Shown here: positions 1 through 41,422 of the stretch, piece after piece | How positions within the stretch are numbered: position 1 is the first letter of the stretch | How the letters are laid out: each line of letters starts with the position of its first letter | Source of the DNA: Syntrophomonadaceae bacterium | Lineage (GTDB): Bacteria > Bacillota > PH28-bin88 | Assembly (NCBI GenBank): GCA_018333865.1 | Contig: JAGXSE010000060.1 | Span: 1-41,422, forward strand | DNA: 41,422 nt | Direction of reading: 5' to 3' | Position numbers and translations under genes: made by a program | The notes under the pieces: generated by a model | Database searches by the model: none | What the model was told of the DNA's origin: nothing | The model's input: the letters and a program-made list of their open reading frames with translations, nothing else

Positions 1-234
1 ACCATCAGCACTTCTGTCAGGCATGTGCTTATTATCACCACTGTTCAGTTTTCAAAGACCTGCTTTTTCTGCCTTGTCTTTTTCTACCTTGTCTCCTGAC
101 CTCAGGCTCTTATCCGCCCCGGCCAGCCTCTCTTTAGGCGACGTCTCCTATACTACCACGCCTGCCTCTTTTGTGTCAACTGCCTTTTTCTTCCCTCCTC
201 ACCAGCTTCTATATAACTGGCGAGTGACTTCTTA
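1..234 (-). promoter_or_regulatory. Probable rRNA operon leader (16S off left edge)
   Basis: Read on the minus strand, positions 40-60 give CTTTGAAAACTGAACAG, a phrase very common in Firmicutes just upstream of 16S rRNA genes. Together with the strong promoter at 235-264 this indicates that transcription runs leftwards into an rRNA operon lying off the window. No rRNA sequence itself is visible. Placing an rrn operon downstream of lysS agrees with gene order in several Clostridia. The call is an inference from the leader motif; the short plus-strand reading frames here look spurious. Confidence 0.6.
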
Positions 235-264
235 ACTATACCACATGTCCAACATCAAAGTCAA
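235..264 (-). promoter_or_regulatory. Sigma-A promoter of the presumed rRNA operon
   Basis: On the minus strand TTGACT (259-264) and TATAGT (235-240) are separated by 18 bp, each one base from the sigma-A consensus. It lies about 110 bp past the lysS stop codon and points away from lysS into the rRNA leader-like sequence. Confidence 0.65.
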
Positions 265-371
265 ACAAAATTCTTATGCTTTTTACAATATTATATGTCG
301 CTGGCGAATTTATATGCCCATTCTACAATACAGGATATTACACGACCCGTTATGGCATCTCAGCAGTTATC

Positions 372-1859
<1,488 letters not shown>

Positions 1860-1882
1860 TTAACTCCAAATACTTCCGTGCC

Positions 1883-1912
1883 AAAAAAAGGGGCGGTCAA
1901 AGAGACCGCCCC
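1883..1912 (-). terminator. Rho-independent terminator between greA and lysS
   Basis: A 9-bp perfect stem (GGGGCGGTC at 1890-1898 with GACCGCCCC at 1904-1912, loop 1899-1903) is followed on the minus strand by seven T residues (1889-1883). It ends or attenuates the greA transcript about 40 bp before lysS, so lysS may have its own promoter or depend on read-through. Confidence 0.8.
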
Positions 1913-2098
1913 CCCCCAAAAGCCGCTCACCCCATCTATCTCCTGCTGCTTGTTTGTTCCTGCCTCCTGCAAGGTAATGTCCCCAATAATGTACTCGGTG
2001 AGGGATAAAAATTACATTATAAATTAATGAAACATAAATTAATGAAACCGGGCATGAAATTCGCTTTCAGGCCAAATTAAATTTTAGAATATTAAATA

Positions 2099-2575
2099 CT
2101 AGGGCAGTATTTCAAGCAGCTCATACTTCAATAATCCCACCGGAACCAGGACCTCAACCACGGCGCCAATCCGCTGGCCCATAATAGCTTTGCCCACCGG
2201 AGATTCGTTGGATATCTTGGCAGCTGACGGGTCAGCCTCCATCGAGCCAACGATTACATATTCCAGAACATCCCCGCACTCTAAATCCTTAAGCACCACC
2301 TTTGAACCTAAGGACACCTTGCCGGTATCTAATCCAGTATCATCAATAATTCTGGCATTGCGCAGCTTTTTTTCCAAAGTAAGAATGCGTCCTTCGATAA
2401 ATGCCTGTTCATTCTTCGCGTCTTCATATTCCGAGTTTTCGCTAATATCACCGAACTCAATTGCCTGCTTAATTCTTTCTGCAACCTCTTTACGCCTAAC
2501 GGACTTCAGGTGCTCCAGTTCCTGCTCCAGCTTTCTTAAACCCTCAACCGTAAGCATTACTTCCTTTTCAGACAT
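2099..2575 (-). CDS. greA: Transcription elongation factor GreA
   Basis: Rescues backtracked RNA polymerase by stimulating cleavage of the nascent transcript. The 158-residue protein has the usual GreA length: an N-terminal antiparallel coiled coil (about 1-75) with the acidic tip DISENSEYEDAKNEQ, and a C-terminal FKBP-like domain with SPVGKAIMGQRIGAVVEV. The ATG at 2575 is preceded by AAAGGAGAG at good spacing; the reading frame extends ten codons further upstream without support. Confidence 0.97.
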   Translation of the reverse strand: MSEKEVMLTVEGLRKLEQELEHLKSVRRKEVAERIKQAIEFGDISENSEYEDAKNEQAFIEGRILTLEKKLRNARIIDDTGLDTGKVSLGSKVVLKDLECGDVLEYVIVGSMEADPSAAKISNESPVGKAIMGQRIGAVVEVLVPVGLLKYELLEILP

Positions 2576-2624
2576 GATAAGCTCTCCTTTAAGTTCTAAT
2601 CTCAAGTCGTTAACTCAATATATG

Positions 2625-2652
2625 ATATTAGCGGCCTTTTTATTCGGCACAA
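2625..2652 (-). promoter_or_regulatory. Candidate greA promoter
   Basis: Minus-strand TTGTGC (2647-2652) and TAATAT (2625-2630) are 16 bp apart, about 50 bp upstream of the greA start. The -35 box is moderate and the spacer slightly short. Confidence 0.4.
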
Positions 2653-2680
2653 AGCCGGCAAAAGGCTTGATGTACTATAA

Positions 2681-2712
2681 CAAGCACTGTCAACCAGGTT
2701 GAGCAGTGCTTG
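2681..2712. terminator. Large hairpin downstream of the COG5322 gene
   Basis: CAAGCACTG (2681-2689) and TCAACC (2690-2695) pair with GGTTGA (2697-2702) and CAGTGCTTG (2704-2712), giving a 15-bp stem with one bulged G and a one-base apex. There is no clear T tract on either strand. It lies in the gap between the three-gene operon and greA and probably acts as a terminator or mRNA-end stabiliser. Confidence 0.45.
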
Positions 2713-2809
2713 TCCGTCTCGTCAATATCTTCAAGGGTAATTATATAAACCTGTTCACCATTTGTCAAGAATGACTGAGATTTATTGGAAATAGAAACTT
2801 CAAATGGTT

Positions 2810-3976
2810 TTACAGGAGCGGATTTGGAGCGGTATTATTTTTCTGTTTCCCTTTTCCGGCAGCCGGGGCAAGGAAATTCACCGGCTGATGAAAATCATTC
2901 CCCTTGGACCCTAATTTTTTAGCCCGCTCCCGGATGGCGTCAATCTGTTCAGGGAGGATGGCCCGCTCAAAACTGCGGAAACCCGCTAGCTTAAAGCCAT
3001 GCTTTGCGGCCAGCCGCTCTGTTTCTTCTACCTGTTCCAGGCTCAGGTCTCTGCCGAGGGTAAAGTTTTCTAACCGTCCTTCCAGAGCCAGCATCATTGT
3101 TTCGGCCATACAGGCATAAGAAGTTTTCGGCGGGAAACCGAAATTAAAATTAAAGTTTACATTGCCCGGCACCTCTACCACACCGCCCTCGATCACCAAA
3201 ACGTCATCCCTGGTTTCTACCACTTTTTTAGATACATCCCTTGGTCTGGCAACATCACAAACTACGGCCCCCGGCAGCAAGTCTTCCGGCTCAATAACAG
3301 CCCCACCGTCAGAGGTAACTGTAATGATTATTTTAGCCCGGCGGATTGCCTCCTTAATGTTTCGGGTAACCTTTACAGCCAACCCGGTTTCTTCCATAAT
3401 CTTGGCTGCCAGCCGATCCAGCTTATCCTCACTGCGGGCCACCAGGGTAAGGTATTTTGTTTCTTTAGCCATCAGCCTGGCACAGACAGCGCCAATTGAT
3501 CCCGTAGCCCCAATAACAGCAATTTCCGCTTTTTCCAACTCTATTCCCATCATTTGGGCAGCTTTCCTGGTCCCCTCCATGGCAGTCGCCACAGTGTAGC
3601 TATTTCCAGTGGTAACTGCAATTCCAAGGTTTTTAGCCACTGTAACGCCTGCATCTCCCACCACCGAAGTCATCGCTCCCAAACCCAGGATTTGCGCTCC
3701 CAGTTTTTCTGCCAACCGGCCGGTCTTGATGATTTTTTGCAGCACATAGTCAGGTGGTAAATTTAGCATCTGCCGCGTTGTCAGAGGGCAGCCAACGAAC
3801 CAGCCTTCTATCTCGCTATGGGCGGATTTCACACCGGTAATATGAGAAACCTTGAGCGACGGTATGTATTTTACTGCCCCTTCAACCCAGCTATCCGGCA
3901 GCTTACTGGCGATTTTAAATTTGCGTGAGACATCAGAAATATCTATCGGGTGAATCATAAAGGCAAATTTATTCAT
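2810..3976 (-). CDS. Acyl-ACP-reductase-like NAD(P)-dependent dehydrogenase (COG5322 family)
   Basis: The 388-residue protein resembles the COG5322 'predicted amino acid dehydrogenase' group, which also contains cyanobacterial long-chain acyl-ACP reductase (AAR). Visible features are LGLGAMTSVVGDAG (about 97-110), VTTGNSYTVATAMEG (121-135), a Rossmann nucleotide-binding loop VIGATGSIGAVCARLM (154-169), VARPRDVSKKV, and YACMAETMMLALEG (287-300), where Cys289 lines up with the acylated cysteine of cyanobacterial AAR. It is the last gene of a three-gene unit with an HTH regulator and another dehydrogenase-like protein. The substrate is unknown: fatty aldehyde formation is possible, but Clostridial members are uncharacterised to my knowledge. 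The C-terminal tail after about 365 is basic and likely disordered. Confidence 0.75.
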   Translation of the reverse strand: MNKFAFMIHPIDISDVSRKFKIASKLPDSWVEGAVKYIPSLKVSHITGVKSAHSEIEGWFVGCPLTTRQMLNLPPDYVLQKIIKTGRLAEKLGAQILGLGAMTSVVGDAGVTVAKNLGIAVTTGNSYTVATAMEGTRKAAQMMGIELEKAEIAVIGATGSIGAVCARLMAKETKYLTLVARSEDKLDRLAAKIMEETGLAVKVTRNIKEAIRRAKIIITVTSDGGAVIEPEDLLPGAVVCDVARPRDVSKKVVETRDDVLVIEGGVVEVPGNVNFNFNFGFPPKTSYACMAETMMLALEGRLENFTLGRDLSLEQVEETERLAAKHGFKLAGFRSFERAILPEQIDAIRERAKKLGSKGNDFHQPVNFLAPAAGKGKQKNNTAPNPLL

Positions 3977-4030
3977 GCTGATTCCCTCCTGAACATAATA
4001 AAGAATACAAGTACTTAGCTTAAATTCGAT

Positions 4031-4933
4031 TCAGTTTAATTTTTCGATCCGGGGCTGCCAACCCATCTGATCAAGGAGTTGGATATATTCATCCACAGCA
4101 ATCTGTTCCGGTTTTTTACCCATGAGGGAAACCAACACTCCTTCCATTACATTGGTTCCAAAAGACCTGCCGTTTAGCTCCGGGGTTGTGGTCACCAGGG
4201 TTGCTATTCCCCTCTGACGCAAAAGATCTATATCTGCGGGGGTCACTGTGTTGGTTAAAATAGTTTTGCCCTTCAGAACATCAGGCAGATAGCGGCGAAT
4301 CAAGTGAAAATCCCCGGCAATAATGTCTGCTTCCTGGTAATATTTTTCATGTTTGGACAGAATGATCTCTTGCCGCTCTCCGGTTGGGTAAAGCCATGCA
4401 AAAGGCACCTGAGATACTACCGGCATTAAAAGCCTTGCAATAACACCGATTGTAGCAAGGCTACGAATAGGGATCGGCAACCCCAACACAAAAATCAGGT
4501 CTCCAAATACCACAGCAGCACCTGTATCAACCAGGGCCTCGGCCATCCCAAATCTGTCCACCGCACTGACCACAAGAACTTTTTTGTCCTTAAATTGTAT
4601 CCCTTGCTGCTCTGCCAAATAGCTGACTACCCTGCGCTCCAGGGTGTTTTTTAGCCCGCTGCCGTCAACGACAGGAGTAATCTTCGCTGCTTCGACTATT
4701 CTCTTTGCATCCCGCAGCACATAGCGGCGATTGCCCGCATAAACATAAAGATCTGTGCCACCTAAGCCGAAAGCGTCTACCTGACCATCGAGTTCTTTAA
4801 TCATCGCAATGGCCTTACCCATATCTCCATCGGTACCCCGGCGCTCGATGGCAAATTTTTGGCCTAAAATCTCCGTCTCAACATTATGGTCTCGTTTGGA
4901 AGACCCCAAACTAACACTGACAACCCTCTTCAC
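4031..4933 (-). CDS. Conserved protein of the family usually annotated 'quinate 5-dehydrogenase'
   Basis: The 300-residue protein begins MKRVVSVSLGSSKRDH and has alpha/beta character: FGLGGTDLYVYAG (about 56-68), a central glycine-poor Rossmann-like strand KKVLVVSAVDRFGMAEAL, and a hydrophobic segment LPIPIRSLATIGVIARLLMPV. Databases commonly label such proteins quinate/shikimate dehydrogenase, but I see no convincing shikimate-dehydrogenase active-site signature, so the function stays open. Its start overlaps the end of the upstream HTH gene by 23 nt, and the COG5322 gene follows after 54 bp, so the three are probably co-transcribed. Confidence 0.6.
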   Translation of the reverse strand: MKRVVSVSLGSSKRDHNVETEILGQKFAIERRGTDGDMGKAIAMIKELDGQVDAFGLGGTDLYVYAGNRRYVLRDAKRIVEAAKITPVVDGSGLKNTLERRVVSYLAEQQGIQFKDKKVLVVSAVDRFGMAEALVDTGAAVVFGDLIFVLGLPIPIRSLATIGVIARLLMPVVSQVPFAWLYPTGERQEIILSKHEKYYQEADIIAGDFHLIRRYLPDVLKGKTILTNTVTPADIDLLRQRGIATLVTTTPELNGRSFGTNVMEGVLVSLMGKKPEQIAVDEYIQLLDQMGWQPRIEKLN

Positions 4934-5477
4934 AGGCCAATTCTCCTTTCTCCCTTGTAATAAGGGAACGAATTAACCTTGCCAGGGCTTCCGGGTCAAC
5001 ATGCACATCTCCCGCTATGGGAGACTGACCCAACTCAACTCCAACTACTTCCCGATCAAGCAAGGCTTCGCTTAACCTGATCCGATAATTTGAACCAAGC
5101 ACCACCACCACATCATGGGAGCGGATTCTGGCGACCAACTCCATCAAGTGGTTCATAAAATCCAAACCGTTTTGATTGCGGGCATATTCCCATCGTTCCT
5201 GATCCGTCATCAAAAACCAGAAGTCTACCCCTTCTCTAGCCAACATATCAACCAGTTCCCTTTTATTTTCCACCGGGAAACCTACGACTGCCACTTTATT
5301 TCCCTTGCGGACTTCTCCTATTTTTTCCAGCCTCGAAATAAAGGTTCTGTCCAAATTCAGACGGTTAGCAACTTCTTGCTGAGAAAAACCCCTCAGCCTG
5401 AGTTCCACTATTTGATCAATAATGTTATTGATTTTGTTGCGGCTGATCAATTTTTCTCCGATTCTTTGCAGCTCCAT
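4911..5477 (-). CDS. HTH transcriptional regulator
   Basis: The 188-residue protein carries an N-terminal helix-turn-helix at about 20-52 (RLRGFSQQEVANRLNLDRTF followed by ISRLEKIG), typical of sigma-70 region 4 or XRE-like readers. An alpha/beta domain (about 60-175) follows with VAVVGFPVENK and VVVVLGSNYRIRLSEALL. A Cys pair ends the protein (CEEGCQC). It is first in the operon and has repeated TGTGnACA motifs at its own promoter, so autoregulation and control of the two dehydrogenase-like genes is a reasonable inference. The ligand is unknown. Confidence 0.75.
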   Translation of the reverse strand: MELQRIGEKLISRNKINNIIDQIVELRLRGFSQQEVANRLNLDRTFISRLEKIGEVRKGNKVAVVGFPVENKRELVDMLAREGVDFWFLMTDQERWEYARNQNGLDFMNHLMELVARIRSHDVVVVLGSNYRIRLSEALLDREVVGVELGQSPIAGDVHVDPEALARLIRSLITREKGELACEEGCQC

Positions 5478-5493
5478 CTATTCACCCCCATAA

Positions 5494-5547
5494 TGTGCAC
5501 AATTCTGTGAACATCCTCATGTTACCAAATAGTTTATCTTTTTGCAA
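5494..5547 (-). promoter_or_regulatory. Promoter and candidate operator of the HTH-dehydrogenase operon
   Basis: Minus-strand TTGCAA (5542-5547) and TAACAT (5519-5524) are 17 bp apart, a good sigma-A promoter. Just downstream, overlapping the transcription start area, are two direct copies TGTGCACA (5494-5501) and TGTGAACA (5506-5513), 12 bp apart. A half-palindromic ATGTTAC (5519-5525) overlaps the -10 box. The layout suits a repressor encoded by the first gene. Confidence 0.6.
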
Positions 5548-5573
5548 GTCCGGAGAAAACCCTCGGTTTCAAT

Positions 5574-5597
5574 AAAAAAAGCCCAAACTGGGCTTTT
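5574..5597. terminator. Bidirectional terminator after dusB
   Basis: GCCCA (5581-5585) and TGGGC (5589-5593) form a small stem flanked by seven A and five T residues, which extend it by A-T pairing and provide a T tract on both strands. It separates dusB from the HTH operon. Confidence 0.75.
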
Positions 5598-5637
5598 TAA
5601 TCGAAACTCAAATGACTTTATCAACTCCATTCCCTGA

Positions 5638-6603
5638 TCACATAAGCTCTTTCAAACAAGTCAGCAGGAGATGCTCTATCTCTTTCATTTCGGTCAGTTG
5701 GTTTATCTGGTCCCTGATGCGGGCGGCGCCCCGCAGCCCTTTAAGGTACCACGCCAGATGCTTCCGCATTTCCCGCACACCAGTCCATTCCCCCTTAAAT
5801 TCCACTGCCATTTTGAGGTGGCGGAGGGCCATTTGAATTCGCTCCACATCTGAGGGTGGGGGCACCTTTTCTCCGCGCTCAATCATAGCTGCCGTCCGGT
5901 GAAAAATCCAGGGGTTTCCCATGCTGCCCCGCCCGATCATTACTCCGGCACAGCCTGTCGCAGAGAGCATTCGCACCGCATCCTCAGGTGTAAAGATATC
6001 CCCGTTGCCGATTACCGGCACATCCACCGCTTCAACTACCTGGCGGATGATCCCCCAGTCAGCCTGCCCACTGTAAAACTGCGTGCGGGTACGGCCATGG
6101 ACAGTCACTGCGGAGGCTCCGTTTTTTGCCACCAGCCTGGCTATCTCTACCCCGTTAACACTGCTCTCATCCCAGCCCCGCCTTATTTTCACGGTTACCG
6201 GAACTTTCACTGCCTTAACCACAGAGTAGACAATTGCTGCCGCCAGGTCAGGGTCCCGCATTAAAGCAGCTCCCTCCCTGTTTTTGACAATTTTCGGCGT
6301 AGGACATCCCATATTGATATCAATCAAATGCGCCCCATTTTGTTCCACCAGCTCTGCTGCGGCAGCCATTTCTTCCGGATCAGAACCAAAAATCTGAACG
6401 GCTATCGGGCCTGTTTCTCCCGCTAAATCAAGGAGCAGCCTTGTCCGCTGGTTATTAAACAAGAGGGCTTTATCGCTGATCATTTCACTAAAGATCAGTC
6501 CACATCCTGCCTCTTTCGCCAGCATCCGGAAGGCCTTATCGCTGATACCAGCCATCGGGGCAGACACAATCCTGTTTGGGATCAGCACATTACCAATCTG
6601 CAT
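5638..6603 (-). CDS. dusB: tRNA-dihydrouridine synthase (DusB type)
   Basis: FMN enzyme that reduces specific uridines in tRNA to dihydrouridine using NADPH. The 321-residue length fits bacterial DusB. Family motifs are NRIVSAPMAGISD at the N-terminus, DINMGCPTPKIVKNREGAALM with the catalytic Cys100, KIRRGWDESSVN, HGRTRTQFYSGQADWG, VIGNGDIFTPEDA and GVMIGRGSMGNPWIF, all part of the FMN-binding TIM barrel. The C-terminal 80 residues form the helical tRNA-binding domain. It lies 47 bp behind coaX, probably in one transcript, and is closed by the terminator at 5574-5597. Confidence 0.95.
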   Translation of the reverse strand: MQIGNVLIPNRIVSAPMAGISDKAFRMLAKEAGCGLIFSEMISDKALLFNNQRTRLLLDLAGETGPIAVQIFGSDPEEMAAAAELVEQNGAHLIDINMGCPTPKIVKNREGAALMRDPDLAAAIVYSVVKAVKVPVTVKIRRGWDESSVNGVEIARLVAKNGASAVTVHGRTRTQFYSGQADWGIIRQVVEAVDVPVIGNGDIFTPEDAVRMLSATGCAGVMIGRGSMGNPWIFHRTAAMIERGEKVPPPSDVERIQMALRHLKMAVEFKGEWTGVREMRKHLAWYLKGLRGAARIRDQINQLTEMKEIEHLLLTCLKELM

Positions 6604-6650
6604 TAATAATATTCCGCCTCATGCATGTTTTCCTTTGAAAGCACCCCAGA

Positions 6651-7436
6651 TTATTTTTCATCCAAAGGGCGCATGGTATTCCGTTTGTAAATAATCCTTA
6701 AACCTTCCAGAGTAAGAAAGGGGTCCACCTTATTGATAGCCGGGCTTTCCGGTCCAATTAGCTTTGCCAGGCCTCCGGTAGCTACTACAAAAGCACTGCC
6801 GCCCAGTTCAGCTTTCATCCGCGCAACAATCCCTTCCAACTGCCCGACAAACCCAAAAATGATGCCAGCCTGCATAGCAGATACCGTATTTTTGCCAATT
6901 ACATATTTGGGGCGGGCCAATTCTACCCGGGGTAGTTTAGCCGCATGCAGAAAAAGAGCTTCCATGGAAATCCCTATCCCTGGGGCAATGGCCCCCCCCA
7001 AGTATTCCCCATCACCGGAAATGGCATCGAAAGTGGTAGCCGTGCCAAAATCAACTGCCACAACTGGGCCACCATATAATTCATAGGCGGCGACCGCGTT
7101 GACAATCCGGTCTGCCCCAACCTCTTTGGGATTATCAAACCTGATGGGCATGCCTGTTTTTACTCCCGGACCAATGACCAGAGGCTCCACCCGAAAATAA
7201 CGCCGGGAAGCTGTCTCCAGGATCGGAGTCAGCGGCGGAACTACGGATGAAATTGCTATACCATTTACCATTGACATTGCCAGGCCATAGTAATCGAACA
7301 GTTGCTTAAACAGCATCCCTAACTCATCGGCTGTTCTTTGCCGGTCCGTGGAAACCCGCCAATTTACGGCTAGCTTTTCTCCCTCGTAGACCCCCAGTAC
7401 GATATTGGTATTGCCAACGTCAATCACCAAAAGCAT
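6651..7436 (-). CDS. coaX: Type III pantothenate kinase
   Basis: First step of coenzyme A synthesis, phosphorylating pantothenate with ATP. The 261-residue protein shows the ASKHA-fold signatures of Coa[19 protein letters not shown] at the N-terminus (phosphate-binding loop, Asp6), [13 protein letters not shown] (pantothenate pocket), [12 protein letters not shown] (second phosphate loop) and [11 protein letters not shown]. Type III enzymes need a monovalent cation and are not feedback-inhibited by CoA, as known for the family. It sits between bioY and dusB. Confidence 0.96.
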
Positions 7437-7507
7437 AACAACATCCCCTCTCCGGTGGCTAAATCTGGCTTGATTCTAGCATGTCCGCAGCCCTTTGGGA
7501 AGATTAA

Positions 7508-8068
7508 CTAGGCTCTGGCGGAACTTTCCGGCAGCAATCCGGCGGCAAGAAGAGAACGGCGGACAGAAATGGCTACTCCAGCTGCCAGGATTATCTTCAG
7601 GCCATCTAAAGGAATAAAGGGGATTACCCCCAGCATCACTGCCTTTTCCATTGGCCATCCCAGTACCAGGGCCAGTTGAATCGCTCCCAGGGTATAAGCA
7701 ATGACCAGGCTTGCCACCATGCCTGTTAACATCCGCCCGTAACCGGCTCCTTTACTGTTCTCGACAATTTTGCCTAAAATATAAGCACCCACAACAAACC
7801 CAAACAAGTAACCGCCTGTATGGCCAATAAGCACACCAATCCCGGCTTTGGCCTGGGCAAATACTGGCAAGCCGATCGCTCCTAAAAGCAAATACACTAC
7901 CATCGACATGGCCCCTAACTTGCTGCCAAGAATTGCTCCGGCCAAAAAAACGGCAAAGGTCTGCCCGGTGAGGGGCACCGGAGAAAAAGGCACCGGAATG
8001 GATACTTGGGCTAACACTGAGGTAATCGCTGCAAACAACGCCACCAAAATTAGAGATCGCAGTTTCAT
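7508..8068 (-). CDS. bioY: Biotin transporter substrate-binding (S) component BioY
   Basis: Integral membrane protein of 186 residues with about six hydrophobic segments. It shows the BioY pattern: IPVPFSPVPLTGQTFAVFLAGAILG after the first helix, then GLPVFAQAKAGIGVLIGHTGGYLFGF. Energy-coupling-factor S components bind biotin and normally use a shared EcfA/A'/T module; none is in this window. A classical BirA operator lies directly upstream, so expression should fall when biotin is plentiful. A start at ATG 8068 gives a normal N-terminus. Confidence 0.95.
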   Translation of the reverse strand: MKLRSLILVALFAAITSVLAQVSIPVPFSPVPLTGQTFAVFLAGAILGSKLGAMSMVVYLLLGAIGLPVFAQAKAGIGVLIGHTGGYLFGFVVGAYILGKIVENSKGAGYGRMLTGMVASLVIAYTLGAIQLALVLGWPMEKAVMLGVIPFIPLDGLKIILAAGVAISVRRSLLAAGLLPESSARA

Positions 8069-8110
8069 CTTTCAAAACTCCCTTGTTTAAATTTAGCATG
8101 TCATGTTTTC

Positions 8111-8138
8111 GTTAACCAACAAGGCTTTCCTGGTTAAC
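8111..8138. promoter_or_regulatory. BirA operator upstream of bioY
   Basis: GTTAACC (8111-8117), a 14-bp spacer, then GGTTAAC (8132-8138). This perfect inverted repeat matches the known Firmicutes BirA box architecture. It lies 43-70 bp upstream of the bioY start. The cognate repressor gene birA is immediately upstream, completing a biotin-sensing circuit. Confidence 0.9.
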
Positions 8139-8175
8139 AATTAGTCTGCAAAAAAATTCCCCCGAACAAGTTCTC

Positions 8176-9150
8176 TTACCCCTCGGCCCTTAATGTGACG
8201 TCCCCCGCATAGAAACTCTTTATCCCCACCTCCCCTGCTACCAATAGGGCTCCGTTATCGTCAATATCCAGGGCAATTCCGGAAAACTGCCCCTCGGGAG
8301 CTTTAACCTGGACTGGCCTGCCTAGAGTAACATTCATTTTTTTCCAGGCGTCCTTGATCGGATTAAACCCCTGGTTTAAATAGGAGAAGTAAAACGCCTC
8401 CATATGGGCCAGCAGGCTTTGAGTCAATAGCACCCTGGAGAAAGGCTGCCCTCTTTCGATAGCCAGGGAAGTTGCTGTAGTATATAGATCTGGGAGCAAG
8501 TCCTCTATGGAAAGGTTAACATTTAACCCAATTCCAACAATCCCATAATGGATTCGTTCCGTTTCCGCCTTTAACTCTGTTAAAATTCCGCATACTTTCT
8601 TGCCGTTAACCAGGATGTCATTCGGCCACTTGATGCCGGGCTTTAAACCGCTCACTTTTTCAATCGCATTCGCCGCAGCCACAGCCGCCACCATGGTCAG
8701 GTGTGGCGCCCTTGACGGCTGAATGGCCGGCCTAAGTATGATGGAAATCAATATTCCCTTGCCGGCAGGTGAATGCCAGTGGCGACCCATCCGGCCCTTT
8801 CCGCCTGTCTGGCTATCGGCCAGCACTACAGTACCTTCTTCCGCTCCTTTCTCCGCCAAGCGACGGGCCTCCTCATTGGTTGAAACAACTTCCGCAAAAT
8901 AACAGACTGACTGGCCAAGCTTGCCCGCATTCCACCCTGCGGATATCTCTTCAGGGTAAAGCTTATCCGGAACAGCCAACAGGCAATGGCCTCTCCGGGG
9001 CTGGGAATCAATCTGATATCCTGCTTCTCTTAAAGATTGGATGTGCTTCCATACAGCCGTCCGGCTGACCCCCAGCCGGCGGCTCAGTTCTTCTCCGGAC
9101 AGGTATTCTCCACTGCTCTGCCGCAACAAGGCTAGAATGTCTTTTTTCAA
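8176..9150 (-). CDS. birA: Bifunctional biotin-[acetyl-CoA-carboxylase] ligase / biotin repressor
   Basis: Attaches biotin to carrier proteins and, as a biotinyl-AMP-bound dimer, represses biotin genes. The 324-residue protein has an N-terminal winged helix (about 1-65, SGEELSRRLGVSRTAVWKHI), a central ligase domain with GGKGRMGRHWHSPAGKG and KWPNDILVNGKKVCGILTE, and a C-terminal SH3-like domain (about 275-324). The start is TTG at 9150, set by AGGAGG 7 nt upstream. Having the DNA-binding domain fits the BirA box in front of bioY. It has its own strong promoter. Confidence 0.96.
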   Translation of the reverse strand: MKKDILALLRQSSGEYLSGEELSRRLGVSRTAVWKHIQSLREAGYQIDSQPRRGHCLLAVPDKLYPEEISAGWNAGKLGQSVCYFAEVVSTNEEARRLAEKGAEEGTVVLADSQTGGKGRMGRHWHSPAGKGILISIILRPAIQPSRAPHLTMVAAVAAANAIEKVSGLKPGIKWPNDILVNGKKVCGILTELKAETERIHYGIVGIGLNVNLSIEDLLPDLYTTATSLAIERGQPFSRVLLTQSLLAHMEAFYFSYLNQGFNPIKDAWKKMNVTLGRPVQVKAPEGQFSGIALDIDDNGALLVAGEVGIKSFYAGDVTLRAEG

Positions 9151-9200
9151 TCCAGTTCCTCCTGCCCAAAATGGATAACACTGCCAACTTCTCGACCAAT

Positions 9201-9229
9201 ATTCTAAGACACTACACCTTGATTGTCAA
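9201..9229 (-). promoter_or_regulatory. Sigma-A promoter of birA
   Basis: Minus-strand TTGACA (9224-9229), a perfect -35 box, and TAGAAT (9201-9206) are separated by 17 bp. The start site would lie about 45 bp before the birA TTG codon. No BirA box is visible here, so birA itself may be constitutive. Confidence 0.75.
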
Positions 9230-9299
9230 TATAGTCACGAATTATAGTTGACGATCCAGCTTCTGGCTACCGCCCTGAAAGCGCTCAGGGCTGCTATGA

Positions 9300-10697
9300 T
9301 TAAGCAATCCGGGATGTCCGGGTGTTTTTTAATGGTTGTCCAGCCAGGACGCCAGTGGCCTGACCCCCTTCAACTGCCAGAGTACCATTGACCAAAACCC
9401 ATTCCACCCCTGTCGCTAAAATATTGGGTTTTTCCCGCAAGGCCCGGTCAAGGATGGATTCCGCATTAAATACCGCAATATCAGCCTTGAATCCTGGCGC
9501 CAAAAGGCCCCTATCCGCCAGGCCCAGCCGTTTAGCAGGCAAGGAAGTCATCTTTCTTACCGCCTCTTCCAGAGTAAGCAATCCTTCCTCTCTGACAAAG
9601 CGACCCAGCACACGGGGATAATTACCATAGGATCTGGGGTGAATAACAGAGCCATCGGATCTAAGGCCGCCATCACTTGCCATCATGATTAACGGGTGCT
9701 GCAAGGCCATTCGCATATCATCAGGCCCGATCGACTCCCTGGTGCTTCCCACGTCCAGGCTGGAAAACTGGTATGCATAAGCATCCCCGGTAATGTCCAA
9801 GCCGCTTTTAGCCGCCTCTTCCATCATTGTTAAGACCCGGCCCATTTTGCCCCAGTTCTGCCGCTGGGCGGTTTTTACGTGGGAATACTGCACCGGCACC
9901 TGAGCCCGGAAACCAATTTCAATAGCCTCCTCCAGTGATGTCAGGACATTATCCTCTTCACACCTGATATGAGCGCTGTAAAAGCCGCCAAATTCTTTCA
10001 GCACCCGGCAAAGTTCCACCAGTTCCTCTGTTTTTGCCAGGGATTGGGGCCAGTAATCCAGTCCTACTGACAGACCAAAGGCTCCCGCCATCAGCCCCTG
10101 GGCTAAATCCTCCTGCATCTCTTTTACTTCCACATAATTCGTCGTCCGGTTGACCCCGCCGGCAACCTTCTCACGCAGGGGCCTGTAACCGACAAACAGC
10201 CCAAAGTTGACCCCTGTCGGACCCAAGGCATTAAAATAGTTTTCAATCGACGGGACAGAAGTGCCACAGTTGCCGCCAATTTGGGTGGTAACTCCTTGCA
10301 AAAGCACCATTTCCCCCGGCTTTCCGGTTAGCCAGTATCGCTCGGTATGGGTATGGATATCAATAAAACCCGGCGCTACAACCAGGCCTTTGACATCGAT
10401 GGATCTGGCGCCAGGAACCGGAATAAAACTGCCCACCGCAACTACATGCTCTCCCTTTACGGCCACATCAGCAAACCTGGCCCTGGATCCAGTTCCATCC
10501 ACCACCAGACCACCTTTTAAATAAATATCGCAATCCAGCAGTTGTGGTTCTGGCACAGGAGGGGCAGTTACAGGATCCTGATCCCGGCTTTCTGCCGCTC
10601 CAGGTGTCAGCCATTGGTGCCAGTAAGGCTGGCCCAAAAAAGACACTACCGCAACAGAAGCAGCCCCAGTAATAAACCGCCGGCGTGACAACCGCAT
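9300..10697 (-). CDS. Tat-exported N-acyl-D-amino-acid deacylase-like amidohydrolase
   Basis: A 465-residue protein of the D-aminoacylase branch of the amidohydrolase superfamily. The N-terminus MRLSRRRFITGAASVAVV is a twin-arginine signal (SRRRFI plus hydrophobic stretch). Metal and active-site motifs present are DIHTHTERYW (HxH), GGNCGTS (bridging-type Cys), SAHIRCEED, YSHVKTA and MMASDGGLR, then HPRSYGNYPRVLGRFVRE. The stretch between DAYAYQFSSLD and GPDDMRMALQHP is short, so roughly 70-100 residues of the usual domain seem to be missing. It would hydrolyse acylated D-amino acids or related amides outside the membrane. RBS AAAAGGAGA precedes the ATG. It follows the AKR gene but is separated from it by a terminator. 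Confidence 0.82.
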   Translation of the reverse strand: MRLSRRRFITGAASVAVVSFLGQPYWHQWLTPGAAESRDQDPVTAPPVPEPQLLDCDIYLKGGLVVDGTGSRARFADVAVKGEHVVAVGSFIPVPGARSIDVKGLVVAPGFIDIHTHTERYWLTGKPGEMVLLQGVTTQIGGNCGTSVPSIENYFNALGPTGVNFGLFVGYRPLREKVAGGVNRTTNYVEVKEMQEDLAQGLMAGAFGLSVGLDYWPQSLAKTEELVELCRVLKEFGGFYSAHIRCEEDNVLTSLEEAIEIGFRAQVPVQYSHVKTAQRQNWGKMGRVLTMMEEAAKSGLDITGDAYAYQFSSLDVGSTRESIGPDDMRMALQHPLIMMASDGGLRSDGSVIHPRSYGNYPRVLGRFVREEGLLTLEEAVRKMTSLPAKRLGLADRGLLAPGFKADIAVFNAESILDRALREKPNILATGVEWVLVNGTLAVEGGQATGVLAGQPLKNTRTSRIA

Positions 10698-10799
10698 GTC
10701 GAACTTCTCCTTTTCTCCTCTAACACGGGATTCACTCCACTAAAGGGAAAAATTCGACAAAAACTTATCTAATCCTGTCTTTCCCCCAAAGATAGGCCG

Positions 10800-10826
10800 A
10801 AAAAAAACCGGACCCTCTTGGCCCGG
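10800..10826 (-). terminator. Terminator after the aldo/keto reductase gene
   Basis: On the minus strand a 7-bp stem (CCGGGCC with GGTCCGG, one G-U pair, loop AAGAG) is followed by eight T residues. It lies about 105 bp beyond the AKR stop and before the deacylase start, so the deacylase probably has its own promoter in 10700-10800. Confidence 0.75.
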
Positions 10827-10929
10827 AAAAGCAATTCTTGATCACAGATGACTAGCCGTTCCAATTACGGCGGGTTAATGGGTTGCGTGCGGACAGCATC
10901 GTCGCCCGCCGACTTTGGCATCTTTAAAC

Positions 10930-11877
10930 CTAAATAAACCTGATGGCAAACTCGGGGCAGTGCGGAGTACAATATCCACAGAGCAGGCATTTGTCATGAT
11001 CGACCACTGCCTTATTTTCAGCCATTGACAAGGCATGGTTGGGACAGGCATCGATACAAGTGCCACAGCCCTTGCAAAACCTGGAGAGAAGCAACAATTT
11101 TTTGCTCTTTTGCGAGATGACCTCTGCCTCCGGCAGGCCGGAGACACCAAACAATTTCAAGTTAATTATCAGCTCAGCCTGGGAAACTACCCCAACGGAA
11201 ACTGCGTGAATGCCCTCGATTGCCCGCACCCAGTTGATACTTTCTTCCATTCGATCAAGCAGGAGCCCGCCGGCCAGAGCTTTCATGGCATATACCCCTT
11301 TCCCCCGGGAAGCTGCAAAATTAATAGCCTCAATCATGCCTTCTATGGAGCCATTCAAGATACCCATGCCTACTATGTTAATAATGGGAAAAACAACATC
11401 GATTTCCTCCCGTTCGGCTGCCAGGCGGGCTATCCGCACGTCATGGGTAGAAATCCCCACCGCACTGATCACCTTTTGATCCTTCATTTCATGTAAAAAT
11501 TTCAAGGCCCCTGCTCGCACCTGGAAAACATCCGGGTTTACCCTGGCCGCATGAAGATGAAAAATCTCGATCCTGTCCCGCTGCAATTCATTTAAAGCCT
11601 TCTCGACGGCGCGGGCCATCAGGTCGTAGGTTTCTGCGTGAGATTTGGTAGCAATGGTTACCGGTGCGGAAAAACCTTTTAAAGCTTGGCCAATGTAGCT
11701 CTGAGTTCTGTAAACTTCCGCCGTGTCAATAAAATTAACTCCCCACTCCACCGCCTGACGGATGATTGCCGCGCAGGTATCCGGCGGCAGGTTAGCCTGC
11801 ATGGGGCCCATGGGCAGGACGCCCAGGCAGAATTCCGTTACCTTAAGACCGGTATCGCCTAATATTTTTTGCTGCAA
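10930..11877 (-). CDS. Aldo/keto reductase fused to a 2x[4Fe-4S] ferredoxin domain
   Basis: The 315-residue protein has an AKR TIM barrel (about 1-260): GDTGLKVTEFCLGVLPMG, the catalytic segment GVNFIDTAEVYRTQ (Asp, Tyr) and IEIFHLHAARV. A C-terminal ferredoxin-like domain carries CKGCGTCIDACP and CLLCGYCTPHCP, two Cys clusters binding two [4Fe-4S] centres. Such fusions are common in strict anaerobes; the substrate is not known. The transporter gene ends 49 bp upstream, suggesting one transcript. Confidence 0.88.
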   Translation of the reverse strand: MQQKILGDTGLKVTEFCLGVLPMGPMQANLPPDTCAAIIRQAVEWGVNFIDTAEVYRTQSYIGQALKGFSAPVTIATKSHAETYDLMARAVEKALNELQRDRIEIFHLHAARVNPDVFQVRAGALKFLHEMKDQKVISAVGISTHDVRIARLAAEREEIDVVFPIINIVGMGILNGSIEGMIEAINFAASRGKGVYAMKALAGGLLLDRMEESINWVRAIEGIHAVSVGVVSQAELIINLKLFGVSGLPEAEVISQKSKKLLLLSRFCKGCGTCIDACPNHALSMAENKAVVDHDKCLLCGYCTPHCPEFAIRFI

Positions 11878-11926
11878 CTTGCCTCACACCTCTCCACAGT
11901 ATTTTTTAATGAATATTATTGTATTT

Positions 11927-13303
11927 TTATATCAGCCCTAACACTCTCAAGCAATTTAACAGAAACAAAACCGCCGCTAAGGCAATAATGGCGTAGAGCC
12001 AGTGCCATTTTGGCCCAACTTCCAAGGGTGACCGGTCAAACATGCCGGACATAGTTAAGGTAGTGCCGGAAAAGGGTGACACAATCAGGGCCAAACTCCA
12101 GGAACTGGCAATTACCGTTGCCATAAAAACCGGAGAGATACCAAAGGCCTCCGGATTAAAGCTGGACATGATCGCTGTGCCTGTCACCACCGGATGGACA
12201 CCAATAAATGCTGCGCCAATTAGCATTAAAGCCACAACGAGGCTGATGCCCCAGGGATCAGCACCCACCAGATAATTAATCAAGGCGGGTATCTTGGTCC
12301 CTAAACCCGCCAGGTTGACAGCAACAGCAAAAAAGCCGGCACAGGCAAACATCACAATCTCGTTTTTCATCCGCGGAAGGCATTCAGATAAATAGTTATG
12401 CCTTAACAGGTTTTTCCATTCATGAAAGCAGTTGATTAATAGAGCCAAGACTAAGGGGAAAAACATGCTGACCAATGGGACCACAACAAAAATGCCCCAT
12501 TTCAAAAAACCCTCGATCAATAAAATCAGGATAAAAGCCGTTCCGGAAATCAGACAAACTTCTAACAACCGGCCCCTGGCATGTGAAGAAGTGGGCTTGG
12601 ACCCTCTGTCCCCAGGATGCTCCTGAACAGGCTCAGTGGCGAAAAGCCAGAAACCCACCCCCACTAGCGAAACAGTAATGCCTGCAGCGAGCCCGGCGGG
12701 CAGCACATCAAAATAACGCAAACCGTAGTAATAAATTGCCAGGGGTATCGGGTTCATATTGGTTGACCAGGAAACCGCACCGATATATCCTCTGATCATG
12801 GCCTGCGCCAGGCGCAAATCAGGATTCTGTTTGCTGCCATTTAACAATTGGCTGGTTAATGGTACAGCTGCAATATTCAACAAAGCACCCAGGCCATGAC
12901 CCATCACCATGGCAATGGAATACTTGCGCTTGCCATGCATTTGCCCATTGGAAAGAGCATCTAAAGCCGCAAGGTAACGGCTGAATTTTAGCGGCAACCC
13001 CAGCAAGGGAGCCAACACAATTAATGAAATAATACTTAAGTTGGCGCCAAAACCCTGCAGCCAAAGGGCTACCGGCGCACCTGCTTTAAACATCAGTATA
13101 CTGCCAGCAGCCAGCAAGATTATGGAAGTATAGCGGGAATGGCGGCTGACGGCAGGCAGACATACCAGCATAGCCACAAAGGCTAAATAGTAGATTAGTG
13201 GATTCAGCTGGTTTAAACTAAAAACCATCTTGATCAGATGGATAAAAACCATTAATAAAATAAGACTGCTGCGTAAAGTTACTATTCCCGGACCACTGAA
13301 CAT
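11927..13303 (-). CDS. Polytopic membrane transporter, family uncertain
   Basis: A 458-residue protein with about eleven to twelve hydrophobic segments in two similar halves. Each half has a polar re-entrant-like stretch: SWSTNMNPIPLAIYYYGL in the first, and GVHPVVTGTAIMSSFNPEAF plus VSPFSGTTLTMSGM in the second. That layout is typical of ion-transporter superfamily carriers (citrate, C4-dicarboxylate and gluconate permeases), but I cannot name the family. The downstream AKR, and perhaps the D-aminoacylase, may use its substrate. An alternative start at an internal Met (about residue 18, MVFIHL) is possible, because the RBS before 13303 is weak and distant. Confidence 0.7.
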   Translation of the reverse strand: MFSGPGIVTLRSSLILLMVFIHLIKMVFSLNQLNPLIYYLAFVAMLVCLPAVSRHSRYTSIILLAAGSILMFKAGAPVALWLQGFGANLSIISLIVLAPLLGLPLKFSRYLAALDALSNGQMHGKRKYSIAMVMGHGLGALLNIAAVPLTSQLLNGSKQNPDLRLAQAMIRGYIGAVSWSTNMNPIPLAIYYYGLRYFDVLPAGLAAGITVSLVGVGFWLFATEPVQEHPGDRGSKPTSSHARGRLLEVCLISGTAFILILLIEGFLKWGIFVVVPLVSMFFPLVLALLINCFHEWKNLLRHNYLSECLPRMKNEIVMFACAGFFAVAVNLAGLGTKIPALINYLVGADPWGISLVVALMLIGAAFIGVHPVVTGTAIMSSFNPEAFGISPVFMATVIASSWSLALIVSPFSGTTLTMSGMFDRSPLEVGPKWHWLYAIIALAAVLFLLNCLRVLGLI

Positions 13304-13396
13304 TTACGATAATAGCCCCTTTGCATAAAGCGCGATATGAGTTCTTTTTTCTTCTTCGACACTTTATTCCTATTCCCTGCTGCGAACTGAGATAAA

Positions 13397-13426
13397 TTGA
13401 CAATCATAATCAGCCCATGCTACAAT
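13397..13426 (+). promoter_or_regulatory. Sigma-A promoter of iscS-iscU
   Basis: A perfect TTGACA (13397-13402) and TACAAT (13421-13426) are 18 bp apart, about 78 bp upstream of the iscS ATG. No IscR gene or obvious IscR site is nearby. Confidence 0.75.
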
Positions 13427-13503
13427 TGCCCATAGATGCACAACTGATCTGAACAAAGGCCTCCCGCAAAGGCTTGCATGAAAGGGGTTTAGGGATAACT
13501 TTT

Positions 13504-14724
13504 ATGAAAAAAATTTACCTTGATCACGTAACTACCACACCGGCCAGAACCGAAGCAGTTCAGGCAATGTGGCCATATTTTGGTGAAATATTCGGCAATC
13601 CCGGCAGCTTTCACTCAACCGGCCAGAAAGCCCATGCAGCTATTGAAGCAGCCCGGGCAAAAACAGCCCAGGCTATCGGTGCCAGGCCTGCCGAAATTGT
13701 TTTTACGAGCGGCGGGACTGAAGCAATTAATATGGCCATCAAGGGAATTGCCCGAGCCAATAAAAAGAAAGGCAACCACATCATCACCTGTGCCATTGAA
13801 CACCACGCCTCCCTTAATTCCTGCAAAGCATTAACAAAAGAAGGTTTTGAAGTTACCGTTCTGCCGGTAGATAATAATGGAATGGTCAGTGCGGCGGAAG
13901 TTGCTGAAGCTATTACCGACCAGACCATCCTGGTCAATATCATGCATGCCAATAACGAGGTTGGCACTATCCAGCCCATTAAAGAAATTGCCCAAATTAC
14001 CAGAAAAAAAGGGGTTTATTTCCACACAGATGCCTGCCAGACCGTAGGAAGACTGCCAATAAACGTGGAAGAAATGGGCTTCGACCTTTTGTCCCTATCC
14101 GGCCACAAGATTTATGGCCCCAAAGGTGTCGGGGCATTATACATCAAAAAAGGGGTCAAGTGGCAGCCATTGTTTAACGGCGGGGCGCAGGAAAGGCTCC
14201 GGCGATCTGGAACCGAGAATGTTCCCGGCATCGTCGGTCTAGGCACGGCCCTGGAACTGGCTTCGGCTGAGATGGCAACAGAAATGCCCCGCCTGGCCAG
14301 CCTGCGGGACAGGCTAGCAGAGGGGCTGTTAGCCAAAATTAAAAGGACCAGATTAACCGGACACAAAACCAACAGGCTTCCTAACCATATCAGCCTGTTG
14401 ATAGAGTTTATCGAAGGGGAATCCCAGTTGTTAAGTCTGGATGCAAAGGGAATTTCCGCTTCTACCGGCTCAGCCTGTACCTCCGGCTCCCTGGAGCCTT
14501 CCCATGTGCTTCTGGCCATGGGTATTCCCCACGAACAGGCTCACGGTTCTCTGGTGCTGTCTTTAGGAAGGGACAACCAACTGGAAGATATTGATTTTCT
14601 CCTGACTGTCTTTCCCGAAATAGTTGAGCGGCTGCGCTCTATTTCTCCTCTGGATGAAGATGTTGAAACTCCGATCGGGTCTACCTGCGGCAGCTGCCAA
14701 ACTTTCCGCACTTGCCGCACTTAA
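13504..14724 (+). CDS. iscS: Cysteine desulfurase (IscS/NifS family)
   Basis: PLP enzyme that takes sulfur from cysteine for Fe-S clusters and other sulfur transfer. The 406-residue protein shows MHANNEVGTIQPI, HTDACQTVGRLP, the PLP lysine in SLSGHKIYGPKG (Lys202), RSGTENVPGIVG, and the active Cys325 in STGSACTSGSLEPSHVL, on a loop resembling group I enzymes. The C-terminal tail GSTCGSCQTFRTCRT adds three cysteines and could bind a metal or relay sulfur. The reading frame extends upstream to a TTG, but ATG 13504, with AGGGATAA in front, matches homologous N-termini. iscU follows after 40 bp. Confidence 0.95.
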   Translation: MKKIYLDHVTTTPARTEAVQAMWPYFGEIFGNPGSFHSTGQKAHAAIEAARAKTAQAIGARPAEIVFTSGGTEAINMAIKGIARANKKKGNHIITCAIEHHASLNSCKALTKEGFEVTVLPVDNNGMVSAAEVAEAITDQTILVNIMHANNEVGTIQPIKEIAQITRKKGVYFHTDACQTVGRLPINVEEMGFDLLSLSGHKIYGPKGVGALYIKKGVKWQPLFNGGAQERLRRSGTENVPGIVGLGTALELASAEMATEMPRLASLRDRLAEGLLAKIKRTRLTGHKTNRLPNHISLLIEFIEGESQLLSLDAKGISASTGSACTSGSLEPSHVLLAMGIPHEQAHGSLVLSLGRDNQLEDIDFLLTVFPEIVERLRSISPLDEDVETPIGSTCGSCQTFRTCRT

Positions 14725-14764
14725 AAATGGATCTTAGCTTCAGCTTTTTGAGAGGATGATTTCA

Positions 14765-15139
14765 ATGTATTCGGAAAAGGTAATGGATCATTTTCAAAAC
14801 CCCCGTAATGCCGGAGACATGACAGATCCGGACGGTGTAGGTCAGGTGGGCAACCCCAGCTGTGGGGATATTATGAAAATCTTTATTAAAGTAAACGACG
14901 ACGTGATAACGGATATAAAATTTAAAACCTTCGGCTGCGGCGCTGCTCTTGCCACCAGCAGCATGGTCACCGAAATGGTTAAAGGCAAAACCATTGCCGA
15001 AGCCCTACAGGTTACCAACAAGGCGGTTGCAGAGGCACTGGACGGTCTGCCTCCCAAGAAAATGCACTGCTCCAACCTGGCGGCTGACGCCCTCCATGCC
15101 GCTATAGAAGATTACCGGCAAAAACAAAACAAGCAATAA
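14765..15139 (+). CDS. iscU: Fe-S cluster assembly scaffold IscU/NifU-N
   Basis: Scaffold on which IscS-derived sulfur and iron form [2Fe-2S]/[4Fe-4S] clusters. The 124-residue protein keeps the three ligand cysteines: Cys33 in GNPSCGD, Cys58 in TFGCGAALATSS and Cys102 in MHCSNLAADALH, plus the Asp next to the first. The upstream ATG (14756) touches the AGAGG site, whereas ATG 14765 is 9 nt from it and gives the classical N-terminus MYSEKVMDHFQNPRN. It is co-transcribed with iscS and closed by the terminator at 15211-15237. No hscA/hscB or fdx is adjacent. Confidence 0.96.
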   Translation: MYSEKVMDHFQNPRNAGDMTDPDGVGQVGNPSCGDIMKIFIKVNDDVITDIKFKTFGCGAALATSSMVTEMVKGKTIAEALQVTNKAVAEALDGLPPKKMHCSNLAADALHAAIEDYRQKQNKQ

Positions 15140-15210
15140 CCGGTGAGCCATATCACCTTCGCAGCAAAGGGGTAATGGTCTTAAAAACCATATGCCAGGT
15201 GCAGATACTG

Positions 15211-15237
15211 CCCCAGTTGCCAAGAACTGGGGTTTTT
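15211..15237 (+). terminator. Terminator of the iscS-iscU operon
   Basis: CCCCAGTT (15211-15218) pairs perfectly with AACTGGGG (15225-15232) around a 6-nt loop and is followed by five T. Two smaller hairpins precede it (15142-15157 and 15175-15191). Because it lies 52 bp before the importer operon it could also act as an attenuator for that operon. Confidence 0.82.
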
Positions 15238-15288
15238 AATTTCTCCGGCAGTTAAACTTTACCAGCTTTAAAAAGGGGGTTTTTGACA

Positions 15289-16200
15289 ATGTTAAAAAGA
15301 TTAAAACAGATTTTATCCGCTGGAATTGTCCTCGCCACCATTCTGTTGTTAGCTGGCTGCGGCCCTAAACCGGAACCGGCGGCCGTCAGGTGGCAGGCGA
15401 CCATAACCGATGACTCAAAGGCTACGGTGACCCTGACAGCCAGGCCAGAGCGAATTGTCTCTTTAAGCCCTTCTCTGACGGAGATCCTCTTTGCCCTGGG
15501 CCTGGGAGACCGGGTGGTTGGGGTTACCTCCTGGGATGATTATCCCCCGGAGGTTAAACAAAAACCTGTTGTGGGCGACTTAAAGGCCGGAGCTGAAGCC
15601 GTTTTGGCCCAGAACCCGCACCTGGTCCTGGCTTCCGGACTGAACATGGCCACGGTAGATACCCTGCGCCAAACCAAGGTCCCGGTGCTGGTTTTTGACC
15701 CCCAGAGCATGGAGGATATCTTTCATACCATTATCAGGATTGCCCAGGCCACCGGAGTAGAACAAAAAGGCCAAGACCTGACCGGGAAAATGCAGCGGGA
15801 ATTAACGCAAATCACCGCTTCGTTGCCGGGCACGGACCGGGTTACCGTTTTTATTGAAGTTGGCTGGGATCCCCTGTTTACTGCCGGCAACGCTACCTTT
15901 TTACATGACATCACCACCCTCGCCGGGGGGCAAAACATTGCTGGGGATGTTACCGGATGGGTGCAGTACAGCACAGAAGACGTTATTGCTAAAAACCCGG
16001 CAGTGATTATTACTACTACCGGCCATGGCACAGACCCCGTCAGCACAATTAAAAAGCGGCCCGGCTGGGACAGGATTACAGCTATCCAGAACGGGAGAGT
16101 GGTGGTTTTAGACCCCAATCTGGTGTACCGCCCCGGGCCTCGAAGCGTGGAACTGGTGCGGGAACTGGCCCGTAACCTTTATCCGGCCGCCGGCAAATAA
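15289..16200 (+). CDS. ABC importer substrate-binding lipoprotein, BtuF-like
   Basis: The 303-residue protein starts with a lipoprotein signal (hydrophobic stretch, then LLAGCGPK, where Cys becomes lipidated). The mature part is a helical-backbone metal-receptor fold: RIVSLSPSLTEILFALGLGD, VGVTSWDDYPPEVKQKPVVG, DLVL-type strand and a C-terminal lobe with RPGPRSVELVREL. The DYPP segment recalls BtuF, so a corrinoid is the best guess; siderophore or haem cannot be excluded. ATG 15289 has AAAAGGGGG 9 nt upstream. It heads the F-C-D operon. Confidence 0.85.
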   Translation: MLKRLKQILSAGIVLATILLLAGCGPKPEPAAVRWQATITDDSKATVTLTARPERIVSLSPSLTEILFALGLGDRVVGVTSWDDYPPEVKQKPVVGDLKAGAEAVLAQNPHLVLASGLNMATVDTLRQTKVPVLVFDPQSMEDIFHTIIRIAQATGVEQKGQDLTGKMQRELTQITASLPGTDRVTVFIEVGWDPLFTAGNATFLHDITTLAGGQNIAGDVTGWVQYSTEDVIAKNPAVIITTTGHGTDPVSTIKKRPGWDRITAIQNGRVVVLDPNLVYRPGPRSVELVRELARNLYPAAGK

Positions 16201-16202
16201 GT

Positions 16203-17255
16203 ATGCATGAACCAAACTGGCTTGCCAGGCTCCGGCTGTTTTTGCCCGCCAGCCTTTTTTGCCTGGGCTTGGCACTGATCCTGGGCATTGCCCTCGGCAG
16301 TGTAAAGCTGCCCGCAATTACTGTAGGGGAAATCCTGCTGGCCAGACTGCCGCTTTTGGGAGACCGGATTGTCCCCCACTGGCCCCAGCACCTGGAAGCC
16401 ATCATCTGGCAGGTGCGCCTGCCACGGGTGATTTTGGCCGCCCTGGTCGGGGCCAGCCTGGCAGTAGCGGGAACGGCTTTCCAGGGTCTGCTCCGGAACC
16501 CCTTAGCCGATCCCTACACCCTGGGCGTCTCCTCAGGCGCAGCCGCCGCTGCTGCCTTTACCATTGTTTTTGGTGTAACCTACGCCGGTACCGGCCTCTT
16601 TGTGTTGCCCGTGGCGGCCTTTCTGGGGGGCCTGATAACCGTAATCCTGGTCTACCGCATTGCCTTAAGCACCGGCCGCTTGATGATCCATACCTTGATC
16701 CTGGCTGGGATCATCGTCGGGTCTTTCATGTCTGCCCTGTTGATGTTTTTTATCGCATTAGCCGGTGACGGGGTGCACCAGATCCTGGCCTGGCTGATGG
16801 GCAGCCTTGCCTTCAAAGGCTGGGGCCAGATATGGATGCTGGCCCTGTTTTTAGCCATTGGCCTCACCGCTATCCTGGCCTTATCCCGGGATTTAAACTT
16901 ATTAGTATGCGGCGAAGAATCCGCCCAGCAATTAGGCAGCAATACTGAACAAACCAAAAAACTCCTGCTCCTGGCGGCTACCCTGATCACCGGCGGAGCC
17001 GTTGCTGCTGCCGGCACCATCGGGTTTGTTGGCCTGGTAGTACCCCATGTGATGCGTCTTTTGGTGGGGCCGGACCACCGGGTGCTGGTACCCCTCTCTG
17101 CTATTGCCGGCGGGTTGTTCCTGGTGCTGGCCGACACAGCAGCCCGCACCGTCCTGGCCCCGGTGGAACTGCCAGTAGGAGTCGTTACCGCAACCCTGGG
17201 GGCGCCGTTTTTCTTATTCCTCCTCATCAGCAAACGATATCCGGCAAGGAGCTAA
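16203..17255 (+). CDS. ABC importer permease, BtuC/FecCD family
   Basis: A 350-residue membrane protein with about ten transmembrane helices. Family motifs visible are VRLPRVILAALVGASLAVAG, FQGLLRNPLADPYTLGVSSGA, and near the end the cytoplasmic coupling region GFVGLVVPHVMRLLVGPDHR. It forms the membrane channel for the BtuF-like receptor, which ends 2 bp upstream; the ATPase follows 4 bp downstream. Confidence 0.93.
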   Translation: MHEPNWLARLRLFLPASLFCLGLALILGIALGSVKLPAITVGEILLARLPLLGDRIVPHWPQHLEAIIWQVRLPRVILAALVGASLAVAGTAFQGLLRNPLADPYTLGVSSGAAAAAAFTIVFGVTYAGTGLFVLPVAAFLGGLITVILVYRIALSTGRLMIHTLILAGIIVGSFMSALLMFFIALAGDGVHQILAWLMGSLAFKGWGQIWMLALFLAIGLTAILALSRDLNLLVCGEESAQQLGSNTEQTKKLLLLAATLITGGAVAAAGTIGFVGLVVPHVMRLLVGPDHRVLVPLSAIAGGLFLVLADTAARTVLAPVELPVGVVTATLGAPFFLFLLISKRYPARS

Positions 17256-17259
17256 ACCA

Positions 17260-18507
17260 ATGGCCGTCAAGTTTTCTGTCCTGGGAGCCACCTATGCTTA
17301 CGAATCCTTTCCTGTCTTGAATGATATTTCCGTAAACCTCCCCACCGGTGGTTTTATCGGCATCATCGGCCCCAACGGTTCGGGCAAATCCACCCTGCTG
17401 AAAGGCCTGGCGGCCACCCTCGCCCCCAGGACAGGAAGTGTTCTTTTGGATGGCAAGGAGATTAACAAGTGGTCCCGGCGGGAGCTGGCCCGCCAACTGG
17501 CGGTTGTCCCCCAGGAAACCACCGCCGCTTTTGACTTTACTGCGGAAGATGTGGTGTTAATGGGCCGCAGCCCCTATCTGACCGGCTGGCAGGCGGAATC
17601 CCCGGAAGATCTGCAAGCTGCGGCGGAAGCTATGGAGCTTACCGGAACCTGGGATCTGCGCCACCGCCCCATCACCCACCTTTCCGGCGGGGAACGGCAG
17701 CGGGTGTTCATTGCCCGGGCCCTGGCTCAAAAGACCCCAGTAATCCTTTTAGACGAACCCACCGCCCACCTGGACATCAATCACCAGGTAGAGGTATTAA
17801 ACCTGTTGCGGCGGTTAAACCATCAAGGGGTAACTATAATTATTGTCTTTCACGATTTAAACCTGGCAGCCCAATACTGCAGTCAAATGATCCTTTTACA
17901 CCAGGGCAAGATCTATGCCTGTGGCAAAGTGGAAGAAATCTTCTCCACCGAAACCATCCGTACAGTGTACCAGACAGAGGTTTTGGTGGGTTATCACCCG
18001 ATCACCGGCGTACCCCAGGTGACACTGCTGGGCAAAAAGACCGCGCCCGCCGCTCATAAGCCCCGGATCCACGTAATCGGGGGCGGGGGAGCCGCCGCCC
18101 CCCTGCTCAGCCGGCTGGTTTACCTGGGCTACCAGGTTTCTGCCGGGGTATTGAACAAAGGAGATACCGACTGGCACCTGGCCCGGCTCTTGGGCATTCC
18201 CATGGCTGAAGAGGCCCCTTTTTCCCCCATTTCCCAAGGAGCCTGCCGGCACAACTTATCCCTGATCTTAAAAGCCGGACAGGTGATTTTGCCGCCGATA
18301 CCCTTCGGCAGCGGGAACCTGCTTAATCTGCAGGTATTAGCAGAGGCTATGGAGATGGGGGTAAAAGTAGCTGCCGTTATACCTGATGACATTAGCCTGC
18401 GGGACTATACCGGAGGTCAGGCCGCCTTCCTGTATCAGCAGTTAACAGAAAAAGGGATGAGGAGTTTTCCAGACAACCAGCAGTTAATTTCTTCCCTGGC
18501 ACCGTAA
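17260..18507 (+). CDS. ABC importer ATPase with extra C-terminal domain, BtuD/FecE-like
   Basis: Residues 1-260 form a normal iron/corrinoid-type ATPase: Walker A GPNGSGKS (37-44), Q-loop VPQE, signature LSGGERQR (141-148), Walker B VILLDEPTAHLD (161-172) and H-loop FHD. About 150 further residues (265-415) begin with a glycine-rich PRIHVIGGGGAAAPLLSRL and look like a small Rossmann-type alpha/beta domain of unknown role, perhaps regulatory or ligand-sensing. The 3' end overlaps the 3' end of the convergent metal permease gene by 24 bp. RBS AAGGAGC is upstream. Confidence 0.9.
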   Translation: MAVKFSVLGATYAYESFPVLNDISVNLPTGGFIGIIGPNGSGKSTLLKGLAATLAPRTGSVLLDGKEINKWSRRELARQLAVVPQETTAAFDFTAEDVVLMGRSPYLTGWQAESPEDLQAAAEAMELTGTWDLRHRPITHLSGGERQRVFIARALAQKTPVILLDEPTAHLDINHQVEVLNLLRRLNHQGVTIIIVFHDLNLAAQYCSQMILLHQGKIYACGKVEEIFSTETIRTVYQTEVLVGYHPITGVPQVTLLGKKTAPAAHKPRIHVIGGGGAAAPLLSRLVYLGYQVSAGVLNKGDTDWHLARLLGIPMAEEAPFSPISQGACRHNLSLILKAGQVILPPIPFGSGNLLNLQVLAEAMEMGVKVAAVIPDDISLRDYTGGQAAFLYQQLTEKGMRSFPDNQQLISSLAP

Positions 18508-19317
18508 AAACGGGATGCGCAGGAACTTCTTTGCCGCCAAAACCGACAAGAATAAGCTCACAGCAGTCAGCACAATTGCGCCTCCCGGCGGGAGATCCAA
18601 ATAAAAGGAAATGACTAGCCCTAAAAAAACAGCTATGATGGCAAAACCGACTGAATAAGCCAGACTTACCCAAAACCCCCTGTTCAACTGCAAGGCAGTA
18701 GCGACGGGGATAACCAACAGGGCTGCTACCAGCAGTGTGCCTACTACCCGCATGGCTGCCGTCACCGTCATGGCGGTCAGCACCACCAGGAGCAGGTTAA
18801 GCCTTTCAACAGGGATGCCGCTAACCCGGGCAGCCTCTTCATCCAAAGCCACCGCAAACAGCTCTTTATGGAACAAGGCTATCGTCCCCATTACAAATAA
18901 ACCAATAGCCAGCATCATGATTAGATCAAAGCTGGTTACGGTCATGATACTGCCAAATAGATAACCCATGGCTTCCGTTCCCAACCCCATACTCCTGCTC
19001 ATGATCACCAGTCCCAGAGCTAAACTGGCATAGAGCATGATAGCCAAGGCAATATCACCCTGAGCTGCCCGCCGCGCCCGCAGCTTTTCAATTCCAACAG
19101 CCACCAGGGCCGAAAAGAGGACTGCCGTCAAAAGGGGCTCAGCCCCTAGCAGCCAGCCGATGGCCACACCGGTAAAGGCAGCGTGGCTCAAGCCCTCTCC
19201 CAACAGGGACAGGCGCTTCACAACCAAAAAAAGTCCGATAGCCGGGGAAACAGCTCCCACCACTAAACCTGCAGCCATGGCCCGCAGCATAAAACCGTAT
19301 TGAAATATTTCGGGCAT
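18484..19317 (-). CDS. znuB: Zinc/manganese ABC permease, ZnuB/MntB family
   Basis: A 277-residue membrane protein with about seven to eight hydrophobic segments. It carries the family stretches VVGAVSPAIGLFLVVKRLSLLGEGLSHAAFTGVAIGW-like (N-terminal), LDEEAARVSGIPVERLNLLL, and AMRVVGTLLVAALLVIPVATA. It forms the metal channel with ZnuC and ZnuA of the same operon. RBS AGGAGG lies 7 nt before the ATG. It is the last gene and overlaps the convergent BtuD-like gene, so the two messages are complementary at their ends. Confidence 0.9.
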   Translation of the reverse strand: MPEIFQYGFMLRAMAAGLVVGAVSPAIGLFLVVKRLSLLGEGLSHAAFTGVAIGWLLGAEPLLTAVLFSALVAVGIEKLRARRAAQGDIALAIMLYASLALGLVIMSRSMGLGTEAMGYLFGSIMTVTSFDLIMMLAIGLFVMGTIALFHKELFAVALDEEAARVSGIPVERLNLLLVVLTAMTVTAAMRVVGTLLVAALLVIPVATALQLNRGFWVSLAYSVGFAIIAVFLGLVISFYLDLPPGGAIVLTAVSLFLSVLAAKKFLRIPFLRCQGRN

Positions 19318-19334
19318 CCCTTCTCCTCCTAGCG

Positions 19335-20099
19335 CTACCGCAAAAGGTTGACCTGCCGCGGGAATGTGCAGGGCAGTTCATAGTAACCGTAAAGTTCCAG
19401 CATGTTTTGCTGCAGCATGTCCCTGGCAGGGCCATGAAAAATGATCCGCCTGTTTAACCATACGATATTGATGGCATGGGCCACTACCGCCCCTATGTCG
19501 TGAGACACCAGGATCAAGGTCAGTCCCAGTTCTTTGTTTAAATCAGCCAGGAGATGATAAAACCTTTCTCTGGCTGCAGGGTCTACCCCTACAGCCGGCT
19601 CATCCAAAATCATCAATTCCGGCTGGCCTGCCAAAGCCCGGCCAATCGCAACCCGTTGTTTTTGCCCGCCGGATAAGTGGCTGACCGCCCGCTGGCGGTA
19701 ATCCTGCAAACCTACCATCTCCAAAGCCCAGTTAACCGCGTCCCGGTCAGCCGGGGAAAATTTCCGGCCAAGCCCCACCCTGGCAAAGCGGCCGGCAGCC
19801 ACTACCTCTGCCACCGTAGCCGGGAAACCGCTTTCCAACTGGGCAGCCCGCTGGGACACATAACCTAACTTTACCCAGTCTTTAAACTCTGCCAGGGGTT
19901 GGCCAAAAAGCTCCACCTGGCCACTTTTGGGAGCCAGGAGCCCGACCATGATCTGCAAAAGGGTAGTCTTGCCGGCGCCGTTGGGACCGATCAGCCCTAA
20001 AAAGTCACCCCGATTTACCTCCAGGCTGACCCCTGCCAGCACGGGTTCCTGCTGGTAGCTAAAATTGACCTGCAATAAAGAAACCACCCGGGAATTCAC
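19335..20099 (-). CDS. znuC: Zinc/manganese ABC ATPase, ZnuC family
   Basis: The 254-residue ATPase has Walker A GPNGAGKT, Q-loop YVSQ, signature LSGGQKQR, Walker B LMILDEPAVGVD and H-loop VSHD. The start is GTG at 20099, overlapping the znuA stop by 4 nt (GTGA), which indicates translational coupling. The C-terminal 25 residues (MLELYGYYELPCTF) extend past the core as in other metal ABC ATPases. It energises import with ZnuA and ZnuB. Confidence 0.93.
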   Translation of the reverse strand: MNSRVVSLLQVNFSYQQEPVLAGVSLEVNRGDFLGLIGPNGAGKTTLLQIMVGLLAPKSGQVELFGQPLAEFKDWVKLGYVSQRAAQLESGFPATVAEVVAAGRFARVGLGRKFSPADRDAVNWALEMVGLQDYRQRAVSHLSGGQKQRVAIGRALAGQPELMILDEPAVGVDPAARERFYHLLADLNKELGLTLILVSHDIGAVVAHAINIVWLNRRIIFHGPARDMLQQNMLELYGYYELPCTFPRQVNLLR

Positions 20100-21121
20100 T
20101 TTTGCACCCCCAGGCCCAGCTTCAAATTAATCAGGTTTTTCTCCATGATGGAGAAATAGTCCTCTCCGGCAAGTTCCTGTTCTTTGGTTAATCCTTCGAG
20201 CGGGTTTAAGATTAACACCTGGGCCCCGACTTCTTTGGCCAGGGTTTCGGCTATCCTGGGATTGGCCAGGGTCTCGGAAAAAATGAACTTGACTCCTGTT
20301 TCCCTTACCATCCGCACCAGCCTGGCCATCTGGGCCGGGCTGGGCTCGGCCTCCGGCGACAATCCCATTATCGGAACCTGTACCAAGCCGTACCTATGTG
20401 TCAGGTAGCCAAAAGCGGCATGGGAAGTTACAATTGCCTGGCCCGCCTTGTCATGTAAAGCCGCCTGATAGCGGGCATGCAGGTTGTTCAGCCTCTCCTG
20501 CAGTGCTGCCAGGTTTTTTTGATAAATAGCGGCACCTTCAGGATCGGCCTGCTTCAGACCGGCGGCAATGTTAGCTGCCATTTGTTTGGTCAGCAACGGA
20601 TCCAGCCACACATGAGGGTCATACTCGCCGTGGTGGTGTTCATCCTTTTTTAGGCTCTCCCCCTCTTTTTGGTCATGGTCCTTGGTATGGCGGTGATTAT
20701 GGTCATGTTTTTTTTCCTGTTCAGCCGGTAAGTGTATGTATTTTAAAAGCTCCAACCCGCTGCTCGCCTCTACCACTATTAACCGCTGATTTTCCGGCAG
20801 CTGCACCAGGCGTTCAGCCCAGGGCTCCATTCCCGCGCCGTTAAAGACAAATACTTGGGCCTCCTGCAGTAAGGACATTTGGCGGGCTGTAGGCTCCCAG
20901 TGATGGGCCTCAGCACCCGGCGGCACCAGCGAAACCACTTCTGCCCTCTCTCCTCCTACCTGTTCCGCTAAAAAAGCCACCGGGTAAAAAGTAGCTATTA
21001 CCTTAATGGGTGAAAACGCCGCCACCTGCGGCTCAGGAGCTGAAGCCGTCCGGCCCCCGCAGCCAAACAAAAAAAGAGTCGCACCTAACAATAGTACCAA
21101 GCTAAACACTTTGGCTTTCAT
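20096..21121 (-). CDS. znuA: Zinc/manganese-binding lipoprotein, ZnuA/cluster A-I family
   Basis: A 341-residue periphery-anchored receptor. The lipoprotein signal ends LFGCG. Metal-ligand segments are GAEAHHWEPTARQ (His), DPHVWLDPL (His), SHAAFGYLTHRYG (His) and a C-terminal acidic ligand region FSETLANP. Between the first two sites is a loop of about 35 residues very rich in His, Asp and Glu (EKKHDHNHRHTKDHDQ and DEHHHGEYD), the hallmark of zinc ZnuA proteins and an argument for zinc over manganese. It overlaps the regulator gene upstream by 4 nt (ATGA). Confidence 0.92.
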   Translation of the reverse strand: MKAKVFSLVLLLGATLFLFGCGGRTASAPEPQVAAFSPIKVIATFYPVAFLAEQVGGERAEVVSLVPPGAEAHHWEPTARQMSLLQEAQVFVFNGAGMEPWAERLVQLPENQRLIVVEASSGLELLKYIHLPAEQEKKHDHNHRHTKDHDQKEGESLKKDEHHHGEYDPHVWLDPLLTKQMAANIAAGLKQADPEGAAIYQKNLAALQERLNNLHARYQAALHDKAGQAIVTSHAAFGYLTHRYGLVQVPIMGLSPEAEPSPAQMARLVRMVRETGVKFIFSETLANPRIAETLAKEVGAQVLILNPLEGLTKEQELAGEDYFSIMEKNLINLKLGLGVQK

Positions 21122-21558
21122 TTAGATACCCCCATTCCTAATTTTTGGCAACCAGCGCAATAGCCGTACAATTCAAAGGCATGGCCAACCAGTTGAAAAC
21201 CGTGCTCCTCAGCCCGGGATAAAAAAGAGGCGTCCACCAGGCATCCCTCCAGGCAGACCGATCGACCGCAACCGATGCAGACCAAATGGTGATGATGACC
21301 CCCGCCAATCTCGAATTTGGAGGATTCCGCTGACCGCAGGTCGATCTGGTGAAGAATCCCCATCTGGGCTAAAAGATGCAGGTTGCGGTAAACAGTGTCC
21401 AGGCTAAGACCAGGAAACTCCTGCTGCACTGCAGCCAGGACATCCCGCGCACTGGTTGGGCCCTTGGACTTTAACAGCGCATTAATTATTGCCCTGCGCT
21501 GAGGGGTTTTTTTATACCCTTTCAGCTTCAGCTTTTCCATATATTTTTCCAGCTGCAT
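21118..21558 (-). CDS. Fur-family metalloregulator (Zur or PerR type)
   Basis: The 146-residue Fur-fold repressor has an N-terminal winged helix with KKTPQRRAIINALL and LDTVYRNLHLLAQMGIL. The dimerisation domain has a HHHH run (88-91) and two structural-zinc CxxC pairs (Cys94/97 and Cys134/137). First gene of regulator-znuA-znuC-znuB, with a palindrome at its own promoter, so it most likely is the zinc uptake regulator repressing this operon. PerR-type peroxide sensing is the alternative; the residues cannot settle this by eye. Confidence 0.88.
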   Translation of the reverse strand: MQLEKYMEKLKLKGYKKTPQRRAIINALLKSKGPTSARDVLAAVQQEFPGLSLDTVYRNLHLLAQMGILHQIDLRSAESSKFEIGGGHHHHLVCIGCGRSVCLEGCLVDASFLSRAEEHGFQLVGHAFELYGYCAGCQKLGMGVSK

Positions 21559-21574
21559 ATATTAAATCCCACCC

Positions 21575-21606
21575 AAATAAGAATATTCCTATTTACGATT
21601 ATTATA
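21575..21606 (-). promoter_or_regulatory. Promoter -10 box and Fur/Zur-type operator
   Basis: A perfect minus-strand TATAAT (21601-21606) lies 42 bp before the regulator start; the -35 region is weak. A 20-bp near-perfect palindrome, AAATAAGAATATTCCTATTT (21575-21594), sits at the expected transcription start and has one mismatched pair. Its size and AT-rich symmetry fit a Fur-family operator, so binding would block initiation and autoregulate the metal operon. Confidence 0.7.
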
Positions 21607-21739
21607 CCATTTGCAGAGAAAAAATTAACAGCCTATTTGCTGCAGCATCAATATTTTCCTGATTGATCAGGCTACAAGCGGAAGAATCATCGCCAAAATT
21701 GGCGCAGAGGGGGTATCGGGGGCGGGGTTGCCCAAATAT

Positions 21740-21776
21740 GCAGAAGGCCTGATCTCTTTGAGATCAGGCCTTCTGC
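21740..21776. terminator. Perfect 17-bp hairpin
   Basis: GCAGAAGGCCTGATCTC (21740-21756), loop TTT, then its exact reverse complement (21760-21776), followed by TTTATATTT on the plus strand. It may be a terminator. It lies in the gap of about 650 bp (21559-22215) between the regulator and the Rpn-like gene. No gene on the plus strand reads into it within the window region nearby. The rest of the gap shows no convincing gene. Confidence 0.5.
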
Positions 21777-21892
21777 TTTATATTTGTCCAGCATGGACTA
21801 AACACTGGTATTTTTCTAAGCGGTATAACAAATAATACCCACGAGATGGCTCAATTTGTGGTTTACCTATCTTTAACCACGCTCATGCTTTT

Positions 21893-21947
21893 GCGCCAAT
21901 CCATCGCTCACTTTTGGCTAATCTCCTTGCGCCATTTTGGCTCACTT
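21893..21947. repeat. Short direct repeats in an otherwise empty gap
   Basis: Two copies of GCGCCA followed after 5-7 bp by GCTCACTT (21893-21913 and 21929-21947). Repeated short motifs of this kind occur at ends of IS21-type elements, so this could be a relic of an insertion sequence, but no transposase fragment is recognisable. The rest of 21780-22215 holds no supported gene. Confidence 0.3.
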
Positions 21948-22215
21948 ATCTTTGAGCGTAACCAACACCACATTGCACGTATTATTCACGCTTTCTTTTT
22001 ATCGCCTCCCACAAGAGTATTTTATCTCACTCCTGTGTGTCCAGCAAACCGGTTATAGGTCATTTCTTCTTAAAAAACATCGTAACTACCCAGCCCATCA
22101 ACCAACAATCTAGATCTCACGTGGAACAAAAGGCATACCAAGGAGTGTGTTCCGGTATTGGGGGCTATCTGGGACTTTTTCTATGTTTATTGGGATATTA
22201 CGGGTTTTTGTATAG

Positions 22216-23127
22216 TTACTGTTGCAGCTTTTTTTGCATCTCCAGCAGTTCTTCTTTGCTGAGACCGGTGATTTTCATGACAAACTCCAGGGAGGCACCT
22301 TCTTTTAGAGCTGTCAAGGCGACCTCCTTTATGCCTTCCTTTATGCCTTCTTCTCTGCCTTCCCTTATGCCTTCTTCCCTGCCTTTTTCATGATAAGACG
22401 TGGTGATTTCCATAAAATATCTCACCTCCTCGGGTTTTAGTTCAATGGGCAGTCGCTGCCGGTATTCTTCCTCTTCTGTCTTATTCAGCTTCAGATAGGT
22501 CTCAAAAAAGGCTGTCAGCAGGGTATTCCGGGCCAAGTCCAGCCGCATATTGGCCAGCATCCGGGCAAATTCTATTTTCACGTTCACTCTTTCTTCTTTG
22601 CTGTAGTTCATCTTGCTCATCAGGGCGGCGGCGACGGGATTGGCGCTTTGGATGTACTTCCGCCATGGTTCTTTCCTGAGCTGCACTTTGAGAAAGCGAA
22701 ATTCCAAGACATCCAGGAAGGAGAAACCGATCCGGAAGCTATCTTCTTCTTCCACTGCGGCGTCATGGGCATATACTACGATGGGCAGGATTTTCTGCTG
22801 GTACTTTTCGTAGAGCCTGGCGAAATATTTGAACATTTTCCGGTTGTAGTCCGGCAGCCTCTGCGATTGGTTCTCCACGTGTATCAGGATCAGGCCTTCT
22901 TCGCCTTTGAGGCGGGTTTCCACCAGGATATCCACAACGTGTTTTTCCTGGTCCAAGACATCGGTGATGACTTCCTGGGGCCGGAATTCCAGATGGTCCT
23001 GCTCCATCAGTTGGCTGACCTGCGGGAAAAACAGGTCGATAAAATCAGCGAAAAAGGTTTCCAGCAGGAGCTTGAACATCTCGTCGTGTCTGTCGTGCGG
23101 GACTAGTTCTGAGTTTTTTAATTCCAA
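22216..23127 (-). CDS. Rpn-family PD-(D/E)XK nuclease-like protein (transposase_31/YhgA-like)
   Basis: The 303-residue protein starts at TTG 23127, with AGGAGG 6 nt upstream. The N-terminal 120 residues carry a PD-(D/E)XK-like core: DILVETRLKGEEGLILIHVENQSQ, with candidate catalytic Asp66, Glu85 and Gln87, as in Rpn recombination-promoting nucleases. A helical middle follows. Near the C-terminus is a charged low-complexity run of GREEGIREG/GIKEG repeats (about 250-270), common in this family. Rpn proteins promote recA-independent recombination and some act as phage-defence or toxin-like modules; its role here is not known. The DNA for the EGIKEG repeats is itself repetitive and may vary in copy number. 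Confidence 0.8.
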   Translation of the reverse strand: MELKNSELVPHDRHDEMFKLLLETFFADFIDLFFPQVSQLMEQDHLEFRPQEVITDVLDQEKHVVDILVETRLKGEEGLILIHVENQSQRLPDYNRKMFKYFARLYEKYQQKILPIVVYAHDAAVEEEDSFRIGFSFLDVLEFRFLKVQLRKEPWRKYIQSANPVAAALMSKMNYSKEERVNVKIEFARMLANMRLDLARNTLLTAFFETYLKLNKTEEEEYRQRLPIELKPEEVRYFMEITTSYHEKGREEGIREGREEGIKEGIKEVALTALKEGASLEFVMKITGLSKEELLEMQKKLQQ

Positions 23128-23183
23128 GGTTCCCCTCCTCTTTGTTTTTATTTTACATCAGGTCTGCGGCAGGGGCAATGGGA

Positions 23184-24458
23184 TTATACCTTAACATGCG
23201 GGTTTTCGGGCGGTTTCAACGCATGGTATTCTTTTGCGGCATCAGCCTGAGCAGCCATTCTGACAGAGTTGATGTCATCGAACCTATCCTGCAGAACTGC
23301 AACCACATCTTCATCCAGCGCCTTGTCCTGGCTCATCCGGTTTAGCACCCGCAAAGCTTCCGGCCTGTCCATGGCCTGGCGGTATGGCCGGTCTTCGGTG
23401 ATGGCCGTAAATACATCCGCGACAGCTATAATACGGGAACCCACTGATAGATTATCTTCCTGAAGGCGGAAGGGATACCCTTTACCGTCTAGCCGCTCAT
23501 GGTGGTAGGAGGCCCAGGTGTTGATCACTTCCAGCTCGCTTAAGGTATCAAGTACCTTAAAGGTATAATAAGCATGTGCTTTAACGATAGAGTATTCCTC
23601 TGGACTAAGCCGGCCGGGTTTTTCCAAAATGGTCTCCGGAATGGATAGTTTGCCTAAATCATGCAGATGTCCGGCAACCTGCATCATCTGACATTCATTT
23701 TCGGAAAAGCCAAATAACTGGGCTAAAGTTGTGGCGACAGTTGCCACTCCGCTGGAATGGACAGCGGTAAAGCGGCTGCGAAAGTCAATGATCCGGCCAA
23801 ACAGCCCGGCCAATTTAAGCAGCCCCTTGTTATCCAATCTGATCTGCATTAAGCCCGCCATGCGAGATAAAAGACCAAAAAGAGACGGTGATACTATATT
23901 TAACCAAAAGCTTTCCTTTTCGGCCAGGCGCTGAAAAGCATTCACAAGTTCCGGGGCAAACATTTTTCCCTTATTGCTATTAATCCGCTCCACAATCCCC
24001 CCGGACTGAATCAAGATATTGTTCTTTTTATCGATCGATACCGCCACCCGGTCTGCCAGGTGCAGGAGATGGCTTTTAAAAGGGACTACCGCCTCAGGGA
24101 TTTCCTTCCCTTCTTCCCAGGGCAGGTGGTGATGCCGGATTATTCCGGCAGCCCTGGCCAGTGGCTCAAAGCCGCGAAAAAGCATAAACCCCACTTCTCC
24201 ATGCCTGTTTTGTCCTTCCCAATGAAATTGGGCCGCATTCAGCTTTTCTTCCAGTGATAAAGCGCCGCAGTCATGCAATAGCCCGGCAAAGATCAGCTGG
24301 TTTTGCTCTTCCCAGGGTAATCCCAGTTCGATCGCTAACTCCTGGGCTATGTAAGCCGTCTGAAGATGGTGGTTAGCCAATAGCGGGCTGACCAGATCCA
24401 CAGCATCAGCTAAGCACTTGGTCATCCCAAATAAAGGCACCGCAACTTCCTTAATCAT
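23184..24458 (-). CDS. Double HD protein with HD-GYP domain
   Basis: The 424-residue soluble protein has two HD-type domains. The N-terminal one (about 25-130) shows LLHDCGALSLEEK and HHHLPWE. The C-terminal HD-GYP domain (about 235-400) has GHLHDLGKLSIPE, KAHAYYTF, YHHERLDGKGYPF (the HHExxDGxGYP signature) and VADVFTAITEDRPYR. HD-GYP proteins usually hydrolyse cyclic-di-GMP or related dinucleotides; the complete motifs suggest activity, but no sensor domain is attached. The first codon of the frame is TTG (24461); ATG 24458 with GGGAG 7 nt upstream is preferred. Transcription probably starts in the 200 bp before 24655. Confidence 0.85.
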   Translation of the reverse strand: MIKEVAVPLFGMTKCLADAVDLVSPLLANHHLQTAYIAQELAIELGLPWEEQNQLIFAGLLHDCGALSLEEKLNAAQFHWEGQNRHGEVGFMLFRGFEPLARAAGIIRHHHLPWEEGKEIPEAVVPFKSHLLHLADRVAVSIDKKNNILIQSGGIVERINSNKGKMFAPELVNAFQRLAEKESFWLNIVSPSLFGLLSRMAGLMQIRLDNKGLLKLAGLFGRIIDFRSRFTAVHSSGVATVATTLAQLFGFSENECQMMQVAGHLHDLGKLSIPETILEKPGRLSPEEYSIVKAHAYYTFKVLDTLSELEVINTWASYHHERLDGKGYPFRLQEDNLSVGSRIIAVADVFTAITEDRPYRQAMDRPEALRVLNRMSQDKALDEDVVAVLQDRFDDINSVRMAAQADAAKEYHALKPPENPHVKV

Positions 24459-24654
24459 CAAAACACTCCCATCACTAATCTAACCCTGGTATCAATTTCC
24501 TGTCTTAGTAAATTCCAATCAGTTATTCCATTTTCATTATGGAAATCCTTCCCGTTAATGTGCAAAAAGCGGGAAAAAAACTACTTGTTCGACAAAAAAC
24601 TCCATCCAGGGTATTTTTATACAATTTTAAAATATTTGAATTTTTATTTTGTTA

Positions 24655-24684
24655 TTGCCAATTTTTAAGTTGTTGTGGTAAACT
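24655..24684 (+). promoter_or_regulatory. Promoter of the glycine riboswitch-gcv operon
   Basis: TTGCCA (24655-24660) and TAAACT (24679-24684) are 18 bp apart. Transcription would start near 24691, about 25 nt before the first aptamer stem, which is a sensible arrangement. Confidence 0.65.
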
Positions 24685-24736
24685 GAGGATGCAAAAAAAA
24701 TATTGCTGGATGATCCCGGTGGAAGAGTCCTTATTT

Positions 24737-24954
24737 GGGGACATTCCGTGCCCTGTTTTACTTAAGCGGGCATATCCCTGTTGCTTTAGTTTTAATACAT
24801 TCTACAGCAAAGAGGGATTTGTAAGCGGTGCGTCCCCTTTCCATTGGGGACATTCCGCGCTCTGTCCTACTTAAGCTGGGATATCCCTGTTGCTTTAGTT
24901 TTAATACATTCTGCGGCAAAGAGGGATTTGTAAGCGGTGTGTCCCCTTTCCATT
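24737..24954. repeat. Two tandem 109-bp self-complementary elements inside aptamer I
   Basis: Unit 1 (24737-24845) and unit 2 (24846-24954) are direct copies differing at about nine positions. Each starts GGGGACATTCCG and ends CGGTGyGTCCCC plus TTTCCATT, so its ends pair. An inner imperfect stem (TCCCTGTTGCT with AGCAAAGAGGGA) makes the whole unit a hairpin. The pair sits exactly between the CCTT and AAGG strands of P3a of glycine aptamer I. The form is like a REP or MITE-type mobile repeat; no transposase gene is nearby. Confidence 0.85.
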
Positions 24955-25211
24955 AAAGGCGCCGAAGGAGTAACCGCCAGGTTTGGTGAACCTGCGGGAA
25001 ACTCTCAGGTACAAGAACCACCGGAGAACAGACCTCTGGAGAGTTTCTTCCCGTAAGAAGAACACCAAAGGGGACCCGGATTTAACACCAACCACTCAAT
25101 CAATAACGATAAACGGGACGGGCAACATCGGCAAAGACACCACAATCGTCATCCCGTGATCACGAGATTGAGTGCTGGGCTATATCTGTGACAAATCTCT
25201 CAGGTTTCAGG

Positions 25212-25252
25212 ACAGAGGAAAGGCACCATGCCTTTCCTCTGTTTTTATTTTT
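25212..25252 (+). terminator. Riboswitch-controlled terminator before gcvT
   Basis: ACAGAGGAAAGGC (25212-25224) pairs perfectly over 13 bp with GCCTTTCCTCTGT (25230-25242), with loop ACCAT and a T-rich tail (TTTTTATTTTT). It shares CAGAGG with P1 of glycine aptamer II, giving mutually exclusive structures. Confidence 0.92.
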
Positions 25253-25290
25253 GTCAACATTTATTTGCTTATCAGCAGGAGGTGAAAAAG

Positions 25291-26379
25291 ATGGAAGAAC
25301 ACCAGGGATTGAAGAAGACCCCGCTTTATCACGCACATCTGGCGGCAGGAGCCAAAATAGTGGAATTCGGCGGGTGGGCCATGCCGGTGCAATATACCGG
25401 AATTATCGCGGAACATCTGGCTGTGAGGTTAAAGGCCGGGTTATTCGACGTATCCCATATGGGAGAGATCAGGCTCCAGGGTCCTCAAGCACTGAAGACA
25501 GTCCAGTTTTTGCTCACCAATGACGTCTCCCGGTTGGAAACCGGCCAAATAATTTATAGCCCCATGTGCTTTGCGTCCGGCGGGGTTGTCGATGACCTCC
25601 TGGTATACCGCCTGGGTCTGGATGACTTTCTCCTGGTCGTCAACGCTTCCAATATAGCCACGGATTTGGAGTGGATCAAAGAACACTGCTTCAAAGATGT
25701 ATCAATCATCGACCAGTCCCCGTCAACAGCGCTGCTGGCTGTTCAGGGTCCACTGACAAAAGAGATTCTCCAGAGGTTAACGGAAGTGGATTTGGCGTCC
25801 ATTAAATACTACCGGTTTGCCTTTGGCCAGGTTTGTGACATTGAATGCTTGATCTCCCGGACCGGTTATACTGGTGAAGATGGCTTTGAGCTGTACTTCG
25901 ACGCTCAATACGCAGCAGAATTATGGCACCAGATCATTGCCACCGGATCGCCCGATGGTCTGATCCCTATCGGATTAGGGGCCAGGGATACCCTCAGGTT
26001 CGAAGCCGGCTTGCCGCTATACGGCCAGGAGCTTTCAGCAGCGATCACCCCCCTGGAGGCAGGGCTTAGCCGCTTTGTTAAGCTAGAGAAGGAAGAATTC
26101 ATCGGCAAGGAGGCTTTAAGGGCACAAAAAGCCAGCGGCATCCCCCGCAAACTGGTGGGACTGGAAATGGTGGATCGAGGCATCCCCAGAACAGGCTACG
26201 CAGTAACTTGTAAAGGACAGGAAACCGGGTTTGTCACCTCCGGCACTTTTGCCCCCTGGGTGCAGAAAAACCTGGCGATGGCCTTAGTCGGCCAAGATGC
26301 GGAGGGCGATTTGGAAGTCTCAATCCGCGGCAAAGGCCACCAGTGCCAAAGGGTACCTTTACCTTTTTACAAAAGATGA
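25291..26379 (+). CDS. gcvT: Glycine cleavage system T protein (aminomethyltransferase)
   Basis: Transfers the methylene group from aminomethyl-lipoyl GcvH to tetrahydrofolate, releasing ammonia. The 362-residue length is normal. Motifs: [26 protein letters not shown] at the N-terminus in two blocks, [40 protein letters not shown] and [24 protein letters not shown] 25291 is fixed by AGGAGGTGA 7 nt upstream; the open frame extends 21 codons further back into the terminator and is not used. It is the first gene of gcvT-H-PA-PB under glycine riboswitch control. Confidence 0.97.
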
Positions 26380-26459
26380 TCTGCTCCTTTGAATACTGAC
26401 TACTGATTGCTTAAGCGAAAAAAGAAAACCGTTATTATTAACACAGGAGGTTATTAATC

Positions 26460-26849
26460 ATGAACACACCTCAGGAACTGTTATACAGCAAGGAGCACGA
26501 GTGGGTAAGAACCATCGGAAATAAAGTCGTGGTAGGCATTACTGATTATGCGCAAAACTCTTTGGGCGATCTGGTGTTTGTAGAACTGCCCCAGGTTGGC
26601 AGCCAAGTAACAGCCGGAAGCTTCTTTGCTGTCGTTGAATCAGTTAAGGCTGCTTCCGATTGTTACTCTCCCGTTACCGGCAAAGTGGTGGCCGCAAATG
26701 AAGCCTTGCTGGAGGCCCCCGAACTGATCAACCAGGACCCCTATGGCCAGGGATGGATCATGGAGGTGGAGCTTCTGGACGGCAAACTGCCGGATGATCT
26801 GATGACTGCAGAACAATATGTCAAAATGATTGCAGAGGAGGGGCAATAG
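26460..26849 (+). CDS. gcvH: Glycine cleavage system H protein
   Basis: Lipoyl carrier shuttling intermediates among P, T and L proteins. At 129 residues it is normal, with the lipoylated Lys63 in VESVKAASDCYSP and the C-terminal family stretch NQDPYGQGWIMEVEL. In LipM organisms it also serves as the platform for lipoate assembly, which ties it to lipM downstream. ACAGGAGG lies 10 nt before the ATG. No gcvL (dihydrolipoamide dehydrogenase) is in this operon. Confidence 0.97.
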   Translation: MNTPQELLYSKEHEWVRTIGNKVVVGITDYAQNSLGDLVFVELPQVGSQVTAGSFFAVVESVKAASDCYSPVTGKVVAANEALLEAPELINQDPYGQGWIMEVELLDGKLPDDLMTAEQYVKMIAEEGQ

Positions 26850-28202
26850 GTGGCCTACATCCCCCACACGAACGAGGACCGGCAGCAGATGCTGGAAGCG
26901 ATCGGGGTAAAAAATATTGAGGAACTCTTGACAGATATCCCTGCTGCCGTCAGGCTCAATCAGCCCCTTGACATTCCCGCTCCCATGCCAGAAATGGAAC
27001 TGGCCGCACATATCAGGAGCTTGGCCGGCAAGAACCTAAACCTGGATGAATACGCCTGTTTCCTGGGGGCCGGCGCTTATGACCATTATGTGCCGAAGGC
27101 GGTTGACCAGCTGTTGCTCAGGTCTGAATTCTATACTGCTTATACTCCTTATCAGCCGGAAATCAGCCAGGGCACCCTCCAGGCTATCTTTCAGTATCAG
27201 TCCATGATCTGCAACCTGACCGGCATGGACGTAGCCAACGCCTCCATGTACGACGGGGCCAGCGCCATGGCCGAAGCGGCCTTAATGGCCTGCGACCTGG
27301 CCAAGCGGGAAAAAATTATCATCTCCCGCTCTGTCCACCCGGAGTACCGGGAAACGGTGTTGACCTATGCCCACGGCAAAGGGTTGGCTGTAGCGGAAAT
27401 ACCCCTGGAGGATGGAATCACCTCCCTTGCCCACCTGGAACAAGCCCTGGATCATCAGGCTGCGGTTGTCCTGATCCAGCACCCCAACTTTTTCGGCTGC
27501 CTGGAACCAGTGCAGGAAATCGGCGAACTGGCCAAAAAAAACCAGTCTCTCTATGCCGTGGGTGTCGACCCGGTTTCTTTGGGCCTCCTGGCGCCGCCAG
27601 GGGACTACGGGGCAGACATCGTTATTGGAGAAGGCCAGAGTTTGGGCGGCCATGTCAGCTTCGGCGGGCCCTTCCTGGGGTTTTTAGCCTGCCGGGACAA
27701 GATTGCCCGCCGCCTTCCCGGCCGCATTGCCGGCCAGACTGTGGACAGCCATGGCCGCCGAGGGTTTGTACTTACGCTGCAGGCAAGAGAACAACACATC
27801 CGGCGGGAAAAGGCCACTTCCAACATCTGTTCCAACCAGGCCTTAATGGCTTTGACCGCTACTATCTACCTGTCGCTGGTTGGCCCTGAGGGTATAAAGC
27901 AGATAGCTGAACTGTCCCTGCAAAAAGCCCACTACCTTTATGAACAAATGACCAGGCTTCCCGGGGTTAAGCCAGCCTTTAACCAACCATTTTTCAAGGA
28001 ATTTGCGGTTAAAGTCGGCCCGCCGCCCGCGCAAATCAATAATTCTCTGCTGAAACGACGCATTATCGGCGGCCTGGACCTGGGCCGGTTCTACCCGGAG
28101 TTATCCGGGCACATGTCTTTTTGCTGCACCGAAAAACGCACCAGAGCCGAAATCGACGACCTGGTGGCAGGAATGGAGGAATCCCAATGCCAGAACCTTT
28201 GA
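26850..28202 (+). CDS. gcvPA: Glycine dehydrogenase (decarboxylating) subunit 1
   Basis: N-terminal half of the split P protein. The 450-residue protein has the fold-type I aminotransferase-like layout without the PLP lysine: [70 protein letters not shown] and [28 protein letters not shown] in part. It works as a heterotetramer with GcvPB. The start is GTG at 26850 immediately after the gcvH stop, with GAGGAGGGG inside the end of gcvH as ribosome site, indicating tight coupling. Confidence 0.97.
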
Positions 28203-29653
28203 TCTTTGAATTAAGCTCGCCTGGGCGGCAGGGCTTAACATGGCCCGCACCGGATGTCCCAGTACGCGATATTACAGAGTTAATCCCGGCCAAAGCCTTG
28301 CGCAGGGCTGCCCCCGAGCTGCCGGAAGTCAGTGAACAGGATACAGTGCGGCATTTTACCAGGCTTTCTTCCTTAAATTATGGGGTGGACACCGGGTTTT
28401 ACCCTTTGGGTTCCTGCACCATGAAGTACAACCCCAAAATCAATGAAGACGCAGCCAGGCAGCCGGGATTTGCCCGCCTGCATCCCTACCAGGACCCGGC
28501 AACCTGTCAAGGAGCCCTGGAATTGATGTATCACCTTGACCAGTACTTGTGCGAGATCACCGGCATGCACAAGTTTTCCCTGCAGCCGGCAGCAGGCGCC
28601 CACGGCGAGCTGCTCGGGCTATTGGTCATCCAGTCCTACCACCAGAAGCGCCAGGATTTTCGCCGCAACAAGGTGATTATCCCCGACGCGGCCCATGGCA
28701 CCAACCCGGCCACCGCCGGTCTGGTGGGGATGGACGTCATCCAGATCCCTTCCGATGCCAGGGGCGGGGTGGATCTGGCCAGCCTGCAGGCCGCCCTGGG
28801 GGAAGATACGGCGGCATTGATGCTGACTAATCCCAACACCCTCGGGCTTTTTGATGAAAATATTCAAACCATCGCCGAAATGGTTCACCAGGCAGGCGGG
28901 CTTGTTTACTACGACGGGGCCAACTTGAATGCCATTATGGGCCTGACCCGTCCTGGCGACATGGGGTTTGATGTCATCCACTTAAACCTGCACAAGACAT
29001 TTGCTACACCCCACGGCGGTGGTGGACCCGGGGCAGGTCCCGTCGGAGTTAAGGATTTTTTAGCGCCTTTTCTGCCCAAGCCCCTTGTGGTCCAGGACAG
29101 CCAAACTGGCCAATACCGCTTTGAAGAAGATATGCCCCAAACCATCGGCCGGATGAAGGCCTTTTACGGCAATTTTGGCGTGCTGGTAAAGGCCTATACC
29201 TACATCCGGGCTTTGGGAGGTGATGGTTTAAGAAAGGTGAGCGAACACGCTGTACTGAACGCCAATTATCTGCTGCATTTGTTGAAAGACCACTACCACC
29301 TGCCTTACCAGCGCCACTGCAAGCACGAGTTTGTGATCACTCCTGCCCCCCAGGTAAGGAAGGAAGGAATTCGCACCCTGGACATTGCCAAACGGCTCTT
29401 AGATTTTGGCTACCACCCCCCAACGATCTACTTCCCCTTGATTGTGGAGGAAGCTATAATGGTAGAACCTACAGAAACAGAAAGCAAAGAAACCCTGGAC
29501 CAATTCGCCAGGGCGATGATAGCTATTGCGGAGGAAGCCATGTCTGACCCGGCCAAGCTGAAAGGCGCCCCTTATACCACGCCGGTCAGCCGCCTGGACG
29601 AGGTTACAGCCGCCCGCAAACCTGTCCTGCGATGGAAACCCACCCGGAATTAA
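28187..29653 (+). CDS. gcvPB: Glycine dehydrogenase (decarboxylating) subunit 2
   Basis: Catalytic PLP half of the split P protein, decarboxylating glycine and passing aminomethyl to GcvH. The 488-residue protein carries the PLP lysine in [18 protein letters not shown] and the glycine-rich loop around it, plus [14 protein letters not shown] and [18 protein letters not shown] 28187 has GGAGG 6 nt upstream and overlaps gcvPA by 16 nt; upstream extension of the frame to 28121 lies inside gcvPA and is not used. It is the last gene of the operon. The 107 bp to the queA stop show no clear terminator. Confidence 0.97.
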
Positions 29654-29760
29654 TCGGAGGCTGGCTCATAAAACATGATTTCGTTTGAAATCAGCAATTG
29701 AATTAAGCAGGTATTTATAGCTTTGCAACGAAAAATATTATGTTGAGGCAGTATGTAAAT

Positions 29761-30789
29761 TCAGATAATAATGGTTGCATCGCCAAAACTAAGGAAACGA
29801 AATTTTTCCCTGACAGCATAATCATAAGCCTGCATGACAAACTCCCGGGATGCAAAAGCTGATATAAGCACCAGATGGGACGAGCAAGGCAGGTGCAGGT
29901 TGGTTATAATTCGGTCCACCATCTGAAACCGGTAACCAGGCATAATAAACAGGTCTGTCCACCCGGAACCAGGTTCGAAACCTTTTGCTGCTGCGCTTTC
30001 AAGAGCCCGCACAGCATCTGTGCCGCAGGCCACCACTTTCTTTCCTTGTCGTTTGGCCTGCCGGATTGCCGCTACCGTTCCCTCCGGCAAATGATAAAAC
30101 TCTGCCGGCAAATTGTGGTCTGCCACGAATTCCGTTTTGATAGGACGAAAGCTGCCCACCCCCATATGCAGCGTAAAGTTGACAACCTGCACCCCTTTAT
30201 CCACCACTCTTTGCATGAGTTCGGGGGTAAAGTGAAGTGCCGCCGTCGGAGCTGCAGATGAGCCTTGGTTTTTGGCCAGGATAGTCTGGTAGCGGCCCTG
30301 GTCGGCCAGCGGCTCTTTAATATAGGGAGGCAAGGGCATCTCGCCCCATTTTTCCATGGCCTCGTAAGCTGTCTCGGGCCTCGAAAACTGCAAAATAAAG
30401 GTGTTGATGCCGGTCTTTTCCAGAACCTGCACTTTCTCGCCATTGCCTAGCAACAAGATCCCGCCTCTGGGATTAGGCTTAAGCAGTGTTTCCCAGCGGC
30501 AGTCATCAAGCGGATGCAGAAAAAACACCTCTACTTTGCCGCCAGATGGTTTTTTACAATAAAGCCTGGCTTTCATTACCTTGGTGTCATTAATAACCAG
30601 GACATCTCCCGGCTGAAGCCAGTTTATCACCTGGCTAAAAACGGTCGCGCTCACTTTTTGATTGCTGCGATCCATTACAAGCAGACGGGAGCTATCCCTG
30701 GGTGTTACCGGCTGTTGGGCAATCAATTCCCAGGGAAGATGGCAATTAAAAAGTTCTGTTTTCAGGTTACCTGCTGACAAATCCTCCAC
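29761..30789 (-). CDS. queA: S-adenosylmethionine:tRNA ribosyltransferase-isomerase
   Basis: Adds the ribosyl moiety of SAM to 7-aminomethyl-7-deazaguanine in tRNA to form epoxyqueuosine. The 342-residue protein has the full family pattern: LPWELIAQQPVTPRDSSRLLV, GDVLVINDTKVMKARLY, PLPPYIKEPLADQGRYQT, GSSAAPTAALHFTPEL, FTLHMGVGSFRPIK and FGDATIII at the C-terminus. The start is uncertain. GTG 30789 opens the frame, but homologues begin nearer LKTELF; TTG 30780, with AGGTGGAGG in front, is a good alternative. The usual partner tgt is not in the window. Confidence 0.95.
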   Translation of the reverse strand: MEDLSAGNLKTELFNCHLPWELIAQQPVTPRDSSRLLVMDRSNQKVSATVFSQVINWLQPGDVLVINDTKVMKARLYCKKPSGGKVEVFFLHPLDDCRWETLLKPNPRGGILLLGNGEKVQVLEKTGINTFILQFSRPETAYEAMEKWGEMPLPPYIKEPLADQGRYQTILAKNQGSSAAPTAALHFTPELMQRVVDKGVQVVNFTLHMGVGSFRPIKTEFVADHNLPAEFYHLPEGTVAAIRQAKRQGKKVVACGTDAVRALESAAAKGFEPGSGWTDLFIMPGYRFQMVDRIITNLHLPCSSHLVLISAFASREFVMQAYDYAVREKFRFLSFGDATIII

Positions 30790-30841
30790 CTCTTAAAAAT
30801 TTTTGGAGCAACCAGCAATATCTCATTGCTTGATTGCCGAT

Positions 30842-30871
30842 CTTATACCAAAAGCCCATTTTCCGCGTCAA
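30842..30871 (-). promoter_or_regulatory. Promoter of queA
   Basis: Minus-strand TTGACG (30866-30871) and TATAAG (30842-30847) are 18 bp apart and 53 bp before queA. The rest of the 330-bp divergent gap to lipM (30872-31120) shows no clear gene, and no preQ1 riboswitch was recognised. Confidence 0.65.
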
Positions 30872-31120
30872 TTTCTTGCCCATTCAAGCGCATTGGTCAT
30901 AGGTTGTAGAAATCCCAAATTATCCGTCCCTGCGCTTTTAGTTTTACCATTCTTTATTGTAGCTTATCCCGCGCCCAGGATAACTGCTGACGGCAGCGCA
31001 TCGGACACCAGAACCGGCAAAAACCAATGTCTGTATTGTAACACACAGATGCCTATCGAGGAATAGGAGCAGGGTGGCAAGTCAAGAACCTTCCCCAACT
31101 TGCCAGAGGGAGAATATGAT

Positions 31121-31945
31121 ATGATTAATGCATGGCGGCTCCTGGATACCGGCTTTGACGACGGTTTTACCAATATGGCCATGGATGAGGCCATTCTGAC
31201 TGCCGTCAGCCGGGGTTTAGTTCCCCCTACCCTGCGCTTTTACGGGTGGGACCCGCCTACAATTACGCTAGGTTATTTTCAAAAGGCTGAAGAGGAAATC
31301 GACCTTTGCGCCGCCCGGTGCCTGGGGGTGCAAATAGTGCGCCGCCTGACCGGGGGCCGGGCTGTGCTGCACCACCGGGAATTAACCTACAGCATTATTG
31401 CCCCGGCCGATCACCCGAATCTGAAAGGGACTGTCCTCTCATCCTACTTGCGGTTAAGCCAGGGGCTCCTGGCAGGCTATCGCTCCCTGGGGGCACTAGT
31501 TGAGCTGGCTAAGGGCAATCCTGGCAAAGGCGGTGGCTCCGCGTGCTTTGACACGCCTTCATGGTATGAATTGACCGCCCAGGGGAAAAAAATTGCCGGC
31601 AGCGCCCAGACCCGCAAACTTGGGGCTGTCCTGCAGCACGGTTCCCTGCCCTTTTATTTTGATATTGACTTTCTGCTGTCCTGCCTTAAACTTAAAGACA
31701 AAACGATAAAAGAACGGCTTCGCAACACCCTATCCCGGCAGGCCGCCGGAATCAATCAAATCCTGAACAGGGAAATTGGTTACAACGAATTGGCCCAGGC
31801 CCTGATCAATGGCTGGAGCGAGACCCTGGGCTGGCAGTTACACCCGGGAACCTTAACTGCCGAAGAGCTTTTATGGACAGACTCCCTGCTGGAAAAAAAG
31901 TATGCTACCGACGAATGGAACTTGCATAGGCGCAACTGCTCTTAA
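31121..31945 (+). CDS. lipM: Octanoyl-[GcvH]/ACP:protein octanoyltransferase LipM
   Basis: Transfers octanoyl from acyl carrier protein to GcvH in Firmicutes lipoate synthesis. The 274-residue protein matches what I recall of B. subtilis LipM closely: LRFYGWDPPTITLGYFQKAE, RRLTGGRAVLHHRELTYSII, then ACFDTPSWYELTAQGKKIAG with SAQTRKLGAVLQHGSLP. The predicted acyl-enzyme Cys is Cys142. Simple lipoate ligases lack this Cys arrangement. ATG 31121 has AGGGAGA 8 nt upstream; the longer frame from TTG 31100 is unlikely. Its substrate GcvH is encoded 4.3 kb upstream, so the location is functionally coherent. Confidence 0.92.
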   Translation: MINAWRLLDTGFDDGFTNMAMDEAILTAVSRGLVPPTLRFYGWDPPTITLGYFQKAEEEIDLCAARCLGVQIVRRLTGGRAVLHHRELTYSIIAPADHPNLKGTVLSSYLRLSQGLLAGYRSLGALVELAKGNPGKGGGSACFDTPSWYELTAQGKKIAGSAQTRKLGAVLQHGSLPFYFDIDFLLSCLKLKDKTIKERLRNTLSRQAAGINQILNREIGYNELAQALINGWSETLGWQLHPGTLTAEELLWTDSLLEKKYATDEWNLHRRNCS

Positions 31946-32012
31946 ACCATCAACGCGGCAAGGACTGTCAAGGCACTAGTACTGGCAGTTACCTAAAATA
32001 GGGGGTATATAT

Positions 32013-33878
32013 ATGTTTTTCTCAGCAGAAAGGGTTATTGCATCGTTAAAAAACCTTCGTGCTCTGCATCCCTTCTTTGGTACAACCTACCTGGTATGCA
32101 AGCGGTCATTATTACCGGCAGGAAAACTTGGCGACTTTCCGATGGCAGATCTAACGAATGGCTTTTTAGACGAATACCACAGGCTGCAACCTTACTCCAA
32201 TTGGTATTACCAGCCATATAAAACCTCCGGCAGGGATAAAGTGTGGTTTAAACCTGATTATGAACCTGCCGGGCTTATGACGCTTAATAAAGCCTTTGCC
32301 TCGGTATTTATGCCGAAGCCCGATCCAAATAAGTGGGGTTGGCAAGAAAATTACGTTGAAAAATTAAGGACGAAGCTCCCCAAAGGAAAACCTCTTCCTG
32401 TCTTTGATCTGGCGGTTTGGATCTGCAGGAAAAAAAAGTGGGACGTAGATACTTCCCCGGCGGATATTATTCAATACTTTATTGCCCACTTCAATTTCAC
32501 AGCGGAAGAAAGAATTCTCCTCTTAGACGAAACTGTGCCGTCAGTTTCAGAGCCGCCTGTATTTAATCCGCAGCCGACAGATTGGGCAGATCTGAGTTCT
32601 TTCATTCCGCCGCCTCCTGATGCCGGATCAGATCAAAAAGGCACATTAACCTATTTAAGATTAGAGCATTTGGGTCCTACCCGAAAAATGGAACTAATTC
32701 CTGCCAGAAGATTGAATATTATTACTGGAGACAATGGGCTTGGCAAATCATTCCTGCTCGAGTGCGCCTGGTGGGCTCTCACAGGCACCTGGCCTGGGAT
32801 TCCTGCCTACCCAAAAAAGAGCGCGGGCACGAAGAAAGAACATCCTGCGATAACCTTTGAGCTAAGTGGAACAAACTCTCAAATAAAGGAAACACGCATT
32901 CTTTATGATTTTAATTCACGTACCTGGCCCAAGCCGAAAAAACGGCCAACCATTTCAGGCTTAATGGTCTATGCCCGGGTTGACGAGACTTTTGCGGTGT
33001 GGGATCCTGCCCATTTTAACAACAGCAATGATGCTGCAGCACCACTGGTCTTTACCGGCAACCAGGTTTGGGATGGCTTAACCGGCAGTATCGAGGGCTT
33101 AATTAGAGATTGGGTAAAGTGGCAGAATATGCCCGCAAAATATCCTTTTGACATTTTTTGCCAGGTATTGAACCGGCTGTCTCCGCCTGACTTAGGAGGG
33201 TTTACACCTGGCGAGCCTGTCAGGATACCTAATGATCCGCGGGACATTCCCACCATAAAACATCCTTACGGCCTTACTCCCCTGCTTTACGCGTCGGCTG
33301 GTGTCAGACGCATCATCACTTTGGCCTATCTGATGGTTTGGGTTTGGCATGAGCACAGGATCCAGTCGGAACTTTCATCCGCCAGTCCAGCCAGCCGCAT
33401 GGTGGTAATGATCGATGAAATCGAGGCCCATCTGCATCCCAAGTGGCAAAGGGCGATCTTGCCCGCGATGCTAGATGTGCAAAAGGCCATGGCACATGAT
33501 CTAGACATCCAGTTTCTGATTACTACCCACTCGCCGCTGATTATGGTCTCGGCGGAGCCCGAGTTTGATGACGACTGCGACAAACTCTTCCACCTGGATT
33601 TGGGCCCAAATAATGAGGTCACCCTTGATGAGAAAAATTTTACCGTCTTTGGCCAGGTAAACTCCTGGCTTACCTCGCCAGTTTTCGAATTGCGCCATGC
33701 CCGTTCCCGGGAAGCCGAACAGGCAATTGAAGCGGCAAAGAAAATCCAGCTCAGCACTAAAGTAGATCTTGCAGAACTTAAAGAGATTAATGACCGTCTC
33801 CTCAAATACCTGGCTGCTGATGACGCGTTTTGGCCCAGATGGGTTTATTTTGCTGAAAAGCATGGTGTTAAAGCATGA
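32013..33878 (+). CDS. Septu-like defence ATPase (PtuA-like) with N-terminal extension
   Basis: A 621-residue protein. Residues about 1-205 form a separate domain, with RVIASLKNLRALHPFFGTTY near the start and LAVWICRKKKWDVD (about 133-146), a stretch resembling McrB-type restriction N-termini. Residues 210-560 are an SMC/OLD-type ABC ATPase: Walker A GDNGLGKS (239-246), a signature-like YASAGVRRIITLAYL (426-440), Walker B MVVMIDEIEAHLHP (463-476) and a His switch LITTHSPLIMVS (502-513). The C-terminal 60 residues are helical. It overlaps the following HNH gene by 4 nt (ATGA). ATPase plus HNH partner is the Septu (PtuA-PtuB) plan; the N-terminal domain is not part of the compact PtuA I know. 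RBS AGGGGG precedes the ATG. Confidence 0.75.
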   Translation: MFFSAERVIASLKNLRALHPFFGTTYLVCKRSLLPAGKLGDFPMADLTNGFLDEYHRLQPYSNWYYQPYKTSGRDKVWFKPDYEPAGLMTLNKAFASVFMPKPDPNKWGWQENYVEKLRTKLPKGKPLPVFDLAVWICRKKKWDVDTSPADIIQYFIAHFNFTAEERILLLDETVPSVSEPPVFNPQPTDWADLSSFIPPPPDAGSDQKGTLTYLRLEHLGPTRKMELIPARRLNIITGDNGLGKSFLLECAWWALTGTWPGIPAYPKKSAGTKKEHPAITFELSGTNSQIKETRILYDFNSRTWPKPKKRPTISGLMVYARVDETFAVWDPAHFNNSNDAAAPLVFTGNQVWDGLTGSIEGLIRDWVKWQNMPAKYPFDIFCQVLNRLSPPDLGGFTPGEPVRIPNDPRDIPTIKHPYGLTPLLYASAGVRRIITLAYLMVWVWHEHRIQSELSSASPASRMVVMIDEIEAHLHPKWQRAILPAMLDVQKAMAHDLDIQFLITTHSPLIMVSAEPEFDDDCDKLFHLDLGPNNEVTLDEKNFTVFGQVNSWLTSPVFELRHARSREAEQAIEAAKKIQLSTKVDLAELKEINDRLLKYLAADDAFWPRWVYFAEKHGVKA

Positions 33879-34489
33879 TGCCGATCATTTCGCGGCCAGA
33901 ACCAAAAGATTTTGACGCAGAAGTACGGCGGCCCGGACAAAGCTTTTTGCGGCATAATCCCAATCCTTCCACCAGGGACTGGAACAGCAACAGGTATTGG
34001 AAAAAAGCCCACAATTGGATGTATAGCTCCTATGATGGCATCTGTGCTTATTCGGGTGAATGGATCGCAAAACCAGCTTCGATTGATCACTTTTTGCCCA
34101 AGAATCGGCACCCTTACCTGGCATATGAATGGAGTAATTACCGCTTAAGCTCACCCAGGCTTAATCAATATAAGGATGACTATGAAGGCATTGTCGATCC
34201 CTTTACTGTAAAGCCAGGCTGGTTTGTGCTGGAATTTCCCAGCTGTTTAATCAGGCCTGGAGATGGATTGTCTGCGAAAGAAAAAAAGATAGTAGAAAAA
34301 ACTATCCGGATTTTAAGGTTAAATGATGATGACGATTTAGTGCAAAATAGATGCAACATGCTGGTATATTATGCCAAAGGTGACATTTCGTTAAATTTTT
34401 TACGGGCCAAATATCCCTATCTGGTATCTGAAATCACAAGACAGGGCCTCTTGGATAAAATTAAAGCAATTTTTCTGCCGGAGAGCTAA
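33875..34489 (+). CDS. HNH endonuclease, PtuB-like
   Basis: The 204-residue partner of the ATPase. The HNH (beta-beta-alpha metal) region is GICAYSGEWIAKPASIDHF followed by LPKNRHPYLAYEWSNYRL: Asp71-His72 form the DH of the first strand and Asn88 follows in the helix. Classical members have CxYCE-type zinc cysteines; here only one Cys (57) remains (CAYSGEW), so a zinc knuckle is not complete. The C-terminal half (about 105-204) is helical, with a KGDISLNFLRAKYPYL stretch. Translation is coupled to the ATPase by ATGA overlap. Probably cuts DNA or RNA when the ATPase senses infection; inferred from Septu. Confidence 0.78.
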   Translation: MMPIISRPEPKDFDAEVRRPGQSFLRHNPNPSTRDWNSNRYWKKAHNWMYSSYDGICAYSGEWIAKPASIDHFLPKNRHPYLAYEWSNYRLSSPRLNQYKDDYEGIVDPFTVKPGWFVLEFPSCLIRPGDGLSAKEKKIVEKTIRILRLNDDDDLVQNRCNMLVYYAKGDISLNFLRAKYPYLVSEITRQGLLDKIKAIFLPES

Positions 34490-34587
34490 AATTTATTAAT
34501 TGCCTGGCAGGAATCTTGTCCTGAAAAGACAATACTAAAATCAGTATGTTAAAAATATTTGTTGATGAAAGGAGTTGCAGTAATTCT

Positions 34588-34920
34588 ATGGCATGGAAAT
34601 GCGGTGTATGTAATTTTATTTGGGAAGGGGACAGCCCGCCAGTAAATTGCCCAAAGTGTGGAGCGCCTGCAGAAAAGTTTGTCCAACTCAGCCATGATGA
34701 GAAGGCCCTGATTGAAAGATCCCGGAAGTCAAACTCGCTGCATATTGAGTTGCTTGCAGTTTTGCCCCGGCTTTTAGAAATTGCCGAGGAAGGCATTAAA
34801 GACGACCTGGACCCGCGCTGTGTTACCTTATTCAAGCGACTCCAGTCTGAAGCCAGGTTTTTAACTGCATCCGCCAAGGCTGAACTGGAAGGACACATGA
34901 AGAAAAACAAGTGGGGTTAA
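34588..34920 (+). CDS. Rubredoxin-like domain protein
   Basis: The 110-residue protein has an N-terminal rubredoxin-type knuckle pair: WKCGVCNFIWEGDSPPVNCP with KCGAPAEKF, i.e. two CxxC sites binding one iron or zinc. A helical region follows (about 45-110), rich in Glu, Lys and Leu. Similar small domains occur in rubrerythrins and redox partners of anaerobes; no rubrerythrin diiron motif is visible. The frame starts at ATG 34546, but ATG 34588 begins directly at the domain; GGAG lies a rather long 13 nt upstream. It lies between the defence module and cooS, with no evident operon link. Confidence 0.72.
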   Translation: MAWKCGVCNFIWEGDSPPVNCPKCGAPAEKFVQLSHDEKALIERSRKSNSLHIELLAVLPRLLEIAEEGIKDDLDPRCVTLFKRLQSEARFLTASAKAELEGHMKKNKWG

Positions 34921-35018
34921 AGACAAGTTCCAGGAAAAGGTATTAATAAAGAACTAGTACCCACCCCCGGCTGTCTCAAGCAGTAAAAAAATAACATTTG
35001 TAATCACTTCGGCACTGA

Positions 35019-35078
35019 GGGCTACCCGCTCTAATGCTTTTGCTCCTCCGAAAGAGCGGCCTTAGAGCGGTTATGCCC
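35019..35078 (+). promoter_or_regulatory. Inverted repeats in the cooS leader
   Basis: CCGCTCTAA (35026-35034) pairs with TTAGAGCGG (35062-35070), with GGGC (35019-35022) and GCCC (35075-35078) extending the stem. A second copy of AGAGCGG (35053-35059) can pair with the same CCGCTCT, giving two mutually exclusive hairpins just before the ribosome site. It may be a protein-binding site or a leader switch for cooS. Confidence 0.5.
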
Positions 35079-35104
35079 TTGCATTTTGAAAGGAGGTAAA
35101 TCAC

Positions 35105-37018
35105 ATGGCAAGTTGGGAGAAAAAATCTACCGACCCGGCTGTGCAACAAATGTTAAGCAAGGCAGAACGGGATGGCGTCACCACCGTCTGGGATCGCTAT
35201 CATGAGATGCAGCCCCAATGCAAATTTGGCGAGGCCGGCCTTTGTTGCCGCCACTGCCTGCAAGGTCCCTGCCGCATTGGTTTACGCGGCGGCAAACCAC
35301 TGTTAGGCATCTGTGGCGCCACTCCGGATGTGATTGTAGCCAGAGGATTGGCCCGCACCATTGCTGCCGGCACGGCAGGCCACTCCGGGCACGCCAAACA
35401 CCTGGCCCATACCATGAAAAAACTTGCCCGTGGCCAGGCTCCTGACTATGACGTCAAAGATGAAAATAAGCTGCGGTCGGTAGCTCTGCGGCTAGGGCTT
35501 TCTGTCGACGGCCTAAAGGAGGAAATAGCCCTTGCTGTCGCTAATGCTGCTCTGGCCGACTTTCACGAGAAGGATACACCAGTGCAGTGGGTGACTACGG
35601 TATTGCCAAAACAACGGGTAGAACTTTTTCAACAGCACAACCTGCTGCCTGCCGGGATAGACCATGAAATAGCCGAGGTGATGCACCGCACCTCCATGGG
35701 CTGTGATGCCGATGCTACCAATACCCTGCTGGGAGCAGCGCGCTGTGCCTTGGCTGATCTGGCTGGCTGCAGCATGGGAACAGACTTGTCCGACATTCTT
35801 TTTGGCACCCCAACGCCCCGGGTCTCTGAATGCAATCTCGGTGTACTGGAACCGCAATGGGTCAACATTGCTGTCCATGGCCATAATCCGGTCTTGTCTG
35901 AGATGATTGTGGCTGTAAGCCGTGAGCTGGACGAAGAAGCGCGTCTGGCGGGGGCGGCAGGGATTAACGTGGTGGGTATTTGCTGTACAGGAAACGAGGT
36001 CCTGATGCGGCATGGGGTCCCGCCTTGCACCCATTCGGTCAGCCAGGAGATGGCTTTGATGACCGGTGCTCTTGATGCCATTGTGGTTGATTACCAGTGC
36101 GCCCAGCCGGCAATAGTAACAACTGCAGCCTGCACAGGCGGCACTGTAGTTACCACCATGGATATTGCCAAGATTACCGGTGCGGTGCATGTAGACTACA
36201 GCGAAGAAAAAGCGAAGGCAAACGCCAGGGAAATTATCCGCCTCGGGATCAAAGCCTTCAGCCAAAGGCAGGGCAAGGCTACCGAGATCCCCCCTATCAA
36301 GCAAAAAGTAGTCACCGGTTTTTCTGTGGAGGCTGTTGTCCAGGCCCTGGCAAAGCTTAATAGCGATGACCCGCTAAAGCCCTTGATTGACCAAATTGTA
36401 GCCGGCAATATCTGGGGAATCTGCCTCTTTGCCGGCTGCAACAACGTTAAAGTGCCGCAGGATCTTAATTTCGTCACTGTTGCCCGCCGTTTGCTTAAAG
36501 AAAACGTCCTTGTTTTGGCAACCGGTTGTGGTGCCGGAGCACTGATGCGGCACGGATTGCTGGATCCGGCCAGCGTGGAGCAATCCTGTGGAGCAGGGCT
36601 GAAAGCTGTGCTTACCGCCATAGGCGAGGCAAATGGCCAAAACGGCCCGCTGCCCCCTGTAATCCATATCGGTTCCTGTGTGGATAACTCCCGCGGTGTT
36701 TCTTTGGCGACAGCTGTCGCTAACAGGCTTGGTGTTGACCTGGACAAACTGCCTGTGGTGGCCTCGGCACCCGAAGCCATGCATGAAAAAGCGGTTTCCA
36801 TCGGCACCTGGGCCGTTGCTATCGGGTTGCCCACCCATGTGGGCGTTATCCCGCCGGTGCTGGGCAGCCAGGCAGTTGCCGGTATGCTGACGGCAGGCAT
36901 CAAGGAGCTGACCGGCGGTTACTTTATTGTAGAGACAGACCCGGAGGCGGCCGCCACGAAAATACTCGCCGCTTTGGGAGAACGCCGGGCCGCTTTGGGA
37001 CTATCTAACGAAAGATAA
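35105..37018 (+). CDS. cooS: Anaerobic carbon-monoxide dehydrogenase, Ni-Fe catalytic subunit
   Basis: Oxidises CO to CO2 (or the reverse) at a Ni-Fe-S C-cluster. The 637-residue monofunctional CODH shows D/B-cluster cysteines Cys39, Cys47, Cys48, Cys51, Cys56 and Cys70 (CLQGPCRIG region). All C-cluster ligands are present: His260 in HGHNP, Cys294 in GICCTGNE, Cys332 in YQCAQP, Cys445 in FAGCNN, Cys475 in ATGCGAG and Cys525 in IGSCVDNSRG. Each is offset by one from Carboxydothermus CooSII as I recall it. AAAGGAGG lies before ATG 35105. No cooF, cooC, hydrogenase or acetyl-CoA synthase gene is adjacent, so its partner is unknown. Confidence 0.97.
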   Translation: MASWEKKSTDPAVQQMLSKAERDGVTTVWDRYHEMQPQCKFGEAGLCCRHCLQGPCRIGLRGGKPLLGICGATPDVIVARGLARTIAAGTAGHSGHAKHLAHTMKKLARGQAPDYDVKDENKLRSVALRLGLSVDGLKEEIALAVANAALADFHEKDTPVQWVTTVLPKQRVELFQQHNLLPAGIDHEIAEVMHRTSMGCDADATNTLLGAARCALADLAGCSMGTDLSDILFGTPTPRVSECNLGVLEPQWVNIAVHGHNPVLSEMIVAVSRELDEEARLAGAAGINVVGICCTGNEVLMRHGVPPCTHSVSQEMALMTGALDAIVVDYQCAQPAIVTTAACTGGTVVTTMDIAKITGAVHVDYSEEKAKANAREIIRLGIKAFSQRQGKATEIPPIKQKVVTGFSVEAVVQALAKLNSDDPLKPLIDQIVAGNIWGICLFAGCNNVKVPQDLNFVTVARRLLKENVLVLATGCGAGALMRHGLLDPASVEQSCGAGLKAVLTAIGEANGQNGPLPPVIHIGSCVDNSRGVSLATAVANRLGVDLDKLPVVASAPEAMHEKAVSIGTWAVAIGLPTHVGVIPPVLGSQAVAGMLTAGIKELTGGYFIVETDPEAAATKILAALGERRAALGLSNER

Positions 37019-37036
37019 GATTTCTACTGGCTTTAA

Positions 37037-37070
37037 GCCTCAGTGGGGGTAGCAAGCCCCCCACTGAGGC
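37037..37070 (+). terminator. Strong hairpin after cooS
   Basis: A perfect 13-bp stem (GCCTCAGTGGGGG at 37037-37049 with its complement at 37058-37070) with an 8-nt loop, 19 bp past the cooS stop. It lacks a T tract, so it may be a weak terminator or a 3'-end stabiliser. Confidence 0.6.
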
Positions 37071-37190
37071 CAAAGCCCAGTTGAAAGATCAATGTCGCTG
37101 AGATGCTCCTGCGCAATTAGGTTGATGAGTTCGGAAAAACTATCATGGAAGCGGTGGCAAATGATGAGGCTGACGCAGAACTCCCAAATA

Positions 37191-37526
37191 ATTCCCCTCC
37201 TGTGGAGGGGTGTCCGTTAGGACGGGGTGGTTATTCCCCTCCCGTGGAGGGGTGTCCGTAAGGACGGGGTGGTTATTCCCCTCCCGTGGAGGGGTGTCCG
37301 TCAGGACGGGGTGGTCATTCCCCTCCTGTGGAGGGGTGTCCATCAGGACGGGGTGGTCATTCCCCTCCTGTGGAGGGGTGTCCGTCAGGACGGGGTGGTC
37401 ATTCCCCTCCTGTGGAGGGGTGTCCGTTAGGACGGGGTGGTCATTCCCCTCCCGTGGAGGGGTGTCCGTCAGGACGGGGTGGTTATTCCCCTCCCGTGGA
37501 GGGGTGTCCGTCAGGACGGGGTGGTC
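37191..37526. repeat. Eight tandem 42-bp double-hairpin repeats
   Basis: Units begin at 37191, 37233, 37275, 37317, 37359, 37401, 37443 and 37485, differing at only a few bases. Each contains two palindromes: CCCCTCC-tgt/cgt-GGAGGGG and GTCC-gtca-GGAC, then GGGGTGGT. A 43-bp inverted variant copy lies at 37612-37654, where the second palindrome is replaced by GGTGCTTCGCACC. The period of 14 codons keeps several frames open on both strands, but these translations are artefacts. The rest of 37071-37818 holds no supported gene. Confidence 0.93.
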
Positions 37527-37611
37527 GAAATACGTTCTAGCGAAGGATGTTTTATACAAATTAGCTTGTGTAATGGAGTTGCCTTGGAACTGTCCCGCAT
37601 TGCAGCAAGGA

Positions 37612-37654
37612 AACCACCCCGGTGCTTCGCACCACCCCTCCACGGGAGGGGAAT
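37612..37654. repeat. Inverted, variant ninth copy of the 42-bp repeat
   Basis: Reads AACCACCCC, then GGTGCTTCGCACC, then ACCCCTCC-acg-GGAGGGGAAT, which is the reverse complement of the repeat unit except for the small inner hairpin. It faces the eight direct units across about 85 bp. Confidence 0.8.
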
Positions 37655-37897
37655 GGGGAGGATATACCCAAGATGGTTTCGCCCACAACCCAATAACAAC
37701 TTGTTTTCATTGCAGTTCTAAAACCGTCAGGTGGCATCCCAGCGACCATGTAGTTCCCTGAATTTCTTAGTCTGTCTGAATTTTACAGTTTCGATCTCTT
37801 GGAATTCTGTCAGTACGTTTGCGCATAGGCCCTGGTTCCAAGGTGGCAAATGATTGCGAACAGTTTCATTGTCTGAATATGTCTGTTTTGATTGAGA

Positions 37898-37925
37898 TCA
37901 CCCCCGCGTTTGCGAGGAACAGCAA
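37898..37925 (+). repeat. Orphan CRISPR-like repeat
   Basis: This 28-bp stretch matches the array repeat at 24 of 28 positions and in the same orientation (AGATCACCCCCGCG at its left, GAGGAACAG at its right). The differences are at positions 1, 15, 16 and 21. It lies 1.7 kb beyond the trailer end of the array and has no second repeat at the expected 61-bp distance. Confidence 0.7.
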
Positions 37926-38015
37926 GCTGTTTAACGAGAAGCCGAGCATGGCCATTTCAGTGGGCAGCGATCTGCAGAATACCGTGGGTACCAACCAGGA
38001 TTTTTTCGTGAAGCG

Positions 38016-38267
38016 GTTGTAACGCAACAAGAGGCCTTAAAACACGACGGCCTTGGCCAAACGAACATGCTGATCTCCTTGCGCTTTGGGCTATCCGACA
38101 CGGAAGTGGCGGATCTGCCTGACGAGGAATATAAAGAGCTGGCGGCCCAGGCCTACTTTTTAGAGGAGCGGGAAGTGGATCTGGTCAATCTGGGAGTATT
38201 GAAGGCTATCGGGGAGATTTTCCTGAATCGATATTCTTCTGCCCTGCTTCGTCCCAGCCCTCTTTAA
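38016..38267 (+). pseudogene. Possible gene fragment of unknown family
   Basis: One plus-strand frame gives a protein-like sequence without a credible start: it passes through QQEALKHDGLGQTNMLISLR, then FGLSDTEVADLPDEEYKELA and AQAYFLEEREVDLVNLGVL. Only an internal ATG (38067) without a ribosome site exists, and an upstream stop at 37932 closes the frame. The preceding sequence in another frame (to 38022) also looks somewhat protein-like, consistent with a frameshifted relic. The family is not recognised; the prophage debris next to it suggests phage origin. The end overlaps the minus-strand small membrane protein. Confidence 0.35.
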
Positions 38268-38418
38268 AAGCCTTGCCCCACGCGGCACCCACTTCGACCG
38301 CGGACTTCAGGAGTAAGGCCAGCTGTGACGGACCGTATTTGATTGCGATCCAAACCACTGCCAGCAAGGTCCCAATGCCGACGAAGAAAAAGAAGGTACC
38401 AAGAAATCCAGCAAGCAT
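38206..38418 (-). CDS. Small membrane protein, unknown
   Basis: A 70-residue protein with one long hydrophobic N-terminal segment (LAGFLGTFFFFVGIGTLLAV and on to about residue 27), then an amphipathic basic/acidic tail (KAFKEGWDEAGQKN). ATG 38418 has GAGGTG 6 nt upstream, a good ribosome site; a GTG three codons earlier is an alternative. It follows the MuF/immunity pair in the same direction after about 255 bp. The role is unknown; it could be a phage holin-like or accessory membrane protein. Confidence 0.5.
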   Translation of the reverse strand: MLAGFLGTFFFFVGIGTLLAVVWIAIKYGPSQLALLLKSAVEVGAAWGKAFKEGWDEAGQKNIDSGKSPR

Positions 38419-38533
38419 TTTTATCACCTCAAGTCACATGTTAAGTAAATTATAGCCCTTGCCGAAAGAGGTTTCAATGATTGGAATCGCTGTTTAAACA
38501 TTGTTACTACAATAAACATTTGGGGGAGTATTT

Positions 38534-38635
38534 ATGGATTTTGACGCAAAGTACCTCTTAAAATGTTTGGGGATTATGCTTACCGGTATGGCTGTAGCCA
38601 CTATAATTGGTATTCTTATCCTTGCTGTTATTTAA
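38534..38635 (+). CDS. 33-residue single-span membrane microprotein
   Basis: ATG 38534 is preceded by GGGGGAG with 5-nt spacing and opens a 33-codon frame ending at TAA 38633-38635. The peptide begins MDFDAKYLLKCLGIML and ends in a hydrophobic span (VATIIGILILAVI), giving one transmembrane helix. The ribosome site and composition make it more likely than chance. No family is known to me. Confidence 0.5.
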   Translation: MDFDAKYLLKCLGIMLTGMAVATIIGILILAVI

Positions 38636-38673
38636 GATTTCTTATGGAGGATGGTTTTTGCGTTTGTTGTATT

Positions 38674-38916
38674 CTAGCGAGCTATTATCTCTATCTCCAA
38701 AAGTATTTCTTTGAGAGGCCGCCTCTCCACCATGAAATTCTCAAGCAAGGCTTCGATAGTGCTAAAGATTGTCGCTTCTTGGTAAGCTTGCCCCGCATGC
38801 AGCTCGTCCCGCCTCATCGGGCAAATAAAGTAGTTTTTGCCACGATAGGCAAACACAATGTCGGCAAAGTTCCTTAAATCCTCGACAAACTCCTGCTCGC
38901 TACTATACGTTACCAA
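38674..38916 (-). CDS. Small protein, probable immunity partner of the MuF-type toxin
   Basis: An 80-residue protein starting at TTG 38916, with GAGGTG 7 nt upstream and only 6 bp after the MuF fragment stop. Sequence features: FVEDLRNFADIVFAYRGKNY followed by FICPMRR, then ATIFSTIEALLENFMVERRPLKEI in two blocks. It resembles small proteins commonly found behind phage MuF or other polymorphic toxins. Immunity function is inferred from position and this recalled pattern. RBS quality argues it is still translatable although the neighbour is truncated. Confidence 0.55.
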   Translation of the reverse strand: MVTYSSEQEFVEDLRNFADIVFAYRGKNYFICPMRRDELHAGQAYQEATIFSTIEALLENFMVERRPLKEILLEIEIIAR

Positions 38917-38922
38917 AGGTTA

Positions 38923-39623
38923 TCACCTCTTTCGGGGTAAAATACCCGCATTTTTGCGCCTTTCATCCACCGATACTTCGCGGCTACTAATGTCCGCAAT
39001 GACGTCTCGGTCCCAAACAAAGTCATGCGCATGTTCGCCCGCGATCCCAAACGGATGGCTTTTTGGGTACCCGTGGTCATTGGTGTGAATCTGTCTTATC
39101 ATCTTGCCCTCAGCATCGTAGAACACGCGCTTATCTACGAGCGCATCCCCAACAACATAGTCAACCACAGCATTCGACTTATTGTAGCGAGGGGTAGAGG
39201 CGCTCTTCGGTTTAATTTCGTCCGGTACGACTTGGTCCTTGCCGGCGGTACTGCCGCGTTCAGTTTGTTCAGCCTCTATCCCACAGTCGCAGCCCTTATG
39301 CAACGGGGGATGCTTCTTGCTCCCCCGAACAGCAAAAGGGTTGTCGATATCCACCACCTTGCCGCTGAGCTCCCTGCACATCGGACAGCTAGATCCCTTG
39401 GGGCTCCATCTGATCTTTCTTATACCATAAACCATAAACAGCTTCATCGTCAAGGCATTACCTGCACGTTGGGCCTCATCTCGTGCTTGTGCGGGGAGTC
39501 GCTCTGCCTGCCACTCAGAGAACGTCCCCTCCAGTACCGCCAGATAGTCTTGCCCTGCTATTTGCGCATCCCGTATGGTATTGCGCAGCTCCTTGAACGA
39601 TGTTGCACAGTGCCGCTTAATAA
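38923..39623 (-). pseudogene. Truncated phage MuF-type minor capsid protein with toxin-like C-terminus
   Basis: Residues after the array boundary read as the end of an SPP1 gp7/Mu gpF-like head protein: KELRNTIRDAQIAGQDYLAV, a helical stretch, then CPMCRELSGKVVDIDNPF and HPPLHKGCDCGI (the paired CxxC/CxC typical of MuF). A C-terminal domain follows with KMIRQIHTNDHGYPKSHPF, then GIAGEHAHDFVWDRD, which has the His/Asp-rich look of a phage-borne nuclease toxin. The N-terminal two thirds are missing: the open frame simply runs into the CRISPR array at 39624. No start codon exists before the array, so it is a remnant. Confidence 0.6.
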
Positions 39624-40932
39624 GGATCACCCCCGCGCGTGCGGGGAACAGGTATTCCAAATTTGGGGGGAATACGGGATTATAGGATCACCCCCGCGCG
39701 TGCGGGGAACAGTCCAAAGGATATTGCCCTTCTCGTCCAGTACCGGGATCACCCCCGCGCGTGCGGGGAACAGGGGATAGTTTCAACAACCGTCGTCCCT
39801 GCATGAGGATCACCCCCGCGCGTGCGGGGAACAGGCACCATTGCAACCAGACGCGAATACAACTGCAGGATCACCCCCGCGCGTGCGGGGAACAGGAAGT
39901 GTGAAGTGAGGGGAATTTTATGAAACAAGGATCACCCCCGCGCGTGCGGGGAACAGCTCAAGGTCAACGATTATTCCCTGTCCGGTCTGGGATCACCCCC
40001 GCGCGTGCGGGGAACAGTACGTCATTTTGCATATCCTAGAATGGAACCGAGGATCACCCCCGCGCGTGCGGGGAACAGAGGATAACCATGGTGCGGTCTG
40101 TAACCAGCTTAGGATCACCCCCGCGCGTGCGGGGAACAGCAACTTCAATTGTAGAATTTTTTGGAATTACAAGGATCACCCCCGCGCGTGCGGGGAACAG
40201 CCCTTCTGCCGGGATAGGCTCCCGGCTGGCCGGGGATCACCCCCGCGCGTGCGGGGAACAGGTTTTCCGTCACCTTTAATGCAACTTTTTTGATGGATCA
40301 CCCCCGCGCGTGCGGGGAACAGTTCGCTTAATTCTACGTTGTTGTTGTTTTTGATGGATCACCCCCGCGCGTGCGGGGAACAGCCTGTTTTTTCAAGTCT
40401 TCCAGGTCACAGTACAGGATCACCCCCGCGCGTGCGGGGAACAGAAGGGGATCGGGTACCGGGAGGCGGCGTAAGAGGGATCACCCCCGCGCGTGCGGGG
40501 AACAGCAATCGGCAGCCCTGCACCCGGACGAACTTTTGGGATCACCCCCGCGCGTGCGGGGAACAGGAAAAGTAGGTTTTTGGTACCTAACTTTTCAGAG
40601 GATCACCCCCGCGCGTGCGGGGAACAGTTAAATTGACTGAAAGGTAAATATTGGATATAAGGATCACCCCCGCGCGTGCGGGGAACAGCTGGAAGGTTTT
40701 GCCAATTACTGGTTTGATATGGGATCACCCCCGCGCGTGCGGGGAACAGACGGTTTTCAATCATTCCCTGCATAGGTTGGAAGGATCACCCCCGCGCGTG
40801 CGGGGAACAGTCTTACTTTTGAGGTAACTAATCAGACTGGTCAGGATCACCCCCGCGCGTGCGGGGAACAGATAGCAAAGAAAATTTATCCTCATTTGCG
40901 ACAGGGATCACCCCCGCGCGTGCGGGGAACAG
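39624..40932 (-). CRISPR. CRISPR array, type I-E-like, 22 repeats and 21 spacers
   Basis: Twenty-two 28-nt repeats, identical by eye, start every 61 bp from 39624 to 40905, separated by 21 spacers of exactly 33 nt. On the plus strand each repeat begins GGATCACCCCCGCG and ends CGTGCGGGGAACAG. The reverse complement (CTGTTCCCC...GGGGTGATCC) resembles type I-E repeats such as that of Streptococcus thermophilus CRISPR4, so transcription should run on the minus strand, from right to left. No decayed repeat marks the left end. No cas genes are in the window; type I-E Cascade genes would have to lie beyond the right edge or elsewhere. Reading frames inside are artefacts. Confidence 0.98.
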
Positions 40933-40938
40933 TGCGTA

Positions 40939-41422
40939 TGTAAACGGTCAATAAAAATACAGCATTTTCGGCCATTTAAAATACAGCACTTGACCACCGA
41001 TTTTACTGGAAATTATTTTAGTCCTTCAGGATTCTTTCCCGGTGTTTAAGCCGGTAGCTGTCGCCGTCCAAGGCGAATATTTCGCACTTATGCATCAGCC
41101 TGTCCAGCATGGCGGTGGTAATAACCGGGTCTCCCATGAACTCACCCCATTCCACCAGACTTTTGTTAGAGGTCAGGATTATGGATGTCTGCTGATACAG
41201 TTGGTTAACTACCCCGAACAACAGGTTAGCTTCATTACGGTTAACTGGTTGGAACCCCACCTCATCCATGATTACTAAGTCCGCTTGGTATAGTTTTTTC
41301 AGCTTGTTCCTGCTCTTTGGCGAAATTTCCTTGGTTTTTAAGGCGTGAATCAGTTGGTCCATGTGGATAAAGATCACCTTGTAACCCGCATCTACGGCGG
41401 CAATGCCCAAGGACACAGCCAG
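40939..41422 (-). mobile_element. IS21-like insertion sequence, partial (right end off window)
   Basis: istB and its flanking end are visible. The end near 40939 begins TGTAAACGGTC and carries two direct AATACAGCA motifs (40956-40964 and 40980-40988), the multiple-terminal-repeat pattern of IS21 ends. The exact tip may be TG at 40933 or 40939, because the other end and the target duplication are off the window. It sits within about 6 bp of the last CRISPR repeat. Confidence 0.7.
41018..41422 (-). CDS. istB: IS21-family helper ATPase IstB (5'-partial)
   Basis: The visible 134 residues are the C-terminal half of an IstB/DnaC-like AAA+ ATPase: LAVSLGIAAVDAGYKVIFIH, Walker B region ADLVIMDEVGFQPVNRNEANLLF, sensor-1 IILTSNKSLVEWGEFMGD (split here by family numbering) and the C-terminal MLDRLMHKCEIFALDGDSYR. 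IstB loads the IstA transposase on target DNA. The Walker A and N-terminal part lie off the right edge, as does istA. The frame is intact to the edge. Confidence 0.93.
   Translation of the reverse strand: MAVSLGIAAVDAGYKVIFIHMDQLIHALKTKEISPKSRNKLKKLYQADLVIMDEVGFQPVNRNEANLLFGVVNQLYQQTSIILTSNKSLVEWGEFMGDPVITTAMLDRLMHKCEIFALDGDSYRLKHRERILKD

Follow-up and report, generated by a model that had tools for sequence, protein, structure and literature searches.

The gcv locus and its tandem glycine riboswitch

The window, that is, the whole stretch of DNA analyzed, is a 41,422-nt contig (JAGXSE010000060.1, assembly GCA_018333865.1) of a Syntrophomonadaceae bacterium of the phylum Bacillota. It contains an intact gcvT-gcvH-gcvPA-gcvPB operon, upstream of which lies a tandem glycine riboswitch with two aptamers (Table 1). 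Two features of the tandem gcvT type of the Rfam family RF00504 are both present: the riboswitch is followed by an operon for glycine metabolism, and its expression platform shares sequence with P1 of aptamer II. A candidate sigma-70-like promoter was located by consensus scan with a score of 9/12, a level at which about one match is expected by chance. The GGATGA motif preceding the aptamers, which belongs to the leader type (kink-turn/P0) that is a feature of tandem glycine riboswitches, is identical in a paralogous riboswitch of the same genome and in the orthologue of the sister genus G001.

The expression platform is a strong intrinsic terminator. Its 5' arm, ACAGAGG, extends into the P1 3' strand of aptamer II, and the terminator region is 90-96% identical in the paralogue and in family relatives. 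Since this arm is shared with P1 of aptamer II, a glycine ON-switch is predicted: in the absence of glycine, the ACAGAGG strand would join the terminator, and in its presence the strand would remain paired within P1 of aptamer II, so that transcription would continue by antitermination.

Table 1. Positions of the leader elements, repeats and gcv genes in the window, and of the insert in the sister genus G002 (last row)
Feature	Position	Strand	Basis
Candidate sigma-70-like promoter of the gcvT leader, TTGCCA-18-TAAACT, TG before -10	24655..24684	+	Consensus scan only
GGATGA leader motif 5' of P1, kink-turn/P0 type leader	24708..24713	+	Comparison with paralogue and G001
Aptamer I, P1 5' strand, CCGGTGG	24716..24722	+	7 perfect pairs with 25018-25024
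Aptamer I, P2 5' strand, CCTT	24729..24732	+	Direct reading, pairs with AAGG; name per PMC13104608
Repeat A copy 1, 109 bp, P2 loop	24737..24845	+	Repeat search
Repeat A copy 2, 109 bp, P2 loop	24846..24954	+	Repeat search; 92% identical to copy 1
Aptamer I, P2 3' strand, AAGG	24956..24959	+	Pairs with CCTT
Aptamer I, P3/glycine-pocket core, GCGCCGAAGGAGTAA ... CTCTCAGG	24960..25017	+	Rfam RF00504 match
Aptamer I, P1 3' strand, CCACCGG	25018..25024	+	Pairs with 24716-24722
Aptamer II: P1 CCTCTG/CAGAGG, P2, P3, P3b extended by repeat B	25033..25218	+	RF00504, 24.5 bits
Repeat B, 92 bp, inverted ends CCAACCACTCAATC ... GATTGAGTGCTGGG, P3b loop of aptamer II	25088..25179	+	Inverted arms
Intrinsic terminator, expression platform	25209..25245	+	17-pair stem plus T run
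gcvT, aminomethyltransferase	25291..26379	+	Pfam GCV_T, 1.2e-92
gcvH	26460..26849	+	Pfam GCV_H, 7.5e-43
gcvPA	26850..28202	+	Pfam GDC-P, 1.5e-136
gcvPB (start approximate)	28190..29653	+	Pfam GcvP2_C, 3.1e-29, and GDC-P, 1.6e-14
P2 insert of the G002 gcvT riboswitch	G002:C91:14831-14938 (L049, G002:C91:11000-17500)		Dispersed repeat search

Insertions in the outer loops of both aptamers

In the nomenclature of PMC13104608, each glycine aptamer is divided into P1, P2 and P3, and glycine is bound in a pocket of P3 located at the base of P3a. By this scheme, the hairpin that follows the GAGAG-type joining strand and precedes P3 is P2. An initial annotation of this DNA had placed the interrupted hairpin of aptamer I in P3a, which is wrong by this nomenclature, and the helix that it named P2 (AGAGT/ACTCT) has no counterpart in the Rfam structure. 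On the other hand, its description of the insert itself was borne out by a repeat search: a 109-bp unit (repeat A) occurs exactly twice in the hairpin loop, in direct orientation and at 109-nt spacing, and the P1 helix that it reported is intact. The self-complementary ends described for the unit are exact in copy 2 (GGGGACA/TGTCCCC), but in copy 1, whose end reads GCGTCCCC, only GGGGAC/GTCCCC can pair. Chance or an assembly artefact was rejected as the source of the doubled unit, because the two copies differ at 9 positions and relatives of the unit are present on other contigs. The empty P2 loop of aptamer I would have read CCTT-ATTTATTA-AAGG.

A second and unrelated element, repeat B, was identified at the tip of P3b in aptamer II, with inverted ends of 14 nt. 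The riboswitch contains in total three repeat copies of two unrelated kinds, in the outer loops of both aptamers.

Both insertions affect the matching of the aptamers to the Rfam glycine model. In a search against Rfam, aptamer I was matched at 37.1 bits (RF00504, gathering threshold 32), with its 5' half wrongly aligned to the end of the repeat, in our reading because so long an insert could not be spanned. From leader position 268 to 390, the P3/glycine-pocket core of aptamer I is 85% identical to the paralogous riboswitch. Aptamer II scored below the threshold, its insert being taken as a 118-nt gap, and the low score may reflect the long insert. Such insertions would explain why automatic annotation misaligns or under-scores switches of this kind.

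Repeats A and B as dispersed genomic repeats

The initial annotation had also proposed a genome-wide search for the 109-bp unit, and repeat A proved to be present in at least 16 other places of the same genome. Of the 18 matches returned by a search with one unit, 16 lie outside the window; searches with the leader sequence and with a pattern built from both repeat ends added further places, giving approximately 16-18 beyond the window pair. When set in register, the copies have a common start (GGGGACATTCCGCG) and end (AAGCGGTGTGTCCCC-NTTCC) and a variable middle, and simple copies are about 100-122 nt long, short and without a long reading frame of their own. In the consensus of nine copies, the terminal inverted repeats form 12 pairs between GGGGACAT-CCGC and GCGG-GTGTCCCC. 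By its dispersal, length and inverted ends, repeat A may be described as a MITE-like unit, roughly 100-116 bp in size. Most of the copies examined are located between reading frames or overlap frame ends only, and no match to the unit was found outside the source genome among 40 relatives searched.

Two more tandem pairs of repeat A were found in the source genome, on contigs C27 (spacing 116 bp) and C5 (spacing 105 bp), so doubling is a habit of the repeat A family in general and is not peculiar to the riboswitch. The copies in the window are 92% identical to each other versus 63-71% to the other aligned copies; being mutually closest, they were most likely doubled after insertion.

At least five relatives of repeat B were found in the source genome (C66:179299-179387, 79%; C9:50134-50181, 88%; C25:6326; C66:8387; C9:22240). 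Among 20 loci of this genome, no other copy of repeat A or repeat B was found inside a known Rfam RNA. To characterize the insertion sites, the joined flanks of 12 repeat A sites were compared with shuffled flanks, and no clear preference for hairpin loops was observed (p 0.15-1.0). As no site beats its shuffled flanks, the common feature of repeat A sites appears to be A+T-rich flanks and not a hairpin. ATT is found on both sides of the insert in the window, other copies are without a constant duplication, and the flanks are T/A-rich. In some repeat A copies (L028, L030, L035), a palindrome, GGGGACATTCCTGTCCCC, is nested together with a short repeat of its own, suggesting that repeats were inserted into repeats.

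Repeat A resembles MITEs, REPINs and RAYT-associated repeats (PMC10969869, PMC3116915) in being short, non-coding and dispersed, with inverted ends and sometimes in tandem. It differs from them in that no consistent target duplication was seen and that, at the eight Y1_Tnp loci examined (the only transposase type considered), no repeat A ends adjoin the gene. The source genome has 10 Y1_Tnp matches, and five of the eight loci examined are flanked by repeats of the GGGGACGGTTCTTG type, not of the GGGGACATTCCGCG type. The idea that repeat A is a REPIN of these Y1_Tnp genes is unsupported, the flanking repeats being of another type. The repeats beside the RAYT-like Y1_Tnp genes (L041, L042, L044, L045 and L047) are of the GGGGACGG(GG)TTCTTG type and are often inverted; their ends resemble repeat A in GGGGAC only.

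Empty sites and a parallel insertion in a sister genus

The source genome contains a second tandem glycine riboswitch (C71:58887-59117, L048), which is uninterrupted. Its P2 (CCTG-TTTTG-CAGG) and P3b are both short, and it lies upstream of thioredoxin-reductase and thioredoxin-like genes, in an operon that is likely of the glycine-reductase type. The leader motif, core and platform are common to this paralogue and the window riboswitch at 85-94% identity. The comparison of the same locus in relatives, which the initial annotation had called for, revealed an empty site in the gcvT orthologue of sister genus G001, where P2 and P3b are again short and free of inserts. The short P2 in both the paralogue and the G001 orthologue indicates that the insertion in the window is derived. 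Moreover, neither the paralogue nor the orthologue of G001 or of G002 contains repeat B.

The proposal that a mobile-type repeat was inserted into a peripheral loop and then doubled is supported by the dispersed copies, the empty sites and the mutual closeness of the two window copies. The initial annotation had regarded a lack of other genomic copies, combined with the same long loop in all relatives, as an argument against a mobile insertion, and neither was found.

A different repeat occupies the orthologous site in sister genus G002. There, GCCCGT and ACGGC in aptamer I flank an insert of about 108 nt in the P2 loop, upstream of a visible GcvT start. A search of the G002 genome gave 52 matches to this insert, some of them on both strands of one place and many at full length with 75-81% identity, and its sequence is related to neither repeat A nor repeat B. 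None of its copies lay inside a known RNA in the nine G002 loci scanned. The presence of different repeats in orthologous P2 loops of two genera points to independent invasions. By sequence comparison, three independent insertions in glycine riboswitches of one family can be traced to dispersed host repeats. Repeat B and the G002 insertion, both missed by the initial annotation, form the stronger part of this account. The P2 loops of glycine aptamers are often A+T-rich, and tolerance together with an A+T preference would be enough to explain P2 as the site; the hairpin-preference test of repeat A sites gave no evidence of loop targeting.

Predicted folding and function of the interrupted switch

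The reading put forward here, to which a probability of roughly 0.78 is given from sequence comparison and folding models, is that a tandem glycine ON-riboswitch was hit by two small-repeat families, that the insertions were tolerated and that the switch is still predicted to work. In favor of a working switch, the gcv operon is intact and the terminator is strong. Presumably by mobility, repeat A would have entered the A+T-rich terminal loop of P2 in aptamer I, followed by tandem doubling, and repeat B (about 92 bp) would have entered the terminal loop of P3b in aptamer II. Both invaded loops are distal to the pocket for glycine, which is in P3, and also to the dimer contacts described for P1, P3 and the P3a/P3b junction (PMC13104608). 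This would explain why the insertions were tolerated, and P1, the cores and the platform may have been maintained by selection.

It had been suggested that the elements could fold as separate hairpins without disturbing the aptamer, and this was only partly upheld by the folding models. In the isolated aptamer I model, P1 is kept, with a pair probability of 0.96-1.0 in the presence of both repeats, but that of P2 falls from about 0.9 without the repeats to about 0.15 with them, and the two copies of repeat A can pair with each other. In the isolated aptamer II model, all expected helices are formed, with repeat B as an extension of P3b.

For the whole leader, the free minimum energy structure (MFE, -200.6 kcal/mol) sequesters the P1 5' strand of aptamer I with repeat A copy 2, and the native-constrained fold (-197.9) is worse by 2.7 kcal/mol, in models that leave out ligand energy, tertiary energy and co-transcriptional folding and cannot decide the state of the switch. 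This mispairing, like the low P2 probability, would be expected if the riboswitch were dead or crippled, the repeats trapping the 5' strand of P1/P2 and leaving gcv constitutively off, constitutively on or controlled by aptamer II; the loss of aptamer I could be tolerated, judging from a B. subtilis result reported in PMC13104608. However, P1 of aptamer I is perfect although the repeat A copies have diverged by 8%, the core strings and the leader motif are retained, and the native fold comes within the small difference given above before any ligand or tertiary energy is counted. A dead or crippled switch is considered unlikely.

A working switch might also have gained something from its repeats, which could have been recruited as a kinetic delay, or as sites for RNase III or proteins, that tune the response. 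Repeat A adds 218 nt before aptamer I is complete, and repeat B adds about 92 nt between aptamer I and the terminator decision, lengthening the time from completion of the former to the terminator. The hairpins are strong (copy 1 alone folds at -39.9 kcal/mol with a z-score of -4.05; leader z-score, -6.14), and three independent insertions have occurred in gcvT glycine riboswitches of one family. Set against this, a comparison of nine copies of repeat A shows double changes in only 3 of 20 pairs, by which the interpretation of this repeat as a conserved structured RNA was rejected, and its end stems, nearly invariant among these copies, are as expected of terminal inverted repeats. In addition, the repeat of the sister genus is unrelated in sequence, and the paralogue and the G001 orthologue do without any insert. 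Recruitment of this kind is given a very small chance, and for the added function, such as protein binding, that the initial annotation had envisaged, no evidence was found. A broader version, in which peripheral loops of gcvT riboswitches in this family are recurrent landing sites of mobile repeats and the hairpins now set timing or dynamic range, also seems distinctly improbable. If it were true, the hairpins would delay folding, extend the ligand-binding window or be processed, and mobile repeats would be a source of riboswitch domains.

Relation to known systems

STRR repeats were reportedly described by Vioque in 1997 in cyanobacterial RNase P RNA, and they resemble the repeats in the tolerated, tandem-repeat-bearing switch favored here in that repeated sequence is tolerated in a peripheral helix. 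The same likeness holds for the selfish IVS elements in helices 9, 25 and 45 of 23S rRNA (PMC4990558), although RNase III cuts IVS out of a stable RNA, whereas the host RNA here is a regulatory switch.

Compared with the B. subtilis gcvT type (RF00504), the window riboswitch is alike in its two aptamers, single platform, GGATGA leader, terminator overlap and gcvT operon, and differs in the 218 nt of repeat A in P2 of aptamer I and the roughly 92 nt of repeat B in P3b. Long, poorly conserved insertions at fixed peripheral positions are as such familiar: many riboswitches tolerate long non-conserved stem-loop insertions that spare the core (Barrick and Breaker 2007, PMC2258182), and the N. gonorrhoeae gcvT riboswitch has a 73-nt 'P3 loop' in aptamer 2 (PMC13104608), as described in the available parts of both papers. 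The insertions reported here are of the same peripheral, core-sparing form, but in those parts no origin is given for the inserts, whereas here they correspond to dispersed genomic repeats, one of them doubled. A closer case is the BOX repeat in the pneumococcal trp leader (PMC3049150), a mobile-type repeat co-transcribed with two T-box riboswitches that still seem to work; BOX lies between the two RNA elements, whereas the present repeats are inside aptamers. The mainly open literature yielded no closer precedent than this case for repeats or MITEs within riboswitch aptamers, nor was any example found there of a repeat traced inside a riboswitch aptamer, which is seen here at two sites of the same RNA and once more in a sister genus.

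The origin of riboswitch insertions is rarely traceable, and the three cases described here trace to dispersed host repeats. Dispersed repeats in aptamers offer a concrete route by which structured RNAs can gain domains, much like IVS in 23S rRNA, and at least some 'extra' riboswitch domains may originate in this way.

Long P2 helices elsewhere in the phylum

The length of P2 was also surveyed in 399 genomes of the phylum. Exact patterns identified 82 aptamers with 5-35 nt between GGAGAG and GGCGCCGAAGGAG, and four plausible aptamers with long P2 inserts of about 65-120 nt (in G021, G171, G233 and G278), figures that serve as a guide only, as exact patterns miss variants, including the window riboswitch itself. 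The remaining long-P2 pattern matches look like chance. A long P2 thus appears to be uncommon yet not unique among glycine aptamers. Its interpretation as an ancestral feature was rejected, P2 being short in the paralogue, in G001 and in most sampled aptamers.

The P2 inserts of G021 and G233 have no other copy in their own genomes, and that of G171 has one partial match of 45 nt at 83% identity in its own genome, which is suggestive only. The four long-P2 riboswitches are located at L161 (G021), L163 (G171), L162 (G233) and L169 (G278). In G171, a match to the molybdenum-cofactor riboswitch adjoins the glycine riboswitch on the opposite strand.
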